Part shown: positions 1 through 64,000 of the stretch, piece by piece | Layout of the letters: each line of letters starts with the position of its first letter | How positions within the stretch are numbered: position 1 is the first letter of the stretch | Source of the DNA: Parabacteroides massiliensis | GTDB lineage: Bacteria > Bacteroidota > Bacteroidia > Bacteroidales > Tannerellaceae | DNA: 64,000 bases | Reading direction: 5' to 3' | Assembly: GCF_900155425.1 (NCBI RefSeq) | Contig: NZ_LT700189.1 | Coordinates: forward strand, 1,481,787-1,545,786 | Notes under the pieces: generated by a model | What the model saw: only the letters and a program-made list of their open reading frames with translations | Databases searched by the model: none | What the model was told of the DNA's origin: nothing | Position numbers and translations under genes: made by a program

Positions 1-783
1 CAAACCTACTTTCGCGTCTTCGACAGTAGCAACCTGATCCGACTTGCGGTATCTGAATAGTTCATTCGGTTTCAGGAAAACAGGTTCTTTCATGGCTTTT
101 CCCGATATCTTCACACTGCCGTCCAGCAAGGCGGTCTGCACAAATTCGCCGGAAGAATAGCTATCGAGATCGAAACGGGTTCCCAAAACTTCGACATCTA
201 TCTCTCCCGCCTGCACGACAAAAGGTTTTTTCGCATCTTTCGCCACTTCGAAATACGCTTCTCCTTCCAGAGAAACGGACCGTTTGTCACCGGTAAACTG
301 ATCCGGATAAGTCAGTTTGGTTTCCGAATTCAACCAAACCACCGATCCGTCCGGCAACGTGAACTTGCCTTTGCTACCTTTGGCCGTTATCAATTGGTTT
401 TGCACGATGACCTCAGAGGCGGAATATTCACTCCGCCTGCCGATACCATAACCGATTCCCAACAAAAGCAACAACACGGCAGCAGCTTGCGTCCAACGCC
501 AAACAAGCGATAATGTTTTTCTTTCCGTTCGTGATTTCCTCTCCATCCGACCTTGTTCCTGCAAAATGCGGTCTTTCAGCTTCGCCAAAGCGATATCGAC
601 CTCCAATTCGTTTCCGGCAACGGCATTGCAAGACAACCACAAGTCGCGAGTTGCAATAAAATCATCCCGATTATCATCCGATTGTTTCAGCCACTGAAGC
701 AATAACACCTTTTCTTCCAGCTCAGCCGAACCATCCAGATAACGGATTATCAATTCGTTGATATCGTTTGTTTCTTCTTTCAT
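1..783 (-). CDS. FecR-family anti-sigma factor (3' end outside window)
   Basis: Membrane-spanning regulator that holds or activates its partner ECF sigma factor in response to an outer-membrane transporter. The visible 261 residues start at an ATG at 783 and run off the left edge without a stop. Residues 1-80 form a helical cytoplasmic anti-sigma region rich in Asp, Glu and Leu. A single membrane segment lies near residues 95-107 (AAAVLLLLLGIGYGIG). The periplasmic part is a typical FecR domain, with LPDGSVVWLNSETKLTYP and LEGEAYFEVAKD. The ECF sigma gene lies just upstream on the same strand. In Bacteroidales such pairs are normally followed by SusC/SusD-like genes, which would be outside this window. 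The family is secure; the substrate system controlled is unknown. Confidence 0.93.
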   Translation of the reverse strand, partial: MKEETNDINELIIRYLDGSAELEEKVLLLQWLKQSDDNRDDFIATRDLWLSCNAVAGNELEVDIALAKLKDRILQEQGRMERKSRTERKTLSLVWRWTQAAAVLLLLLGIGYGIGRRSEYSASEVIVQNQLITAKGSKGKFTLPDGSVVWLNSETKLTYPDQFTGDKRSVSLEGEAYFEVAKDAKKPFVVQAGEIDVEVLGTRFDLDSYSSGEFVQTALLDGSVKISGKAMKEPVFLKPNELFRYRKSDQVATVEDAKVGL

Positions 784-893
784 TATGGAATCGTTTGTTA
801 GTAATACAAAAAAAGGAGGTTTTACCCTACCTCTTCCTGACAATTTTAAAAAAAAATAATAAGGAATAACTCCCGATTCAGACATTTGGGATT

Positions 894-1003
894 GGTTTCC
901 CCTGATGAAGTTTTTGTTTCCACCTATGGAAAATTTTGTTTCCACCGGTAGAAAATAAATTTTCCTGCCATAGAAAATTTATTTTCACGTAAATGAAACT
1001 GCT
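894..1003. repeat. Five tandem 22-bp imperfect repeats, each with internal dyad symmetry
   Basis: Between the sigma gene and fecR the sequence repeats with a 22-bp period. Units begin at 894, 916, 938, 960 and 982. The core of each is TTTCCACC-N3-4-GGAAA or a variant, a palindrome of the form TTTC...GAAA. The dyad centres of the last four units fall at 924.5, 946.5, 968.5 and 990.5, exactly 22 bp apart. The first unit is more degenerate and slightly out of phase. On the minus strand the array lies in the sigma-fecR intergenic RNA. The rest of the 783-1031 gap is AT-rich and I see no gene in it. Confidence 0.75.
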
Positions 1004-1031
1004 GAAAATTTTTTACTTTCCTCGCCAAGGC

Positions 1032-1628
1032 CTAACGGGAAAGGCAAGTGACAGCCAACACCAACAGAGGGTATAAGTCTTTTTGGACAAGATGCTCCTT
1101 TAACCCCGCAAGGGCTTTGCTTATCTGCTTTTCTACCGCTTTGACGCTAATATCCAACTGTTCCGCAATCTCGCGGTTTTTCAAGCCATAGCTCCGGCTT
1201 AGCATAAATATCTTATGACATTGAGGAGGAAGCGTGTTTATGTAAGACAAGATTTCTTCTTCCAGTTCTTTCAACAACAGGCTCTGCTCGGAATTTTGCA
1301 TATAAGAAGTGACATATTGATCCAAAATGTCTGCCTCCCTTGCCGGTTCCAAGGTATATACATCCTGCTGCTTTTTATTCAGCGCATTCAGGGCATGCGT
1401 ATAAACCGCCCTGAAAAGATAGGACTTCACAGCAGCGTCTTCAAAGCGAATGCTTTCACGCCGTTGCCAAAGTTCAAAAAAGACATCCTGCACGATATCT
1501 TCCGACATATCTTTGTCGTTAACAAAACGGAAAGCATACGCACGCAAGGGTTTATAAAACCGTTTGAACAAAACCTCCAACGCCGTAAAATCTTGAACAT
1601 ATACTCCTGATGACATGTGCTTCTTCAT
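1032..1628 (-). CDS. RNA polymerase sigma-70 factor, ECF subfamily (FecI/RpoE-like)
   Basis: Extracytoplasmic-function sigma factor of 198 residues that should direct RNA polymerase to genes controlled through the neighbouring FecR protein. Region 2 is visible near residues 20-85 (LFKRFYKPLRAYAFRFVND, then DIVQDVFFELWQRRE). Region 4 lies near residues 125-180, with the helix-turn-helix YGLKNREIAEQLDISVKAVEKQISKAL. The LPPQCHKIFMLSR segment before it is typical of the Bacteroidetes expansion of this family. The ATG at 1628 is used. A minus-strand TATTTTTG element at 1638-1645 lies only about ten bases upstream, so the message may have a very short or no leader. A second Met at codon 5 is an alternative start. 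It forms a regulatory pair with fecR across a 248-bp gap that contains a repeat array. Confidence 0.95.
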   Translation of the reverse strand: MKKHMSSGVYVQDFTALEVLFKRFYKPLRAYAFRFVNDKDMSEDIVQDVFFELWQRRESIRFEDAAVKSYLFRAVYTHALNALNKKQQDVYTLEPAREADILDQYVTSYMQNSEQSLLLKELEEEILSYINTLPPQCHKIFMLSRSYGLKNREIAEQLDISVKAVEKQISKALAGLKEHLVQKDLYPLLVLAVTCLSR

Positions 1629-1637
1629 TTAGCAATA

Positions 1638-1645
1638 CAAAAATA
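1638..1645 (-). promoter_or_regulatory. Bacteroidales -7 element before the sigma gene
   Basis: Minus-strand TATTTTTG matches the TAnnTTTG consensus. No clear -33 TTTG is seen at the usual spacing. The expected start of transcription would be within a few bases of the sigma gene ATG. Confidence 0.4.
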
Positions 1646-1753
1646 CGGATATTTTTTGTTTTACATTAGCTAAAGGGGGGATATTGATAACTCAATAAGT
1701 GATATCGCCATTCACAATGCAACCATTTACATATTGGAAATAGGAGCCAAACG

Positions 1754-4700
1754 CTAATTCTGATTCTTGCCTTCTACTTTTATACGGATCGACCCTGGAG
1801 TCCGTTGGAAGCAGGAACAAAACAGATCCAGATCATTCGTCTTTTGCATGAACTCCTGTAATATCCGGCATTCCTCATCCGACCATGTTTCATAATGACG
1901 GGGATATTGCTTACGAACTCTCATTATCGACTCGGATACGTCCGTTTTCTTGATTCCCAATTGCCGGATACGCTCTTTGAAACCGGCCAAATCTTCATCC
2001 GTACAGTTGTTTACCGGATCGGCATCAAAGAAACCCGGACAAATTTTATTCTCGACCTGAACCTGATTCGTTACTGAGACAGGAATAGGTTCGAAAAGAA
2101 CTGATTCCGGTTCTATTGCATCTAACTCCTTCCTTAAGTTTGAAATATGCTTCGTTGCTTCTGGAGAAATCAGTTTCACAGAACATTCATGACGGGAATA
2201 ACTCCCATTTCTACATGCAGAAAGCCAGTTAAAGGAACCTTCCACCAATACCGAATCATCAATCGCAAGCGATTTGTTATGAATGCCTTTCAACAGAATC
2301 AACTTAATACCGTTTTCGGTTAAAGCCTTCCGCCCGGCAACGGCCTCCTTCCGCAACAAACCGGTTTGTTTGTCATAATCCAAGCGGAAATCCGAATACA
2401 CCACGACTTCCACACCCCGCTCCACCGCCTCCCGCATCAAGGGAATAAGATTATCATGTTCAATCGCCTGGATCGATATAAAAGGAGATACGATCAGCAA
2501 CCTTTTTGTCGCATCTTTAAAGGCTTGCCGCAACAAACCGGTGTGTTCCTCCAATGTCGATAAACGTTCGGCCGGTTGGTAGCGGCAAAGCGGTTCCTTT
2601 TGCCGATAGATGAAATTGCCGGACACTTCGTTCGCAGGATCGTCAAACAACCATTTTGCCAGGTTGCCGACGGGCGTATTTCGTTCGGGATGGAATATAT
2701 TCATATTCCCGAACACAAGGAAATGATACTGCGCACGCGAAACTGCCACGTTGAGCATATTGTACTTTCCACCTTGCTCCATAAAATAAGAAGCATCACC
2801 GGGAGAATTGACCGATGAAAAGATCACGACCGGACACTGCGCTCCCTGCAAAGAATGAACGGTGCCGATCGTCATACCGGCAAACGCTTCCGCCTCCGGC
2901 GACTGTTCCGCAAGACTACGGATGATCTCTTCCTGCGCCTTAAATGGGGTGACTACAGCCACTATTTTACGGATCGGCTCCTTGTAAGCACTTTCCAACT
3001 TCTCTTTTTCCGTTTCCAGCCAAGAAACGATTGCTGCTGCTTCTGCTCTGTTCAAGACACTGCCCGTCGCCCCTTTTTCACTGACTCCGTTTACATGGAC
3101 ATATCCTTTAGGCGGCAAGTCTTTATACTTCACCTTGTTTCCTTTCTTCGGCAGCAAACGGCCGTGATACACATAGTCGTTGCAATAAGCAATGATAGGA
3201 TCGAGACAACGCCTGTGTTCGGTCAAGAAAGCGCCTCTTTCGCCGGCGACTTCGAAACTGCAACTCTTCCGCGCCATCTTCATGATGCTTCCGGACGAGG
3301 ACAGGAAACCGTTTTCATGCAGAAACGCATACCGATCATCAGACTCGGAGGATACTAAGCCAAAACGTTTCAGATTGATACTGGAATATTCGTCCGAGAT
3401 GGACCATATCGGTTCGATCTGTTCCACGTCTCCCACTAAAATGGCTTGCTTGGCAAGGCTGAAAGAGGGAATAGCCAGTTCGGGAGAGACCTGCCCCGAT
3501 TCATCCACAATCAGCAAATCGATCGCATCATAGAGCGGGGCATCCCACTCCCCGTTGTCCGCACAAACCATGTATTTCGGCAAGGAATGGAAAGTCGAAA
3601 TAAAAACAGGCATCACACAGGCCAAACGTTTCAAACGTTCGGTATAATCTTCACGGCCACGCGTCTCCCCCTCTTTGTCGCATCCGGCCAAGCGGCGGAT
3701 AAACTCGGCTTCCCGGTCATGGATGGCATACCAGAACAAAAGATAGCGGTAACTGATATCCAGCCGCACCGCCATATCTTCCGTATAAGGGAGGGCATTG
3801 TATTCCGGATTGGCAACCAACTTGTCATAGCGTGCCTTAAAATCTTCCGTCTGCTCCCAGCCGCATATCATATCTTCATAGCTTGGAAGTTTTTGAAATT
3901 TACGGAGCAGTTTACTCAGAAAACCTTTATCCGTCATCTCTTTTCCATATTGTTTGAGACTGGCAACATTCAAGCAGGTTCCAATCTCATCCCGCATCTT
4001 CCTCATTTGCCTGCGAAGGAAACGTTGGCATGCAACTTCATCCCGGCAAGATGTCTGAAAGAAACGATTGAAATGTTCCAGATAGAACCCGCGATATTCT
4101 TCCAACCGGGCAGGATCGTCATAATCATTCGGAAAGCCTTCACCTTTCGTATTGAACATCATTTTGTACTGATCCTTTTGTTCGTCTTTGCCTGACAGAT
4201 ACAATCCCAACGTATCCAAACCGGGCAACCAACGGAGAGTCAACAGGTTTGCAGGCTTATCACCTGAAGGCTGTTCAATCTTGAAATCTTTCAGGATATT
4301 GGTAATCGCCTGGTTATTGGCGGAACTGGCTACGATGATATCCGGATCATCAGGATGCTCCAGTACGGCATGGACGATCCGGTTGGCAATCACCGTCTGT
4401 AAAAAGGTGGTCTTGCCTGTTCCCGGAGGTCCGTTAACGGCAAAGATATCGGAACTGTCCGGGTCCGTATACATGGCAAGCGTCTCACGCTGGGAGACGG
4501 ACAACGGAAACTCGCCACTCATCTGTGCCCAATGGTCTTTATTGCAATAAACTTGCTGTCTATCCGGCACAGGCAGCAATGTTTCCAGCTTTTTACGGAT
4601 CAGGAGTTCCAATAACGGATGGGAAGATTTACTTTCCAACAATTTGTCATACAGGTTGATGATCTTTTGTGCCATTCCTCGTCCGGGAGCTTTCACGACA

Positions 4701-5242
4701 ATGATTTCAGGCTTGTCGGCATAATTCATTTCCCGAAAAGTCAAGCCGGTCGCATTCTGGAACAGGTTTTCGCAAGCACTCCAATATTTCTTCCAGTCCG
4801 TCTCTTCGGTATCGAACTCACTCAAAAGCCGGTCCACTTTCGAAAGGGATGCAACAGTTCTGTCATTACGCGCATTTGGAGACAAAAACTTACGGACAAA
4901 AACCGGAATACGTTCAGACTTGTTGTCGCAGACCTGAAAAGTGCCGTCCGGCAACAATGTCGCGGAAATCAGGAAGGGGTATTCCGGAGTATTCTGTCCG
5001 GAAGTCCACCCGTTTTCGTACTCAGGAAGAAAGACACAAGGGGCAATCTGTATTTTACGTTTCTCGTCATCCGCCTTTTGCTTCCCTTTCGGGAAAAGCA
5101 GGGGAATGTCTTTGCGAAGTATAAATTCCGGCACCTTGTCACCTATCCGCAATGTAACTCGCGCTTCTTTCTTTAGTGACCTGCTCCTTCGTTCGGCATC
5201 CAGCAGGCAGTTTTTCCAGTATTTCAGCAGTTTTCTGTCCAT
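1754..5242 (-). CDS. SF1 (DNA2/NAM7/UPF1-like) helicase fused to a phospholipase-D-type domain
   Basis: Large protein of 1162 residues combining a superfamily 1 helicase with a PLD-like, possibly nuclease, module. Walker A is GPPGTGKTTF near residue 271. The DESG box of motif II is near residue 575. Later motifs GTVHSLQGAQ (about 795) and NVAVSRAQYHF (about 850) are those of the UPF1/DNA2 group. From about residue 910 a PLD-like domain follows, with HNKSLAIDDSVLVEGSFNW near residue 985. Only one clear HxK motif is seen, so an active enzyme would need a dimer. The last 55 residues (ETWSDEECRILQEFMQ...RTPGSIRIKVEG) look like a SANT/Myb-type helical domain. It starts 30 bp after the DUF5715-like lipoprotein gene and is probably cotranscribed with it. 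The role is inferred as nucleic-acid processing, possibly defence; no partner defence gene is adjacent. Confidence 0.85.
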   Translation of the reverse strand: MDRKLLKYWKNCLLDAERRSRSLKKEARVTLRIGDKVPEFILRKDIPLLFPKGKQKADDEKRKIQIAPCVFLPEYENGWTSGQNTPEYPFLISATLLPDGTFQVCDNKSERIPVFVRKFLSPNARNDRTVASLSKVDRLLSEFDTEETDWKKYWSACENLFQNATGLTFREMNYADKPEIIVVKAPGRGMAQKIINLYDKLLESKSSHPLLELLIRKKLETLLPVPDRQQVYCNKDHWAQMSGEFPLSVSQRETLAMYTDPDSSDIFAVNGPPGTGKTTFLQTVIANRIVHAVLEHPDDPDIIVASSANNQAITNILKDFKIEQPSGDKPANLLTLRWLPGLDTLGLYLSGKDEQKDQYKMMFNTKGEGFPNDYDDPARLEEYRGFYLEHFNRFFQTSCRDEVACQRFLRRQMRKMRDEIGTCLNVASLKQYGKEMTDKGFLSKLLRKFQKLPSYEDMICGWEQTEDFKARYDKLVANPEYNALPYTEDMAVRLDISYRYLLFWYAIHDREAEFIRRLAGCDKEGETRGREDYTERLKRLACVMPVFISTFHSLPKYMVCADNGEWDAPLYDAIDLLIVDESGQVSPELAIPSFSLAKQAILVGDVEQIEPIWSISDEYSSINLKRFGLVSSESDDRYAFLHENGFLSSSGSIMKMARKSCSFEVAGERGAFLTEHRRCLDPIIAYCNDYVYHGRLLPKKGNKVKYKDLPPKGYVHVNGVSEKGATGSVLNRAEAAAIVSWLETEKEKLESAYKEPIRKIVAVVTPFKAQEEIIRSLAEQSPEAEAFAGMTIGTVHSLQGAQCPVVIFSSVNSPGDASYFMEQGGKYNMLNVAVSRAQYHFLVFGNMNIFHPERNTPVGNLAKWLFDDPANEVSGNFIYRQKEPLCRYQPAERLSTLEEHTGLLRQAFKDATKRLLIVSPFISIQAIEHDNLIPLMREAVERGVEVVVYSDFRLDYDKQTGLLRKEAVAGRKALTENGIKLILLKGIHNKSLAIDDSVLVEGSFNWLSACRNGSYSRHECSVKLISPEATKHISNLRKELDAIEPESVLFEPIPVSVTNQVQVENKICPGFFDADPVNNCTDEDLAGFKERIRQLGIKKTDVSESIMRVRKQYPRHYETWSDEECRILQEFMQKTNDLDLFCSCFQRTPGSIRIKVEGKNQN

Positions 5243-5272
5243 CCGATCAGTAAGCTGTTACGTAGTCTCTTT

Positions 5273-5941
5273 CTATTTCTTTTCGCGGACGGTTATATGG
5301 AAACAGCCTTGCTTGCGTTCGTGCTTGACATAGCAACGTTCTTCCCGCTTCAAATCGCGCAAGACCATTGCCAACACCATCTTCAACCGGTCTTTGTCGA
5401 TATTCAGGGTATCGCTTTCGTCCACTTTGGTATAGCGGACCCAGGAGACATCGAAGGTCGTTCCGTAGCGGTGGGCCGAGTTTTGGGAGGAATTGGTATT
5501 TCTTTTTTTCAGGTTCTTGACATCATCGACCGTACGGGTGACACTGGTCACTTTGACTTTGTAGATCGATGCATTCAGATTGCGTAAGGAATCCTGGAAA
5601 TTATGTCCGATATCTTCCAGCAACTGTGCTGCCGAAGGAATCAAATACGGGATGGAATGTGTCAACTTTTCCACTTCATAATATTCGTTGGTTTCGATCT
5701 CTTCCATCTCCTTTTTCACTTTCTCCGCTTCCTCACGGTTCGATGCAGGCTTAATGCCGATACGTTCAGCTTCGGCCAGATGCACATCGTTCATATCTCT
5801 GAAATCACGGTTATAGCTTCCGTCATACCAAATACGTTTCAACTCTCCGCGTTTTTCCTTTTTTCCACAAGACGAACATATCATTACCACCGAGCAAGCT
5901 GCCACTATCAACCAAATACTAAATACTATCTTTTTCATCAT
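5273..5941 (-). CDS. DUF5715-like exported lipoprotein
   Basis: Exported protein of about 222 residues. I take the ATG at 5941 (MMKKIVFS), because the upstream extension to 5971 adds only charged residues before the signal peptide; the next Met at 5938 is equally possible. A hydrophobic stretch ends in the lipobox-like CSSC followed by Gly-Lys-Lys, which suggests a lipid-anchored periplasmic protein. The middle is a charged helix (EEAEKVKKEMEEIE). The C-terminal half contains SAHRYGTTFDVSW, reminiscent of DUF5715 and of peptidase-like RYGTAFDIS motifs seen in Bacteroidetes. The gene precedes the helicase/PLD gene by 30 bp. Function unknown; the DUF name is from memory of the motif, not from a search. 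Confidence 0.65.
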   Translation of the reverse strand: MMKKIVFSIWLIVAACSVVMICSSCGKKEKRGELKRIWYDGSYNRDFRDMNDVHLAEAERIGIKPASNREEAEKVKKEMEEIETNEYYEVEKLTHSIPYLIPSAAQLLEDIGHNFQDSLRNLNASIYKVKVTSVTRTVDDVKNLKKRNTNSSQNSAHRYGTTFDVSWVRYTKVDESDTLNIDKDRLKMVLAMVLRDLKREERCYVKHERKQGCFHITVREKK

Positions 5942-5999
5942 TTTTCTTTTAGTGAAAACAAAAGTAACCAAGATTCACTGATTTCAAAATATTAATGAC

Positions 6000-6007
6000 T
6001 ATTTTTG
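6000..6007 (+). promoter_or_regulatory. -7 element before the toxin-antitoxin genes
   Basis: TATTTTTG fits TAnnTTTG, 34 bp before the antitoxin ATG. The -33 box is not clear. Confidence 0.4.
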
Positions 6008-6040
6008 TGAATTCTGAATATAAACCAAATAGTTAATTGT

Positions 6041-6283
6041 ATGGACGCATTGGAATTAAAACTGTCACTTATCGAACAACTGAAAACGATCGACGATGTA
6101 AAGCTGTTGACACAGATCAAAAATTTGATCAACATAGCAACAGATAAGAAAGAAACGCGCTATCCGGCACAGATGACGCTGGAGGAATTGAAGGAAGTGT
6201 TGAAGAAATCGAGAGAAGAATCCAAAAAAGGATTAGGTATGACAACGGAAGAGTTACGTAAACGACACCCACTATGCGAATAA
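6041..6283 (+). CDS. Putative antitoxin of a RelE/ParE-type pair
   Basis: Protein of 80 residues with a leucine-rich first half (ALELKLSLIEQLKTIDDVKLL) and a charged C-terminal helix (MTLEELKEVLKKSREESKKG). No classical ribbon-helix-helix or HTH motif is obvious. The assignment rests mainly on context: its stop overlaps the toxin-like gene by 10 bases, the usual antitoxin-first order. Many small antitoxins in Bacteroidales have this form, a dimerising N-terminus and a disordered toxin-binding tail. It probably autoregulates the operon together with the toxin, though the DNA-binding part cannot be shown. Confidence 0.6.
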   Translation: MDALELKLSLIEQLKTIDDVKLLTQIKNLINIATDKKETRYPAQMTLEELKEVLKKSREESKKGLGMTTEELRKRHPLCE

Positions 6284-6588
6284 TAATAAAGTGGTTACCT
6301 CAATCCATTGCCTTACTTGACAACATCTACAGTTTCTACAGAGAAAAGAGCCAGACCGCAGCTATCCGTTTATACAACAAACTATTGGATTCTGCAGAAC
6401 CTTTACGCGTTTTTCCGCAAGCAGGTCCTATCGAACCGCTATTGAAAGGATATGATTGCGAATTTCGCTCCCTTGTCGTCGAAAAACATTACAAGTTGAT
6501 TTATACATTTACGGACGAACTGATCGAAATCCATGCCGTATGGGATTGCCGCCAGGAAGGATGGCGTCTGCAAGAAATGTTCAAATAA
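6274..6588 (+). CDS. RelE/ParE-family toxin
   Basis: Protein of 104 residues with the ParE/RelE layout. The N-terminal strand IIIKWLPQSIALLDNIYSFY is followed by paired helices with Arg/Lys (AAIRLYNKLLDSAEPLRVFP). The strands are FRSLVVEKHYKLIYTF and LIEIHAVWDCRQ. The segment FPQAGPIEP and the ending RQEGWRL are typical of the family. It overlaps the putative antitoxin by 10 bases (ATG at 6274 within its last codons), so translation is probably coupled. Whether it is a gyrase poison (ParE) or an mRNA interferase (RelE) cannot be decided by eye; ParE-like is slightly favoured by the sequence near the end. Confidence 0.85.
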   Translation: MRIIIKWLPQSIALLDNIYSFYREKSQTAAIRLYNKLLDSAEPLRVFPQAGPIEPLLKGYDCEFRSLVVEKHYKLIYTFTDELIEIHAVWDCRQEGWRLQEMFK

Positions 6589-6646
6589 TCTTCTTGAAAA
6601 GGCAACAAAAATATCTCACAATTTATTTTTACATAAAGAATATTAC

Positions 6647-6654
6647 TAATTTTG
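6647..6654 (+). promoter_or_regulatory. -7 element before phoH
   Basis: TAATTTTG matches TAnnTTTG, 58 bp before the phoH start codon. It would drive the phoH-purC-menG-aroE run. Confidence 0.45.
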
Positions 6655-6711
6655 TCTGCCTGAACGAAAATGGTAAAAATTCGCGACAAAGGCAGAACTA
6701 AAAAGAATTGA

Positions 6712-7734
6712 ATGATTGAACGAATTTATATTCTTGAGAGCGTAGACCCGGTTATATTCTACGGAGTAAACAATGTCAACATGCAGTTGATCAAGACATT
6801 GTTTCCCAAGTTGCGTATAGTGGCAAGGGGTAATGTGATGAAAGTGATCGGAGATGAAGATGAGTCGGAACTCTTTCTCAAGAAAATTCGCGAGGTAGAA
6901 AAATACTGCGAAGAATTCAACTCGCTAAGCGAAGATATCATACTGGACATCATCAAAGGCAAAGCCCCGGTGATCACCAAACAAGAGAACCTGATCATCC
7001 ACGGGATGAACGGCAAACCGATCGTCGCCCGCACGGAAAACCAGCAACGTCTTGTCAAAGCATTTGAAGAAAACGACCTCGTCTTTGCCACAGGCCCCGC
7101 CGGTACAGGTAAGACATTTATTGCCATAGCCCTCGCCGTAAAAGCGCTAAAAAACAAGGAAATCCGCAAGATTATCCTGAGCCGTCCGGCAGTAGAGGCC
7201 GGTGAGAAATTAGGATTCCTCCCTGGCGAAATGAAAGATAAACTCGATCCGTACCTCCAACCTCTGTATGACGCCCTGCAAGACATGGTTCCGGGAGCCA
7301 AGCTGAAGGAATACATGGAGAACAACGTGATCCAGATCGCCCCGCTCGCTTTTATGCGCGGACGAACGCTGAACGATGCGGTCATCATCCTCGATGAAGC
7401 CCAAAACACGACGACACACCAGATCAAGATGTTCCTCACCCGCCTTGGGATGAACGCCAAGATGATCATTACCGGAGACGTGACACAGATCGACCTGCCG
7501 CCGACTGCGACCTCCGGACTCATACAGGCCATGCAAATCCTGAAAGGCGTAAAGGGAATCGGCAAGGTCGAATTCGAGAAAAAAGACATTGTCCGCCATA
7601 AGCTCGTCCAGCGTATCGTCGACGCCTACGACAAATTCGACAGCAAACACAGCAAAGGCAGTTCGCGAACCGCTTCCAAGGAGCAACAAGAAGAAATAAA
7701 GAACAATATTAATAACATTCAGGACGCCCCATAA
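6712..7734 (+). CDS. phoH: PhoH-like ATPase
   Basis: Cytoplasmic P-loop ATPase of 340 residues, full length for the PhoH/PhoL family. The N-terminal part (residues 1-100) is the PhoL-type KH-like extension, with [21 protein letters not shown]. The ATPase core has Walker A GPAGTGKT near residue 126, the conserved [17 protein letters not shown], and Walker [10 protein letters not shown]. An [11 protein letters not shown] motif follows, which is diagnostic. The last 30 residues are a low-complexity hydrophilic tail. The family is linked to RNA metabolism and phosphate or stress responses, without a settled reaction. purC starts 23 bp downstream on the same strand. Confidence 0.95.
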
Positions 7735-7757
7735 GCGCCCCTCATAAAAACAAAGGT

Positions 7758-8705
7758 ATGAAGAAGGCATTAACAAAAACAGACTTCAACTTTCCGGGAC
7801 AGAAGAGTGTCTATCATGGTAAAGTACGCGATGTGTACAACATCAACGACGACGTATTGGTGATGATCGCAACAGACCGTATCTCGGCATTCGACGTAAT
7901 CTTGCCGGAAGGTATTCCCTACAAAGGACAGATGCTGAACCAGATCGCGGCCAAATTCCTGGATGCGACTACCGACATTTGCCCGAACTGGAAGCTGGCG
8001 ACTCCCGATCCGATGGTGACCGTAGGCGTAATGTGCCAGGGATTCCCCGTTGAAATGATTGTACGCGGTTACCTCTGCGGAAGCGCATGGCGTGCTTATA
8101 AGAGCGGCGTACGCGAAATCTGCGGTGTAAAGCTGCCGGAAGGTATGCGTGAAAACGAACGTTTCCCCGAACCGATCATAACCCCGACGACAAAAGCCGA
8201 GATCGGCGAACACGATGCCGATATTTCCAAAGAAGAAATCCTGGCTAAAGGCCTGGCCACTCCCGAAGAATACGAACTGTTGGAGAAATACACGCTCGCC
8301 CTCTTCAAACGCGGTACGGAAATCGCTGCCGAACGCGGCCTGATCCTTGTCGACACAAAGTACGAATTCGGCAAACATGACGGCAAGATATACCTGATGG
8401 ACGAAATCCATACACCGGACTCTTCCCGCTATTTCTACAGCGAAGGCTACGAAGAACGATTTGCCAAAGGCGAACCACAGAAGCAGCTCTCCAAAGAGTT
8501 TGTCCGCGAATGGCTGATGGACAACGGTTTCCAAGGCAAGGCAGGCCAGAAGGTTCCCGAAATGACTCCGGCGATCGTAGAAGGTATCAGCGAACGCTAC
8601 ATCGAATTGTATGAACACATTACAGGCGAAAAGTTCGAAAAAAGCGATACGGACAACCTGCTTTCACGTATCGAAAAGAATGTAACCGAATATCTCAACA
8701 AATAA
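7758..8705 (+). CDS. purC: Phosphoribosylaminoimidazole-succinocarboxamide synthase
   Basis: Purine biosynthesis enzyme that joins CAIR and aspartate with ATP hydrolysis to give SAICAR. At 315 residues it belongs to the longer form found in Bacteroidetes and yeast, rather than the roughly 240-residue form of E. coli. Key segments are [28 protein letters not shown] at the N-terminus, the substrate-binding [16 protein letters not shown], and [29 protein letters not shown]. It sits between phoH and menG/ubiE with gaps of 23 and 12 bp, so all are probably on one message. Confidence 0.97.
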
Positions 8706-8717
8706 AGATAAACGGAT

Positions 8718-9458
8718 ATGGCGAAGTACGGTTCAGAACAGATTCTACCTTACAACAACGAGGAGCGTAAAGCAACACAGGTCAGGCGCATGTTTGACTC
8801 CATCGCCGGTACATACGATCAGCTGAACCATACGCTTTCACTGGGTATCGACAAAATATGGCGTAGGAAAGGGATTGCCTTCCTGCGCCCTTTTTCTCCT
8901 GTCTCGATTCTCGATATCGCCACCGGCACAGGAGATCTCGCAATCTCCATGTACCGTCGTCTGAAGGCCGACCGCATCATCGGAGCCGACATCTCGGAGG
9001 GCATGATGGATATCGGACGCCGGAAAGTCGCCGATGCGGGATTGTCGGACCACATCTCGTTCGAATACCAGGACTGCACGGCACTGACCTATCCGGACAA
9101 CTCGTTCGACGCCGTCACCGCTGCATTCGGAGTACGGAATTTCGAAAACATAGAGCAAGGAATCAGCGAAATGTACCGGGTGCTGAAACCGGGAGGCCAT
9201 CTGATGATCCTGGAACTTTCCTCACCGGAACATTTCCCGATGAAGCAGCTCTATGCCATCTATTCGAAAGCCGTGATCCCTACCGTCGGACACTTGTTTT
9301 CAAAAGAGCATACAGCCTACAGTTACCTGCCGGCCTCTATCAAAGTCGTTCCGCAAGGGAAGGTCATGACCGACCTGCTCAGCCGGGTCGGTTTCAGCGA
9401 AGCCCGTTCGCGCACTTTCACTTTCGGTATTTGTTCGCTATACACGGGCAGTAAATAA
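8718..9458 (+). CDS. menG: Demethylmenaquinone methyltransferase (MenG/UbiE)
   Basis: SAM-dependent C-methyltransferase of 246 residues that completes menaquinone synthesis; Bacteroidales use menaquinone, not ubiquinone. Motif I is [17 protein letters not shown] near residue 61. The family signature [28 protein letters not shown] is present, as are the [24 protein letters not shown] opening and the [23 protein letters not shown] ending. It starts 12 bp after purC and is followed 26 bp later by aroE. The same enzyme is named UbiE in ubiquinone-making organisms. Confidence 0.95.
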
Positions 9459-9484
9459 ACATTAATCATCTTAATTCACCGATC

Positions 9485-10225
9485 ATGCAAAAATATGGTT
9501 TAATAGGATATCCCCTCGGACACTCTTTTTCGAAGAACTACTTCAACCAGAAGTTCGAATCTGAGAAAATCGATGCCACTTATCTGAACTTCGAGATCCC
9601 GAACATCAAAGATCTGAAGACTGTATTGAAAGAGAACCCGGAATTGAACGGCCTGAACGTCACCATCCCCTACAAGGAGCAAGTCATCCCTTATCTGGAT
9701 GATCTGGACGAAGACGCCCGCCTGATCGGAGCTGTCAATGTCATCAAATTCACCAAAGGACTCTTCGGCAAAAAGCTGAAAGGCTACAACTCCGACATCA
9801 TAGGCTTCAAACGCTCAATCGAGCCACTCCTAAACGAGACACATCGCAAAGCCTTGATCCTGGGAACGGGAGGTGCTTCGAAAGCCGTCTTCCAAGGATT
9901 GAAACAATTGGGTGTCGGTGCCACGCTGGTTTCTCGCAAACCGAAAGATTTCTGTATCACCTACGAAGAGATCACTCCGAAAACGATGGAACAGTACACC
10001 GTCATCGTCAACACGACTCCGTTAGGCATGTTCCCGAACATCAACGCCTGCCCCGACATTCCCTACGACCTGCTCACCCCCAACCATCTGTTGTACGACC
10101 TCTTGTACAACCCGGATGAAACCCTCTTCATGAAGAAAGGGAAAGAAAAAGGAGCCGTCGTCAAAAACGGTCTCGAGATGCTCCTGCTTCAAGCATTCGC
10201 CGCTTGGGAAATCTGGCAGAAATAA
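9485..10225 (+). CDS. aroE: Shikimate dehydrogenase
   Basis: NADP-dependent reduction of 3-dehydroshikimate to shikimate in chorismate synthesis. It is 246 residues long, slightly shorter than the usual 270. The N-terminal substrate domain has YPLGHSFSKNYFNQKF and the signature GLNVTIPYKEQVIPYLD with the catalytic Lys. The nucleotide domain has LILGTGGASKAVFQGLKQLG, and the NTTPLGMFPN segment is present. It is the last gene of the phoH-purC-menG-aroE run and ends at a bidirectional-looking terminator. Confidence 0.96.
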   Translation: MQKYGLIGYPLGHSFSKNYFNQKFESEKIDATYLNFEIPNIKDLKTVLKENPELNGLNVTIPYKEQVIPYLDDLDEDARLIGAVNVIKFTKGLFGKKLKGYNSDIIGFKRSIEPLLNETHRKALILGTGGASKAVFQGLKQLGVGATLVSRKPKDFCITYEEITPKTMEQYTVIVNTTPLGMFPNINACPDIPYDLLTPNHLLYDLLYNPDETLFMKKGKEKGAVVKNGLEMLLLQAFAAWEIWQK

Positions 10226-10242
10226 AGCATTGCTTTACGACT

Positions 10243-10283
10243 CCTAACCCATAGCTTTAGAAGGCGTAACCCTATGGGTTAGG
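10243..10283. terminator. Hairpin between convergent aroE and the phosphopantetheinyl transferase
   Basis: Perfect 12-bp stem: CCTAACCCATAG at 10243-10254 pairs with CTATGGGTTAGG at 10272-10283, with a 17-base loop. It lies between converging genes and can serve both strands. No strong T-run follows. Confidence 0.65.
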
Positions 10284-10311
10284 ATATATATACCGATACT
10301 GAAAAAACGAT

Positions 10312-10929
10312 TCAACTCCGGGTTAATACGAAATCGGGGGTGACAAGGTAGTCCAACCGGTAAACCGCCCCTTCTTCCGTACGGGTTTCATAGACGGTGA
10401 AACTTCCTTCTTCCGCATAGGGAAACGGACAGACATGCAGATGGTGAAGGAAGTCGACCTCTTCCCGGCCGATCATCTTGAAAAGCGTCTCTTTCGCACA
10501 CCAATGAAGTAACAAGTGCTCCGTCTCGTGCTCTTTGTCGATACCCGCCTCTTCTTCCGGATTCATAAAGCGACTGCGTATCTTCGACACCCTTTCGGAA
10601 CGGTATTCGATGTCGATGCCGACGGCAGGACGGTCCTGCAACAGAACAGCTGCATAACCTTTCGTATGGGAGATGCTGATATGCAAAAACGAGTCCGGCA
10701 GGTAAGGCGCACCGCTCGGACGGTAGGCGATGCGGACAGGAGCATCCGTAAGTTCCTGCAAAAGCACACGGCAGGCAAGCCATTCCCGACGGCGTTGCTC
10801 TATACGGATCAGTTCTAACTGCGGCAGATATTCTTCCCTGTTCCGCAAAAGGGAAAGAAGGACCTCGGAAGATTCCTCTATCTTCCAGACTCCCCACAAC
10901 GGGCCGGTATGTTTCATCAGGAGAGACAT
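10312..10929 (-). CDS. 4'-phosphopantetheinyl transferase (Sfp-type)
   Basis: Transfers phosphopantetheine from CoA to carrier proteins. The Sfp-type signatures are VGIDIEYRSERVSKI with the metal-binding Asp and Glu, and LLLHWCAKETLFKM (the WxxKEA-like motif). ISISHTKGYAAVLL precedes them, the usual SHS-type segment. I take ATG at 10929, giving 205 residues, over a GTG 12 bases upstream. This start overlaps the gldD stop as TAATG, the same arrangement used at the gldE-gldD junction. It is the last gene of the mutY-ssb-gldE-gldD chain. The carrier-protein target is not evident from the context; fatty-acid ACP or a secondary pathway are both possible. Confidence 0.9.
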   Translation of the reverse strand: MSLLMKHTGPLWGVWKIEESSEVLLSLLRNREEYLPQLELIRIEQRRREWLACRVLLQELTDAPVRIAYRPSGAPYLPDSFLHISISHTKGYAAVLLQDRPAVGIDIEYRSERVSKIRSRFMNPEEEAGIDKEHETEHLLLHWCAKETLFKMIGREEVDFLHHLHVCPFPYAEEGSFTVYETRTEEGAVYRLDYLVTPDFVLTRS

Positions 10930-11504
10930 TATTTCTTCCACTTAAAAGATTGGATCAGTTCTACGATATCCTGTTTCAGGTATCGGGTGACGGGAGCCAG
11001 CGAATCGGCATTCGGGATACAGTCGTAATACAAAGCTCCCCGGAAAAAGCGGGAGACACTGTCGGTCAACATAAACTGCAGTGGCGAAGCGGATTCACCA
11101 TCCAACATGAAAAGCGAGCCATACACCGAAGCCTCCGGGTTGCTATAGGTCTGCACTTTGATCTGGTCCGGATATTTCGCTTGCCGAACGACCAACGCAC
11201 GGCATTCTTCTTCCGCCCTGCCCAACGTAGCCGAAGTGACAGGAAGATAGCTGCAATAGAGCTTCACGTTCAACTGCGGATAAGAAAGGTTGATCCATCC
11301 CGCCGGACTCCCTGCCGGAGGCAGTTCCACCTCCGCCCATCTGGAAAGCCGGAATGTATAAGGCAAATCCTTCACCGCAAGAGCCTGATAGGAAGGGGCA
11401 GGCGGTTCGATACGGAAATAGCCACGTGGCTTCGGTGTATATTCCGTACAGGAAACACACAAGGCCAACAGCCCCCCACATACTATGACGGCCGACGTAC
11501 GCAT
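10929..11504 (-). CDS. gldD: Gliding-motility-type lipoprotein GldD
   Basis: Lipoprotein of 191 residues with lipobox LCVSC at residues 15-19, followed by the family signature YTPKPRGYFRIEPP. In Flavobacterium GldD is needed for gliding and for a functional type IX secretion machine. In non-gliding Bacteroidales the gene is kept next to gldE and its role is unclear. The body has AEVELPP and INLSYPQLNVKLYCSYLP, matching the family. It starts one base into the gldE stop codon (TAATG at 11504-11506) and ends the same way into the downstream transferase, so translation is likely coupled through all three. Confidence 0.92.
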   Translation of the reverse strand: MRTSAVIVCGGLLALCVSCTEYTPKPRGYFRIEPPAPSYQALAVKDLPYTFRLSRWAEVELPPAGSPAGWINLSYPQLNVKLYCSYLPVTSATLGRAEEECRALVVRQAKYPDQIKVQTYSNPEASVYGSLFMLDGESASPLQFMLTDSVSRFFRGALYYDCIPNADSLAPVTRYLKQDIVELIQSFKWKK

Positions 11505-12853
11505 TACTCCTCCTGTCGGTCCTGTCGGTCCTTTCGCTGATCCGATATACGGTTGAACTTGACTTTCAGGATACGGCGGTTATCGATCTCCAGGATCTGG
11601 AAGCGGTAGTCGTTATATTCGATAATCTCGCGACGACGCGGGAAGTCTCCCTTTATCTCCAACAAAAGACCGGCAAGGGTTTCGACCTCCTCTGTCAGTT
11701 TGCCGAATTCGGCAGGATCGGCCTCGATCACACGGAAGAAGTCGGTCAGTAATATCTTGGCCTCAAAAATAAGGCTGCCGTCCGCCAGGCGGATGAACAA
11801 CTTTTCATCTTCGTCATATTCATCGGAGATCTCGCCGACAATTTCCTCCAGGATATCCTCCATCGTCACGATACCGGAAGTGCCGCCAAACTCGTCCACC
11901 ACGATCGCCATGTGTATCTTACTGGTACGGAACTCTTCCAACAGATCGTCTATCTTCTTTGTCTCAGGCACAAAGTAGGCCGGACGGATCAAGCTCTGCC
12001 AACGGAACGTATCAGGCTTCTCCACATACGGCAAAAGGTCTTTGATATACAGGATTCCCTTGATATTATCTTCCGAATCGGCATAGACCGGAATGCGGGA
12101 ATAACCGGATTGGATGATGAAATCGATCACGGTGCGGAAACTTGTCTTGATATCGATATCCTCCATATCCAGACGGGGCGTCATGATCTCGTCAGCGGTT
12201 TTGTTGTAGAACTTGATGATCTCCGAAAGCATCTCCTTCTCTTCCGGCATTTCGGTAGAAGTAAGTTCCAATGCTTTGGACAGTTCATCGACCGAAAGAT
12301 CATACTTCTTCTTGACCAATGCCTTATTGATAACACTGGTCGACGTGACCAATATCTTCGAAAGCGGCCGGCAGATACGCTCCACGACATTCAGCACGGG
12401 AGCCGAACTGCGCACGACCCGCAGCGAGTTTTTCTGTGCGTAAATCTTCGGCATGATCTCGCCGAACAACAAAAGGAGGAAAGTCAGGACAACCGTTTCC
12501 AGAATAAAGCCCACCATCGGGGCCGAAGAGAAATCGACGATCGCGTTGATACCGTAAGTACAAAGCATAACGACAGCCACATTCACAAAATTATTGGCTA
12601 TCAGAATAGTGGCGAGCAGGTACTCGGAACGGTCCAACAGGCGCAGGATCAATGGATCGGAAGGCGAATTCTCCTCCCGGATGTCGTTAATATCACCCGG
12701 GGTTAACGAGAAAAACGCCACTTCGGAAGCCGACACGAAGCCGGAAACCAACAGCAGAAGGATTGCAAGGCTTAACGCTATTACAGGGCCTGCTGTGAGC
12801 GCCTGTATGGTAACCTGATCGAATAAGCCCGATAAATAATAGTCTGAGTCCAA
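11504..12853 (-). CDS. gldE: GldE: CNNM/CorC-type membrane protein with CBS domains
   Basis: Protein of 449 residues. An N-terminal DUF21/CNNM domain with about four membrane segments (about residues 15-165) is followed by a CBS pair. The CBS pair includes EIMTPRLDMEDIDIKTSFRTVIDFI, then IYIKDLLPY and HMAIVVDEFGGTSGIVTMEDILEEIVGEI. A C-terminal CorC/HlyC domain closes it (about 355-435). The family includes Mg2+/Co2+ transport proteins; the Bacteroidetes GldE branch is paired with GldD, as here. The gene follows ssb by 25 bp and overlaps gldD by one base. Confidence 0.93.
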   Translation of the reverse strand: MDSDYYLSGLFDQVTIQALTAGPVIALSLAILLLLVSGFVSASEVAFFSLTPGDINDIREENSPSDPLILRLLDRSEYLLATILIANNFVNVAVVMLCTYGINAIVDFSSAPMVGFILETVVLTFLLLLFGEIMPKIYAQKNSLRVVRSSAPVLNVVERICRPLSKILVTSTSVINKALVKKKYDLSVDELSKALELTSTEMPEEKEMLSEIIKFYNKTADEIMTPRLDMEDIDIKTSFRTVIDFIIQSGYSRIPVYADSEDNIKGILYIKDLLPYVEKPDTFRWQSLIRPAYFVPETKKIDDLLEEFRTSKIHMAIVVDEFGGTSGIVTMEDILEEIVGEISDEYDEDEKLFIRLADGSLIFEAKILLTDFFRVIEADPAEFGKLTEEVETLAGLLLEIKGDFPRRREIIEYNDYRFQILEIDNRRILKVKFNRISDQRKDRQDRQEE

Positions 12854-12878
12854 GGGGAACAGTATTAGTTAAACAATA

Positions 12879-13379
12879 TCAGAACGGAAGATCGTCCGCA
12901 CTGTTGGAATCAAGAGAAGTGTCCGGCTGTCCGGATACGGGTTGCTGGAAACCTGCCGGCTGCTGATATCCGCCTGCCGGTTGTGCAGTGGTCTGCGACT
13001 GTCCTCCGGCGATACCTGTTCCGGCTGTATTATCACGATTGCCCGAGCCTGTACTGTAAAACTCGACACGGTCTGCATGAATTTCCGTCACATATCGTTT
13101 CACGCCGGCCTGATCATCGTAACTGCGTGTACGGATCTTACCTTCCACATAGAGTCCGGAACCTTTCTTCACCCATTTTTCCACAAAGGAGACCAAATCA
13201 CGGCGAACAACCACATTGTGCCATTCCGTACGTTCCGGAACAACCGTACCATTGGCCAACGTATAACCTCTCTCCGATGTAGCAAGCGGAAAGTTGGCAA
13301 CAGCAGCGCCACTATCGAAGTAACGTACTTCCGGATCACGTCCGACGTTACCGATCAATATTACTTTATTCAATGACAT
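12879..13379 (-). CDS. ssb: Single-stranded DNA-binding protein
   Basis: Protein of 166 residues with an OB-fold from residues 1-110 (MSLNKVILIGNVGRDPEVRY, WVKKGSGLYVEGKIRTRSY). A Gly/Gln/Pro-rich linker and the acidic tail SADDLPF that recruits partner proteins follow. It binds single-stranded DNA during replication and repair. It sits between mutY and gldE on one strand; mutY-ssb-gldE is a recurrent Bacteroidetes arrangement. Confidence 0.97.
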   Translation of the reverse strand: MSLNKVILIGNVGRDPEVRYFDSGAAVANFPLATSERGYTLANGTVVPERTEWHNVVVRRDLVSFVEKWVKKGSGLYVEGKIRTRSYDDQAGVKRYVTEIHADRVEFYSTGSGNRDNTAGTGIAGGQSQTTAQPAGGYQQPAGFQQPVSGQPDTSLDSNSADDLPF

Positions 13380-13422
13380 AGCTCTATTCTTTTTATTTGT
13401 CTACAAAGAAACATAAATTCAA

Positions 13423-14508
13423 TCATTCTGACAAGTTTCCTTTTAATTTCTCCAAATAAATATGTATCAAGCGGGGAACCGCATATTTCTCCACATCTCT
13501 CGTCGCCACAGAAAGGAAAGCTTTCAGAGCATCGTTTTCCCGTTCTATCTCTATCCGATAGAAAGTGGCATACAGGGTCTGATGGGACAAGACATGTTTC
13601 ACCTCTTGCAAATCAACCGAAACATTCAGTCGGCCTGCCCCTTCCAACAATCGGTGAAAGGCATCCGTCGCCTGCAACTCAGTAAAATCCATAGCCCTGT
13701 CCGTTTCGATAAGCGGAAACTCATAAAGTCCTTCCCAAATATCTTTTCCTTTCCGGCGTGACAACCAGGTTTTCCCCTTACATATAATGTATAAATAATG
13801 AAAATAGCGGTCACGCGTCTTGGCCTTATTCCGTTTCACCGGATAAGCTCGCACATTGCCCGTCCCATAGGCCGTACAGCGCCCCTTCAGCGGACAAGTT
13901 TCGCAATCCGGATTTTGCGGCACGCATTGCAAGGCACCCAATTCCATTATCGCCTGGTTGTGTTGTCCGGCGTACCGAGGATCCATTACCAGGCCGGCCA
14001 ACTCCGTAAAGGCCTTTTTCCCTTTGGGCGTATCAATCGGAGTGTCTACCGCAAACAGACGCGAAAGTACCCGGAAGACATTCCCGTCCACAACCGGATA
14101 CGGCCGGTTCCACACAAAGGAAACGATGGCTGCCGCCGTATACTCTCCTATCCCTTTCAAAGAGATCACATCTTCATAGCGATCTGGAAAGACTCCGCTG
14201 AAACGCTCCATGATATCTTTCGCCGCGGCATGCAGATTACGGGCACGACTGTAATAGCCGAGGCCCTGCCAGTATTTCAACACCTCGTCTTCCTCTGCCG
14301 AAGCCAGCGAGGCCACATCCGGAAATCGTTCGGTAAAACGAAGGAAATAGTCCATCCCTTGCGCTACCCGCGTTTGTTGAAGGATTATCTCGGATATCCA
14401 GATGATATAAGGATCGGAAGACTCCCGCCAAGGCAACTCTCTTCTATGCATTCGATACCAGTCGCGCAACAAACGACTGGTTCCCAAATCGTTTTCTATC
14501 TGTGACAT
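13423..14508 (-). CDS. mutY: A/G-specific adenine glycosylase MutY
   Basis: Removes adenine mispaired with 8-oxoguanine. I use ATG at 14508 (MSQIENDLG), which gives 361 residues; an upstream extension to 14541 adds basic residues that are not part of the family. Motifs: LQQTRVAQGMDYF with the catalytic Glu region; the helix-hairpin-helix LKGIGEYTAAAI; VVDGNVFRVLSR with the catalytic Asp; and the iron-sulfur cluster CVPQNPDCETCPLKGRC (C-x6-C-x2-C-x5-C). The C-terminal MutT-like domain recognises 8-oxoG. It is divergent from the HU gene and heads the ssb-gldE-gldD chain. Confidence 0.96.
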   Translation of the reverse strand: MSQIENDLGTSRLLRDWYRMHRRELPWRESSDPYIIWISEIILQQTRVAQGMDYFLRFTERFPDVASLASAEEDEVLKYWQGLGYYSRARNLHAAAKDIMERFSGVFPDRYEDVISLKGIGEYTAAAIVSFVWNRPYPVVDGNVFRVLSRLFAVDTPIDTPKGKKAFTELAGLVMDPRYAGQHNQAIMELGALQCVPQNPDCETCPLKGRCTAYGTGNVRAYPVKRNKAKTRDRYFHYLYIICKGKTWLSRRKGKDIWEGLYEFPLIETDRAMDFTELQATDAFHRLLEGAGRLNVSVDLQEVKHVLSHQTLYATFYRIEIERENDALKAFLSVATRDVEKYAVPRLIHIYLEKLKGNLSE

Positions 14509-14642
14509 ACAGTTCTTTTTTAGTCTTCTATAGACTTGCAACTAATTGATTACTGCAAACATACGCAGTTATGACGAATTACAAGGAAACTTTTTTCTTA
14601 AAATTTGACTGACAATTCTTTTTTCACTTAAATAAAAAGCTA

Positions 14643-14650
14643 TATATTTG
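14643..14650 (+). promoter_or_regulatory. -7 element before the HU gene
   Basis: TATATTTG matches TAnnTTTG, 51 bp before the HU start, in an AT-rich divergent region shared with mutY. Confidence 0.5.
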
Positions 14651-14701
14651 CATTCCAAAAAATTAATAGGTCCAAATCAATTATTTAATTAATTTATAGA
14701 C

Positions 14702-14974
14702 ATGACTAAAGCAGATATTGTTAGCGAAATTTCAAAAAGCACTGGCATTGACAAGCAGACAGTGTTGAGCAGTGTAGAGTCTTTTATGGATATCGTTAAA
14801 AGTTCATTGTCTCAGGGCGAAAATGTATACCTGAGAGGTTTTGGAAGTTTCGTTATTAAAAAGAGAGCCCAGAAGACTGCTCGTAATATTTCAAAGAATA
14901 CTACGATCATCATCCCGGAACATAACATTCCGTCATTCAAGCCGGCTAAAACTTTCTTGAACGAAGTAAAGTAA
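14702..14974 (+). CDS. hup: HU-family DNA-binding protein
   Basis: Small dimeric DNA-bending protein of 90 residues. The N-terminal helices (TKADIVSEISKSTGIDKQTV, VESFMDIVKSSL) are followed by the conserved GENVYLRGFGSFVIKKRAQKTARN. The beta-arm carries Lys and Ile/Pro (IIIPEHNIPSFKPAKTF). It shapes the nucleoid and assists replication and recombination. It lies directly upstream of the 29-residue basic protein and rng on the same strand, a common Bacteroidetes neighbourhood. Confidence 0.95.
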   Translation: MTKADIVSEISKSTGIDKQTVLSSVESFMDIVKSSLSQGENVYLRGFGSFVIKKRAQKTARNISKNTTIIIPEHNIPSFKPAKTFLNEVK

Positions 14975-15010
14975 TTTAGTTATTATAGTTTAATTTAAAA
15001 TTTTAAAACA

Positions 15011-15100
15011 ATGCCTAGCGGAAAGAAAAGAAAAAGACATAAGATGTCTACGCACAAGCGCAAAAAGAGACTAAAGAAGAATAGACATAAGAAAAAATAA
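15011..15100 (+). CDS. 29-residue lysine/arginine-rich protein (AURKAIP1/COX24-like)
   Basis: A very short reading frame from ATG at 15011 to TAA at 15098-15100 encodes MPSGKKRKRHKMSTHKRKK and a further ten mostly basic residues ending in HKKK. About two thirds of the residues are Lys, Arg or His. The KRKRHKMSTHKRKKR pattern is that of the AURKAIP1/COX24 family, which includes the mitochondrial small-subunit ribosomal protein mS38, and it recurs next to HU in Bacteroidetes. Its composition suggests binding to rRNA; a ribosomal role is an inference from the family. It lies 36 bp after HU and about 100 bp before rng. Confidence 0.75.
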   Translation: MPSGKKRKRHKMSTHKRKKRLKKNRHKKK

Positions 15101-15119
15101 GTCTATTTAAGCAACTCTG

Positions 15120-15178
15120 AAGAACAAACTTAATAAGAGACCTTTTAAGTTTGTTCTTTGCGTATTTAATAAGGTCTC
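15120..15178 (+). ncRNA. Possible H-type pseudoknot in the rng leader
   Basis: A perfect 14-bp stem joins 15120-15133 (AAGAACAAACTTAA) to 15145-15158 (TTAAGTTTGTTCTT) across an 11-base loop. Eight bases of that loop, GAGACCTT at 15137-15144, are exactly complementary to AAGGTCTC at 15171-15178, downstream of the stem. Both helices together form an H-type pseudoknot ending 25 bases before the rng start codon. The hairpin is not followed by a T-run, so a simple terminator is less likely. Function is inferred: possible control of rng by its own product. Confidence 0.55.
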
Positions 15179-15202
15179 ACATTTTAAACACCTCTTTTTA
15201 TA

Positions 15203-16783
15203 GTGATTAGTGAATTAGTAGTTGATGTACAACCCAAAGAGGTATCCATAGCCGTTCTGGAGGATAAGAACCTTGTCGAGCTCCAAAAAGAAGCTCGCAA
15301 CGTTTCTTTTGCCGTCGGCGACATATATCTGGGTAAGGTTAAGAAACTGATGCCGGGGTTGAACGCTGCTTTCATTGATGTAGGTTATAAAAAGGATGCA
15401 TTTCTTCACTATCTGGACTTAGGTCCTAATTTTAACACTCAGCAGAAATTCCTCAAGCAAGCATTAGGAGAACAGAAAGGAGAAAAAAAAATCCCCACCA
15501 TCTCTAAAATGCAGTTGCTTCCCGAAATCGAAAAAGACGGGAGTATCAGCAACGTGCTCAAAGTCGGACAGGAAGTGCTGGTGCAGATCGCCAAAGAGCC
15601 GATTTCAACAAAAGGTCCCAGACTGACTTCCGAGCTTTCCTTTGCCGGAAGATACATCGTGCTGATACCGTTTGCCGATAAAGTATCGGTTTCCACAAAA
15701 ATTAAATCGAGCGAAGAGCGTGCCCGTCTACGCCAACTCATTCAAAGTATCAAGCCGAAGAACTTCAGTGTAATCGTACGCACCTCTTCGGAAGGAAAGC
15801 GCGTTGCCGAACTCGATCATGAATTGAAGACATTACTGAAACGTTGGGAAGAGAACATTCCTAAGATCACCAAAGTAAAAGCCCCTGCGCTCATCTACGA
15901 AGAGACGGCAAGGGCAGTGGCTTTGTTGCGCGACATTTTCAACCCCTCTTTTCAGAACATTTATGTGAACGATGCAGACATCTATCACAACATCCGTGAT
16001 TATGTCAGCTTGATTGCCCCCGGACGGGAAGAGATCGTACAGCGGTACACCGGTGAACTTCCCATCTTCGACAACTTTGCAATCACAAAACAGATCAAGT
16101 CTTTATTCGGACGCACCGTCACATACAAAAGTGGAGCCTATTTGATTATCGAACACACGGAAGCCATGCACGTGATCGACGTGAACAGCGGAAACCGATC
16201 CAAAGGCAGTGATGCCCAAGAAAAAACGGCGATCGATGTGAACATGGCAGCAGCAGACGAAATTGCCCGTCAATTACGCTTGCGCGATATGGGTGGTATT
16301 ATTGTTGTCGACTTTATCGATATGGCTGAAGCTGCCAACCGGCAGAAACTGTTCGAACACATGACGAAAGCGATGGCCGGCGATCGGGCAAAACATAATA
16401 TTTTGCCACTGAGCAAGTTCGGGCTGATGCAGATCACCCGCCAACGTGTCCGTCCGGCAATGGATGTCGATACATCCGAAGCCTGTCCGACCTGCTTCGG
16501 AACAGGCACCATCAAACCCTCTATCCTGTTTACCGACAGCCTGGAAGGTAAGATCGACTGCCTGGTCAACAAGCACAATGTGAAGAAATTCGCCCTGCAC
16601 GTACATCCTTATGTTGCAGCATTTATCAAGAGCGGCAAATTCCCGCTCAGTTGGAAATGGAAACTGAAATACTCGATCGGTATTAAAGTGATTCCGAATC
16701 AAAGTCTGGGTTTTCTGGAGTATAAATTCATAGACTCCGACAAGAACGAACTGGACATGATGGAAGAAAAAGAAATCAAGTAA
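15203..16783 (+). CDS. rng: Ribonuclease G (RNase E/G family)
   Basis: Endoribonuclease of 526 residues for rRNA maturation and mRNA turnover. The start is GTG at 15203 (ISELVVDVQPKEVSIAVLED); no in-frame ATG precedes the conserved N-terminus. The S1 RNA-binding domain spans about residues 35-130 (GDIYLGKVKKLMPGLNAAFIDVGYKKDAFLH). The DNase-I-like catalytic part holds HVIDVNSGN and the metal-binding IIVVDFIDM. The Zn-link CPTCFGTG (CxxC) near residue 425 joins the dimer halves. No RNase E-type C-terminal scaffold is present, so RNase G is the better name. It ends 2 bp before an intrinsic terminator, and its leader holds a possible pseudoknot. Confidence 0.95.
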   Translation: MISELVVDVQPKEVSIAVLEDKNLVELQKEARNVSFAVGDIYLGKVKKLMPGLNAAFIDVGYKKDAFLHYLDLGPNFNTQQKFLKQALGEQKGEKKIPTISKMQLLPEIEKDGSISNVLKVGQEVLVQIAKEPISTKGPRLTSELSFAGRYIVLIPFADKVSVSTKIKSSEERARLRQLIQSIKPKNFSVIVRTSSEGKRVAELDHELKTLLKRWEENIPKITKVKAPALIYEETARAVALLRDIFNPSFQNIYVNDADIYHNIRDYVSLIAPGREEIVQRYTGELPIFDNFAITKQIKSLFGRTVTYKSGAYLIIEHTEAMHVIDVNSGNRSKGSDAQEKTAIDVNMAAADEIARQLRLRDMGGIIVVDFIDMAEAANRQKLFEHMTKAMAGDRAKHNILPLSKFGLMQITRQRVRPAMDVDTSEACPTCFGTGTIKPSILFTDSLEGKIDCLVNKHNVKKFALHVHPYVAAFIKSGKFPLSWKWKLKYSIGIKVIPNQSLGFLEYKFIDSDKNELDMMEEKEIK

Positions 16784-16784
16784 A

Positions 16785-16825
16785 CAAAAAAGTCCCCGAA
16801 CCTTTAGAGGTCCGGGGACTTTTTT
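16785..16825 (+). terminator. Rho-independent terminator after rng
   Basis: A-run, stem AGTCCCCG (16791-16798) / CGGGGACT (16813-16820) extended inside by ACCT/AGGT after one mismatch, loop TTTA-type, then a T-run at 16820-16825. The symmetric A and T runs allow it to act on both strands, so it can also serve the convergent lipoprotein gene. Confidence 0.9.
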
Positions 16826-16851
16826 ATAAATAGAAAAGCTTATCAAGAAGC

Positions 16852-17619
16852 TTATTCATTAGGTATTATGAATGAAATAACATCAGATTGTTCCTTTTTT
16901 GAACTTGAATAGTCATCTCCTAATTTATTAATATAATTAATACGGATATTAACAGAAGTATTTCCAGCCGCTTTCTCTACAGAACGCATCCGCGACAAAA
17001 ATTGACTTAAATCATATACATTCGTAAAAGGAACATTCTCTTTTACCTTTTCACCATCAGCGATTTTCATCGCACGCAAATAAAAGTCATACACCCTCTT
17101 TCCTCCAACAATGACCGGATCGGCACTTGAATCATACGATAATTCATATAGAGTTTTCATATCGGAAGGGACATCTTCATGATAGACAGACATAAAAATA
17201 TGATTATTGGCTGTAAAAGCATAATCGACCGAATACATCTGAACCGCCAACTTTTGCACTGGCAATTCATTGGATAATAAAGCAGTCGTATCTGTTATCG
17301 AACTTTGTGTATAGACTTCTGTAAATTTGTTTATTCCGGAAACAGTCGCGACCGTATATTTATTAGAAGTTTGAGAATCCCAATCCACAGAATAAGCATA
17401 AGCGACATATTCACCTCCGGACAATTGAGTGTTGAATGTACTTGAAGCAACAACACTGCCAAAATCATCTGTCACGACAATTCCACCAGCATCCATGTTA
17501 AAGGTAGCATATCCTAATGCCGACCCACTTTGTGTATTACCGCCGCCATCCAAACAAGAAGTTAACGAAAACATACCTGCAGCCATTGCTGCCAATCCTA
17601 AAGCTTTAAGTTTCTTCAT
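16852..17619 (-). CDS. NigD-like exported lipoprotein
   Basis: Protein of 255 residues with a signal peptide ending in LTSC at residues 19-22 and acidic/Gly residues after the lipid cysteine (CLDGGG). The body is beta-rich and Ser/Thr-rich with no catalytic motif I can name. The N-terminus MKKLKALGLAAMAAGMFSLTSC closely resembles NigD-like lipoproteins of Bacteroides, and the length fits, but the match is only by eye. It follows the anti-sigma/barrel gene by 49 bp and would be the third gene of that ECF sigma operon. Function unknown. Confidence 0.6.
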   Translation of the reverse strand: MKKLKALGLAAMAAGMFSLTSCLDGGGNTQSGSALGYATFNMDAGGIVVTDDFGSVVASSTFNTQLSGGEYVAYAYSVDWDSQTSNKYTVATVSGINKFTEVYTQSSITDTTALLSNELPVQKLAVQMYSVDYAFTANNHIFMSVYHEDVPSDMKTLYELSYDSSADPVIVGGKRVYDFYLRAMKIADGEKVKENVPFTNVYDLSQFLSRMRSVEKAAGNTSVNIRINYINKLGDDYSSSKKEQSDVISFIIPNE

Positions 17620-17668
17620 TTTTTATTGTTCTTTAATTTTATATTGTTTATTATTTATTTGTTCTTGC

Positions 17669-18892
17669 TCAAAAACCGAAACGGAAACCCGCTTGCAAAT
17701 TCACATTAAACGGTTTCTCGGAACGGATCGTCTCGATATCGCTTCCATTATCGAAATAATAGCCGGCTCCCACCTCCGCATAGACACTTAAGAAACGAAA
17801 TAGCGGATAGCTCGCGCCGGCACGCGCGTTCACTGACCACATCCATTCTTTCATACGGATATGCTTCTTCTCGTGACGGATTTCATTGTTTTCCACAAAT
17901 ATCTTGGCATTCTGCTTACCGGAGACATTAACCTCGGTCATACCACCCGCCGCAGCATAGAACTGAATACGTTTCCATTCTGCTATCTTATAGGAGAGAG
18001 AAAGAGGGATTCCGAGAAAATGTAACTTCTGTTTCGCTTCGCCACGATATACGGCTCCAGTCTCCCATTCGGATGAAAGGAATGTGTAGTTCAAACCTGA
18101 TTGGAGGGAAAAACGGTCATTCAAAGAATAGCCGACGCCCAATCCGATCGAGACCGGTGTTTTATGCCGAACATTCGTTTTCGGAGACTGGCTGTTGAAA
18201 TAGGGGGAATTCAATTGAGACAACGCCTGATCTGCCATCATCGTGTTTTTCAAGACATAAGCATTTAAAGAATTGGATGTTCCAGCACTCACGCTTCCGC
18301 CTCCCATCCCGAAACTCCATTTTTTTACCTGTCTCTTTTTTTCTGCTGTTCCGACCGGCACTGCCACCTCGGTCGTCTCTGCTATCTCGGTTACTTCGGT
18401 TGACTTGGTCGCCTCGGTTGCTTCCGAAGGGACTGCAGTGATAGTATTGTTGTCATCGTCTTCTTCCTTGGACGAAAGGACAACGCCTCCTTCCGTTATA
18501 TCCGACCGGAATGCTGTAGTGGCCACAACTTGTGCAACGGTGTGTTTTACTACCTGCCTAACCGGTGTGGAAACAGCAACAGCCGGAGCGACCGGCAACT
18601 GGGCCTGTTCCGCCAACTGCGTCTCCACAGCTTCGGTTTCCTTCTGGATCGTTTCGGCTACAGGCAGATGCTCCCGATCGCGATTGAAGACATAGACACC
18701 GCCGGTCACAACCAACAGAGAGACGACGGCAGCGGCTACCCAATAGCGTAAAGTCTGCCGGAAAGAGACCGACTTCTTTACCTCCAAGCGATCAGCTATC
18801 GCCTCCCAATCGCCCGGCATCGTATCCGCTTCAAAGTCTTGCAGCTTCGAACGGCACAAATCGTCAAATATGTCTCTTTCCTTATCCTTCAT
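17669..18892 (-). CDS. Anti-sigma-like N-terminus fused to an outer-membrane beta-barrel
   Basis: Protein of 407 residues with an unusual layout. Residues 1-45 are a charged helical cytoplasmic segment (MPGDWEAIADRLEVKK) of the kind found in anti-sigma proteins. Residues 49-68 are a membrane helix (RYWVAAAVVSLLVVTGGVYV). Residues 70-190 are a low-complexity Thr/Glu/Val linker with repeats of the TEATKSTEVTEIAETTEVA kind. Residues 192-407 are a small porin-like barrel (IGLGVGYSLNDRFSLQSGLNYTF) ending in FRFGF, a BAM-type terminal signal. It starts 13 bp after the ECF sigma gene, which supports an anti-sigma role. If correct, one chain would span both membranes. Confidence 0.75.
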   Translation of the reverse strand: MKDKERDIFDDLCRSKLQDFEADTMPGDWEAIADRLEVKKSVSFRQTLRYWVAAAVVSLLVVTGGVYVFNRDREHLPVAETIQKETEAVETQLAEQAQLPVAPAVAVSTPVRQVVKHTVAQVVATTAFRSDITEGGVVLSSKEEDDDNNTITAVPSEATEATKSTEVTEIAETTEVAVPVGTAEKKRQVKKWSFGMGGGSVSAGTSNSLNAYVLKNTMMADQALSQLNSPYFNSQSPKTNVRHKTPVSIGLGVGYSLNDRFSLQSGLNYTFLSSEWETGAVYRGEAKQKLHFLGIPLSLSYKIAEWKRIQFYAAAGGMTEVNVSGKQNAKIFVENNEIRHEKKHIRMKEWMWSVNARAGASYPLFRFLSVYAEVGAGYYFDNGSDIETIRSEKPFNVNLQAGFRFGF

Positions 18893-18905
18893 TTCCTTTT
18901 TTTAC

Positions 18906-19433
18906 TCAATACAATTCATTAATCTTGCGTTGCAATAATTGTTTGGCACGTGTAAACTGCGACCGCGACGTACTCTCCGTTATATTCATCATCTCGCTGA
19001 TCTCCTTATGCGAATAGCCTTCTATCGCGAACAGGTTGAACACTGCCCGAAAACCGGCGGGAAGCTCTTGCACCAGCTTCATCAACTCGCTTGCCGACAT
19101 ATCGGATATGACCGAGCTGTCTGGATGGACCAATTCCGCCGTGTTATCCAGATCAGCAGCCTCACGCAAAACATCCGATCTACGTAAGTACTCCAACGCA
19201 CAATTGACAAAGATCTTGCGCATCCACCCTTCAAACGACCCAAGTCCCGAATAAGAGTCCATACTGGTGAAGACTTTTACAAAACCGTCCTGCAACAAAT
19301 CACGGGCAGTTTCCCTGTCGCTCACATAACGCAGGCAAACTCCCATCATTTTGCGGGAATACGTTTCGTATAGCTCCTTCTGAGCCAGCCTTTCCCCATT
19401 CTTACAACCCTCTATCAGTTGTTTCTCCGTCAT
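18906..19433 (-). CDS. RNA polymerase sigma-70 factor, ECF subfamily
   Basis: ECF sigma factor of 175 residues. Region 2 is KELYETYSRKMMGVCLRYVSDRETARDLLQDGFVKVF, and region 4 is LPAGFRAVFNLFAIEGYSHKEISEMMNITESTSRSQFTRAKQLL. It belongs to the RpoE-like class rather than the FecI class of the sigma gene at the left end. Its probable regulator is the anti-sigma/barrel protein encoded 13 bp downstream. A minus-strand TATCTTTG element lies about 104 bp upstream. Confidence 0.95.
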   Translation of the reverse strand: MTEKQLIEGCKNGERLAQKELYETYSRKMMGVCLRYVSDRETARDLLQDGFVKVFTSMDSYSGLGSFEGWMRKIFVNCALEYLRRSDVLREAADLDNTAELVHPDSSVISDMSASELMKLVQELPAGFRAVFNLFAIEGYSHKEISEMMNITESTSRSQFTRAKQLLQRKINELY

Positions 19434-19536
19434 TTAGTGTGTGCCTTCACGCCCTTTCCAGGGCCATACATTTATTATGATGTTCTGATTATCCGAAACG
19501 CTGCATTCCGAATAAAAAAATTTACTTGAAAACGCA

Positions 19537-19544
19537 CAAAGATA
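19537..19544 (-). promoter_or_regulatory. -7 element before the ECF sigma operon
   Basis: Minus-strand TATCTTTG matches TAnnTTTG, about 104 bp before the sigma start, leaving a leader of roughly 95 bases. Confidence 0.45.
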
Positions 19545-19588
19545 CGGTATTCCGCCAAATAATTGGATAAGGAAAGAGAAATTACCTT

Positions 19589-19924
19589 CTACTTCTTCTT
19601 TTTGGCAGGGTCAACCGAACATCCGGCTCCGTTGTCCACCGGAGTCGCTTCCATCCCTATTTTCTTGAAGGCGGAAGCCAACTTCGTTTTGGAAGTTTTA
19701 TCGGCACGATAGGTTACGACAGCCGTCCGGGTGTTCAGGTCACACTTGAGATCGGTCACACCTTTCTCGAAAGCAATGTTCTTCTCGATCTTCTTGACGC
19801 AGTTTGCGCAATCCATCCCTTCGACAAAGAAAGTCACTGTTTCCTTTTTCTTTTTCGCATCTTGCGCGTAGGCCGTAGAAAAAGTAAACACGGCACAGAT
19901 TAAAACAATTAATAAACGACTCAT
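19589..19924 (-). CDS. Exported heavy-metal-associated (HMA) domain protein
   Basis: Protein of 111 residues: a signal peptide (LLIVLICAVFTFSTAYAQD), a Lys-rich stretch, then one HMA fold. The metal site is MDCANCVKKIEKN (CxxC), and a further Cys is in GAGCSVDP near the end. HMA proteins of this kind bind Cu(I) or related soft metals; here the signal peptide places it in the periplasm. It is downstream of a TonB-dependent receptor and a Cys-rich membrane protein on the same strand, together a metal-handling locus. The metal is not proven. Confidence 0.85.
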   Translation of the reverse strand: MSRLLIVLICAVFTFSTAYAQDAKKKKETVTFFVEGMDCANCVKKIEKNIAFEKGVTDLKCDLNTRTAVVTYRADKTSKTKLASAFKKIGMEATPVDNGAGCSVDPAKKKK

Positions 19925-20009
19925 GATTATATCAAAATTTAAAAATTAAAAAATAAACTTAAACAAGTCACCTCGTTAGCCTATTGGTACATTAGCACAT
20001 TGGCACATA

Positions 20010-22226
20010 TCAATCCCGACTGATATTGAAACGCAGTCCGGCATAAATCTTCCGGCCGTGGACAGGTCCCCAGACCATTGAGCCGTCAAAATTATCTCCG
20101 CGCGGGTTTTCGGCGTCGATGATCGGATGCGGCTGTTTATAGTCGAAAAGATTTTCCGCCCCGATATAAACAGACCAACGGCGGAAATATTTCGTGATCT
20201 GGGCATTCACTACCGTATAGGCCTTAAAATCGGGCTTCCACAAGGGGGTTACGGCATCCGGTGTCGGCATCCTCCCGCCTCCGTTGAACTGCCCGGTGAG
20301 ATCGAACTGCCATTTCTTCAGTGGAGTCTGATAAGAGGCGGTCAGCAAACCCTTGTAGTCGCTGACCAACGGCTTTTTCAGCCGGCGGGTGACACCCTCC
20401 ACATTCCGGTAGTCCGTTTTCGCGTCCGTGTAGCGGTAGGCGGCTGTCAGGGAAACCCCCCGAAAGAACGGATAGGTTGCCTCCACCTGGAAACTGTTGG
20501 AATAAGAACGGCCGTCTTCCAGATTGTAGAAACGGACTGCATGCGGATCGCTGTCCATATCCACAACCACCTGTTTCTGGAAATCCGTATAGTACCACTC
20601 GCCATTCAGAGTCAGTTCTTTTCCAAACAGCGGGATGTAAAACGAAAGGTTCACACCTGTATTCCAAGCCTCTTCCTGATCCAAATCGGCAGCTATATTC
20701 ATTTTGCGGCTACTGGACAGGAGGAAATTGTTTTCGGCCAACACATTTGCCGTCCGAAATCCTTTTCCTGCCGAAAAACGCACATGAAACCAGTCGAAAG
20801 GATTATATTTTACGTGCAGGCGGGGTGTCACAAAGAAGTCGTACAGCGAGCTGTAATCTGCCCGCAATCCTGCCAGAAGGATAAACTTGTCATTCAGATT
20901 GTATGTATATTGCGCATAAGCCCCGGGAACAACTTCGGTGCGGTCGTAAGGTGTCCGCACGCCGTCGAGCGTCAAGTTTTCGTCAAAGCTGTCGTAGTTC
21001 AGACTCAAGCCCGTGCTCAAGCTATGCGCCGGAGAGAATTCCTTTTCGTAGAGCAAACTGGCGTACACATTGTTCTGGTACACATTGTAAGGCGTCCGGT
21101 CATACATGGATCTCTGCTCGTGATAAGAACCGGAAAGGATCAACGCCACACTTTCCACCTTTTCCTTGTCGATTATATAGGCCTGTTTAGTGAACAGCTC
21201 TGCGCGGTTCGTCTGCAGGCGCACGCGGTAGGGATCGGCAAAGTAGTGATGCATCGAAGCCTGTCCGCCCGTACGGTTCTCGTGCAGATAGCGCACGCCA
21301 TACTGGGCGACATAGTGATCCAACTTATGATACCAGCGGTTCATTAGGTTCACCTGCTCTTTCAGGGGTGTGTCCAGAAAGCCGTCGTCGTTACCGTCGT
21401 GCTGCATCTTGTCATTGGAATAATGTACCAGCAAACCGGTCGACACCTTGTCGTTTATATGCCAGGAGACATCGGCATTCCCTTCATAGCGACCAGCATC
21501 GCTACCGAAGAGGTTGACGGAAAAAATATCGGCCGTAGGCGGTTTCTTAAATTCGACGTTGATTTGTCCGGCCAATGCTTCGTAGCCGTTCTTGACCGAA
21601 GACGTTCCTTTCGACACCTGGATACTTTCCATCCAGGCGCCGGGCACGTAGTCCAGACCATACAAAGAGGCGGCTCCCCGGAAGTTCGGGTAATTCTCCG
21701 TCAGCATCTGAACATAGGTTCCGGCAAGTCCCAACAGTTTGATCTGGCGGGCACCGGTCGCAGCATCCGAGTAGGAGACATCGACAGACGGGTTTGTCTC
21801 GAAGCTCTCCGCCAGATTGCAGCATGCCGCCCGGCAAATCTCGTCATAGGTGATCTTCTGGGTCTGCAACACGCTGGTGCGTGATGCGATCGTCCCTATT
21901 CTGCGTTCGCTGACCACGACTTCCTGCAAAGCGACTTCGCCAACCAACACGATACGCAGCGGTTTGCTTGTGTCCTCGACCCTGACAACCGACGTGGTAT
22001 ACCCGATATAGCTGACGACCAGATTTTCCGCGTTTTCTTTCATCTCCAGCTCGAAATAACCGTCGGCATCGGAGGTCGTGCCTTGCCGGGAACCTTCCCA
22101 ATAGATGTTCGCTCCGACTATCGGTTCATCTTGTTCGTCCCAAACATGTCCTTTCACCAGTTTCTCGGCAGAAACCGGAATCACTATAAGAAATAATAAA
22201 ATTGTAAGATAGAGTTGTTTCATCAT
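20010..22226 (-). CDS. TonB-dependent receptor, probably metal-related
   Basis: Outer-membrane receptor of 738 residues with a signal peptide (LYLTILLFLIVIPVSA). An N-terminal carboxypeptidase-D regulatory-like domain spans about residues 22-95 (GHVWDEQDEPIVGANIYWEGSRQGTTSDADGYF). A plug (VSYSDAATGARQIKLLGLAGTYVQML) and a beta-barrel ending in GLRFNISRD follow. It lacks a SusD partner, so it resembles metal or siderophore receptors rather than glycan-uptake SusC. The plug motif GLAGTYVQMLTENYPNFRG is found in receptors next to HMA proteins. Its neighbours, an HMA protein and a HYC_CC_PP-type protein, point to copper or a similar metal. Confidence 0.85.
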   Translation of the reverse strand: MMKQLYLTILLFLIVIPVSAEKLVKGHVWDEQDEPIVGANIYWEGSRQGTTSDADGYFELEMKENAENLVVSYIGYTTSVVRVEDTSKPLRIVLVGEVALQEVVVSERRIGTIASRTSVLQTQKITYDEICRAACCNLAESFETNPSVDVSYSDAATGARQIKLLGLAGTYVQMLTENYPNFRGAASLYGLDYVPGAWMESIQVSKGTSSVKNGYEALAGQINVEFKKPPTADIFSVNLFGSDAGRYEGNADVSWHINDKVSTGLLVHYSNDKMQHDGNDDGFLDTPLKEQVNLMNRWYHKLDHYVAQYGVRYLHENRTGGQASMHHYFADPYRVRLQTNRAELFTKQAYIIDKEKVESVALILSGSYHEQRSMYDRTPYNVYQNNVYASLLYEKEFSPAHSLSTGLSLNYDSFDENLTLDGVRTPYDRTEVVPGAYAQYTYNLNDKFILLAGLRADYSSLYDFFVTPRLHVKYNPFDWFHVRFSAGKGFRTANVLAENNFLLSSSRKMNIAADLDQEEAWNTGVNLSFYIPLFGKELTLNGEWYYTDFQKQVVVDMDSDPHAVRFYNLEDGRSYSNSFQVEATYPFFRGVSLTAAYRYTDAKTDYRNVEGVTRRLKKPLVSDYKGLLTASYQTPLKKWQFDLTGQFNGGGRMPTPDAVTPLWKPDFKAYTVVNAQITKYFRRWSVYIGAENLFDYKQPHPIIDAENPRGDNFDGSMVWGPVHGRKIYAGLRFNISRD

Positions 22227-22300
22227 AAATTTCTTTTTTGTTATCCAGACTTAGATCATCCACATGCATAAGGATACGATTGCATGTCCTTATTTTCGGA

Positions 22301-22308
22301 CAAAAATA
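22301..22308 (-). promoter_or_regulatory. -7 element before the TonB receptor
   Basis: Minus-strand TATTTTTG, 75 bp before the receptor ATG. Confidence 0.4.
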
Positions 22309-22384
22309 AGGCATCGGCAATGCAACCCGATTGCAAAAACGGGGTAAAGGCGATTCCTCAAAAAGAGAGACACGCCGACAAAGA

Positions 22385-22789
22385 CTAAATCAGAAGGACT
22401 GTCAAAAAGGAAAGGTATGTTCCTGCATCGAATCCGGGAGGAGATCCCTGGTCGATTTTCCCCGCCTCATTTATATAAAGGACAGGGACAAGTGATAAAA
22501 ATGAACTGATATACGAAATCAAATCGATTGCCACAGGCTGCAAGTTGAACTGATGATCGTGAAAAACATTCCAGTCGAAACTGACATACTCGACATCGCA
22601 GCCGCAACCATCTTCACTTACACACCGGGCATGCGTATGCTTCTCACAGCATTTGTTTTCCACCAAAGCCGCGACACCTTCCGTCTGGCAATCCCCGCAA
22701 CAGTAGGTCACCAGACTGACACCGGCACCTCCATAAAACACAAGTGTCGCCAGGAATACGACAAACAGATATGTCACACTCTTTTTCAT
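22385..22789 (-). CDS. HYC_CC_PP-type cysteine-rich membrane protein
   Basis: Protein of about 134 residues from ATG at 22789 (MKKSVTYLF); the three upstream codons begin with TTG and are ignored. A hydrophobic N-terminal segment is followed by TYCCGDCQ, NKCCEKHTH and GCGC, plus several His. The CC and HTH-type Cys/His groups and a final PPGFDAGTYLSF with a hydrophobic end fit the HYC_CC_PP family, which is found beside HMA proteins and TonB receptors in Bacteroidetes. A metal-binding role is inferred. A minus-strand TATCTTTG ends seven bases before the ATG, so the message may be leaderless. Confidence 0.75.
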   Translation of the reverse strand: MKKSVTYLFVVFLATLVFYGGAGVSLVTYCCGDCQTEGVAALVENKCCEKHTHARCVSEDGCGCDVEYVSFDWNVFHDHQFNLQPVAIDLISYISSFLSLVPVLYINEAGKIDQGSPPGFDAGTYLSFLTVLLI

Positions 22790-22795
22790 CCGTTG

Positions 22796-22803
22796 CAAAG
22801 ATA
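22796..22803 (-). promoter_or_regulatory. -7 element immediately before the HYC_CC_PP gene
   Basis: Minus-strand TATCTTTG ends only seven bases before the ATG at 22789. Transcription would begin at or next to the start codon. Confidence 0.5.
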
Positions 22804-22837
22804 TAGTATTCCAAGGTACCCTTTCAAACCGTTAATA

Positions 22838-24316
22838 TTATTTAGTATATCTGGATAGATAATAATAGGTTTCTTTCGATAGCGGACTTTCGATATGGTA
22901 GCGGGTGGAAGACGAAACGGAAAATGTATATCCCTGCTCCGAAGCCGTATCGACAGGCAGATAGATGGAAGTATCCCGGATTCCTGTCATCAGGATATTC
23001 CGGGCGGATGCCGGATCGATCGAATCTACCCGAGAATAATAGACGGTATAAGTCAACACGTCTTTTTCCGAATCCGGTTTCTGCCAGGAGAGTTTCAATT
23101 CGCTTCCTTCTTTTTCCACCCATATTTCTTCCGGAGCGGCGGGAACCGTATCGTCCAACCAGGACAGAGGCGGAAGCTGCGCCGGATATCTATAATATTT
23201 ATCTTTCAATTCGTCGTACAGCCCTTTCGTATTGTCGAGGATATTCGCGCAACGGAAAAACGTGCAGCCGGCTCCTCCGTAATAACGGCTATAGTCGATC
23301 TGATCCGTTATATCGTTGACGGCCCAGTCCGCCTCTTCTTTCAACATCCGGTATGCACCCAATCCTGGAACCACAAAGCGTCCGTTGCAGTTATCGACCC
23401 AATTGTCGACAAAGGGGAAAAAGTTATCATGCAGGTAATACATCATCGGGACGATCATATCCTGCTTTCCGTCCTGCATCCACCGCTCCGGATCTTGAAA
23501 GACGCTTTCGTAAGCCGTCCATCCGGCGTTAGGGACACGTTCGATGCGGCTATATTTACCGAGCGGCGAACTGCTGACCTGTACCCAGGGTTTTACAGAT
23601 TTCACCCAGTCGTAGATGCGGTAAACCATCTTATTGATGTTCTCCCGGCGCCATTCTGCCAACGGGCGTTTCTTGCCGTATTTAGTATATTGGGCTTTAT
23701 CGGGGAAAGATTTTGCCTGTTCCGGATAGCGGATATAATCGAAATGGATACCGTCGATATCGTATCCATTCACCAGCTCCTTCACCAAAGATAAAACATA
23801 ATCGGAAGTTTCGGGAACGCCGGGATCCAGATACCATTCACCGTTATGACGCTTGCATAGTTTCGGCTGGCGCTTGACAACGGAGAGTTTTCCTTGCTCT
23901 TTCACATTCTTGTCTGTTCCCAGCGGGAAAGTGACGAACCAGGCGTGACATTCCATCCCGCGTTTGTGGCACTCGTCGATCACGAAAGCAAGCGGATCAT
24001 AGCCCGGCATCGTTCCGTATTTTCCGGAGAAAGTCTTGCTTGCCGGTTCGATGGCCGAACGCCAGATGACGTCGCCGCGCAAACGGACTTGCAAAAAAAC
24101 AGTATTGAAATTCGCATCCTGCAAACGGTCCAGAATATCGCAGACGTCGCGTTGCTGCACCATCCGACCCGCCTCTGTCGTTGCCGGCTTATGCGGCCAG
24201 TCCAGGCCATAGACGGTTGTCAGCCACACACCTCGAATTTCATATTTGGGAGGTTCGACCGCATTCGAAACAGATATTAACAGCAGGAGCAATAACGACA
24301 AGCAATACTTTCTCAT
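22838..24316 (-). CDS. Exported GH10-like (GHL10 / PF02638-type) glycoside hydrolase
   Basis: Exported protein of about 492 residues with a signal peptide (LSLLLLLLISVSNA). The body begins EIRGVWLTTVYGLDWP, the hallmark of the GHL10 family of predicted glycosidases. The (beta/alpha)8-like core includes NTVFLQVRLRGDVIWRS, HKRGMECHAWFVTFP, NGYDIDGIHFDYIRYPEQ and VSSSPLGKY. A C-terminal fibronectin-III-like domain starts near residue 400 (APEEIWVEKEGSELKLSWQKPD). Relatives act on peptidoglycan glycans or polysaccharides; the substrate here is unknown. ATG at 24316 is preferred over 24325 for a compact signal peptide. A minus-strand TACATTTG at 24339-24346, inside the upstream gene, could start a separate message. 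Confidence 0.88.
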   Translation of the reverse strand: MRKYCLSLLLLLLISVSNAVEPPKYEIRGVWLTTVYGLDWPHKPATTEAGRMVQQRDVCDILDRLQDANFNTVFLQVRLRGDVIWRSAIEPASKTFSGKYGTMPGYDPLAFVIDECHKRGMECHAWFVTFPLGTDKNVKEQGKLSVVKRQPKLCKRHNGEWYLDPGVPETSDYVLSLVKELVNGYDIDGIHFDYIRYPEQAKSFPDKAQYTKYGKKRPLAEWRRENINKMVYRIYDWVKSVKPWVQVSSSPLGKYSRIERVPNAGWTAYESVFQDPERWMQDGKQDMIVPMMYYLHDNFFPFVDNWVDNCNGRFVVPGLGAYRMLKEEADWAVNDITDQIDYSRYYGGAGCTFFRCANILDNTKGLYDELKDKYYRYPAQLPPLSWLDDTVPAAPEEIWVEKEGSELKLSWQKPDSEKDVLTYTVYYSRVDSIDPASARNILMTGIRDTSIYLPVDTASEQGYTFSVSSSTRYHIESPLSKETYYYLSRYTK

Positions 24317-24329
24317 CTCACACATTTAT

Positions 24330-25106
24330 TCAGCGGTACAAATGTACGGCTTTTTGCGCTTCTTCGGGATAGTCGGTAGTCAGAAAGTCTACACCACTCT
24401 CGATCATCTCTTTCATCACCTGAGGATCATCGACTGTCCAGACATTGATTTTCAGCTTCAAATCTTTTGCTTCGGCAAACCATTCAGGGTGTTTCTGCAT
24501 GACCTTATAATGATAGTCGAAACCAGCAAAACCGAGTTCTTTCAATTGCTTCGGAGACAAGTCGCCGTTTAGGTAATAGACCGGAGTCTTCGGGGACAGG
24601 CGATGCAGTTCTTTGGCGGCTTCCAGGCTGAAAGCGATATATTCGGTACGCTTTGCCAATTTCTTGCCGTTTACCAAGTCGACGGCAATCTTTGCCGCTT
24701 CCCGATCTCGCTGAGGAGTTGCATGGGATTTTAATTCGAAGATCAGTTTGGTTTTCTTCAGCTTCTTCGCTCTATCAAGATATTGCTCCAATGTCGGAAG
24801 CGTTTCTCCATTCGGAAGTTTCAGGTCTTTCAGCTCCGCATAAGGAGTCGTCTGAATCTCCATTCCATTTATTTTACGGTCATGAAACACAACCGGGACA
24901 TTATCTGATGTCAGATGCACGTCGAACTCGGAACCATAGACTTTGATTTCATTCGCCCGCTCCAACGAACGAATAGAGTTTTGAGCGGAACCTTCCGTTT
25001 TCCAATAACCGCGATGAGCAATCACCTTTGTCTTTTTCTTTGCAGACACAGGAACCACCATCAACACACATAAAAGTAAAGAAAGAGTGAATTTCAAGTG
25101 TTTCAT
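24330..25106 (-). CDS. Exported glycerophosphodiester phosphodiesterase
   Basis: Hydrolyses glycerophosphodiesters to glycerol-3-phosphate and an alcohol. It is 258 residues with a signal peptide (SLLLCVLMVVPVSA), so periplasmic. GDPD signatures: VIAHRGYWKTEGSAQNSIRSL with the catalytic His-Arg, GSEFDVHLTSDNVPVVFHD with metal-binding Glu/Asp and the second His, and KLIFELKSH. The end VNVWTVDD-type segment (KINVWTVDDPQVMKEMIESGVDFLTTDYP) is typical. It follows trxB by 15 bp. Confidence 0.95.
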   Translation of the reverse strand: MKHLKFTLSLLLCVLMVVPVSAKKKTKVIAHRGYWKTEGSAQNSIRSLERANEIKVYGSEFDVHLTSDNVPVVFHDRKINGMEIQTTPYAELKDLKLPNGETLPTLEQYLDRAKKLKKTKLIFELKSHATPQRDREAAKIAVDLVNGKKLAKRTEYIAFSLEAAKELHRLSPKTPVYYLNGDLSPKQLKELGFAGFDYHYKVMQKHPEWFAEAKDLKLKINVWTVDDPQVMKEMIESGVDFLTTDYPEEAQKAVHLYR

Positions 25107-25121
25107 AATATATAAATATAT

Positions 25122-26078
25122 TTATTTACCTATTTCTGACAAATAGCGTTCCGCCTCGATTGCAGCCGCGCAACCGCTACCGGCGGCTGTAATGGCTTGA
25201 CGATAATGTGGGTCAGCTACGTCTCCGGCAGCAAATACACCGGGTACTCTTGTTTTCGGCGTACCTGGAACCGTCTTGATGTAGCCAACCTCGTCTGTTT
25301 CGATCCAAGGTTTGAATATCTTGGAGTTCGGAGTATGTCCGATAGCCAAGAAGAAACCGTCGATTGCGATATCCATTTTTTCTTCGTCCGGTTCGCCCAT
25401 CCGTTTTACCAAATGTGCGCCTTCAACACCGTTTTCACCGAAAAGTCCAATCGTGTTATGTTCGAACAAGACCGTGATATTCGGAGTGTTCTGGACACGC
25501 TCCTGCATGACCTTCGATGCTCGCAAATAGGGTTTACGGACAATCAGATATACCTGTTTCGCCAAGCTGGACAGATAGAGCGCCTCTTCACAAGCCGTAT
25601 CGCCACCTCCGACAACAGCCACGACTTTTTTGCGATAGAAGAAACCGTCGCAGGTTGCACAAGCCGACACGCCCATTCCGGCATATTTCTGCTCATCCGG
25701 CAGTCCTAAATATTTGGCAGTCGCCCCGGTCGAGATGATCAGTGTTTCCGTCTCGATCACTTTCTCGCCGTCGATCGTCACTTTATAGGGAGCGGCAGAC
25801 AAGTCTGTTTCAGTCGCAATACCGACACGGATATCCGCACCGAAACGGGCAGCCTGCTGTTTCAAGTCTTCCATCAGTTCCATACCGGTAACTCCTTCGG
25901 GATAACCGGGAAAATTCTCGACTTCGGTCGTAGTCGTAAGTTGCCCGCCTGGCTGAATGCCTTCGTAAAGGACAGGCGACAGATTTGCACGCGAAGCATA
26001 GATAGCCGCAGTATAACCGGCCGGTCCCGAACCGATAATCAGGCAACGAACTTTTTCATTCTGAGTTGTATTCATCAT
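25122..26078 (-). CDS. trxB: Thioredoxin-disulfide reductase
   Basis: NADPH-dependent flavoenzyme of 318 residues that keeps thioredoxin reduced. FAD site IIGSGPAGYTAAIYASRANL at residues 15-34, redox pair SACATCDGFF near residue 138, NADPH site VVGGGDTACEEALYL, and the closing VFAAGDVADPHYRQAITAAGSGCAAA. It lies in the ftsK-lolA-trxB-gdpD run. The region just upstream (26080-26153) is very AT-rich with repeated ATTTATGARTTATGATT units. Confidence 0.97.
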   Translation of the reverse strand: MMNTTQNEKVRCLIIGSGPAGYTAAIYASRANLSPVLYEGIQPGGQLTTTTEVENFPGYPEGVTGMELMEDLKQQAARFGADIRVGIATETDLSAAPYKVTIDGEKVIETETLIISTGATAKYLGLPDEQKYAGMGVSACATCDGFFYRKKVVAVVGGGDTACEEALYLSSLAKQVYLIVRKPYLRASKVMQERVQNTPNITVLFEHNTIGLFGENGVEGAHLVKRMGEPDEEKMDIAIDGFFLAIGHTPNSKIFKPWIETDEVGYIKTVPGTPKTRVPGVFAAGDVADPHYRQAITAAGSGCAAAIEAERYLSEIGK

Positions 26079-26080
26079 TT

Positions 26081-26153
26081 TATGATTTATGAGTTATGAT
26101 TGATAATTTATGAATTATGATTTATGCGTCGATAATAATTATAATTCATAAAT
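26081..26153. repeat. AT-rich direct and inverted repeats between lolA and trxB
   Basis: ATTTATGAGTTATGATT at 26085-26101 recurs with one change at 26106-26122 (period 21). AATTCATAAAT at 26143-26153 is the reverse complement of part of the second copy, so a hairpin can form just beyond the lolA stop. Confidence 0.6.
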
Positions 26154-26839
26154 CACCTCAAATCTATTATTTCAGCATCAGGATAGTCCTTTTCTTTAAA
26201 AACAAAAAAGCCGTCCGGTTGGTTTACTCCCGTTTTTATTTTACTGATACGGATCGTACTGTTGATCCCGTTCTTCGAAAAAACAGCAATCGAGACCGGA
26301 AGAGCAGAGAATTTTTCTATCTGGAGTTCCACCCGAACGATATCGCTTTTCTTTTTGGGAACCAGCTCGATGTCGTAGGCTGCTTTACCGTTCGGAGCCG
26401 TGCTTTCACCCTTATATTGGGCGGTAAAACCTTTTTTATAAGAACGGAGCAACAGGGCCGGATTCGTAACCTGCAACTCCTCGCCAGTCGGGATGGAGAC
26501 GTTTACTTCTGCGTTGCGTTCGACAAACGACCATTGCGTCGTTCCGTCGAACCAAGTGATCATGTCCGGAGTCTTCAGTACGAATTTATCGCCTTTGATA
26601 TCGACTGTGCCGTCAAAGCTTTCCGACACTTTCTGCACATCCGAGCGTGTCTGCATCGTGAAATAAACTGTCAAGCCGTCAGACTCCTCATAAGCGGAAG
26701 CGGCCTTATCCAAGATGGAAGCAACGTTCTGCCCCAACACCCTCACACCGGGCGTAACCCAAAGACACAAGAAGACAGCAACCCAAATACAGCAAATTTT
26801 TATTTTATTTTCTCTTTTCATTCTATTCTTTATTATCAT
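26153..26839 (-). CDS. lolA: Outer-membrane lipoprotein carrier LolA-like protein
   Basis: Periplasmic chaperone that carries lipoproteins from the LolCDE complex to the outer membrane. It is 228 residues from the ATG at 26839, or 222 from ATG at 26821 (MKRENKIK). Features include a signal segment IKICCIWVAVFLCLWVTPG, then the LolA fold with ILDKAASAYEESDGLTVYF, GTVDIKGDKFVLKTPDMITWFDGTTQWSFV and VELQIEKFSALPVSIAVF. The order ftsK-lolA is conserved in Bacteroidetes and supports the call. Confidence 0.9.
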   Translation of the reverse strand: MIIKNRMKRENKIKICCIWVAVFLCLWVTPGVRVLGQNVASILDKAASAYEESDGLTVYFTMQTRSDVQKVSESFDGTVDIKGDKFVLKTPDMITWFDGTTQWSFVERNAEVNVSIPTGEELQVTNPALLLRSYKKGFTAQYKGESTAPNGKAAYDIELVPKKKSDIVRVELQIEKFSALPVSIAVFSKNGINSTIRISKIKTGVNQPDGFFVFKEKDYPDAEIIDLR

Positions 26840-26892
26840 AGTGATGATTTTTCCGTAGAACCCCGCTCCTACGGGAAATCACCATTTATATC

Positions 26893-29403
26893 TTATTTCA
26901 ATGAATTCAATAATTGTTCCAGGCTGTATTCGTCCTGGATCAAGACCTGGCGAGCTTTGCTGCCTTCGAAAGGACCAACGATACCCGCTGCTTCCAACTG
27001 GTCCATCAGACGGCCGGCACGGTTGTAGCCGATTGCGAATTTCCGTTGGATAAGTGAAGTCGAGCCCTGCTGCTGAATCACGATCAGACGGGCAGCTTCG
27101 TCGAACAACGGGTCGCGGTCCGACAGGTCGACTGTTCCGGTGGGTGAAGATTCGCTACCTTCACCTACATATTCCGGCAACAGGTATGCCGTCGGATAAG
27201 CCACTTGCGCACCGATATAGTTCACAATATCTTCCACTTCTGGCGTGTCAACAAACGCGCACTGGACACGCGTCGGTTCGCTGCTTCCAGTAATCAGGAT
27301 CAGCATATCGCCCTTACCGATCAGACGGTTGGCACCCGGAGTATCCAAAATTGTACGGGAGTCGATCTGCGACATCACCTTAAATGCTATACGGCTTGGA
27401 AAGTTACTCTTGATCGTACCGGTGATCACTTTCGTATCCGGACGCTGGGTTGCCAGAATCATATGGATACCGACCGCACGAGCCTTGGCCGCAATACGCG
27501 AAATCGGCAACTCTATCTCTTTGCCCGAAGTCGCGATCAGATCGGCAAACTCATCGACGATTGCCACGATATAAGGCAGGAACCGATGTCCTTTCTCCGG
27601 ATTCAGACGGCGGGAAATGAACTTTTCATTATATTCCTTTATATTACGTGCCGAAGCCTCCACCAGCAACTTATAGCGGTTTTCCATCTCGATCACCAAG
27701 GAGTTCAAAGTCGCTACCGCATCACCCGGCTCCGTCACGATCGGTTTGTCAGCATTCGGCAATTTCGCCAGATAATGACGTTCTATCTTCGAGTAAATGC
27801 TAAATTCCACCTGTTTGGGATCGACCATCACGAACTTCAATTCGGCCGGATGCTTCTTATACAGCAGGGAGGTGATTATCGCGTTCAAGCCGACTGATTT
27901 ACCTTGTCCGGTCGCACCGGCCACCAACAGGTGGGGAGTCTTGCATAAATCGAACATGAATACCTCGTTGACAATCGTCTTTCCAATCGCCACCGGCAGG
28001 TCATACGTGCATTCCTGGAATTTGCGCGAAGCGACCACCGATTGCATCGAAACGGTCTGAGGCTTGTTGTTCGGGACCTCGATCCCGATCGTTCCCTTAC
28101 CCGGCATCGGAGCGATGATACGGATCTGCAAGGCGGAAAGACTCAAAGCGATGTCGTCTTCCAGGTTCTTGATCTTAGAAATACGCACACCTGCTTCCGG
28201 GACGATCTCGTAAAGCGTAACCGTCGGTCCGACCGTTGCTTTGATCGAGGCGATATTGATACCGAAATCTTCCAGCGTCTGCTTGATCATCTGCTGGTTC
28301 TCTTCCAATTCTTCGCGATTCACTTCGACATTACCCGAATCGTAAAATTTCAGCAGGTCGAGTGTCGGGAACACATAGTGGGACAAGTCCAGACGCGGAT
28401 CATATTTACCCATTTGAGACAGATCGCTAGTTACTTCGTCTTCTGGTACTTCCACTTCGAAGACAGGACCGTCATTAGTAACTGCTTTGACAGCCGGATC
28501 TTCTTCACGGGCTATTTCATATTCAAAATTATTCTTCTTTGAAGCCTTTTTCTCTTCCGGCATTACCTTCTCTTCCTGCTGTTCTTTTTCTTCCGGTATA
28601 TTTTTTTCTTCCTCGTTTCTCCGCATTTCGGCTTCCGTATCGAAAATATATTCGTTCGGCCCGATAACTTCATTCTTTGTCTCGCAAGAGGCTACAGGTT
28701 GACGAACTTCCTCTACTTCCGGAGTATCCTCCATTTCCGGGACTTCGCTCTTTTCGCATTTCAAACGGTTCTTCAACCATCCGAAAGAAAAGAGTTTTTG
28801 CAAGAACGGGATGGTCTGTTTGCTGGTGAAAATCGCGATAATCAGGAACAGACCGACCAGCAGCAGGATCGTGCCCGGTATCCCGATGTTATTCATCATC
28901 ACCTCTGACAAATAATATCCGTGTTGACCACCCAAATAAATAAATGTATCTTCATATCCGCGGATAAAGACAAAAGCAAAGAACAATGATCCCCATATCA
29001 GCATAGCCGCACTGAACAGAAAGCGTTTCAGCAGCGACACGCGGCTCAGGTTCATCAGCTTTGCCCCGACCGAACCGAGGAAAAACAAGATCAGGAATGA
29101 AGAAATCCCAAACCATCGGTTCATCAGCAAATCGGCAAGGAAAGCCCCGCGCACTCCCGTCCAGTTTTCTACCGCCCCTCGGTTGACCACCAAGTCCGAC
29201 AAAGGGATGTTCTCGATCTTACTCTGATCCGCTCCTCCCGTAAAGAAGAACGAAATCAATGCAAGACCGACATATATGGTAACAATGGAAATAATCAATC
29301 CTGTAATAAAACGGGTCCGCTCACTGGTAAAAAAGTTCCGAATTCCTTTAAATCTGCTTTCCCCGTTATTTGTATTTTGCTTTGCAGTCGTCTTTTTAGC
29401 CAT
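26893..29403 (-). CDS. ftsK: DNA translocase FtsK/SpoIIIE
   Basis: Septal DNA pump of 836 residues that clears chromosomes at division and activates dimer resolution. Four N-terminal membrane segments lie at about residues 30-190. An acidic Glu/Lys-rich linker (EEEKNIPEEKEQQEEKVMPEEK) follows. The motor has Walker A GATGQGKSVGLNAI, the PKQVEFSIYSKI segment and Walker B VAIVDEFADLI. The winged-helix gamma domain at the end is QRKFAIGYNRAGRLMDQLEAAGIVG. A minus-strand TATATTTG at 29427-29434 lies just upstream. Confidence 0.97.
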   Translation of the reverse strand: MAKKTTAKQNTNNGESRFKGIRNFFTSERTRFITGLIISIVTIYVGLALISFFFTGGADQSKIENIPLSDLVVNRGAVENWTGVRGAFLADLLMNRWFGISSFLILFFLGSVGAKLMNLSRVSLLKRFLFSAAMLIWGSLFFAFVFIRGYEDTFIYLGGQHGYYLSEVMMNNIGIPGTILLLVGLFLIIAIFTSKQTIPFLQKLFSFGWLKNRLKCEKSEVPEMEDTPEVEEVRQPVASCETKNEVIGPNEYIFDTEAEMRRNEEEKNIPEEKEQQEEKVMPEEKKASKKNNFEYEIAREEDPAVKAVTNDGPVFEVEVPEDEVTSDLSQMGKYDPRLDLSHYVFPTLDLLKFYDSGNVEVNREELEENQQMIKQTLEDFGINIASIKATVGPTVTLYEIVPEAGVRISKIKNLEDDIALSLSALQIRIIAPMPGKGTIGIEVPNNKPQTVSMQSVVASRKFQECTYDLPVAIGKTIVNEVFMFDLCKTPHLLVAGATGQGKSVGLNAIITSLLYKKHPAELKFVMVDPKQVEFSIYSKIERHYLAKLPNADKPIVTEPGDAVATLNSLVIEMENRYKLLVEASARNIKEYNEKFISRRLNPEKGHRFLPYIVAIVDEFADLIATSGKEIELPISRIAAKARAVGIHMILATQRPDTKVITGTIKSNFPSRIAFKVMSQIDSRTILDTPGANRLIGKGDMLILITGSSEPTRVQCAFVDTPEVEDIVNYIGAQVAYPTAYLLPEYVGEGSESSPTGTVDLSDRDPLFDEAARLIVIQQQGSTSLIQRKFAIGYNRAGRLMDQLEAAGIVGPFEGSKARQVLIQDEYSLEQLLNSLK

Positions 29404-29426
29404 TATACATTCAAATTTACAACTGG

Positions 29427-29434
29427 CAAATATA
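29427..29434 (-). promoter_or_regulatory. -7 element before ftsK
   Basis: Minus-strand TATATTTG, 23 bp before the ftsK ATG, separates the ftsK run from the GLUG operon upstream. Confidence 0.5.
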
Positions 29435-29520
29435 CATAGAATAATTCAAGTTTTACATGAGAAACGCAACAAGACTTTCCCAAATTCTTAAGGTTCGTTT
29501 GATTTTTACCCGGTCGGGAA

Positions 29521-30834
29521 CTACTGTTTTACATGGAAATCATTACTCAGAAAATCACTTGTGGCATACTTGAACCCGTATGGCCCGTAATCTTTCAGCA
29601 TTTTATGTGCTAATTGTTTTTCCGGCTCCGTCACTTTATCCACCGGTTCGCCTTCCGCATCGGCATAATTCGTGGGTGTCATCCGGGCGATGGAATGTTC
29701 CCAGTCTTTGTCCGGCAAGATGTTACGATACATGATGGTAAAGACATCGCCGAGTGGTTTTCCATCTATATCGATTTTCTCGCTATCCCAAACAAAGAGG
29801 TTCCAATGTCCACCTAATTTATTCAAGGCTTCGATTTTTACTTTTATTTCCTCCAATCTGGGATTTTGCTTCCGGCAGATGATAAAAGTCGTTTTTTCGC
29901 CTTCCTCTACGTTTGCTTCCTTGTCATAGACGGAGTAGTAAGAACGAGTGTTGGACGCAGAACCAAGGCAGATAGACCAATAACGGGCCTTGGCATTTTC
30001 ATATTCTTCCACTTTCTGAGGAATCGGAACCGGAATAAAACTGAATATCAACACAGAATCAGTTTTCAGGCGAGTACGTCCATAAAGATAGCTGGTTGAG
30101 TTGTTCGGGTAATATTCGCTTCGCGGAGCTAAGAAAAACGGAACGTCGCGATTGTCGTCAGACTTTTGGGTAAAGGTTTTGCCTGTCACTTTATCGATAT
30201 TCGACCGGGTGCGTTCTGGAGCTGGCATTTCTTTCAGCGAATGTATATCCACACCTGTTATCAGAGGCAACTCGACTCCTCCATATTCATCTTTTACTCC
30301 GTTAACATCCGTTCCAAGATAATGCCGGATGCAAATAGCAAGCCGTCTGACACCTGCTGTCACTTTGCGAACGTTCTTCGAAGGAAGCTTCGCGATCTTC
30401 GACTCTTCCATGGAAGCCGGAACGACGTATAGAGTGAAATAATTGTCCTTCGACGATGTCACCACAAAGGGATTATCATCGCCCGGGTCCGATGTCATCT
30501 CATAATCATTGATACCACCAATGGCAGAGCCTGTTTCATCATTATAAAACGAGAAACTGAAATAGCGGGCGTGAGGATATTGCCCTTTTATCCGTAGAGC
30601 CACATCCGGATAATCGGTCATATCATACGTATATTCCCAATAATTGCTGAACAAATCTGGATAGGCTCCCAAAACCTCGCCATCACCTTTCAATGTGGCA
30701 CTCCACTGTTCTTTCGGATTGACTGTTCCGTTCTCATCCTTACCGCCCTCATCGGAACAAGCGATAAAAGCCGTATACAAAAATACGGTGAAAAAGAGTG
30801 ATTTCATTCTTTTTTGTTTCATGGAAAATTTCAT
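29521..30834 (-). CDS. Surface-type lipoprotein of the GLUG operon (DUF1214-like segments)
   Basis: Protein of 437 residues (or a few fewer, since Mets at codons 5 and 10 also fit). The lipobox is FIAC followed by Ser-Asp-Glu, an acidic pattern that in Bacteroidota promotes export to the cell surface. The segments YPHARYFSFSFYNDETG and ARYWSICLG recall the DUF1214/DUF1254 fold, as does a proline-rich RTRLKTDSVLIFSFIPVPIPQ. No catalytic motif is evident. Its ATG overlaps the stop of the upstream GLUG gene by four bases (ATGA), so it is probably translated with it. I read it as the third product of a surface-protein operon of unknown role. Confidence 0.7.
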   Translation of the reverse strand: MKFSMKQKRMKSLFFTVFLYTAFIACSDEGGKDENGTVNPKEQWSATLKGDGEVLGAYPDLFSNYWEYTYDMTDYPDVALRIKGQYPHARYFSFSFYNDETGSAIGGINDYEMTSDPGDDNPFVVTSSKDNYFTLYVVPASMEESKIAKLPSKNVRKVTAGVRRLAICIRHYLGTDVNGVKDEYGGVELPLITGVDIHSLKEMPAPERTRSNIDKVTGKTFTQKSDDNRDVPFFLAPRSEYYPNNSTSYLYGRTRLKTDSVLIFSFIPVPIPQKVEEYENAKARYWSICLGSASNTRSYYSVYDKEANVEEGEKTTFIICRKQNPRLEEIKVKIEALNKLGGHWNLFVWDSEKIDIDGKPLGDVFTIMYRNILPDKDWEHSIARMTPTNYADAEGEPVDKVTEPEKQLAHKMLKDYGPYGFKYATSDFLSNDFHVKQ

Positions 30835-33788
30835 TTATAAATAGACTGGAACGGGCACTTTCTCAAATAAGGGAACCCGTCGTTCATCGTGTCGTTATCA
30901 TCTATGGCCCAATCGTTATCGAAATTGAAACCGCTGAACGTGTTCTTCTCTTTCTTTTTGTTCTCCGTGAAAGAGTCGGCACACCAGCCATCGCCGGATT
31001 CTTTCAGATAGTACAGGTTATGATGGTGCCAGATACTCCCGTGGTGTGTTCCGACCACTCCGTTACCGTGTAATACATCGCCGATATTGATGCATCTGAC
31101 CACTTCGGCGTAGTGGTCTACACAACCGATAATACCGCCATTGTCATCGTGTTGGTCGGAAGTGACAGTCCCTGTATTGTAGCAATCATGAGTCATCCAA
31201 TGTTGATCATCATAATCGTTACCTTCTTCCTGATAGCCCAAAAGCCCTCCGACATGCGAGTCGTTGTTGCCGGACGAGATTGCTCCCCGGTTACAACAAT
31301 AACCCATTTCCATGTTTTCTCCGATCGTAAAACCGGCTCCTCCCGGATCTTTTCCTAACCTTCCGGCGATGCCACCGACTTTAGAAGCACCGTTTCCGCC
31401 GGCTATCTCGCCGTGGTTGGCACAATACATGACAGCCATGCGAGAAGCGTCTCCTTGCCCGATGATGCCACCGATGTTCCCGTTATCTCCCGAATTGACG
31501 ATCTTTCCATAATTGGCAGAATTGGAAATGGTATGTTGGATGCTCTTATCATGAACCAAAAAACCGACACAACCGCCGACCACTTGCCCGCCACTGATGT
31601 TCCCTATATTCACGGCATAGTCCAACTTGAAATCGGAAGGCGAACTCTCAAATTCTATATAACCGACAATTCCACCGGTAAGATTGCCACCCTCCACATT
31701 TCCGTAATTGACCAGATGGTCATACGAACCGGCCGCCACACTCAACCGTCCAATGATGCCACCGGTATGAACACCTTGTGAATTTTTAACTGCAGCCGTA
31801 TTACCGACACAATTTCTGACATGTCCGCGAGTTTTATTGCGCAGATGCCCGACAATCCCACCGACCTTTTCACGTCCGAAAACCTTTCCCGTCGCACATA
31901 GTCCCTCCAGATAGGTATCCAAAGCATATCCGACGATTCCGCCCATGGAAGTACCATCGCCGCCTTCACCGTCATTTCCTTTCCGCCCGGAAGAAACCGT
32001 CCCGGCGAAATTACTTCTAAAACCATCGGCAGCCGGTAAAGAAGAGAAACTTATATCATCCGACAAATATCCCTTTATAGTACTCCATTCTGCAAAACCG
32101 ACTAATCCACCAATAGCATCGGCACCCTGTACGCGCATATTCGCATCAAGCGAAAAGGCTGCTCCTTCCAGCGTGTTTTTATATTGCTTTCCGGCAACGC
32201 CTCCTCCAAAATGCTCGCCAGCAGTAACATCGGCATTTATCAGACTGACAGATTTCGCCTGAATATCGCCTTCCAGATAACCAAACATGCCTCCGACATA
32301 TTTTATGCCTTCGATGGCGATATAGCCATTGTCTACCTGCACGACACGGTTTGCTTTATCTCTTCCGTCCAACACCAAGTGGTTATTGCTATGGAGTGTT
32401 CCAAAGAATCCTCCAATAGACTCCTTTCCTTTCACCAAAGAGCCGACAGTACAAACTTGGACGTCCAGATCGGCCGACAAATCGACCTTGCCCATCAATC
32501 CTCCCACTTCATTCTGTTCAGACCGGACAGGAGCTAATATCTTAACCCCACGCAAAGAACTTGGGCGGCTGATCTTCACATCCCCGGCGATGCCTCCTGC
32601 CTGTCCGGAACCGGCATAGATGACTTTTAGATTGATGTCTTCCTCGGAAATAGAATGCTGAAAGGTGATATCGTTCAACTGGCAACCGCCATTCACGATC
32701 GCCCCGGCTATGCCACCAGCACTCCACTCTTGCGCATTGACCGTAAAAAGATACGGAGAGTAATCTTCCCTCAAATTGGAAAAGCCGTTCACCGTCAACA
32801 AGCCGTTCTCCATACAACCAACCAGTCCACCGATCTTGTTTTTGCCATTGATTTCTGCAAAAAGACGACAGTCCTTGATAATCAAACTACCGGTCGCATA
32901 TCCAATAAAGCCGCCTATACAATCGCCGCATCCCGTAATGCTCCCGTCGACGGTCACATTCGTTATCGACACGGAATCCTGCGAAACGCCGGCCAATGCC
33001 CCGCCTTTGGATTTGATTCCCTGCATACGAGGTTTAACAACAAGGTTCTTGATCTCTGCACCCTTGCATAAAACTTTGAAAAGCCCGATCGAATTGTCAT
33101 CATCTTCCTGCGAGCCGATATACGGAAGCATAACACAATGTCCGGAACCATCATACGACCCGGCAAACAAATAGCCGGCATAATAGCGTCCTTCGTAAAC
33201 GTCGCTACGAGGCGGAACCTCGAAATCGGTAGTCTGACGAAAATAACGGCCGGCAGCATGTTCGATGGAATCCCGGCTCAAATCATATTCAAAAGTATCG
33301 AAATCTTCTTTCGAACCGATCAGATAAGGATCATCAGACGTGCCCTCGCCTTTCAAAGAATATTCGACAACAGAGGCCAAAACTCCATGTAGCATTTCAT
33401 CCCGGAAAGTGACTTTCAACTTAGTTCCCAATCGTATCCCGTTCATGAAAAATGCCGTCAGGTCGTAATCGCTATCCGGTATCCGTTCATCCTTCGGGAT
33501 ATAGATACAGAAAGAAAAATCCGATCCGTTATTCTGCACATCGACATCATATTCCCGCGTGGAATTATCCGTATGGGACTGTAAATATATCTTGATTTGT
33601 CCGGTCGTATCGGGGACATCCCAAACTCCCTTTTCCAAAGTAAACGTACTCAACTTGAAATTGTCGCTTTCCTTCAAACTGGAGCCCAATCCGTTCGACC
33701 TGTACAACTCATCGTCACCACAACTTGTCCCCCAAAAAGCAACCAAGACCATAAACAGTCCGATCACATGAATATTTGTTTTCTTCAT
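30831..33788 (-). CDS. GLUG-repeat surface lipoprotein
   Basis: Protein of 985 residues with lipobox GTSC followed by Gly-Asp-Asp-Glu, a surface-export-like pattern. After an N-terminal beta-domain (about residues 30-150) and a DPYLIGSKEDF-type entry into a right-handed beta-helix, it carries many GLUG units of the form VGGIVGxL. Examples are IGGLVGCMENG, AGGIAGAIVNGG, MGGIVGYALDT, VGGIVGHLRN, TGGIIGRL, TGGIVGYIE and IGGIIGQGD. The unit spacing is about 30-45 residues. It ends with FDNDWAIDDNDTMNDGFPYL, the usual close of GLUG proteins. It lies 24 bp after a second GLUG gene and overlaps the next gene by four bases. Likely a large adhesin or cell-surface binding protein. Confidence 0.85.
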   Translation of the reverse strand: MKKTNIHVIGLFMVLVAFWGTSCGDDELYRSNGLGSSLKESDNFKLSTFTLEKGVWDVPDTTGQIKIYLQSHTDNSTREYDVDVQNNGSDFSFCIYIPKDERIPDSDYDLTAFFMNGIRLGTKLKVTFRDEMLHGVLASVVEYSLKGEGTSDDPYLIGSKEDFDTFEYDLSRDSIEHAAGRYFRQTTDFEVPPRSDVYEGRYYAGYLFAGSYDGSGHCVMLPYIGSQEDDDNSIGLFKVLCKGAEIKNLVVKPRMQGIKSKGGALAGVSQDSVSITNVTVDGSITGCGDCIGGFIGYATGSLIIKDCRLFAEINGKNKIGGLVGCMENGLLTVNGFSNLREDYSPYLFTVNAQEWSAGGIAGAIVNGGCQLNDITFQHSISEEDINLKVIYAGSGQAGGIAGDVKISRPSSLRGVKILAPVRSEQNEVGGLMGKVDLSADLDVQVCTVGSLVKGKESIGGFFGTLHSNNHLVLDGRDKANRVVQVDNGYIAIEGIKYVGGMFGYLEGDIQAKSVSLINADVTAGEHFGGGVAGKQYKNTLEGAAFSLDANMRVQGADAIGGLVGFAEWSTIKGYLSDDISFSSLPAADGFRSNFAGTVSSGRKGNDGEGGDGTSMGGIVGYALDTYLEGLCATGKVFGREKVGGIVGHLRNKTRGHVRNCVGNTAAVKNSQGVHTGGIIGRLSVAAGSYDHLVNYGNVEGGNLTGGIVGYIEFESSPSDFKLDYAVNIGNISGGQVVGGCVGFLVHDKSIQHTISNSANYGKIVNSGDNGNIGGIIGQGDASRMAVMYCANHGEIAGGNGASKVGGIAGRLGKDPGGAGFTIGENMEMGYCCNRGAISSGNNDSHVGGLLGYQEEGNDYDDQHWMTHDCYNTGTVTSDQHDDNGGIIGCVDHYAEVVRCINIGDVLHGNGVVGTHHGSIWHHHNLYYLKESGDGWCADSFTENKKKEKNTFSGFNFDNDWAIDDNDTMNDGFPYLRKCPFQSIYK

Positions 33789-33812
33789 ACTCTCTACACG
33801 CCCTATACATTA

Positions 33813-36782
33813 TCAATTTTCTTCTTCAATCGCTTCTTCCATTTCCGAGTGGTAAGGGACCGGGAAATATCCGGTACTTTCCGTCACATGCCAAACGGAA
33901 GCGGTACCGTTGATATCCCAGTCCTCATAACTTTCCGGATTTTTCAATTCTTCAACGGAAAGTGCCTTCATATGGTTAAAGTTATTATCATCTAACGACG
34001 GATAGAGCACATCGTAATAATAGAGTCCGGATTTATCCGGAAAATCTCCACTGCTGTGATCCATAGGATCGCCCCATCCGCTACCGACGCTTAAACACCG
34101 GTCTATTTCGTATCTGGAATCGCCTCGACCGACAATTCCTCCGTTCTTGCCGGAATCGCCTTCGTAAGATCCGGCATTGAGGCAGTCTTTGATAAGGCAA
34201 TATTGTTGCAAGTGGCCGGCTATTCCTCCGACACGATCGGAATCGTCAGCTTTCACTTTTCCCATATTGACACATTGCGAGACGATGACTGCATTGTTTT
34301 GATAATCCGTCGCCCCTTCTATGACAGCGTTCGTCCCTCCGATAATGGTAGCGACGGATCCGAGGGCCGTAAGAGCGATGGCAGTCGAAGTTCCGGCAGT
34401 AACAAATCCGGAAGCAACTGCGGCCGTGGCTGCCACACAAATACAAGTTCCAGCTATTACTTTTTGCACGATCTCTTGTATATGCTTGCTCTCTTCGATC
34501 TTGTCATATCGCTCTTCCCTCTTCTTGTTTATATTATAATTAATTATGGAATTATTATCGTCCGAGGCTTCATAGAAAGTCAGCACCTTACCCAAGTTAT
34601 CCATGTAGACAGGTGCTATCCCAGCATTCAAACCGGAAGGCAACAAACCGGAAGCCAAACTGAATCCTTTCCGCAAACTTTCCATGTCCGTTTTGACAGA
34701 CGCATCGATCTCGGTCACTTTCGCATCGAGAGATACTTGCAAAAGTTCCGTTTCCTTCTCTGTCAACATCTCGGCAATGCCAACCCGAAGCAACACCTTA
34801 TCGGTGACCATGAGCGCCCAGTCTAATCCTGTCTCCGCGATATGCAAAACATGAACCAGTTTGCCAAATGCTTTTCCAGCCGTCGAAGTCGCCTTTTCCA
34901 ACGCACCTCCTGTCACAGCTATGACGGGTCCTAAGATTCCCAACACACACTCGACACTGCCCAAGACACAACTCACGATGTTCATTGCCGACCATTCTTT
35001 CGGGTCGCCAATCTCACCGATCAAACCTCCGGTCGGCCCTTCTCCTCGGTTCAATACAAAACCTGCATTACAGCAATAATTGACCATCGTATAGTTGCCT
35101 GCCAACCCGACAATACCGCCTGCATAATGGGCCTTCACGTCCATATCTCCGAAATTCTGCGTGGCGAAGATGGCACCCCAAGTTGTCTTGCCGACCACAC
35201 CTCCGGCACTCTCCACGTTTTGTCCGGACACTTTTCCTGCATTCAACGCATTATGAACCACGGCGACCGACGAATTGCCGACGATACCACCTACATACGA
35301 ATCACACGCATAAGCGACTACATCACCTGTGTTATATACGGCATAACCACCGAACTGGGCTTCACCGCAAATGCCGCCTATCGCCGATTCTCCACCGACA
35401 CAGCCGGTGTTCCGGCATGATTTCACCAACGTATTATTGAAAAGAAGGTCCTCGGTTCCCAACCGGGTACTTCCGATGATTCCTCCCACACCGATATAGC
35501 CGTTGATATTTCCTTTATTGGTACTGGCGTAAATATAAGACATTCCCGTTCCTCCGGCAATACCTCCGGTGCCAAAACCTCCATTGGCTTCATCCGCTCC
35601 GTCATAGGCTTTCGCTCCCGTAACATCACCGGTATTCATGCATCCCAAAACAAAAAGGGAATCTGCCGAACCAACCAATCCGCCGGCGCCGGTATAGTCG
35701 GAAGTCACAGCCGCATGGTTCTCACACTGTTGCAGATAAGATTGTGAATACAGCGAGCCGGCTCCCAACAAACCTCCTATGCCGTATGCTCCGGACACCG
35801 CAGTACTCACGTTAACGCAACTATCCAGCAAGATCATTCCATACGTGTCTACTTCTCCGACCAGCCCGCCGGCACCGACACTTCCTTTGCTAGCCATGAC
35901 ATATCCTCCACTGGTCATACAACTGAAAAGCGCAGTCTTGTCACGGCTGTCTCCTGCCGATACGGCACCTCCGACTATCGATCCGACCGCAAAATTGCCC
36001 TCCATACGAGGATTTTCCATCCTGATATTTTTGAAGACGGCCTTCTCCGTATAACCAAACAAAGCAATACCGGCCGAATTTTCTCGTTTAGCCCAAAGAT
36101 TTCTGATCGCATAACCGTTTCCGTCATAAATACCGCGAAAGGGATTGTTCGGCAGATTGCCGATCGCAAGCCATCCAAACTCGTGGTCACTGTCCCACGA
36201 TGCCTTGTCCATGTCTATGTCTGCCGTTTGCAGAAAATGAGTTTTGACCAACAGAAGATTGTTCTTGGCCTGATCGTTCGCCACGTTCCGAATTCGTTTC
36301 AAATGATCGGAACTGGATATGATAAAAGGATCATCCTCTGTCCCGCTACCGGACAATTTCATTGCCTTACTATAGAAATCAAGAACCTTTACCGTATCTG
36401 TTTCCGATATTTCCACCCGGCATCCCAATCCGTATTCGCACCAAGTCGTGTCCGACCCGACTGTCGTCACCGGAGCCTTCAGATAAAGCAAACGATAAAT
36501 GCCTGCCTTCAATCCGACATCGAACGTAAGAATAGATTTGCCATCCAGACGCAGATGTTCTCCTTGCCGTGAAATAACGGTGCCATCTTCCGTACTGATG
36601 GCACAGACAAACTTTGCATAATGGAAATCTTCCGTCTCTTGTTGAAGAGTGATCAGCTTTTGGGGACCTTCGTAGAAGTCCTCACCTTCGGGAAGCACGG
36701 GTTGAGGCCCATCCTCCTGGCAAGCGGAAAACAACACACTGAATATTCCGAACAAAAACAACAATCGACTCATCTTTCCCAT
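33813..36782 (-). CDS. GLUG-repeat surface lipoprotein with an inserted hydrophobic helical domain
   Basis: Protein of 989 residues with signal peptide and lipobox FSAC followed by Gln-Glu-Asp. GLUG units occupy about residues 265-590 (AGGLVGEVD, TGGIAGGTG, IGGICGEAQ, VGGIVGNSS, AGGVVGKTT, AGGIVGLAG, TGGLIGEIG). They resume at about 850-885 (VGGIAGHLQQ, NGGIVGRGD). Between them, residues about 594-832 are not beta-helix. They begin with a hydrophobic stretch (CVLGILGPVIAVTGGAL), continue with amphipathic helices (LLQVSLDAKVTEIDASVK), and include an Ala/Gly/Thr-rich hydrophobic hairpin (VAATAAVASGFVTAGT, ALTALGSVATIIGG). This is an in-frame insertion in the helix. It is the first of three operon genes and has a candidate promoter at 36827-36834. 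Confidence 0.83.
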   Translation of the reverse strand: MGKMSRLLFLFGIFSVLFSACQEDGPQPVLPEGEDFYEGPQKLITLQQETEDFHYAKFVCAISTEDGTVISRQGEHLRLDGKSILTFDVGLKAGIYRLLYLKAPVTTVGSDTTWCEYGLGCRVEISETDTVKVLDFYSKAMKLSGSGTEDDPFIISSSDHLKRIRNVANDQAKNNLLLVKTHFLQTADIDMDKASWDSDHEFGWLAIGNLPNNPFRGIYDGNGYAIRNLWAKRENSAGIALFGYTEKAVFKNIRMENPRMEGNFAVGSIVGGAVSAGDSRDKTALFSCMTSGGYVMASKGSVGAGGLVGEVDTYGMILLDSCVNVSTAVSGAYGIGGLLGAGSLYSQSYLQQCENHAAVTSDYTGAGGLVGSADSLFVLGCMNTGDVTGAKAYDGADEANGGFGTGGIAGGTGMSYIYASTNKGNINGYIGVGGIIGSTRLGTEDLLFNNTLVKSCRNTGCVGGESAIGGICGEAQFGGYAVYNTGDVVAYACDSYVGGIVGNSSVAVVHNALNAGKVSGQNVESAGGVVGKTTWGAIFATQNFGDMDVKAHYAGGIVGLAGNYTMVNYCCNAGFVLNRGEGPTGGLIGEIGDPKEWSAMNIVSCVLGSVECVLGILGPVIAVTGGALEKATSTAGKAFGKLVHVLHIAETGLDWALMVTDKVLLRVGIAEMLTEKETELLQVSLDAKVTEIDASVKTDMESLRKGFSLASGLLPSGLNAGIAPVYMDNLGKVLTFYEASDDNNSIINYNINKKREERYDKIEESKHIQEIVQKVIAGTCICVAATAAVASGFVTAGTSTAIALTALGSVATIIGGTNAVIEGATDYQNNAVIVSQCVNMGKVKADDSDRVGGIAGHLQQYCLIKDCLNAGSYEGDSGKNGGIVGRGDSRYEIDRCLSVGSGWGDPMDHSSGDFPDKSGLYYYDVLYPSLDDNNFNHMKALSVEELKNPESYEDWDINGTASVWHVTESTGYFPVPYHSEMEEAIEEEN

Positions 36783-36826
36783 ATAAGCACATTAAGAATT
36801 TCCTGACAAAAGTATTCAGGCTGATC

Positions 36827-36834
36827 CAAAAATA
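36827..36834 (-). promoter_or_regulatory. -7 element before the GLUG operon, with a nearby direct repeat
   Basis: Minus-strand TATTTTTG, 44 bp before the ATG at 36782. The 8-mer ATAGCAAC (36832-36839, plus strand) recurs as ATAGCGAC at 36845-36852, 13 bp away, overlapping the promoter; this is a candidate site for the AraC-type regulator encoded just upstream. Confidence 0.45.
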
Positions 36835-36915
36835 GCAACGAAAGATAGCGACAATTCAGATCACAGGATATGACAAATTTGTATTCATCAGTAAAATATG
36901 TGATTTTCAATACTT

Positions 36916-38580
36916 TTACTTACCAATGGCAATATTCCGGTATTGGGAAGGAGGCATGCCGTATTTGTCCCTGAAAGAACGTTGAAAGGTTCGCAACGTC
37001 CCAAATCCACACTGTTCCGCAATTTCCTTTACTGTAACCGATTCTTCCAAGGCAAGAAGACGTCTGGCATTTTCGAGTCGAAACATGGTGATATATTCCA
37101 ACACGGTCTGTCCGTTCTTTTCCCGTATAGAGTTTGCCAATATTCGTTCGCTGACCAGAAGCGCCTTGGCAAGTTCTTTCCTATCCAAAGCCGGATTCCG
37201 ATAAGGACGTTCGTTCGTCATGTACAGGTTTAGTTGCCGCATGACTTCGGCCGATACATCCTCGACAGACTGTTCCTTCCGTTTTTCCGATAACGGCAAA
37301 AAGTTGCTTACCCACTTGTCATGCTCTTCCAACTGGTCCACAAGCACGCGATTTTTGATATTCAGTTTCTTCGCATAAAGGACCGATAAAGAGAAAAGAA
37401 GAGCAATCAGCATGATAATGACAAGAGACAATTGCAGATATCTCGTTTTTTGCCGGTTTTCCTGTTCCATCTTTTCTACCTGATGCTGTATGCGGAGCTC
37501 CTCTATCTGACGGGCGATATCTATCTTGGCGATCGAGTCGCTTGCCGAAATATAATTTCTGTAAAGCCTGATGCTTTCATGAGACTGCCCGTCCAACGAC
37601 AACAGTTCCGCCTTGACCAACATATCGTCCAATAAGAAAGGGAAGTAATCCCGATGCGTTTCCATCAACGTATCGACTTGGGCAATCGCCTCCTTATATT
37701 CTCCTTTTTCATACATATACATATAACAAGCTTCATAAAAATGCTCATACGCCCGGGCAGGGAACTCCGGACGCATATATTCCCGAGCCTTTTCAAGACA
37801 ATCCTGCGCCTCCGACACACGGTCAACCTTCAGAAATGCGATGGAACGTAAAGAATGATAAGTGACCGGACAATGCCCGCTCGGATCATACCAACCTTTT
37901 TCATTCCAGTAGGCCAGCATGTCTCCGTAGTGATCGGCAAGCGGTAACAACTCCTCGAATGCTTCCGTCTTTATGCAAGTCATAATCAACCATTCGCACA
38001 AACTTTGAGCCGTCATGAACGTGTTCAGGTTCTCCTGATAGGAAGGGCATATTTCCCGTCCCTCTTGCAAAGACGCGTATGCTTTGTCATACAAGTTAAG
38101 TTTATAATAGATTTGCCCCTGTACCCTGAGTGCCATCGCCATACCGAGAGGTTGTTGCAGTTTTTTTGCCTGCAAATACATATCTGCCGCCTCATCCTGC
38201 GCTTTTTGATAGAAACGATGCGAAAACAACCGATTTACAAGCATATTGTACAAAGCAAAATAATAGTCGTACTGCTTCGTATCGGAAAGGAAAGTCAAGG
38301 CCGGATATACATCCGTCATAAAACCTTCGTCACGGTTCATATTGTTCAAAGACTGAAAATAAGAGACGTAAGCCAATCCCAGATCAGCCGTGTCATGCCT
38401 GGCATTTGCCATTTCGATTACTTTTTCCCAATCTTCGGGCAGCTCGCTTTTCCGAGCATTCCTTTTTAAGATCTCAATCGAATCAGGTTGACGTTCAGAT
38501 TCTTCAGCGACAACTTTGCCACACGGCATAAACGTGAAAAGCAAAGACAAAATAATATATGTACAAATAGAATGTTTCAT
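36916..38580 (-). CDS. Membrane-spanning TPR sensor with C-terminal AraC-type DNA-binding domain
   Basis: One-component regulator of 554 residues from the ATG at 38580 (the preceding codon is TTG). A signal-like N-terminus (TYIILSLLFTFMPC) leads into a periplasmic helical TPR region at about residues 30-370 (IYYKLNLYDKAYASLQEGRE, CYMYMYEKGEYKEAIAQVD). One membrane helix lies at about 383-404 (LSLVIIMLIALLFSLSVLYA). A short coiled-coil is followed by the AraC HTH at about 450-550 (LALEESVTVKEIAEQCGFGTLRTFQRSFRDKYGMPPSQYR). It is directly upstream of, and on the same strand as, the three-gene GLUG operon, so it probably controls that operon. The sensed signal is unknown. Confidence 0.88.
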   Translation of the reverse strand: MKHSICTYIILSLLFTFMPCGKVVAEESERQPDSIEILKRNARKSELPEDWEKVIEMANARHDTADLGLAYVSYFQSLNNMNRDEGFMTDVYPALTFLSDTKQYDYYFALYNMLVNRLFSHRFYQKAQDEAADMYLQAKKLQQPLGMAMALRVQGQIYYKLNLYDKAYASLQEGREICPSYQENLNTFMTAQSLCEWLIMTCIKTEAFEELLPLADHYGDMLAYWNEKGWYDPSGHCPVTYHSLRSIAFLKVDRVSEAQDCLEKAREYMRPEFPARAYEHFYEACYMYMYEKGEYKEAIAQVDTLMETHRDYFPFLLDDMLVKAELLSLDGQSHESIRLYRNYISASDSIAKIDIARQIEELRIQHQVEKMEQENRQKTRYLQLSLVIIMLIALLFSLSVLYAKKLNIKNRVLVDQLEEHDKWVSNFLPLSEKRKEQSVEDVSAEVMRQLNLYMTNERPYRNPALDRKELAKALLVSERILANSIREKNGQTVLEYITMFRLENARRLLALEESVTVKEIAEQCGFGTLRTFQRSFRDKYGMPPSQYRNIAIGK

Positions 38581-38691
38581 CAAAAATCAGACCGTTGTCT
38601 TTTTCACCGCAAATGTACACAAAATCCGCCTCCATGTTTCTAAAAATCCGAAAAAGACACAGACATGCCCAAACTATCGAAATATATTTGT

Positions 38692-38699
38692 TACTTTTG
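38692..38699 (+). promoter_or_regulatory. -7 element before the DUF5063 gene
   Basis: TACTTTTG matches TAnnTTTG, 38 bp before the ATG at 38738. Confidence 0.45.
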
Positions 38700-38737
38700 C
38701 AAGTTATAAACGCAAGATATCTACTAAGATAATTAGC

Positions 38738-39289
38738 ATGGAAAAAGAGAATAACCCGATATACGAACGCAACACACTGGAATTTGTTACTGTTGCACTG
38801 GAATTTTGTACGTTTGTCGAGAATGCCGGTAATAGCGGTCTTTTCGACTTTTTGGATAAGGCTGTCAAGATATTGCCTTTGCTTTATCTGAAAGCCACCC
38901 TTTTACCCGAAGCGGAAGAGGATGAAGATGCAGAACCGGAGCTGACTGTCACGGAAGGCATGTACGAATCGATCCGCAACCGGATTGCCGGACTGCTCGG
39001 AGAGAAAGACTCCTACCTCGATACGTTCCATCCGGACATGCAATATAGCGACACGCCGATAGCTGCTTTTATCTCGGAGAATCTGGCCGACGTTTATCAG
39101 GATACGGGTAATTTCATCTCCCTGTTCCGCCAGGGCAACGAAGATGTGATGCTCGAGGCAATCGTTTTGTGCCGCAGAAACTTCCGCGAGTTCTGGGGAC
39201 AACAATTATTGAACGCATTAAAAGCACTCCATGCCGTGAGATACAGCGAAGAAGAGCTTTTAGAAACCGAAGAAGAGGAAGAAGAATGA
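38738..39289 (+). CDS. DUF5063-type protein
   Basis: Protein of 183 residues. I take ATG at 38738 (MEKENNPIYERN); the longer frame to 38516 runs through the promoter and is not credible. It is helical and acidic, with LEFVTVALEFCTFVENAG at the start and LADVYQDTGNFISLFRQG later, and a long Glu tail. This pattern is that of DUF5063, a conserved Bacteroidetes protein without known function. Its stop overlaps the next ATG by four bases (ATGA), so it is coupled to a 3'-5' exonuclease gene. Confidence 0.8.
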   Translation: MEKENNPIYERNTLEFVTVALEFCTFVENAGNSGLFDFLDKAVKILPLLYLKATLLPEAEEDEDAEPELTVTEGMYESIRNRIAGLLGEKDSYLDTFHPDMQYSDTPIAAFISENLADVYQDTGNFISLFRQGNEDVMLEAIVLCRRNFREFWGQQLLNALKALHAVRYSEEELLETEEEEEE

Positions 39290-39867
39290 TACAACAATAT
39301 ACACATTCGATAACAAAAGAGGCAATATCCGAACTTCCCTTAGAGGAATTTACCGGACGAATCATCGTGATCGACACATTGAAGGATGCGGAGAAAGCAA
39401 TCAGCTACCTCTCCGAGTTCCAGTCTGTCGGGTTTGACACGGAAACCCGCCCAAGCTTCAAAAAGGGGCAACGCTTCAAAATATCGCTTATGCAGATTTC
39501 GACTGATGAGGCTTGTTTCCTGTTCCGCCTGAACCGGATCGACATTCCGGATGTGCTCGAAGAATTTCTGGCAAACGAAAAGGTACTGAAAATAGGCCTT
39601 TCGCTGCGCGACGATTTCGGGGCAATGCGAAGACGCAAGGATATACAGCCCGCTAACTTCCTGGACTTGCAGAATTATGTCGGGCAATTCGGCATCGAAG
39701 ACGCCAGCCTGCAAAAGATATACGCCATCCTCTTCAACAAGAAGATATCGAAAGGACAGCGTCTAAGCAACTGGGAGGCCGATGTCCTCAGCGACGCACA
39801 GAAAAAATATGCAGCCCTCGACGCATGGGCCTGCCTGAAAATATACAATCAATTGAAACAGATATAA
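39286..39867 (+). CDS. DEDDy-type 3'-5' exonuclease domain protein
   Basis: Protein of 193 residues beginning at ATG 39286 in the ATGA overlap; the apparent upstream extension is a different reading of the previous gene. Exonuclease motifs: VGFDTETRP (motif I, Asp and Glu), KIGLSLRDDFGAM (motif II) and YAALDAWACLKIY (motif III, Tyr-x3-Asp). It is shorter than RNase D because HRDC domains are lacking. The substrate could be RNA or DNA. It overlaps the next gene by one base (TAATG). Confidence 0.9.
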   Translation: MIQQYTHSITKEAISELPLEEFTGRIIVIDTLKDAEKAISYLSEFQSVGFDTETRPSFKKGQRFKISLMQISTDEACFLFRLNRIDIPDVLEEFLANEKVLKIGLSLRDDFGAMRRRKDIQPANFLDLQNYVGQFGIEDASLQKIYAILFNKKISKGQRLSNWEADVLSDAQKKYAALDAWACLKIYNQLKQI

Positions 39868-41051
39868 TGAAGGAGTGTAAAGTATTTCTCAAACCGAAAA
39901 AAGAGGAATCGCTGTTGCGTTTCCATCCGTGGGTATTCTCCGGCGCTATCCAGACGATCGAAGGCGAACCTGAAGAAGGCGACTTGGTAGAAGTTTACGG
40001 CACAAACGGGCGTTTCCTGGGTATCGGACATTATCAGATAGGCAGTATTGCCGTACGCATCTTATCTTTCAAACCGGTCACGATCGAGACCGCATTCTGG
40101 GAAGAACGCATCCGCATGGCTTACGAACTGCGTCAGGCACTGATGCTTGCCGGAGTAGAGAACAACAACACATACCGGTTGGTGCACGGCGAAGGAGATA
40201 ATCTGCCGGGACTGGTCATCGACATGTATGCCCACACCGCCGTCATGCAGGCTCATTCTGTCGGCATGCACTACGCCCGTCACCAGATTGCCGAGGCCCT
40301 GAAAGCCGTGTTGGGAGATTCTTTACAGAACATCTATTACAAATCGGAAGCGACCTTGCCTTATAAGGCCAACTTAGGCAGCGAAAACGGCTACCTGTAC
40401 GGTGGCGAAGTGGAAGACATCGCCCTTGAAAACGGCTTGAAATTCTGTGTCGACTGGCAAAAGGGACAAAAGACGGGGTTCTTTGTTGACCAACGCGAAA
40501 ACCGCTCGTTGCTGGAACGCTATGCCAAAGGGCGTTCCGTACTGAACATGTTCTGCTATACCGGCGGATTCTCGTTCTACGCCATGCGCGGAGGAGCCAA
40601 AGTCGTTCACTCAGTCGACAGCTCAGCCAAAGCGATCTCGCTGACCAACAAGAACGTGGAACTGAACTTTCCGGGCGATCCGCGCCACGAGGCTTATGCG
40701 GAAGATGCTTTCAAATATCTCGAAAAGATGGGAAACAACTACGACCTGATCATCCTGGACCCACCCGCTTTCGCCAAACATAAGAATGTGTTGCGCAACG
40801 CTTTACAGGGTTACCGCAAACTGAACGCCATCGCTTTCGAAAAGATCAAGCCGGGAGGTATCCTGTTCACCTTCTCCTGCTCGCAGGTGGTAAGCAAGGA
40901 GAACTTCCGCCTGGCCGTGTTCAGCGCCGCCGCCCAGTCCGGACGTAGCGTACGCATCCTGCACCAACTGACACAACCGGCTGACCATCCGGTCAACATT
41001 TATCACCCGGAAGGGGAATATTTGAAGGGATTGGTTCTTTATGTGGAGTGA
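39867..41051 (+). CDS. rlmI: RlmI-like class I rRNA methyltransferase
   Basis: Protein of 394 residues from the ATG at 39867. The N-terminal PUA domain (KKEESLLRFHPWVFSGAIQTIEG) is followed by an EEHUD-like part and the SAM-binding domain. Motifs: QKTGFFVDQRENR, VLNMFCYTGGFSFYAMRGGA (motif I), YDLIILDPPAFAKHK (motif IV, DPPA) and LFTFSCSQVVSKENF. In E. coli RlmI makes m5C1962 in 23S rRNA; the same position is likely but not shown. It is the last gene of the DUF5063-exonuclease-methyltransferase operon. Confidence 0.9.
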   Translation: MKECKVFLKPKKEESLLRFHPWVFSGAIQTIEGEPEEGDLVEVYGTNGRFLGIGHYQIGSIAVRILSFKPVTIETAFWEERIRMAYELRQALMLAGVENNNTYRLVHGEGDNLPGLVIDMYAHTAVMQAHSVGMHYARHQIAEALKAVLGDSLQNIYYKSEATLPYKANLGSENGYLYGGEVEDIALENGLKFCVDWQKGQKTGFFVDQRENRSLLERYAKGRSVLNMFCYTGGFSFYAMRGGAKVVHSVDSSAKAISLTNKNVELNFPGDPRHEAYAEDAFKYLEKMGNNYDLIILDPPAFAKHKNVLRNALQGYRKLNAIAFEKIKPGGILFTFSCSQVVSKENFRLAVFSAAAQSGRSVRILHQLTQPADHPVNIYHPEGEYLKGLVLYVE

Positions 41052-41113
41052 GACAAATCATAAATCCATTAGTGATATTTAATAAAGGTAGACACAAAAT
41101 ATATACGGAAATA

Positions 41114-41144
41114 TTTCTTTATTTCGTAATAGGTTGTACCTTTG
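41114..41144 (+). promoter_or_regulatory. Promoter of mdh
   Basis: The -7 element TACCTTTG is at 41137-41144; TTTC at 41114-41117 is 19 bp upstream and serves as a weak -33. The start codon follows 59 bp later. Confidence 0.6.
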
Positions 41145-41203
41145 TCTCACTTTTTAGAAAGATAGAAGTATCATTATAAGTAAAACATATAAAACTTATT
41201 ATT

Positions 41204-42145
41204 ATGTCTAAAGTAACAGTTGTTGGCGCCGGTAATGTAGGTGCTACTTGTGCAAATGTTCTTGCCTTCAATGAAGTGGCAGACGAAGTTGTAATGCTTG
41301 ACGTTAAGGAAGGTGTTTCCGAAGGTAAAGCAATGGATATGATGCAGACTGCTCAACTGCTTGGTTTCGATACGACAGTTACAGGTTGCACAAACGACTA
41401 CGAAAAAACAGCTAACTCAGACGTTGTTGTCATCACTTCCGGTATTCCCCGTAAACCGGGTATGACTCGTGAAGAACTGATCGGTGTTAACGCTGGTATC
41501 GTTAAGAGCGTGGCTCAGAACATCCTGAAATATTCTCCGAATGCAATCCTGGTAGTAATCTCCAACCCGATGGATACAATGACTTACCTGTCATTGAAGT
41601 CTTTGGGTCTGCCGAAAAACCGTATCATCGGTATGGGCGGTGCATTGGATAGCTCTCGTTTCAAATACTTCCTGTCTCAGGCTTTAGGTTGCAACGCCAA
41701 CGAAGTCGAAGGCATGGTAATCGGTGGTCACGGCGACACGACTATGATTCCGTTAGCTCGTCTGGCTACTTACAAAGGTACTCCCGTCAGCAAGCTGTTG
41801 AGCACTGAAAAATTGCAGGAAGTTGTCGCTTCTACTATGGTCGGCGGCGCTACATTGACTAAGTTGTTAGGTACTTCCGCTTGGTATGCACCGGGTGCAG
41901 CAGGAGCTTATGTTGTTGAATCTATCATCCACAACCAGAAGAAGATGGTTCCTTGTTCTGTTTATCTGGAAGGTGAATATGGAGAGTCTGATCTTTGCAT
42001 CGGTGTCCCTGTTATCCTTGGTAAGAACGGTATCGAAAAGATCGTCGAACTGGAATTGACAGCTGAAGAAAAAGAACTCTTCGCCAAGAGCGCAGCAGCC
42101 GTTCACAAAACAAACGAAGCTTTGAAAGAAGTCGGAGCTCTTTAA
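41204..42145 (+). CDS. mdh: Malate dehydrogenase
   Basis: NAD-dependent enzyme of 313 residues interconverting malate and oxaloacetate, part of the reductive branch to succinate and propionate in Bacteroidales. Nucleotide site VVGAGNVGATCANVLAF at residues 5-21. The active-site Arg-bearing loop is SGIPRKPGMTREELI, with ISNPMDTMTYL later. The catalytic His is in VIGGHGDTTMIP. It is of the lactate-dehydrogenase-like type. Codon use is visibly optimised compared with its neighbours (many GGT, CGT), suggesting high expression. Monocistronic between its own promoter and a strong terminator. Confidence 0.97.
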   Translation: MSKVTVVGAGNVGATCANVLAFNEVADEVVMLDVKEGVSEGKAMDMMQTAQLLGFDTTVTGCTNDYEKTANSDVVVITSGIPRKPGMTREELIGVNAGIVKSVAQNILKYSPNAILVVISNPMDTMTYLSLKSLGLPKNRIIGMGGALDSSRFKYFLSQALGCNANEVEGMVIGGHGDTTMIPLARLATYKGTPVSKLLSTEKLQEVVASTMVGGATLTKLLGTSAWYAPGAAGAYVVESIIHNQKKMVPCSVYLEGEYGESDLCIGVPVILGKNGIEKIVELELTAEEKELFAKSAAAVHKTNEALKEVGAL

Positions 42146-42170
42146 TAATCGAAAAAAGGTTTGATAATAT

Positions 42171-42210
42171 AGAAAGAGGATAGTCCTTCGGGGCTATCCT
42201 CTTTCTTTTA
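42171..42210 (+). terminator. Rho-independent terminator after mdh
   Basis: 13-bp stem AGAAAGAGGATAG (42171-42183) / CTATCCTCTTTCT (42194-42206), a short inner TCC/GGG extension around a TTCG loop, and a downstream TTTTA. Confidence 0.9.
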
Positions 42211-42601
42211 TACACTTTCTTAAACATGGATTTCCAATTCAGCTTCACCCCCCATGACACCTTTTGATTATCATATCACACAGGAGTGAAGGCAGACATC
42301 CGGACTGCCTTCACCTCAAAAATCTACCCTCACCCTGTCTCGCCCTGATTTTGAGAACAAGAAGGCCACTCTTTTGCTTTTCGACTAAGAGCGAAAGGTC
42401 TATGACCAAGCTGTTTGGCAACAGAGCATGCCCATTGTCACTTAAAATAAAATCTTCCGAAGTCGACTTGATTTCTGATGAAGGCAAACGGTAAGCGGTG
42501 AAGCCACTTTTACCACTACCATTCACCCATTAAAATATTAACGATGAAAATATTGCATACCAAGGTGACGGCAATTTGCATTATCACATTTAAACTATAA
42601 T
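42211..42601. other. Unexplained 390-bp intergenic stretch
   Basis: No gene I can support lies here. A 10-bp hairpin GTGAAGGCAG (42286-42295) / CTGCCTTCAC (42305-42314) is present. GCTTCACC at 42242-42249 is inverted as GGTGAAGC at 42497-42504, so the stretch is loosely bounded by inverted repeats about 260 bp apart. A minus-strand frame of 71 codons (42311-42526) has plausible protein character but no recognisable family. It could be a decayed mobile or repeat element. Confidence 0.35.
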
Positions 42602-43342
42602 TTACTTCAATTCCCGAATCTTGATATTGCGGAACCAGATAGGATAACCATGATCCTGCAAACCGATATACCCTTCATGGGAAATGCCTTCCTGGAAACC
42701 CTGGAAATCCTTGAACTTGCTGTTAGCAACCATATCATCCCATTCTTTACTCCACAAGGTATACTGAACAACCTTTTTACCGTTCTGGGTATGCGTTACT
42801 TTGCCATCCTTTACTTTGATCACGATCGTATTCCATTCTCCGGCAGGTTTCACCGTCTTCGGATCGGCCGGGAGCATATCATACAAAGAACCGGCAAGGT
42901 GATTTGCCAACTTATTGTCGGTAGCATCCACATTATCCAAGACCTGCACTTCGGGAGCAGCATAATAGATCGGTTTGCCCGGAACTTCACGCACGTAATA
43001 GAAAATACCTGAATTTCCCATCTTACTGGTTTTCCAATCTACAGACAATTCAAAGTTCTTGAACTTCTTTTCCTTATACAGGATATCGCCTCCTGCACCA
43101 TGTCCAGGTTTCTTACCCGGAGCGGTAAAGACTTTCATCGCTTCATCTTCGATTACCCAGTTCGGAGCCATTTCGGTATTGTTGCATTGTCTCCAACCAG
43201 TAAAATCTTTCCCGTTAAACAACAAAGTCCACCCTTGTTTCTTCTCTTTTTCTGTCAGCGTATTATTCGCTTTCTGCGCAAAAGAAGGAACAGCTGCCAT
43301 AACTGCCAAAAGGACCACAAATGATTTAAATAAGTTTTTCAT
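42602..43342 (-). CDS. Exported DUF1080 protein (3-keto-disaccharide hydrolase type)
   Basis: Protein of 246 residues with signal peptide ending SFAQKA. The concanavalin-like fold of DUF1080 is clear from GWTLLFNGKDFTGWRQ at the start and DILYKEKKFKNFELSVDWK. GNSGIFYYVREVPGK and the ending EGYIGLQDHGYPIWFRNIKIREL complete it. Characterised relatives hydrolyse or bind 3-keto-glycosides; specificity here is unknown. It lies 8 bp after the LpxA-like gene on the same strand. Confidence 0.92.
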   Translation of the reverse strand: MKNLFKSFVVLLAVMAAVPSFAQKANNTLTEKEKKQGWTLLFNGKDFTGWRQCNNTEMAPNWVIEDEAMKVFTAPGKKPGHGAGGDILYKEKKFKNFELSVDWKTSKMGNSGIFYYVREVPGKPIYYAAPEVQVLDNVDATDNKLANHLAGSLYDMLPADPKTVKPAGEWNTIVIKVKDGKVTHTQNGKKVVQYTLWSKEWDDMVANSKFKDFQGFQEGISHEGYIGLQDHGYPIWFRNIKIRELK

Positions 43343-43350
43343 GTTACATT

Positions 43351-44118
43351 TTATTTGATGATTCCCAACTTTGAAGCATTGATAAAGTCAATAATATGCT
43401 GGATCTCGTCACTCATCGGCACCTGATCCTTAATCATCAGCAAGGCATCGAATATGCTGGCGTTACCTTGATAGATGATACGGTAAGCATGGCTGATATG
43501 TTTGATTATCTTTTCGCTCACACCTTCATGAGACAGGATAAAGGAGTTCACCCCGTAATAGGTCGTAGGTTCCAATGCTGCCACGATATAAGGAGGAATG
43601 TCCTTACGGAAACGGCAACCGGTCTGCGTCATCGACCAAGTTCCGACACGGCATCCCTGGCTCACCAATACGTTACCCCCGAAAATCACATAATCTTCAA
43701 TCATACAATTGCCGGAAATCTTGCTCCCGTATCCGAAGACGCTATGGTTACTGATATGCGTGTCGTGAGAAACATGAACTCCTTCATGAAGGAAATTTCC
43801 ATTGCCGATATATGTTTTACCGGCTGCGGTGGTCGCACGATTAATCACCACATTTTCACGGATCACATTGTCATCCCCGATTTCGACAATCGTATCGCCT
43901 CCTTTGTAATTAAAATCCTGCGGCTCAGCAGCGATAACGGCGCCATTGAAGACACAGTTTCTCTTTCCCATACGGGTTCCACTCATGATACTGGCGTAAG
44001 GCATGATCTCGCAGTCATCACCTATTTCCACATTCTTATCAATGTATGCAAACGGATGGACGGTTACGTTCGCTCCCAATTTCGCGCTTGCATCTACATA
44101 AGCTAACGGACTAATCAT
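43351..44118 (-). CDS. LpxA-like acyl-ACP-UDP-sugar O-acyltransferase
   Basis: Protein of 255 residues forming a left-handed parallel beta-helix of hexapeptide repeats (ISPLAYVDASAKLGANVTVHPFAYIDKNVEIGDDCEI). A C-terminal helical part (VSEKIIKHISHAYRIIYQG) resembles LpxA. The catalytic motif VHVSHDTHISNH keeps both His of E. coli LpxA (HIAHD). The segment near E. coli Gly173 reads SMTQTGCRFRKDIPPY instead, so the acyl-length ruler region differs. The classical lpxA of Bacteroidales sits beside lpxD and lpxC/fabZ, which are absent here, so this is probably a paralog. It begins 31 bp after an RND outer-membrane-factor gene and lies 8 bp before a DUF1080 gene. Confidence 0.8.
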   Translation of the reverse strand: MISPLAYVDASAKLGANVTVHPFAYIDKNVEIGDDCEIMPYASIMSGTRMGKRNCVFNGAVIAAEPQDFNYKGGDTIVEIGDDNVIRENVVINRATTAAGKTYIGNGNFLHEGVHVSHDTHISNHSVFGYGSKISGNCMIEDYVIFGGNVLVSQGCRVGTWSMTQTGCRFRKDIPPYIVAALEPTTYYGVNSFILSHEGVSEKIIKHISHAYRIIYQGNASIFDALLMIKDQVPMSDEIQHIIDFINASKLGIIK

Positions 44119-44149
44119 AATAATCTCTTTTTAAATTAACAATTGCTTT

Positions 44150-45541
44150 TTACTCTCTTCCGCCACCTATGGCGCTATACAAATTGATAACAGCTTGCAT
44201 ACGCTGAACATTGTCGGAAACTTCCGTCAACTGCGCACTGAGCAAGCTTTGCTGGGCAGAAAGAATTTCCAGATAAGTGGACTGTCCAGACTGGAACAAG
44301 GCATTGGTATAAGCAACCGCCTTTTCCAACTCTTCTATCTGGGCCTGATCCTGGACAAGCTTCCTATTAGTCGCATCATAGAGATGCAAAGCATTGCTCA
44401 CTTCCTTTCCCGCTTCCAGAATAGTCTGTTGGTATTTCATCTTGGCAATCTCTTCTTCTGCTTTTGATATCTTTAGATTAGCCACCAGCTTGCCATTGTT
44501 AAAGATAGGCTGTGCCAACGAAGCCAAAGCCTGGAACATAAATTGTCCCGGATTGGAAATCGTAATTCCAGACCCGTTCGTCCAACCGGCAGTCGCCGTA
44601 ATATTGAGCCCCGGATAAAAGGCGGCACGAGCCTTGTTGGTCGTATAATAAGCACTGGCCAATGTCATTTCAGCCACTTTCACATCCGGACGATTTTCCA
44701 ACAATTGCAAAGGGACACCGGCCATCAACTCTTCCGGCATTACCTGGTCTTCAAGCGTACTGCGATCGATATGTTGCGGAGCTTTCGCGAGCAATACGGA
44801 TAAAGAGTTCTCCACTTCGCGTACCTGGCGTTTCAGTTCGATCAACGAACCTGACACTTGATGGAACACGGCACGCATCTGGACAACAGCAGCTTCTGTT
44901 GTCATACCGGCGACCTTCATTGCCTCCATAACCCGTACGTTCTCTTTGTAGATATCCACCGTCTTGGAAGTAATCTCCACCTGGCGGTCCAACATCAACA
45001 AAGTGAAGTAGGCATTGGCGATCCCCCCGATCAGCTGCGAACGTATCGCTTGCTGTGTATACTGGCTCTGCCGGTAAGCTGCTTTCTGCCCACGGCTCGC
45101 ATTCAACAGCTTACCGAACAAATCCACTTCCCAACTGGCTACAGCCGGCAAGGTATAAGCCTTTGCGTAGTCAGAGTTGCCGATCGTCGTAGCGGAACCT
45201 TGGAGAGCTAAATTCAGCGAAGGAAGGAAAGACAGGCGGGCGGAAGTCAACAATAACTTAGCCTCCTCTACCCGCAGGATAGCGGCTTGCATATCCACAT
45301 TATTCGCCAACCCTTCTTCGATCAAGGCCTGCAATTTCGAATCACGGAAAACGTCCTTCCAAGGCAAATTTCCCATATTGGTTGTATCTGTTTCGACCAA
45401 CGTATCGGTCGCAGATACCGGATCACGATAGATGCCGGAAGTTTCGATCGTATCCGGACGGTCATATGCTTTATAAATGTGGCAACTGCTCAAAAGAACG
45501 GTTGCACACACCATATATATAATCTGTTTCTTCATTGTCAT
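44150..45541 (-). CDS. RND efflux outer-membrane factor (TolC/OprM/NodT family)
   Basis: Outer-membrane channel lipoprotein of 463 residues with lipobox LSSC at about residue 20. Two OEP repeats of helical coiled-coils are visible (DMQAAILRVEEAKLLLTSARLSFLPSLNL and the ENRPDVKVAEMTLASAYYTTNKARAAFYPGLNI half). The ENRPDVKVAE motif is diagnostic for the NodT/OprM group. It is the third gene of the adaptor-pump-channel operon. The channel ends of that operon start at 45541, 3 bp after the pump stop. Confidence 0.94.
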   Translation of the reverse strand: MTMKKQIIYMVCATVLLSSCHIYKAYDRPDTIETSGIYRDPVSATDTLVETDTTNMGNLPWKDVFRDSKLQALIEEGLANNVDMQAAILRVEEAKLLLTSARLSFLPSLNLALQGSATTIGNSDYAKAYTLPAVASWEVDLFGKLLNASRGQKAAYRQSQYTQQAIRSQLIGGIANAYFTLLMLDRQVEITSKTVDIYKENVRVMEAMKVAGMTTEAAVVQMRAVFHQVSGSLIELKRQVREVENSLSVLLAKAPQHIDRSTLEDQVMPEELMAGVPLQLLENRPDVKVAEMTLASAYYTTNKARAAFYPGLNITATAGWTNGSGITISNPGQFMFQALASLAQPIFNNGKLVANLKISKAEEEIAKMKYQQTILEAGKEVSNALHLYDATNRKLVQDQAQIEELEKAVAYTNALFQSGQSTYLEILSAQQSLLSAQLTEVSDNVQRMQAVINLYSAIGGGRE

Positions 45542-45544
45542 ATC

Positions 45545-48500
45545 TTATTTTGTTTTTGCGTACTGTTCTATTTCCGTATTCATATCGCTGTTATCCAAAT
45601 CTTCCCATTCGATAGGTTTGAATTTCTCCTGCAGGTATTGGAATACCACAAACAGGACCGGAACGATAAAGATTTGGAAAACCATACCGATGAACATACC
45701 TCCGATAGCGGCAGTACCCAAAGTACGGTTACCATGAGCTCCTACACCGAACGCAAACATCATAGGCAACAGACCGACAACCATAGCCAATGACGTCATC
45801 AGGATAGGACGCAAACGGGCGGCGGCACCTAAAACGGCAGCCCACGTGATACTCATACCCATACGGCGACGGTCAAGGGCAAACTCTACGATCAGGATAG
45901 CGTTCTTCGCCAACAGACCAACCAACATGATCAAGGCGATCTGCATATAGATATTGTTGGACATCGTTCCCAAGATCATCTTCAGAGCCGGGATATTGCC
46001 TAAAGCAGCCCAACCCTGTACGAACAAGAAGCTGCCCATCAAACCGAACGGAATGGAAAGCAATACGGCCAACGGCAGAATATAACTTTCATACTGGGCG
46101 CTCAGCAGCAAGTAAACAAACATGAAACAGAGCAGGAAGATCAAACCGGTCGTGCTGCCACTGGTTTCAGCCTCTTCACGAGCCATACCTCCCAACTCGT
46201 ATCCGAAGCCGGTCGGAAGCGTCGTGCCGGCAACTTCCTCGATCGCTTTCAAAGCCTGGCCGCTAGTGTAACCGTCTGCCGGGGCAACCATCACTTTGAT
46301 GGATGTATACATATTGAAACGGCTGATGATATCAGGGCCGTACACTTTCTTAATAGATACGAACTGCGAAATCGGAGCCATTTCATTTCCATTGCGGACT
46401 TTGATATTCTTCAACGATTCCAGATTGGTACGCAAAGCCGGATCAGCCTGGACCATCACACGGTACATCTTACCGAAACGGTTGAAGTTGGAGGCATACA
46501 GACCACCATAATATCCTTGCATGGTTGCCAGGATATCGCTCGGACTGATACCCACTTTCTTACAGGCTGCCGCATCGATATCAATCATATACTGCGGGAA
46601 GTTCGGGTTAAAAGTACTCTGCGCCGATTTGATTTCAGGACGGGCTGTCAAAGCTGCTGTATATTGCTTCGTCACGTCAAAGAATTTTTCCAGATCTCCA
46701 CCGGTCTTGTCTTGCATGTTCAACTCGATATCGCTGGATGCGGAATAACCCGGGATCATAGGCGGAGTAAAGAACAACACCTGCGCATCCTTCACAATCT
46801 TTTGCGCACGCATGAACAAACTGCCATACACGATATCCGAACTTTGCATCATGGAACGTTCTTCCCAATCTTTCAGCTTGATAATGAATGAACCGTAAGA
46901 AGATCCTTGACCACCGATAAAGCTGAAACCGATAACGGCCGTACGTGATTTGACCGCCGGATCGGCCGCGATCAGACTGTCTACCTTGTTCATCACTTCT
47001 ATCGTGCGTTCCTGGGATGTCCCCGGCGGCAACGTCACCGCCCCCATGATCGTACCGGTATCTTCATTCGGGACCATACCAGTCGGAGTGGCATTCATCA
47101 AAACAACGAGCAAGACGATACATCCGGCTACGATACCGAACGAGAGCCACTTTTTCTGAATAAAGAATACGACACGTTTTTTATAACTATTCAGCAAAGA
47201 GTCATAGGCGGCATTGAAAGAAGTGTGGAAACGGGAAACGAATGTCGATTTCTTCTCATGTCCTTCTGTGTGCGGCTTCAGGAACATCGCACACAGAGCC
47301 GGACTCAGCGTCAAGGCGTTCAATGCAGACAAACCGATCGCGATTGCCATCGTCAAACCGAACTGGCGATAGAAAGTACCGGCCGTACCACTCATGAAAC
47401 TTACCGGGATAAATACGGACATCATGACCAGCGTGATGGAGACGATAGCACCACCCAACTCGTTCATGGCATCGATAGAAGCCAGTTTTGCCGATTTATA
47501 TCCCTGATCCAGCTTGGCATGGACACCCTCGACAACCACAATCGCATCATCGACCACAATCGCAATGGCAAGCACCATAGCACAAAGGGTCAGCAAGTTC
47601 AAACTAAAGCCGATCAGCGACAGCATGAAGAACGTACCGACCAAAGCAACTGGAATCGCGATAGCCGGAATCAAAGTTGAACGTAAATCCTGCAAAAAGA
47701 TATACACAACGATAAATACCAAAAGGAAGGCTTCGATCAACGTTTTGAGCACTTCGTGAATAGAGGCATACAAGAAATCGTTGGCGTTCATACTGATATC
47801 TATCTTCAAGCCCGGAGGCAATACCTTTTCTGTTTCTTCCAGCAGGTCCTGGATATTATTGATGGTTTCCGTCGCATTGGTTCCTGCCATCTGATAAACG
47901 ATACAGGTTACAGCATTATGACCGTTTACTTTATTGACAAAGCTATAAGTCAGACGTCCTAATTCGATATTGGCAATATCTTTCATACGGAGAACTTCTC
48001 CATCCGGCAAGGCTTTTACAACCATGTCTTCGAATTCGTTTACCTCCTGCAAACGCCCCTTATAACGAATCGTATACTGGAAACTCTGATTTCCTTGTTC
48101 TCCGAACGAACCCGGAGCGGCTTCCACGTTCTGCTCGGCCAAGACACCTGCGACGTCATTCGGAACCAGTTTATACTGTGCCATCACATCCGGCTTCAAC
48201 CAGATACGCATGGAATAGTCGGTTCCTAACACATTCGCATCCCCCACACCGGGTACACGCTGTACTTCCGGGATCAAGTTGATCTTGGCATAGTTCTCGA
48301 TAAATCGCTGGTCGTAACGGTCATCGGCATCATAGAGTGAGAATACGACCAACATGGAGTTCTGACGCTTCTGAGTCGTCACACCGATCTTGGTTACTTC
48401 GGCAGGCAGCAAACCTTGCGCCATAGAAACACGGTTCTGCACGTTTACGGCAGCCATATCGGGATCGGTTCCTTGCTTAAAATAAATGGAAATATCGGCA

Positions 48501-48763
48501 GATCCGTTGTTGGATGCATTAGAGGTCATGTACATCATGTTCTCCACACCGTTGATCTGGTCTTCCAACGGCGCAATCACACTATTCAATACTGTTTGCG
48601 CGTTTGCACCCGTATAAGTAGCTCTCACCGAAACGGTCGGAGGGGCGATATCCGGATATTGGGTAATAGGCAAAGACAGCAAGCCTAATATACCCAGTAT
48701 GACAATCAAGATGGAGATCACCGTTGAAAGCACCGGGCGGTTTATAAATCTATCTAATTTCAT
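45545..48763 (-). CDS. RND efflux pump, HAE1/AcrB type
   Basis: Inner-membrane proton/drug antiporter of 1072 residues with twelve membrane helices and two large periplasmic loops. N-terminus RPVLSTVISILIVILGILGLLSLPITQYPDIAPPTVSV is typical of AcrB. The proton-relay helix contains AMVLAIAIVVDDAIVVVEGV (paired Asp). Second-half motifs include LLAKNAILIVEFA and AARLRPILMTSLAMVVGLLPMMF. The last 20 residues are hydrophilic. It is flanked by its adaptor and channel genes, so the tripartite set is complete. Substrates are probably detergents, bile acids or drugs, by family only. Confidence 0.96.
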   Translation of the reverse strand: MKLDRFINRPVLSTVISILIVILGILGLLSLPITQYPDIAPPTVSVRATYTGANAQTVLNSVIAPLEDQINGVENMMYMTSNASNNGSADISIYFKQGTDPDMAAVNVQNRVSMAQGLLPAEVTKIGVTTQKRQNSMLVVFSLYDADDRYDQRFIENYAKINLIPEVQRVPGVGDANVLGTDYSMRIWLKPDVMAQYKLVPNDVAGVLAEQNVEAAPGSFGEQGNQSFQYTIRYKGRLQEVNEFEDMVVKALPDGEVLRMKDIANIELGRLTYSFVNKVNGHNAVTCIVYQMAGTNATETINNIQDLLEETEKVLPPGLKIDISMNANDFLYASIHEVLKTLIEAFLLVFIVVYIFLQDLRSTLIPAIAIPVALVGTFFMLSLIGFSLNLLTLCAMVLAIAIVVDDAIVVVEGVHAKLDQGYKSAKLASIDAMNELGGAIVSITLVMMSVFIPVSFMSGTAGTFYRQFGLTMAIAIGLSALNALTLSPALCAMFLKPHTEGHEKKSTFVSRFHTSFNAAYDSLLNSYKKRVVFFIQKKWLSFGIVAGCIVLLVVLMNATPTGMVPNEDTGTIMGAVTLPPGTSQERTIEVMNKVDSLIAADPAVKSRTAVIGFSFIGGQGSSYGSFIIKLKDWEERSMMQSSDIVYGSLFMRAQKIVKDAQVLFFTPPMIPGYSASSDIELNMQDKTGGDLEKFFDVTKQYTAALTARPEIKSAQSTFNPNFPQYMIDIDAAACKKVGISPSDILATMQGYYGGLYASNFNRFGKMYRVMVQADPALRTNLESLKNIKVRNGNEMAPISQFVSIKKVYGPDIISRFNMYTSIKVMVAPADGYTSGQALKAIEEVAGTTLPTGFGYELGGMAREEAETSGSTTGLIFLLCFMFVYLLLSAQYESYILPLAVLLSIPFGLMGSFLFVQGWAALGNIPALKMILGTMSNNIYMQIALIMLVGLLAKNAILIVEFALDRRRMGMSITWAAVLGAAARLRPILMTSLAMVVGLLPMMFAFGVGAHGNRTLGTAAIGGMFIGMVFQIFIVPVLFVVFQYLQEKFKPIEWEDLDNSDMNTEIEQYAKTK

Positions 48764-48796
48764 ATTTTATCTTTGTTAATGAACAAATGGAAGTTA

Positions 48797-50014
48797 TTAA
48801 TTAAAAGCGGTTTTCAGATTACCTTCGTTCTGATCTTTCAAAGCTTGATCATATTTCGCTTTCTGTTGTTCCGGGGTGATCGGCTCGATAACCTGGCCGT
48901 CACGGAGGTTCTGTACGCCTTCAATCACAATTTTGTCGCCGGATTTCAAACCGTTTGTCACCAGATAATTCTTTCCGTCATCCAGATTGGAAATCTGAAT
49001 CTCCGTATTTTTCACGGAATTATCCGCCTGCAAAACGAAAACAAACTTCTTATCCTGAATTTCGACAGTAGCAGACTGAGGGACAATAATGATTCCATCC
49101 ATCGTGTACGGGAATACAATACTGCCTGTACCACCGCTTCTCAGAATATTTTTGTCATTCGGAAAAACAGCACGCATGCTGACAGACCCGGTCGACTGGT
49201 CGATTACGCCACTAACGGCATCGATCTTTCCTTCCGACTGATAGGTAGTGCCGTCAGACAACTGCAAACGGACTGCCGGCATCTTTTCCAACTGTTCCTT
49301 CAAAGTGCCTCCGGCTCTTGTCAGGCGCAACAACTCTTTCTCCGTCATAGAGAAATAGACATACACGTCATTGATTTCAGATACGGTTGTCAACGGTTGT
49401 GATACAGAAGGGCTGACCAAACTTCCGATACGGTATGGAAATGTACCGACAACACCGTTCGACGGGCTTGTCACCGTACAGAAAGACAGATTCTGATTCG
49501 CACTTACCAAAGAAGCCTCCGCTTGTGCCAAACTTGCCTTGGCAGACATAAGTTGATTGATTGCTGTCTGGTACTCAAAATCACTGATAATCTTCTGATC
49601 GTACAAAGCTTTTTTGTTTTTTTCGGTTAACGTCAGAGTTGCAACATTGGCTTTTGCCATCTCGACTGCCGCTTTCGCCTGTCCCACCACTGCTGCATAC
49701 TGGGTAGGATCAATCTGGAACAAAGCCTGCCCTTTACGTACAGTTGCTCCTTCATCCACACATAACTTAACAATAAAACCTGAAACCTGAGGACGCACCT
49801 CGATATCCTGCGTTCCTCTGATCGTAGCAGGATAGGACGTTGACAGATCGCTCGTTGTCGAATTGACAGTAAGAACAGTAAATTCATTATCTCCTAACTT
49901 CATACCGCTTTGGCTGTTTCCACAAGCAGTCAATAAAGATACCCCTACTGCAAACAATGCTATTTGCCTTAATTGGGTAATAGTAGTTCTCAACATTTGT
50001 TTATTCATATTCAT
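48797..50014 (-). CDS. RND efflux periplasmic adaptor (membrane-fusion protein)
   Basis: Lipoprotein of 405 residues with lipobox LTAC. The lipoyl/barrel-sandwich domain (RPQVSGFIVKLCVDEGATVRKGQALFQID) is followed by a coiled-coil hairpin, with residues about 90-165 rich in Ala, Lys and Glu. A beta-barrel domain and a C-terminal MPD domain (VPQSATVEIQDKKFVFVLQ) close it. ATG at 50014 is used; a second ATG six bases later is equally likely. The leader of the operon contains a 32-codon frame that overlaps this start (see 50001-50099). Confidence 0.94.
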   Translation of the reverse strand: MNMNKQMLRTTITQLRQIALFAVGVSLLTACGNSQSGMKLGDNEFTVLTVNSTTSDLSTSYPATIRGTQDIEVRPQVSGFIVKLCVDEGATVRKGQALFQIDPTQYAAVVGQAKAAVEMAKANVATLTLTEKNKKALYDQKIISDFEYQTAINQLMSAKASLAQAEASLVSANQNLSFCTVTSPSNGVVGTFPYRIGSLVSPSVSQPLTTVSEINDVYVYFSMTEKELLRLTRAGGTLKEQLEKMPAVRLQLSDGTTYQSEGKIDAVSGVIDQSTGSVSMRAVFPNDKNILRSGGTGSIVFPYTMDGIIIVPQSATVEIQDKKFVFVLQADNSVKNTEIQISNLDDGKNYLVTNGLKSGDKIVIEGVQNLRDGQVIEPITPEQQKAKYDQALKDQNEGNLKTAFN

Positions 50015-50099
50015 TATTTATATATATTCTATCTATTTCTTTTTTAGTCATTAGCAAGGCCGTTAAAGACATTGCAGCAGGTGAGATCCACTGCGCCAT
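50001..50099 (-). CDS. Possible 32-residue leader peptide of the RND operon
   Basis: A minus-strand ATG at 50099 opens 32 codons (MAQWISPAAMSLTALLMTKK...) that end at TAA 50003-50001, past the start of the adaptor at 50014. The reading frame is different from the adaptor. It falls inside the predicted 5' leader. Its composition is protein-like but no family is recognised; chance is possible. Confidence 0.25.
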   Translation of the reverse strand: MAQWISPAAMSLTALLMTKKEIDRIYINNEYE

Positions 50100-50166
50100 A
50101 GTAAATATTCCATAACGATGCTGTTCAAAATTTATGGGTTCGTAGCCTATTCCTCATAAAAGAGTA

Positions 50167-50174
50167 CAAATGTA
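50167..50174 (-). promoter_or_regulatory. -7 element of the RND efflux operon
   Basis: Minus-strand TACATTTG matches TAnnTTTG, 152 bp before the adaptor start, giving a leader of about 145 bases. Confidence 0.45.
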
Positions 50175-50310
50175 GAATCTTTTTATTGTTCTTTTCTCGT
50201 TTATACAATCTTTTTATACTAAAAAATTGTTTATACAGACCGATCTATCTGACTGAACATGACAGAAAAAACACTCGAAACATACTTTTTTAAACAAAAA
50301 TTTGTTTATT

Positions 50311-50341
50311 CAATAATTTATTCTAATTTTACGGCTTATAT
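50311..50341 (+). promoter_or_regulatory. Promoter of the 212-residue membrane protein
   Basis: TTTG at 50311-50314, 19 bp spacer, TAATTTTA at 50334-50341 (last base departs from consensus). The start codon is 20 bp downstream. Confidence 0.4.
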
Positions 50342-50361
50342 AACCTAAATAATCAATTCAT

Positions 50362-51000
50362 ATGGAACCAAAGTTTATGATATCGGAAGTGTTCAGCACT
50401 TCTTGGAAGTACACAAAATCTCAGATTTGGGTACTGGTAGGACTGTATATCGGATTTGTCATCTTGTCAATGATTGTCTCCTTGTTCGGTATGCCGGCGC
50501 AAGGTTCGATTACCGGACAAGTCATTGTCAATATAGTCAGCCTGCTCATTTCATGCGCTTTCATGCTTGGGTATATCAAGAATTTGTTCCAGACTCTTGA
50601 CGGAGAAGAACCTCAATTTTCTGCTTATGGACAACAATCCCGCAAAATAATCACGTATTTCATTACATGCATTTTGTTCGGTATCATAGTCTGCATCGGC
50701 TTGGCGTTTCTAATCATTCCAGGCATCTATCTATATCTCCGCTTGCAATTTTTCTCAGCTCTCATCGTTGAAGAAGATTGCGGGATTATCGAATCCTTGC
50801 AAAAAAGCTGGGAGTTGACGCGAGGACAAACCATGCCTCTACTCCTTTTGGCATTGGTCATGATCGGCATCATGATTATCGGCTGTATACTGTTCCTCGT
50901 CGGAGTTTTCGTGGCAGTCCCTCTTATCTACATGATGCAGTGCTACACGTTCAGAAAATTAAATACAATTTCTAAAGAGGAAGTACAACAACTACAATAA
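50362..51000 (+). CDS. Multi-pass membrane protein of unknown function
   Basis: Protein of 212 residues, mostly hydrophobic, with about five to six membrane segments: WVLVGLYIGFVILSMIVSLFG, VIVNIVSLLISCAFMLGYI, ITYFITCILFGIIVCIGLAFLIIPGIYLYLR and MPLLLLALVMIGIMIIGCILFLVGVFVAVPLIYMM. The LIIPGIYLYLRLQFFSALIVEEDCGIIESLQKSWELTRG segment is shared with glycerophosphoryl-diester-phosphodiesterase-type membrane domains and DUF975-like proteins. Those are often of unknown role. A terminator-like hairpin follows. Function not assigned. Confidence 0.7.
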   Translation: MEPKFMISEVFSTSWKYTKSQIWVLVGLYIGFVILSMIVSLFGMPAQGSITGQVIVNIVSLLISCAFMLGYIKNLFQTLDGEEPQFSAYGQQSRKIITYFITCILFGIIVCIGLAFLIIPGIYLYLRLQFFSALIVEEDCGIIESLQKSWELTRGQTMPLLLLALVMIGIMIIGCILFLVGVFVAVPLIYMMQCYTFRKLNTISKEEVQQLQ

Positions 51001-51021
51001 ATTAAATAAATAAAACAGACA

Positions 51022-51054
51022 ACAGCCCGCAAAAATAAAAATTCTGCGGGCTGT
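51022..51054 (+). terminator. Hairpin after the membrane protein gene
   Basis: 10-bp stem ACAGCCCGCA (51022-51031) / TGCGGGCTGT (51045-51054) with a 13-base A-rich loop and no downstream T-run. It lies 16 bp before the LacI-type gene. Confidence 0.6.
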
Positions 51055-51069
51055 ATAGCTTTCCAACCT

Positions 51070-52125
51070 ATGGGAAAAACATATAGAATCAAAGACATTG
51101 CAGAGATGTCCGGCGTTTCGACTGGAACTGTCGACCGCATATTACACAATCGTGGTAAAGTATCCGAGGAGGCACAGAAAAAAGTAGAAAAAGTTTTAAA
51201 AGAAATAGACTATCACCCGAATCTGATAGCTCGTTCCCTTGCACTAAAAAAGAACTATCATTTCATCACACTAATTCCTTCTTTTGCAAAAGGCGAATAT
51301 TGGGATAAGCTTTGCGAAGGAATAGACAAAGCTGAACAGGAACTTTTCAGCTACAACGTAGAAGTCGAACGCATATGTTTCAACCAATACGACAAAAGTA
51401 GCTTCGATGAGCTCATTCCCCGGATTGAAGCAACCAATTGCCAAGGGGTTGTAATCGCAACACAATTCCACGACAGCGTCATCAAGCTGACATCCCGACT
51501 GGATCAGTTACAGATACCTTACGTTCTGATAGACGCCTTTATTGAAAACACCAATTGCGTGGCCTATTACGGAACTAACTCGTACGATTCCGGATATATT
51601 GCCGGACGACTGTTATACGAACAAATCAACCCGGCCGAAGACATTGCAATTTTCCGTTTTTTCCGCAAAGGGGAAATGCAAATAACCCAGGTCATGAAGC
51701 GGGAAGAAGGCTTCAGAACTTATCTGACCGAGAAAAACTACGACGGACGCATCTATTCCATTCATTTGCATGCAGACGAACCGGAAAAGAACAATAATAT
51801 CCTGAATGCTTTTCTGGAAGAACATAAGGAGGTGAGCGCCGGTATCATATTCAATTCCCGTGCCCATTTACTTGGAAAATACTTCCGCGACAAAGGAGAG
51901 AGATTCAGGTTGATCGGCTATGATGTGATTGACCCGAATATCACTTATCTGAATAACGGCTCCATCACCCATCTGATCGCCCAACGGCCGGAAGTACAGG
52001 GTTTCAATTGCATACGGGCATTGTTCCGTCATCTGGTCCTCAAGGAAAAGGTCGAACAGATCAATTATATGCCGATCGATATTCTAATGAAAGAGAATAT
52101 CAAATACTATAACAATTATATTTGA
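51070..52125 (+). CDS. LacI-family transcriptional regulator
   Basis: Protein of 351 residues. N-terminal LacI HTH: IKDIAEMSGVSTGTVDRILHNRGKVSEEAQKKV, with a hinge near VEKVLKEIDYHPNLIARSLALKK. The rest is a periplasmic-binding-protein-like sensor domain (ITLIPSFAKGEYWDKLCEGIDKAEQEL, GVVIATQFHD). It precedes the oxidoreductase and mannonate dehydratase genes, so the effector is probably a hexuronate or an intermediate of that pathway. A palindromic site with the LacI-type central CG lies 70 bp downstream of its stop, between the promoter and the start of the next gene. Confidence 0.93.
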   Translation: MGKTYRIKDIAEMSGVSTGTVDRILHNRGKVSEEAQKKVEKVLKEIDYHPNLIARSLALKKNYHFITLIPSFAKGEYWDKLCEGIDKAEQELFSYNVEVERICFNQYDKSSFDELIPRIEATNCQGVVIATQFHDSVIKLTSRLDQLQIPYVLIDAFIENTNCVAYYGTNSYDSGYIAGRLLYEQINPAEDIAIFRFFRKGEMQITQVMKREEGFRTYLTEKNYDGRIYSIHLHADEPEKNNNILNAFLEEHKEVSAGIIFNSRAHLLGKYFRDKGERFRLIGYDVIDPNITYLNNGSITHLIAQRPEVQGFNCIRALFRHLVLKEKVEQINYMPIDILMKENIKYYNNYI

Positions 52126-52158
52126 AAACATAAAAAGATATTTTTTCCCGATTTTCTT

Positions 52159-52188
52159 TTTGTTTGATAAATAAATACTATACTTTTG
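52159..52188 (+). promoter_or_regulatory. Promoter of the SDR-uxuA operon
   Basis: TTTG at 52159-52162, 18 bp spacer, TACTTTTG at 52181-52188. The start codon is at 52257. Confidence 0.65.
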
Positions 52189-52197
52189 TGCCCGAAG

Positions 52198-52211
52198 TGT
52201 GCGCGAGCACA
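52198..52211. promoter_or_regulatory. Candidate LacI-type operator
   Basis: TGTGC at 52198-52202 and GCACA at 52207-52211 flank GCGA, giving a 14-bp palindrome with one mismatch and the central CG usual for LacI operators. It sits just downstream of the -7 element, where binding would block transcription. Confidence 0.5.
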
Positions 52212-52256
52212 ATGAGATAGTAACAATGAAATTATCACAATCTAAAAAATAAAATT

Positions 52257-53069
52257 ATGGCTAATTTATTTTGCGTTAAAGACAAAGTTGTCATTATTAC
52301 CGGCGGAGCCGGAATCCTGGGCAGAGGCATTGCCGGCCACCTGGCTGAAGAAGGAGCTAAAATCGTCATTCTCGACCGTGCTGCCGAAGTTGGTGAACAA
52401 ATCGTAGCCGACATCAAAGCTAAAGGCGGAGAAGCAAGCTTCTTCCTGACTGACGTATTAAACCAAGAAATTCTGGAACAAAACAAAAAAGATATCCTGG
52501 CCAAATACGGTCGTATCGACGCGTTGCTGAATGCAGCCGGAGGAAATATGGCAGGTGCGACTATCGGACCGGACAGTACGATATTCGACCTGAACATCGA
52601 TGCATTCCGCAAAGTGGTAGATCTGAACCTGTTCGGAACAGTTCTCCCGACAATGGTATTTGCAGATGTAATGGCCAAGCAGAAAGAAGGCGCTATCGTC
52701 AACTTCTCTTCCGAATCTGCCTTGCGTCCTCTTACTCGCGTTGTCGGTTACGGTGCCGCAAAAGCAGCTATCTCCAACCTGACTAAATACCTGGCAGGCG
52801 AACTGGCAATCAAATTCGGAGAAGGTTTACGTGTAAATGCGATCGCTCCTGGATTCTTCCTGACGGAACAGAACCGCACTTTGATGACAAATCCGGACGG
52901 ATCTTACACTCCGCGTGCCGAATCTGTTATTGCACACACGCCGTTCAGACGTCTGGGCACACCGGATGAATTGTTTGGAACAATTCAGTATCTGATCAGC
53001 GACGCATCCAAATTCGTAACCGGAACAATCGCAATCGTAGATGGTGGTTTTGATGCATTCTCTATTTAA
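52257..53069 (+). CDS. SDR-family oxidoreductase, probably D-mannonate oxidoreductase
   Basis: Short-chain dehydrogenase of 270 residues. NAD site ITGGAGILGRGIAGHLAEEG at residues 14-33, NAAGGN, the catalytic Ser in NFSSESALRPL, and YGAAK (Y-x3-K) as the active site. The C-terminal part (APGFFLTEQNRTLMTNPDG) is longer than in typical sugar SDRs. It is followed 23 bp later by mannonate dehydratase, so the likely reaction is fructuronate to mannonate in glucuronate breakdown. Gluconate-5-dehydrogenase-type SDRs share the fold, so the substrate is inferred from context. Confidence 0.85.
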   Translation: MANLFCVKDKVVIITGGAGILGRGIAGHLAEEGAKIVILDRAAEVGEQIVADIKAKGGEASFFLTDVLNQEILEQNKKDILAKYGRIDALLNAAGGNMAGATIGPDSTIFDLNIDAFRKVVDLNLFGTVLPTMVFADVMAKQKEGAIVNFSSESALRPLTRVVGYGAAKAAISNLTKYLAGELAIKFGEGLRVNAIAPGFFLTEQNRTLMTNPDGSYTPRAESVIAHTPFRRLGTPDELFGTIQYLISDASKFVTGTIAIVDGGFDAFSI

Positions 53070-53092
53070 TTCCACTTTAAAAACAAGACATT

Positions 53093-54265
53093 ATGTATTT
53101 ATGTGAACAAACATGGCGTTGGTACGGCCCGAACGATCCCGTTAGTCTTTCCGATATCCGCCAGGCCGGAGCTACCGGAATTGTAAATGCTTTGCACCAT
53201 ATCCCGAACGGAGAAGTATGGACTATCGAAGAAATCCAAAAACGTAAGGATATGATTGAAGCTGCCGGCTTGCGCTGGAGCGTAGTGGAAAGTGTACCTG
53301 TACACGAACATATAAAAACACAGAGCGGAGATTTTCAGAAATATATCGATAACTATAAAGAAAGCATCCGTAATCTGGCAGCGTGCGACATCCGTGTGAT
53401 CACTTACAACTTTATGCCGGTTCTGGACTGGACCCGTACAAACCTAGCCTATACCATGCCGGACGGCTCCAAAGCATTGCGCTTCGAACGTGCAGCTTTC
53501 ATGGCTTTCGATCTCTACATCCTGAAACGCCCTGCTGCAGAACAGGAATATACAGACGAAGAAAAAGCGATTGCAAAGACTCGCCTTGACGAAATGAGCG
53601 AAGATGACAAAGCGTTGCTGGTACGCAATATGATCGCCGGCCTACCCGGCTCCGAGGAAAGTTTCACATTAGATCAATTCCGTACAGAACTGGATCGTTA
53701 CAAAGACATCGATGCAGAAAGACTCCGCGCAAACTTGATCTATTTCTTGAAAGAAATCACCCCGGTTGCTGACGAAGTTGGTGCACGTATGGTTATCCAT
53801 CCGGACGATCCTCCTTACTCGATCTTAGGTTTACCTCGTATCTTGAGCACAGAAGAAGATTTTCGTAAGCTGATCGAAGCCGTACCAAACAAAAGTAACG
53901 GCTTATGTCTCTGCACCGGTTCATTCGGTGTTCGTGCAGACAACGACCTGGCCGGTATGATGAAGCGTTTCGGTGACCGTATCGACTTCGTCCACATACG
54001 CAGTACTAAACGTGATGAAGCCGGAAACTTCTTCGAAGCAAATCTGCTGGAAGGCGATGTGAATGTTTATGAAGTTATGAAAGCTCTCCTCGAAATCGAG
54101 CAAGAACGCGGTTGCTCAATCGCCATGCGTCCGGATCATGGTCATCAGATGATCGATGATTTGCACAAAAAAACCAATCCCGGTTACTCCTGTATCGGTC
54201 GTTTGCGTAGTTTGGCTGAATTGCGTGGTCTAGAACTGGGTATTGCCCGTTCTTTATTCAAGTAG
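53093..54265 (+). CDS. uxuA: Mannonate dehydratase
   Basis: Converts D-mannonate to 2-keto-3-deoxygluconate with a divalent metal. It is 390 residues, full length. Signatures are [74 protein letters not shown] and [18 protein letters not shown] near the end carries metal ligands. The LacI regulator, SDR and uxuA form a hexuronate degradation unit; kdgK/kdgA functions must be elsewhere. Confidence 0.97.
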
Positions 54266-54292
54266 ACAAGTAATCCAAATAGTTTGACAATT

Positions 54293-54329
54293 AAAAGGCG
54301 TTCGATTCATTTTCGGGCGCCTTTTTTAT
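54293..54329 (+). terminator. Terminator after uxuA
   Basis: AAAAGGCG pairs with CGCCTTTT, with an imperfect TTCGA/TTCG interior, followed by a T-run. Confidence 0.8.
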
Positions 54330-54360
54330 TTTACGTCTCTCCTATTTCACTTTTTTTCCC

Positions 54361-54368
54361 TACTTTTG
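54361..54368 (+). promoter_or_regulatory. -7 element before the M23 peptidase
   Basis: TACTTTTG matches TAnnTTTG, 23 bp before the ATG at 54392. Confidence 0.5.
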
Positions 54369-54391
54369 TAGTGCTATAATAATTTCATAAA

Positions 54392-55213
54392 ATGTCTAAA
54401 ACGCACTACTGCATACTGTCAATCATTCTATTAATCGTGTTAAGCGCATGCCATTCTTTGTGGACAGCCCAAACACAACCAGCCTCACAACAGGATTCAA
54501 TTCTGATCCTGCCGACACTGGACATCCCTCTTCCCAACACAGATTTCGCTTTTCTGTTTCCGGAAGAACCCAAACTGAACAAACAAACATCTCCCCGTAA
54601 ACAGATAACGGAAAATTTCTCCAGCAGAGAAAAAAATGATATCGCTGTAACGGATCCACTCCTGATGGCCGAAGAAAACACGATGCTTATCGATTTAGGT
54701 CTGATACAAAAAGAAGACTATGCCTTTCCTTTACCCGGCGCTAAAGTAATCTCCTTATATGCCGGACGCAGAAAACATCATTCGGGTGTGGACTTGAAAA
54801 CCCACGCCCATGACACAATCATATCAGCATTCGATGGAATCGTCCGTTTAGCTAAACCTTATTATGCATACGGAAATGTGATTGTCGTACGCCACTACAA
54901 CGGATTGGAAACAGTCTACAGCCATAATTCGAAGAATCTGGTTAAACCGGGAGATTATGTAAAAGCCGGACAACCGATCGCACTGACCGGACGAACAGGA
55001 AGAGCAACGACCGAACACCTTCATTTCGAAGTACGGGTAAACGGACAACACTTCAATCCGAATCTGGTATTCGACCTGCAAGAACGAAAACTTAATAACC
55101 AATGCCTGATAATCACTAAAAAAGGAAACAAAATCGCTGTAAAACCCGTCGAACTAATGCCTCATCAGCATGAAGGCGACTACAGCTATTCACCTGCCAC
55201 CAACAAAAACTAA
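54392..55213 (+). CDS. M23-family metallopeptidase (LytM type), lipoprotein
   Basis: Protein of 273 residues with signal peptide and lipobox SAC at about residue 20. The N-terminal linker is Pro/Gln-rich. The LytM domain spans residues about 105-225 with the zinc sites HHSGVDLKTH (H-x3-D) and HLHFEVRVNGQHFNP (HxH). YSHNSKNLVKPGDYVKAGQPIALTGRTGRATTEHLHFEV is a typical catalytic core. It would cleave peptidoglycan cross-links or act as a regulator of amidases. Both metal-binding groups are intact. Confidence 0.93.
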   Translation: MSKTHYCILSIILLIVLSACHSLWTAQTQPASQQDSILILPTLDIPLPNTDFAFLFPEEPKLNKQTSPRKQITENFSSREKNDIAVTDPLLMAEENTMLIDLGLIQKEDYAFPLPGAKVISLYAGRRKHHSGVDLKTHAHDTIISAFDGIVRLAKPYYAYGNVIVVRHYNGLETVYSHNSKNLVKPGDYVKAGQPIALTGRTGRATTEHLHFEVRVNGQHFNPNLVFDLQERKLNNQCLIITKKGNKIAVKPVELMPHQHEGDYSYSPATNKN

Positions 55214-55256
55214 GGACAGACGGAAAGTGAAAAGAAAGCTTTGTAAAATCCTCTTT

Positions 55257-55856
55257 TCAATGTCCTTGCAGAGCTTCTATCAGAAGATTGATATTAACGG
55301 TAAACAAGCGGACCGATATCGCCAATAAAATAATACCGAAAAACTTTCGGATAATATAGATACCGCCTTTTCCGAAAAAACGTTCGATACGGGCAGTCAT
55401 ACGAACGACAAAATAGACCCATATCATATTCAATATTAAAGCAATCACGATATTGACACTGGCATACTCCGCCCTCAAAGACAATAATGTGGTAAACGAA
55501 CCGGCGCCGGCCAGTAGTGGAAAGACCAGCGGAACCAGCGTCGCTTCTTTTATCGGTCCTTGATTTTTAAAAATTTCTATATCGAGAATCATTTCCAGTG
55601 ACAACAGAAAAATGACAAACGAACCTGCCACCGCAAACGATTCGATATCTACATGAAAAAGCCGTAGCAGAACATCGCCTGCATAAAAGAACCCGATCAT
55701 CAGCAAGAAAGAGATAACCGTCGCCTTCATAGCGTTCACATCCTTCCCTTTTTCTTTCAAATTGATAATAACTGGAATGGAGCCAATAATATCAATCACT
55801 GCAAACAGCACAATAAACGCGCTAATAGTTTGCTGAAAATCAAAACCTTCAAACAT
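55257..55856 (-). CDS. MarC-family integral membrane protein
   Basis: Protein of 199 residues from ATG at 55856 (MFEGFDFQQ). The reading frame extends upstream to 55913, but a minus-strand TACTTTTG promoter element at 55877-55884 lies between, so the shorter start is favoured. Six membrane helices are visible (FIVLFAVIDIIGSIPVIINL, VISFLLMIGFFYAGDVLL, FVIFLLSLEMILDIEI, LVFPLLAGAGSFTTLL and two more). MarC proteins were once linked to drug resistance; the actual function is unsettled. It converges on the M23 gene. Confidence 0.92.
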   Translation of the reverse strand: MFEGFDFQQTISAFIVLFAVIDIIGSIPVIINLKEKGKDVNAMKATVISFLLMIGFFYAGDVLLRLFHVDIESFAVAGSFVIFLLSLEMILDIEIFKNQGPIKEATLVPLVFPLLAGAGSFTTLLSLRAEYASVNIVIALILNMIWVYFVVRMTARIERFFGKGGIYIIRKFFGIILLAISVRLFTVNINLLIEALQGH

Positions 55857-55876
55857 AGAACTTATTTTTAACCGCC

Positions 55877-55884
55877 CAAAAGTA
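55877..55884 (-). promoter_or_regulatory. -7 element of marC
   Basis: Minus-strand TACTTTTG, 21 bp before the chosen ATG; it helps to decide the start. Confidence 0.5.
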
Positions 55885-56030
55885 CAAAATATTTCCAAAC
55901 TACCATCTGACAAATAGTAACAATCGCCTCGATGGATAACGTTTTTTTATACTAATTCGGAATCCCTTCACGAAAAAAATAGCGATCTTTGCATACACTT
56001 ATATTGTTCCAAGCAAGAAAGTGACACTAA

Positions 56031-56738
56031 ATGTTGTCGGGAGATATGGATATAAAAACAATTTTAAAAAAATATTTGGTCTTTGTCATTGGATTATATT
56101 TTTTAGCTGCAGGAATCGTCTTGATTATACATTCCGCTTTAGGAACCACTCCTATTTCAAGCGTGAATTATGTGTTAAGCCTCAACAGTCCTCTTTCTTT
56201 AGGAACCTGTACTTTTATTCTTAACGTATTGCTGATATTGGGACAGTTTTGGTTGATCCGGGGAACGAAAAGCCGTCAGGATCAGATATCTATTTTACTA
56301 CAAATACCTTTCTCGTTCATATTTTCCGCATTCATCGACTTCAATATGGCGCTCACTGAAGATCTGCACCCTTCCAATTATATCATGTCGATTGTGCTGT
56401 TGTTGTTCGGCTGCTTCATCCAGTCTATCGGGGTAGTATTAGAGATCAAGCCCCAGGTTGCGATGATGAGTGCAGAAGGATTCGTCAACTATGCCGCCCG
56501 CCGTTACAACAAAGAGTTCGGCAAATTCAAGGTCGTTTTCGATTTCACCTTAGTAACAGTCGCTATTGTCTTATCACTGATCTTCACGCAACGGATCGAA
56601 GGAGTCAGAGAAGGCTCTCTGATAGCAGCCTGTATCACAGGCTACATCGTGAGCTTCTTGAATAATAAAATCATGACCCGAAAAATGTTTTCCCGGGTTT
56701 CCAATATCATCAAGATTCGTTCTCAACACGAATATTAA
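56031..56738 (+). CDS. YczE/YitT-type membrane protein (DUF6198-like)
   Basis: Protein of 235 residues, or 230 if the ATG at 56046 (MDIKTILKK) is used. Five or six membrane helices are seen (YLVFVIGLYFLAAGIVLIIHSALGTTPISSV, TFILNVLLILGQFWLI, SIVLLLFGCFIQSIGVVLE, FTLVTVAIVLSLIF). The motif SALGTTPISS is typical of the YczE/YyaS branch. Function unknown, possibly membrane transport. Its last 29 bases overlap the 3' end of the convergent cold-shock gene. Confidence 0.85.
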   Translation: MLSGDMDIKTILKKYLVFVIGLYFLAAGIVLIIHSALGTTPISSVNYVLSLNSPLSLGTCTFILNVLLILGQFWLIRGTKSRQDQISILLQIPFSFIFSAFIDFNMALTEDLHPSNYIMSIVLLLFGCFIQSIGVVLEIKPQVAMMSAEGFVNYAARRYNKEFGKFKVVFDFTLVTVAIVLSLIFTQRIEGVREGSLIAACITGYIVSFLNNKIMTRKMFSRVSNIIKIRSQHEY

Positions 56739-57168
56739 TTGCATTCATGCCTCTCAGACCTCGTTCAAGCTCAAAGGTAACGATGTCACTTTCCGAAATA
56801 TCGGTCAGCGTATTGTTGCTGACATGAAAAAAATACTTTTCAGTATTATCAAGGTCTTTGATAAAACCATAACCTTTCGATCTATTAAAATAATCAACCC
56901 GCCCTTTCAATACGGTAGGTATTTCTATACCCTCTTTTTTAGGGGTTGAGATGAGAATTTCTTCCTGCTTAATTTCTTCCCGATTAGGATTCAATTCGGG
57001 AGGAGTTGATGTTATTACCCCATTTTCATCTACATAAGCTATCATATCATCAAAACCATTTGCTTTGCCAAGAAGCTTTCTGTCTTCCTTCTTTTTTTGT
57101 TTTTCTGCTCGTCGAGCTTGTTTCTTTTTTTCGTTTTCTCGTTTATTGTATGTTATGGATTTTGCCAT
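56710..57168 (-). CDS. Cold-shock-domain protein with a long basic N-terminal extension
   Basis: Protein of 152 residues. The first 45 are highly charged (NKRENEKKKQARRAEKQKKKEDRK). The cold-shock domain is at about residues 88-150, with RNP1 KGYGFI and RNP2 YFFHVS. CSD proteins bind single-stranded RNA and DNA. The basic extension is common in the Bacteroidetes form and could add RNA affinity. The 3' end overlaps the convergent YczE-like gene by 29 bases. Confidence 0.9.
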   Translation of the reverse strand: MAKSITYNKRENEKKKQARRAEKQKKKEDRKLLGKANGFDDMIAYVDENGVITSTPPELNPNREEIKQEEILISTPKKEGIEIPTVLKGRVDYFNRSKGYGFIKDLDNTEKYFFHVSNNTLTDISESDIVTFELERGLRGMNAINIRVENES

Positions 57169-57318
57169 CTATCTATATTTATTTATATTAATAATCAATC
57201 TATCATGTATGCAGAGTGGAATACCAGGATATTTCCGAAATATGGAAACGTCGGATAAAAAAATTCTTACTATTACACTGAAGAGCAGAAGCTAACTAAA
57301 GCTATAGGAGAGCGATGA

Positions 57319-57359
57319 AGGTGTGCCAAAACCGGAAATGGAACGCAGGTGGCACACCT
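57319..57359 (-). terminator. 10-bp hairpin after the RRM gene
   Basis: AGGTGTGCCA (57319-57328) pairs with TGGCACACCT (57350-57359) across a 21-base loop, just past the stop of the RRM gene on the minus strand. No T-run follows, so it may be a terminator or an RNA stability or regulatory element. Confidence 0.5.
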
Positions 57360-57374
57360 CCATATATCAGGAGA

Positions 57375-57680
57375 TTAATAACGTCTGGAATTATTATACC
57401 CGCCTCTTCCGTGGTATCCGCCGTTTGAAGGTTTTTCGGTACGAGGACGAGCAACGCTTACCGAGATTACTTTTTTTTCAAATTCAGCTCCATTAAGAGC
57501 ATCGATCGCTTTTTGGCCATCTTCTTCGTTTATCATTTCGACAAAACCAAATCCTCTGGATCTTCCTGTTTCTCTGTCCATGATAACTTTTGCAGACGTA
57601 ATTTCTCCATACTCTGCAAATAGATCATTTAAATCAGCATCATTAATGCTATAATTTAAGCCTGTAATGTAAATGTTCAT
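57375..57680 (-). CDS. RRM-domain RNA-binding protein
   Basis: Protein of 101 residues: one RNA-recognition motif at residues 1-80, with RNP2 IYITGL and RNP1 RGFGFVEM, then a Gly/Arg/Tyr-rich tail (GGYHGRGGYNNSRRY). Such small eukaryote-like RRM proteins occur in several copies in Bacteroidales and act as global post-transcriptional regulators in related species. A hairpin lies immediately past the stop. Confidence 0.93.
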   Translation of the reverse strand: MNIYITGLNYSINDADLNDLFAEYGEITSAKVIMDRETGRSRGFGFVEMINEEDGQKAIDALNGAEFEKKVISVSVARPRTEKPSNGGYHGRGGYNNSRRY

Positions 57681-57937
57681 TTAAAATTTCGTTTTTAATA
57701 AATACTAATAGGGAATGAGGAGGAAAATTAATGGAGAGGCCTACTTAATAATAAAGAAGAACTATACGCTAATAATACGTAACTCAAACTCTGACTCAAA
57801 GATAACACTATTAATCGGACTAACAACTATATCACTTAATAAATTGTCTTTTTTTTCTTATCAAGACAGGAAAAATAGGATCGTGATCCGGGACCAGATG
57901 TCGCTTCATAAAGGCTATTACCGCCTCAAAAAATTGG

Positions 57938-58530
57938 CTAAACAGGTCCATCCGTAAGAATCTTCTCCTTGCAAAGACAGCCTTCCAAGTGATCATTTAC
58001 AAACCCTGTCGCCTGCATGTGAGCATAGCAGATAGTAGAGCCAAAGAACTTAAATCCTCGTTTCTTCATATCCTTGCTCATCGCATCCGACTCCGGAGTC
58101 GTTACAGGAATTTCTTTTAACGATTTAAAATTATTTACAATCGGCTTCTGTCCGGGAAAAAACGATAACATATAATGATAGAAACTACCAAATTCCTTCT
58201 GAATCGCAATGAAGCATCTGGCATTTGTGATCGTGGATGCAATCTTCATCCGATTCCTAACGATCCCATCAAAAAGCATCAGCCGGTCGATATCGTCCGA
58301 GGTCATTGCGGCCACTTTCTCTACATCGAAATTTAAAATGCCTTTCTATATCCTTCTCGTTTACGAAGAATCGTAATCCAGGCCAATCCTGCCTGCGCAC
58401 TTTCCAGTACAAGAAATTCGAATAGGGTTTTGTCTTCGGTAACCAATCTCCCCCATTCCTCATCGTGATATTTCACATACAAGCCGTCAGTTCCGGCCCA
58501 ACCACAACGCTTATTTACAATATCTTCCAT
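57938..58530 (-). pseudogene. tag: DNA-3-methyladenine glycosylase I, broken by a one-base frameshift
   Basis: Repair enzyme that removes 3-methyladenine. The first part (58333-58530) reads RCGWAGTDGLYVKYHDEEWGRLV...WITILRKREGYRKAF and then stops at TAA 58335-58333. The second part, in another frame (57938 to about 58332), continues as NFDVEKVAAMTSDDIDRLM...KKRGFKFFGSTICYAHMQATG. The natural join KAFKNFDVEKV needs one extra base in the A/T run at 58332-58338. All usual Tag segments are present in the two halves. This may be a true inactivating mutation, a phase-variable homopolymer change or a sequencing error. The upstream ATG at 58578 is not used; 58530 (MEDIVNKRCGW) fits the family. Confidence 0.85.
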
Positions 58531-59081
58531 TTTCCTTGATTTATATTTCCACACAAAGGTATTTATTAATAACGACAATATAATAAAACATCAGTCAATG
58601 AAAAAATCGTAAGCGTCTCCGAAACAACTACTCCTAAATCGCCTAATTGAAGAGGAAATACTGGATGGGTATCCATTGAGTGTATGTTTGCGATCACAAA
58701 CGACAAAAGCCTGAGTGATTGTTAATTTTTTATCTAATAAATGCCACTGTTCCCTAAGAACTACAGAAGAAAAAATAATCGCATGTGGTTTTCTCTAAAC
58801 ATTCCTTTATCAGAAGATGGGGTATCTGTTGAATGGCCTTTCACATCACACCTGCATTTTGGCATGATTCTTTCGTATTATCAATGACTTTTATAAATTA
58901 CGTTATTGGGATATGGTCCATACCCGATACGGGATATAGCCAGGCCGACCGGCTGATAAGAGACTGTCCCAATGATAGGACTCCATACGGTCTGAATAGA
59001 GTCCTGTCATTGGGACAGTCTTGTTTTTTGGAAAAATCCTGATGGATAATCAGGTTTTGCAGCCTGTTTACCGAGGTTTCA
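58531..59081. other. 550-bp gap with no supported gene
   Basis: The first 400 bases are AT-rich and without a convincing reading frame. A plus-strand frame of 69 codons (58833-59042) runs into a terminator hairpin and is not credible. The only clear structure is the hairpin at 58961-59021 described separately. A decayed gene or untranslated RNA cannot be excluded. Confidence 0.4.
58961..59029 (+). terminator. 23-bp hairpin terminator downstream of the nitrilase
   Basis: AGACTGTCCCAATGATAGGACTC (58961-58983) and its partner ending at 59021 form a 23-bp stem with one G-U pair and a 15-base loop. A T-rich run (59021-59029) follows on the plus strand only, although the only gene ending nearby is on the minus strand. 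It can therefore end a plus-strand RNA whose origin is unclear, and can also pair in minus-strand RNA. Confidence 0.7.
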
Positions 59082-59873
59082 TTACGGCTTGACTTTGATA
59101 TCAAACAGATCTGCGTCCTTCCATGCGGGGAATTTTGTTCTCAGATCTTCCAGGTCGGCGCGGGTAAGCGTACACGTGCGGGTGACCTCTTCGCGCTTGC
59201 CGGCATCTGCCAGCTTTTTGCCTTTAGGAGAGAAGATCATGGAGTCGCCCCGATAGACGAAACCTTTGCCGTCGATCCCCACACGATTCACCCCGCAGAC
59301 ATACGCCATGTTCTCCAATGCACGCGCCTGGAGCAGCGTCTTCCAAACTTTCTTACGCGCTTCGGGCCAGTTGGCGACATAGATCAGCAGATCGTATTCG
59401 TTGTCCACGTTACGGCTCCAAACCGGGAAACGAAGATCATAGCAGACTTGCAAACAGATATTCCAGTCCTTATACCGTACGATCGTCCGTTTATCTCCGG
59501 CGGTGAAATGCCGGTCTTCGCCCGCCATCCGGAATAAATGCCGTTTGTCATACAAATAAGTCTCACCTTCAGGCGTGATGAAAAAAGCGCGGTTAAAATA
59601 TTTCCCGTCTTCTTTAGCGATGAAACTGCCTGCCACAGCAAGCTTATATTTCTTCGCCCATCCTTTTATGGTAGGGATAGTGGGGCCGTCCATCGTGTCG
59701 GCCAGTTTTTCCACTTCCATAGAGAAACCCGTCGTAAACGTTTCCGGCAAAATGGCTATGTCCGTCTTGCCGCTGACCCGCCGGAGCAGTTCTCCATAAT
59801 AACCCAGGTTTTCATCTCTGTCCTCCCAAATAATATGGGACTGGACCATACTGATACGCAAATTGTCTGCCAT
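59082..59873 (-). CDS. Nitrilase-superfamily omega-amidase (YafV-like)
   Basis: Protein of 263 residues from ATG at 59873 (MADNLRISMVQSH); the upstream extension begins with TTG and overlaps the acyltransferase. The Glu-Lys-Cys triad is visible: Glu in LPETFTTGFSME, Lys in YDKRHLFRMAGED and Cys in LQVCYDLRFPVW. The family hydrolyses omega-amides of 2-oxoglutaramate or 2-oxosuccinamate. It starts 4 bp after the stop of the acyltransferase gene. Confidence 0.93.
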   Translation of the reverse strand: MADNLRISMVQSHIIWEDRDENLGYYGELLRRVSGKTDIAILPETFTTGFSMEVEKLADTMDGPTIPTIKGWAKKYKLAVAGSFIAKEDGKYFNRAFFITPEGETYLYDKRHLFRMAGEDRHFTAGDKRTIVRYKDWNICLQVCYDLRFPVWSRNVDNEYDLLIYVANWPEARKKVWKTLLQARALENMAYVCGVNRVGIDGKGFVYRGDSMIFSPKGKKLADAGKREEVTRTCTLTRADLEDLRTKFPAWKDADLFDIKVKP

Positions 59874-59877
59874 AATA

Positions 59878-60423
59878 TTAAATTTGAACAAAGTTTTCCG
59901 GATGACAAGCTGTCACACCTCTGTAATGCTCACGGATCTCACGGATATCTTTATCCGCATTGCCCGTAGGATAGAATACTCCTTTAAAACCAGCTTCTTT
60001 CTTTTTGTAGTCGAAATAGGCCATCAGGATAGGCACGTTAGCTTTTTGTGCGATATAGTAAAACCCCTTTTTCCAGTCTTCCACCCGTTTGCGTGTACCT
60101 TCGGGAGTCACGGCCAACTGAAATTCTTCCCGCCGGTTGAACTGATCCACCATCTGGTCTGTCACCGAGGTCCGTTTATGGCGATCCACAGGCACGCCGC
60201 CCAACCAATCAAACAACAAGTTCAACGGGAAAAAGAACCATTCCTTTTTTATCAAGAAACCAGCGTTACGGCCGATTGAGGTATAAAACAGTTTTCCTAC
60301 GATAAAATCCCAGTTACTGGTATGCGGCGCTACGCATATCACACATTTAGGCACATCTTCGACCACCGGTCCCAGTTTCCAACCGGCCAGGCGAAGAAGT
60401 GCCTTACTTATAGTTTTCTTCAT
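59878..60423 (-). CDS. 1-acyl-glycerol-3-phosphate acyltransferase-family protein
   Basis: Acyltransferase of 181 residues. The catalytic block is APHTSNWDF (H-x4-D form) near residue 32, and the phosphate-binding motif is VTPEGTRKRVEDWKKGFYYIA. It is shorter than PlsC of E. coli and closer to a small Bacteroidetes branch. It could add the second acyl chain to phospholipid precursors or to another lipid. It is translated just before the nitrilase gene. Confidence 0.9.
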   Translation of the reverse strand: MKKTISKALLRLAGWKLGPVVEDVPKCVICVAPHTSNWDFIVGKLFYTSIGRNAGFLIKKEWFFFPLNLLFDWLGGVPVDRHKRTSVTDQMVDQFNRREEFQLAVTPEGTRKRVEDWKKGFYYIAQKANVPILMAYFDYKKKEAGFKGVFYPTGNADKDIREIREHYRGVTACHPENFVQI

Positions 60424-60433
60424 TCTTTACTTT

Positions 60434-60718
60434 CTATTTGCTCAACTCTCCGATTTCAGTTGCGATTGCGTTTACTTCCGTTTGCAGGTCCGCACGTAAT
60501 TTGCGGTAATATTCTTTCACCCGTTTTTTGTTTTCTTTTCCGTCCGGACAGTTGGCACGGCGAATAAATTCGTCCTGCATATCGAGTATTCTCGCCATCA
60601 CCACATCGGCTTTCTCCGAATCGACACCAGGGAGATACAGCTTGCAAAACAATGTTTCTGAAAACAAATCGCCAGCCACGTAGCTGATGTCTTTCTTTAA
60701 AATTCTTCTTTTTGCCAT
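60434..60718 (-). CDS. Conserved hypothetical protein, 94 residues
   Basis: Small helical protein (MAKRRILKKDISYVAGDLFSETLF...). Charged residues alternate with Leu/Val, and the segment VMARILDMQDEFIRRANCPDGKENKKRVKEYYRKLRADL suggests two or three helices. No family motif is recognised. It begins the minus-strand acyltransferase-nitrilase run, with a 10-bp gap, and is divergent from glycogen synthase. Function unknown. Confidence 0.75.
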   Translation of the reverse strand: MAKRRILKKDISYVAGDLFSETLFCKLYLPGVDSEKADVVMARILDMQDEFIRRANCPDGKENKKRVKEYYRKLRADLQTEVNAIATEIGELSK

Positions 60719-60779
60719 AATCGTTTACATTAAAATATCTACAAATCTACATAATTCATTCATTAAACAAGCTCTATAG

Positions 60780-60809
60780 TTGAAAAAAAGATAAAAATTC
60801 ATATCTTTG
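60780..60809 (+). promoter_or_regulatory. Promoter of glycogen synthase
   Basis: TTG at 60780-60782, 19 bp spacer, TATCTTTG at 60802-60809; the start codon is 36 bp downstream. A good fit to the Bacteroidota consensus. Confidence 0.7.
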
Positions 60810-60844
60810 CCCCTCAAAATATCTGATTATAAACAAAATCGTTT

Positions 60845-62503
60845 ATGGATAATACAACAACAACGCCAGAATATCTTTTCGAGAGCAGTTGGGAAGTATG
60901 TAACAAAGTAGGTGGCATCTACACCGTCCTTTCAACGAAAGCACATACGTTACAACAGTCTTTTAAAGATAAACTGATCTTTATAGGACCCGATGTGTGG
61001 GCTAACACAAACGCTCCCGACTTTATTGAAGATGATGTTCTGTTTACTGACTGGAAAACTCATGCGAAGACCACTGATAATCTAAAAGTAAAAGTAGGCC
61101 GATGGAATGTTCCGGGGACACCGCCTGTTATCTTGGTTGATTTCAAGCCTTTCTTCAAAGAAAGAGATTCTTTTTTCTACTCGATGTGGGAAAGTTTCCG
61201 TGTGGACTCGATCCATGCATACGGTGACTATGACGAATCTTGCATCTTCGCTTACGCGGTAGGCAAGGTTATCGAAAGTTTCTATCATTTTTACAAGCTG
61301 GAAAATAAAAAAGTCGCCGCCCTGTTCAACGAATGGATGTTAGGAATGGGTGCACTTTACATCCAGAAACAAATACCGGCCATCGCAACGCTCTTCACGA
61401 CACATGCCACTTCCATCGGCCGCTCTATCGCCGGAAACAACAAGGCCCTCTATGCCTACATGGACGGTTATAACGGCGACCAGATGGCAAGGGAACTGAA
61501 TATGGAGGCAAAGCATTCGCTGGAAAAACAGACCGCCTTGCATGTGGACTGCTTCACGACTGTGAGTGACATCACGGCTCGCGAGTGTAAACAATTGTTA
61601 GACAAAGCTCCGGACATCGTCACGCCGAACGGCTTCGAACCCAACTTCGTCCCGGCCGGCAAGGAATACGACAAGAAGCGTACGGCAGCCCGTCGCGCCC
61701 TGCTCAATGTAGCAGAGAAACTGCTCGGATGCCCCATCTCACCGGATGCATTCCTGGTCTCCACCAGTGGCCGCTACGAATACCGCAACAAAGGGATCGA
61801 TGTCTTTATCGAAGCGATGAACCGGGTACGCACCTCCGGCCGGCTTCAGCGCGAAGTTGTCGCCTTCATCATGGTTCCCGCTTGGGTGCGCGATGCACGC
61901 GCTGACCTGAAAGAAGTCATTGACAAGAATATCCGCACCACTTCTCCTATGCAAATGCCATTCGTCACACACTGGCTGAACCTGATGGAACAGGACAAGG
62001 TGCTGAACTACATCACCCACGCCGGTTTCACCAATTCGGCGGCCGACAAACTGAAAATCATTTTTGTACCTTGCTACCTGGACGGACACGACGGCATCCT
62101 CGACAAACCCTACTACGATCTGCTGATCGGTATGGATGCGACCGTCTATCCTTCCTACTACGAACCCTGGGGATACACTCCGCTGGAAAGTATCGCATTC
62201 GGGATTCCGACCATTACCACCAACCTTGCCGGTTTCGGTCTATGGGCTAAGAAGCATGTGACAGGCAACAACATCAACGAGGGTGTAGCCGTCGTGAACC
62301 GCGACGATTTTAATTATTTCGAAGTAGCGGATGCCATCACGTCCGCGATCCTGACGCTCACCGGAAAGGATAAAAAGGAAGCGGAAGAGATCCAGAAGCA
62401 CAGTTTCCGCCTGGCGGCAAAAGCCGAATGGAGCAAATTCATTGTCTACTACGAAGAGGCTTTCAAGATCGCCTTGGAGCATGCAAACAAAAGAAATAAT
62501 TAA
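60845..62503 (+). CDS. Glycogen synthase, eukaryote-like (GT3-type)
   Basis: Glycosyltransferase of 552 residues that extends alpha-1,4-glucan. The opening FESSWEVCNKVGGIYTVLSTKA is that of eukaryote-type glycogen synthases rather than bacterial GlgA. Other blocks are FTTHATSIGRSIAGN, VTPNGFEPNFVPAGKEYD and VSTSGRYEYRNKGIDVFIEAM. PSYYEPWGYTPLESIAFGIPTITTNLAGFGLWA carries the conserved Glu pair of the active site. Sugar-nucleotide use (UDP or ADP-glucose) is not decided by this reading. It is followed by alpha-glucan phosphorylase, forming a glycogen synthesis/breakdown pair. Confidence 0.93.
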   Translation: MDNTTTTPEYLFESSWEVCNKVGGIYTVLSTKAHTLQQSFKDKLIFIGPDVWANTNAPDFIEDDVLFTDWKTHAKTTDNLKVKVGRWNVPGTPPVILVDFKPFFKERDSFFYSMWESFRVDSIHAYGDYDESCIFAYAVGKVIESFYHFYKLENKKVAALFNEWMLGMGALYIQKQIPAIATLFTTHATSIGRSIAGNNKALYAYMDGYNGDQMARELNMEAKHSLEKQTALHVDCFTTVSDITARECKQLLDKAPDIVTPNGFEPNFVPAGKEYDKKRTAARRALLNVAEKLLGCPISPDAFLVSTSGRYEYRNKGIDVFIEAMNRVRTSGRLQREVVAFIMVPAWVRDARADLKEVIDKNIRTTSPMQMPFVTHWLNLMEQDKVLNYITHAGFTNSAADKLKIIFVPCYLDGHDGILDKPYYDLLIGMDATVYPSYYEPWGYTPLESIAFGIPTITTNLAGFGLWAKKHVTGNNINEGVAVVNRDDFNYFEVADAITSAILTLTGKDKKEAEEIQKHSFRLAAKAEWSKFIVYYEEAFKIALEHANKRNN

Positions 62504-62532
62504 AATACGCTCATAATAAAACAGATAATGTC

Positions 62533-62540
62533 TATCTTTG
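62533..62540 (+). promoter_or_regulatory. -7 element before the glucan phosphorylase
   Basis: TATCTTTG is an exact match to TAnnTTTG, 72 bp before the phosphorylase ATG. No clear -33. Suggests the gene can be transcribed apart from glycogen synthase. Confidence 0.45.
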
Positions 62541-62611
62541 CAACGTTTTAGGCAAAAAGACAGATTATACGATATTAAAATAACAATTGAAACATTTTAA
62601 ACTTCACGATA

Positions 62612-64000
62612 ATGAAAATCAAAGCGAATAACGCAAACAATCCGATTTGGAAAGATGTTTATTCTCATTCTATGCTCCCCGAGCAATTACAGCCGTTATA
62701 TGAAATGGCAACAAACCTATGGTGGGTATGGAACCATGAAGGAGCAAAATTATTCGGTAAGATCGATCCTGAACTTTGGGCTTCGACAGAAGGCAACCCT
62801 GTTCTTTTACTCCAAAGCCTGTCCTACAAGCGTATTGAGGAAATTCTGGCTGATGACGTCCTGATGGCCGAAATCAAAGCAGTATACTCGATATTCAAGG
62901 ATTATGTAAATGTCAAACCGGATCAGACAAAACCGTCTGTCGCTTATTTCAGTATGGAATATGGTTTGACAAACGTGCTGAAAATCTATTCCGGCGGTCT
63001 GGGCGTGCTGGCAGGCGACTACCTGAAAGAAGCCAGCGACAGCAACATCGACCTGACAGCGGTAGGTTTCTTGTATCGCTACGGTTACTTCACACAGTCT
63101 CTGTCCATGGACGGACAACAGATTGCCAATTACGAACCGCAAAACTTCAACGCGCTGCCCCTTACACAGGTCATGCAGGCGAACGGCGAACCGATGGTAT
63201 TGGAAGTTCCCTACCCCGGCCGTACCGTTTATGCGCACATCTGGAAAGTAAGCGTAGGTCGCGTTCCTTTATATCTGATGGACACGGATATTCCTCAGAA
63301 CAGCGAATGGGATCGTTCCATCACTCATCAGCTGTATGGCGGTGACTGGGAAAACCGTATGAAGCAGGAATACCTGTTGGGTATCGGTGGTATCCTGATG
63401 CTGAACAAATTAGGAATCAAGAAACAGATTTACCATTGCAACGAAGGCCACGCCGCTTTGATCAACGCACAGCGTTTGGTAGACTTCATCCAGAACGACG
63501 GCTTGTCATTCAACCAGGCTCTGGAAGTCGTACGCGCTTCTGCTTTGTACACCGTCCACACACCGGTTCCGGCAGGCCATGACTACTTCGACGAAGGCCT
63601 GTTCGGTCGTTACATGGGCGAATTCCCCGGCAAATTGGGTATCAGTTGGCAGGAATTTATCGACATGGGACGTGAAAACCCGGGATCAAACGAAAAGTTC
63701 TCCATGAGCGTATTCGCATTGAACACTTGCCAGGAAGCAAACGGCGTCAGCTGGTTGCACGGAAAAGTATCCCAGCGTATGTTCGCTCCGGTATGGAAAG
63801 GCTACTTCCCCGATGAACTGCATGTAGGATATGTCACCAACGGCGTGCACATGCCAACCTGGGCTTCTACCGAATGGAAACGTTTCTTTGCTGAACATTT
63901 CGACAAGAAGTTCTTCAAAGATCAATCCAACAAGAAATATTGGGAAGCAATCCAAAATGTTGCGGACGATGACATCTGGAACATCCGCAAAGCTCTGAAG
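62612..64000 (+). CDS. glgP: Alpha-glucan (glycogen/maltodextrin) phosphorylase, 5' part
   Basis: The first 463 codons of a larger protein; the window ends in frame without a stop. Start ATG at 62612 ([17 protein letters not shown]). Phosphorylase segments: [36 protein letters not shown] (substrate-side loop), [20 protein letters not shown] and [18 protein letters not shown], followed by [15 protein letters not shown]. The PLP-binding lysine region would lie beyond the window edge. It belongs to the bacterial short-form phosphorylases (GT35, thermostable type). It releases glucose-1-phosphate from glycogen or maltodextrin. It stands 108 bp downstream of glycogen synthase. Confidence 0.93.

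Follow-up and report, generated by a model that had tools for sequence, protein, structure and literature searches.

The P989 gene of Parabacteroides massiliensis, situated in the 64,000-nucleotide stretch of DNA analyzed here (the window), encodes a lipoprotein whose GLUG-like beta-helix is interrupted by a helical insert, which in turn contains a hairpin that has been kept almost free of charged residues across its relatives. The gene is accompanied by that of a second lipoprotein, P985, which is made of the same repeats and lacks the insert. Taken together, the sequence comparisons suggest, at a little under an even chance, that the two proteins form a surface complex whose helical module enters the membrane of a contacted cell. 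GLUG-like proteins are common in the gut Bacteroidales, and few of them have a tested function. A conserved pair with a membrane-type hairpin in one of its members offers a concrete starting point for testing roles other than adhesion, and, if membrane insertion is true, the pair would represent an alpha-helical two-component system alongside the beta-barrel ones of these bacteria.

Architecture of P989 and the place of the insert

The features of the pair and its surroundings, with the basis of each given in brackets where it is not discussed below, are as follows.

29521..30834, minus strand: P437, an accessory lipoprotein with a 4-bp overlap with P985
30831..33788, minus strand: P985, an insert-free GLUG-like lipoprotein, 24 bp downstream of P989 (open reading frame)
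33813..36782, minus strand: P989, a lipoprotein of 989 aa with a GLUG-like beta-helix and a helical insert (open reading frame, relatives)
34068..34286, minus strand: P989 beta-helix beyond the insert, residues 833-905 (model, repeats, structure alignment)
34287..35003, minus strand: P989 helical insert, residues 594-832, 239 in all (repeat spacing, relatives)
34320..34451, minus strand: charge-free Ala/Gly/Val/Thr hairpin of the insert, residues 778-821, with glycine 797 in the turn (33-sequence alignment)
34455..34760, minus strand: charged helical region of the insert, residues 675-776 (helical in low-confidence models)
34899..34994, minus strand: first hydrophobic helix of the insert, residues 597-628
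35004..36362, minus strand: P989 beta-helix ahead of the insert, residues 141-593, modelled well from about 320 (model, repeats, structure alignment)
36363..36665, minus strand: P989 N-terminal beta domain, residues about 40-140 (strands in the model)
36720..36782, minus strand: P989 signal peptide and lipobox cysteine 21, then QEDG, resembling an export signal (sequence)
36916..38583, minus strand: TPR and AraC-type regulator, upstream of the pair

In both window proteins, the lipobox is followed by acidic residues past the cysteine (SACQEDG in P989 and TSCGDDE in P985), which is a described type of surface-export signal (PMC5080379); the signal types are taken from that source, whose part used here holds no Parabacteroides consensus. 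Judging from these signals, P989 and P985 are probably surface-exposed lipoproteins. The best scores with the Pfam Glug family (PF07581) are 15.9 bits for P989, 16.7 for P985, and 18.3 for a P989-type paralog from the same genome, all under the curated cut-off of 20.5 bits, and the window proteins are therefore termed GLUG-like; the P985-type partner of this paralog scores 26.3 bits, which is over the cut-off.

The fold of P989 is that of a right-handed beta-helix. Its model aligns to the single solved beta-helices of AlgE6 (243..870) and the CBA120 tailspike (183..894), where the ranges extend from the first to the last aligned residue of the model, and both run past the insert. By sequence, the whole of P989 has chance-level matches only in the PDB, and PHROG 30905 matches the beta-helix only (3.6e-8). 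The N-terminal beta domain is modelled by AlphaFold2 with a pLDDT of 48-62 over residues 41-100, falling afterwards, and the protein ends in a C-terminal tail after a short return of the beta-helix. A protease reading of the window proteins was dropped after the motif search, as the HExxH zinc motif is missing from both P989 and P985; it occurs in one of 33 P989-type sequences and in none of 32 P985-type sequences.

The first-pass annotation, made from the letters of the window, had proposed that residues from about 594 to 832 interrupt the GLUG repeats, which then resume, and two kinds of evidence agree with this. Ahead of the insert, the starts of the GGxxG-type repeats are spaced at 27-39 residues, with exceptions of 9 and 19, whereas the starts at 585 and 852 are 267 residues apart and the next falls at 881 (29 residues on), so that a single interval has been enlarged by approximately 238 residues. 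The full-length AlphaFold2 model likewise places beta-helix at about 320-590 and 840-900, with helices in between. The spacings of 9 and 19 flank a single extra regex match at 536. The pLDDT of the insert block is just 22-35 in the full-length model, and AlphaFold2 gave no fold for the insert in the five sequences predicted, with values of about 30 at the hairpin, for which reason no fold is claimed for it. The insert has a GC content of 0.481, against 0.490 in the remainder of the gene, and the idea of a foreign cassette was rejected on this ground.

Conservation of the insert and its charge-free hairpin

The alignment of 33 sequences comprises the window protein and 32 full-length relatives, most of which were found using the insert as the query; a P989-type gene broken into frames (L030) and a P989-type frame cut by a contig end (L033) were excluded. 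Every one of the 33 sequences has the insert in this position, with a length of 206-248 residues and an identity to the window insert that falls as low as 17%. As most of these relatives were found through the insert, the fact that they carry it is no test of conservation, and an insert-independent test was made by scanning the 123 family genomes with an N-terminal profile, for which 13 sequences with the insert had been used. This profile returned 12 matches with E 4.4e-37 or better, the next being at 5e-25 and followed by other GLUG-like proteins. Among these strong matches, G022 is a broken gene, and the other 11, all intact, carry a hydrophobic helical segment at the place of the insert, which contradicts the case, anticipated in the first-pass annotation, of an insert absent in nearly all homologs.

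The insert is patchily distributed. As a single-sequence query it matches 6 of the 38 genomes of the genus Parabacteroides, and as a profile it matches 9 of 123 in the family Tannerellaceae, 38 of 397 in the family f26 (inferred to be Muribaculaceae), 5 of 393 in the order sample, and 2 of 395 in the phylum sample, both of the latter from the own genus. One match in the order sample (G393, a frame of 946 aa) and one in f26 (G672, 2567 aa within the region retrieved) are different proteins, to which the insert profile aligns along short segments only; both were excluded from the relatives, as their domains are different and the two full-length profiles do not find them at E 1. One genome, G037, has two diverged inserts, for which the profile gives 4.6e-5 (L069) and no match (L068). 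The genome of the window itself contains a second pair of the P989/P985 type, the P989-type member being 56% identical to P989. A mobile-element idea was also considered and dropped, as no relative was confirmed in the viral contigs (searched with one peptide pattern) or plasmids (tblastn).

Within the insert, the Ala/Gly/Thr-rich hairpin previously noted at 34314-34466 proved to be real, and it encloses a core in which charge is almost absent. Residues 778-821 form a run of 44 columns, the turn included, in which no column has more than one charged letter and 5 cells among 1393 are charged in the 33 sequences, while the next longest run of this kind in residues 40-984 has 19 columns. In the 23 sequences whose inserts share under 60% identity, 5 of 961 cells are charged and the mean pairwise identity of the hairpin stretch is 0.34; here, the run splits as 778-806 and 808-821, column 807 being mostly gap, and uncharged in the full set. 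Just ahead of the hairpin, the stretches 675-712, 723-762, and 763-776 have 29-33% charged letters. Glycine 797, in the turn, is found in 32 of the 33 sequences. Individual members deviate from the pattern: the paralog in the own genome (L025) has an aspartate near the tip of the hairpin and a longest charge-free run of 26, and the longest runs are 32 in L126, 40 in L069, and only 23 in L068.

Hydropathy gives a less clear signal. The highest KD19 peak of the window insert (2.16) is in the first helix, with 1.96 at the hairpin, and 869 of 5000 composition shuffles reach 2.16. Across the alignment, all 33 sequences reach a peak of 1.84 or more in the second half of the insert, against 1.74 or lower in their own beta-helix portions and 1.09-1.79 in 14 P985-type proteins; P985 itself has no segment of this kind, and its KD19 maximum past residue 60 is 1.19. 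On an octanol scale, the hydrophobicity of the window hairpin is marginal at -0.4, the 33 sequences spanning -0.4 to 6.0. The hydropathy of the window sequence alone is weak evidence, then, and the charge-free run of 44 columns is strong evidence. A soluble hairpin would normally expose one face and its turn, so a run of this length would be unusual in it, and the run favours a membrane-inserting over a solvent-exposed hairpin. It is somewhat more likely than not that the hairpin enters some membrane. The first hydrophobic helix is another matter: the insert does have the hydrophobic start ascribed to it, but an acidic residue occupies position 611 in 29 of the 33 sequences, which sets this helix apart from an ordinary membrane helix.

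Comparison of the insert with Pfam, NCBIfam, PADLOC (which has no cut-off), PHROGs, and PDB sequences revealed nothing past a curated cut-off or clearly significant, and the profile search against toxin and pore families, proposed at first pass, likewise showed no family that reached its cut-off. The best Pfam E-values over 13 members were 0.0008 for Tam41_Mmp37 (two members), 0.0025 for SseC (one), and 0.0062 for SLATT_fungal (five), and those elsewhere were 0.021 for NCBIfam Ssp4 and 0.0025 for PADLOC CARF_m9. Tam41_Mmp37 is not a pore family. The sub-threshold matches to SLATT, SseC, ApoL, and Ssp4, which are membrane-active effector families, carry no weight because unrelated names score as well or better. 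The PDB profile matches of the insert (E 0.013-9.4) are read as chance coil matches. In a literature search by title and the start of the abstract, with most subscription journals outside its reach, no paper on such a GLUG-like pair was found.

Pairing with P985 and the neighbouring genes

The absence of the insert from the companion protein had been pointed out at first pass, and P985 is now found to be a strict neighbour as well: at each of the 35 loci, a P989-type and a P985-type gene lie side by side on one strand. These comprise a set of 17 (the window, L006, L007, L025-L036, L068, and L069) and a set of 18 (L109-L126), drawn from 20 retrieved loci of which two duplicate L006 and L007; in the set of 18, the analysis covered the pair and the regulator. 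The f26 loci examined cover 22 of the 38 matched genomes. For the diverged L068 and L069, the P985 profile gives the partner genes better scores than the P989 profile does (295 vs 201 and 223 vs 122 bits), the order of the two genes is reversed in L069 and L126, and the P985-type gene is split in L109. Seen from the other side, a search of 121 family genomes gave 11 strong P985 matches. Ten are paired, including that of G022, where the P989-type gene is broken, and there is one orphan, a strong P985-type gene (G074 C13, L127) with neither a P989-type neighbour nor a detectable remnant. The insert profile (9 of 123) and the P985 N-terminal profile (9 of 121) pick the same nine genomes, and at the thresholds applied neither recovers the divergent G037 pairs. 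In a small control of four hand-picked GLUG-like loci without the insert (L070-L073; frames of at least 250 aa, 7-14 kb each), each holds a single such gene.

The three parts of the pair have also diverged in step. Over 32 loci, L109 being excluded here too, the distances between inserts track those between the beta-helices (Spearman 0.83) and those between the P985-type proteins (Spearman 0.73, reached by 0 of 999 permutations). As the insert diverges along with its carrier and with P985, it has been inherited with the module, as one unit, and the same correlation with the carrier speaks against a polymorphic toxin with an exchangeable module.

A further recurrent neighbour is the TPR-AraC regulator, which stands beside the pair at at least 11 of the 35 loci: the window, L006 (divergent), L026, L027, L035, and L068, and also L110, L111, L112, L114, and L123 (E 1e-15 or better). 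When the neighbours at the 17 loci were clustered, no gene other than the pair and the regulator recurred beyond two loci; P437, which has no Pfam, NCBIfam, or PDB match, is found at one other of them. The search for an immunity partner suggested at first pass found no such gene recurring at these loci, and the idea was discarded. The first-pass view of a surface protein with a membrane-inserting module is therefore upheld in part, by the conserved insert, the membrane-type hairpin, and the lipoprotein signal that resembles one for export, while toxin delivery or killing of neighbours gained no supporting result: the 17 loci share no recurring immunity gene, and no match to a toxin or pore family was shown to exceed the cut-off.

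Proposed working, alternatives, and known systems

In the proposed mechanism, P989 and P985 would be lipid-anchored beta-helices that form one complex, in which the beta-helix of P989 would act as a rigid stalk that displays the helical module, and the 44-residue hairpin would be kept covered until contact. Once triggered, the hairpin would enter a lipid bilayer, the contacted cell's being the most plausible one, in the manner of the hairpins of alpha-pore-forming or translocating proteins, any pore or toxic effect being putative. P985, in turn, may control, assemble, or aim the module of P989.

The pairing itself would be explained equally well if the insert were a soluble docking module, its hairpin permanently buried, whether within a bundle or against P985, and the pair an adhesin or a complex that binds glycans or host proteins. 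This alternative, the main one, is somewhat unlikely. An interface would be consistent with both the invariable P985-type neighbour and the correlated divergence, adhesins and carbohydrate-active proteins share the beta-helix fold, neither a toxin family match nor a recurring immunity gene is found, and a hairpin buried against P985 or in a bundle might also stay charge-free. What disfavours it is only the length of the charge-free run and its tip, which would be unusual in a soluble hairpin. Stably seated membrane proteins usually have polar or charged turns, and a charge-free tip would suit a hairpin that pushes into a bilayer.

The membrane concerned might also be the outer membrane of the producer, where the hairpin would provide a second anchor or take part in export or surface assembly. 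A charge-free, Ala/Gly-rich hairpin that is merely moderately hydrophobic would be compatible with this, in a protein that its lipobox marks as a lipoprotein, but the lipobox cysteine makes such an anchor less needed, as the lipid already anchors P989, the insert-free P985 manages without a hairpin, and helical hairpins are rare in outer membranes, which renders this alternative quite improbable. Entry into a foreign membrane includes a further sub-case, in which the module would target eukaryotic membranes, of host cells or protists, and not bacterial ones. Here, the relatives found come from two Bacteroidales families known from animal guts and the 17 loci have no immunity gene in common, but there is no sequence evidence of a host receptor-binding domain, and the patchy presence in the genus fits many ecologies, so that this sub-case appears very improbable. 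Returning to the entry of the module into a contacted cell, it is doubtful, if conceivable, that the pair stands for a two-component, contact-dependent class of its own, with lipid-anchored twin beta-helices, one of which would deploy an alpha-helical hairpin from a repeat loop into the membrane of the touched cell.

Among known systems, the closest by fold are presumably the GLUG-type beta-helix proteins, which we take to include a Bacteroides ovatus protein (3n6z) and the beta-helix of the M26 IgA1 proteases (7uvk and 6xjb). The window proteins differ from these in lacking HExxH, and P989 has a protruding helical domain, whereas the pneumococcal beta-helix is without protruding elements in the part of its description used here (PMC7695701). 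Two-component surface-lipoprotein pore formers are known in the Bacteroidota, and the passages of the source considered here describe the two-component CDCL toxins as the products of adjacent lipoprotein genes with an SpII signal, in which an obvious immunity gene is not always present (PMC11169675). The window pair shares with them the two adjacent lipoprotein genes; on the other hand, neither P989 nor P985 has a MACPF/CDC match in Pfam or NCBIfam, and the membrane part of P989 would be a helical hairpin instead of a beta-barrel. The BSAP antibacterial proteins are, as far as the portion consulted of their source extends, Bacteroidales surface lipoproteins with an export signal, all with a MACPF domain (PMC12853789). 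P989 and P985 are likewise lipoproteins with an export-type signal, but they have no MACPF match.

Finally, the ClyA-type alpha-pore-forming toxins and the hydrophobic-hairpin translocators combine charged helices with a hydrophobic hairpin. The insert of P989 also pairs charged helices with a hydrophobic hairpin, in a module that sits in the beta-helix of a lipoprotein, and it has no significant profile or PDB sequence match that would indicate homology to the ClyA type. Two-component versions of the alpha-pore-forming toxins exist, according to the part of the source used here (PMC6162564). Given these comparisons, P989 and P985 are classed with the GLUG-like surface lipoproteins, and the bolder reading, in which the hairpin of P989 would insert into a membrane, is a plausible proposal.

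Copies of the pair and the adjoining lipoprotein gene

The genome that carries the window also holds another copy of the pair formed by P989 (the GLUG-like beta-helix lipoprotein with the helical insert) and P985 (its insert-free partner), and P985 is followed by a further lipoprotein gene, P437.

5144-11111 of L025 (G000 C2): second pair copy, same genome as the window
29521-30834 of the window: P437, lipoprotein, 4-bp overlap with P985

The second pair, 56% (P989 type) and 46% (P985 type) identical to that of the window, lies at a separate genomic site without an adjoining regulator or P437, which was present only at the window and L027 among the 17 loci checked, and had no match in Pfam, NCBIfam or the PDB.

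Damaged, orphan and very long genes

The P989-type gene is broken at L030 (7440-9327), with its P985-type neighbour intact, and at L109 the P989-type gene is intact and the adjoining P985-type gene (4109-7221) is split into two frames, the broken and split genes being handled as separate pieces. At L127, the P985-type gene (7859-10804) is an orphan with no adjoining P989-type gene, and no frame above 250 aa was found in the preceding 3.7 kb.

Given the several matches to the N-terminal/beta-helix profile within each of two very long frames, of 1670 aa (G075 C1, 188313-191849) and 1770 aa (G103 C45, 18315-22628), tandem GLUG-like units are suggested.

A toxin-like frame outside the family

6066-8903 of L037: 946-aa frame with MORN repeats, hydrophobic hairpin and C-terminal nuclease domain

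This frame, the hairpin of which is charge-poor (ATGGTATP-type) and the C-terminal domain a WHH/colicin-DNase-type nuclease, is likely a polymorphic antibacterial toxin, and its hairpin provides a weak, out-of-family match to the P989 insert.
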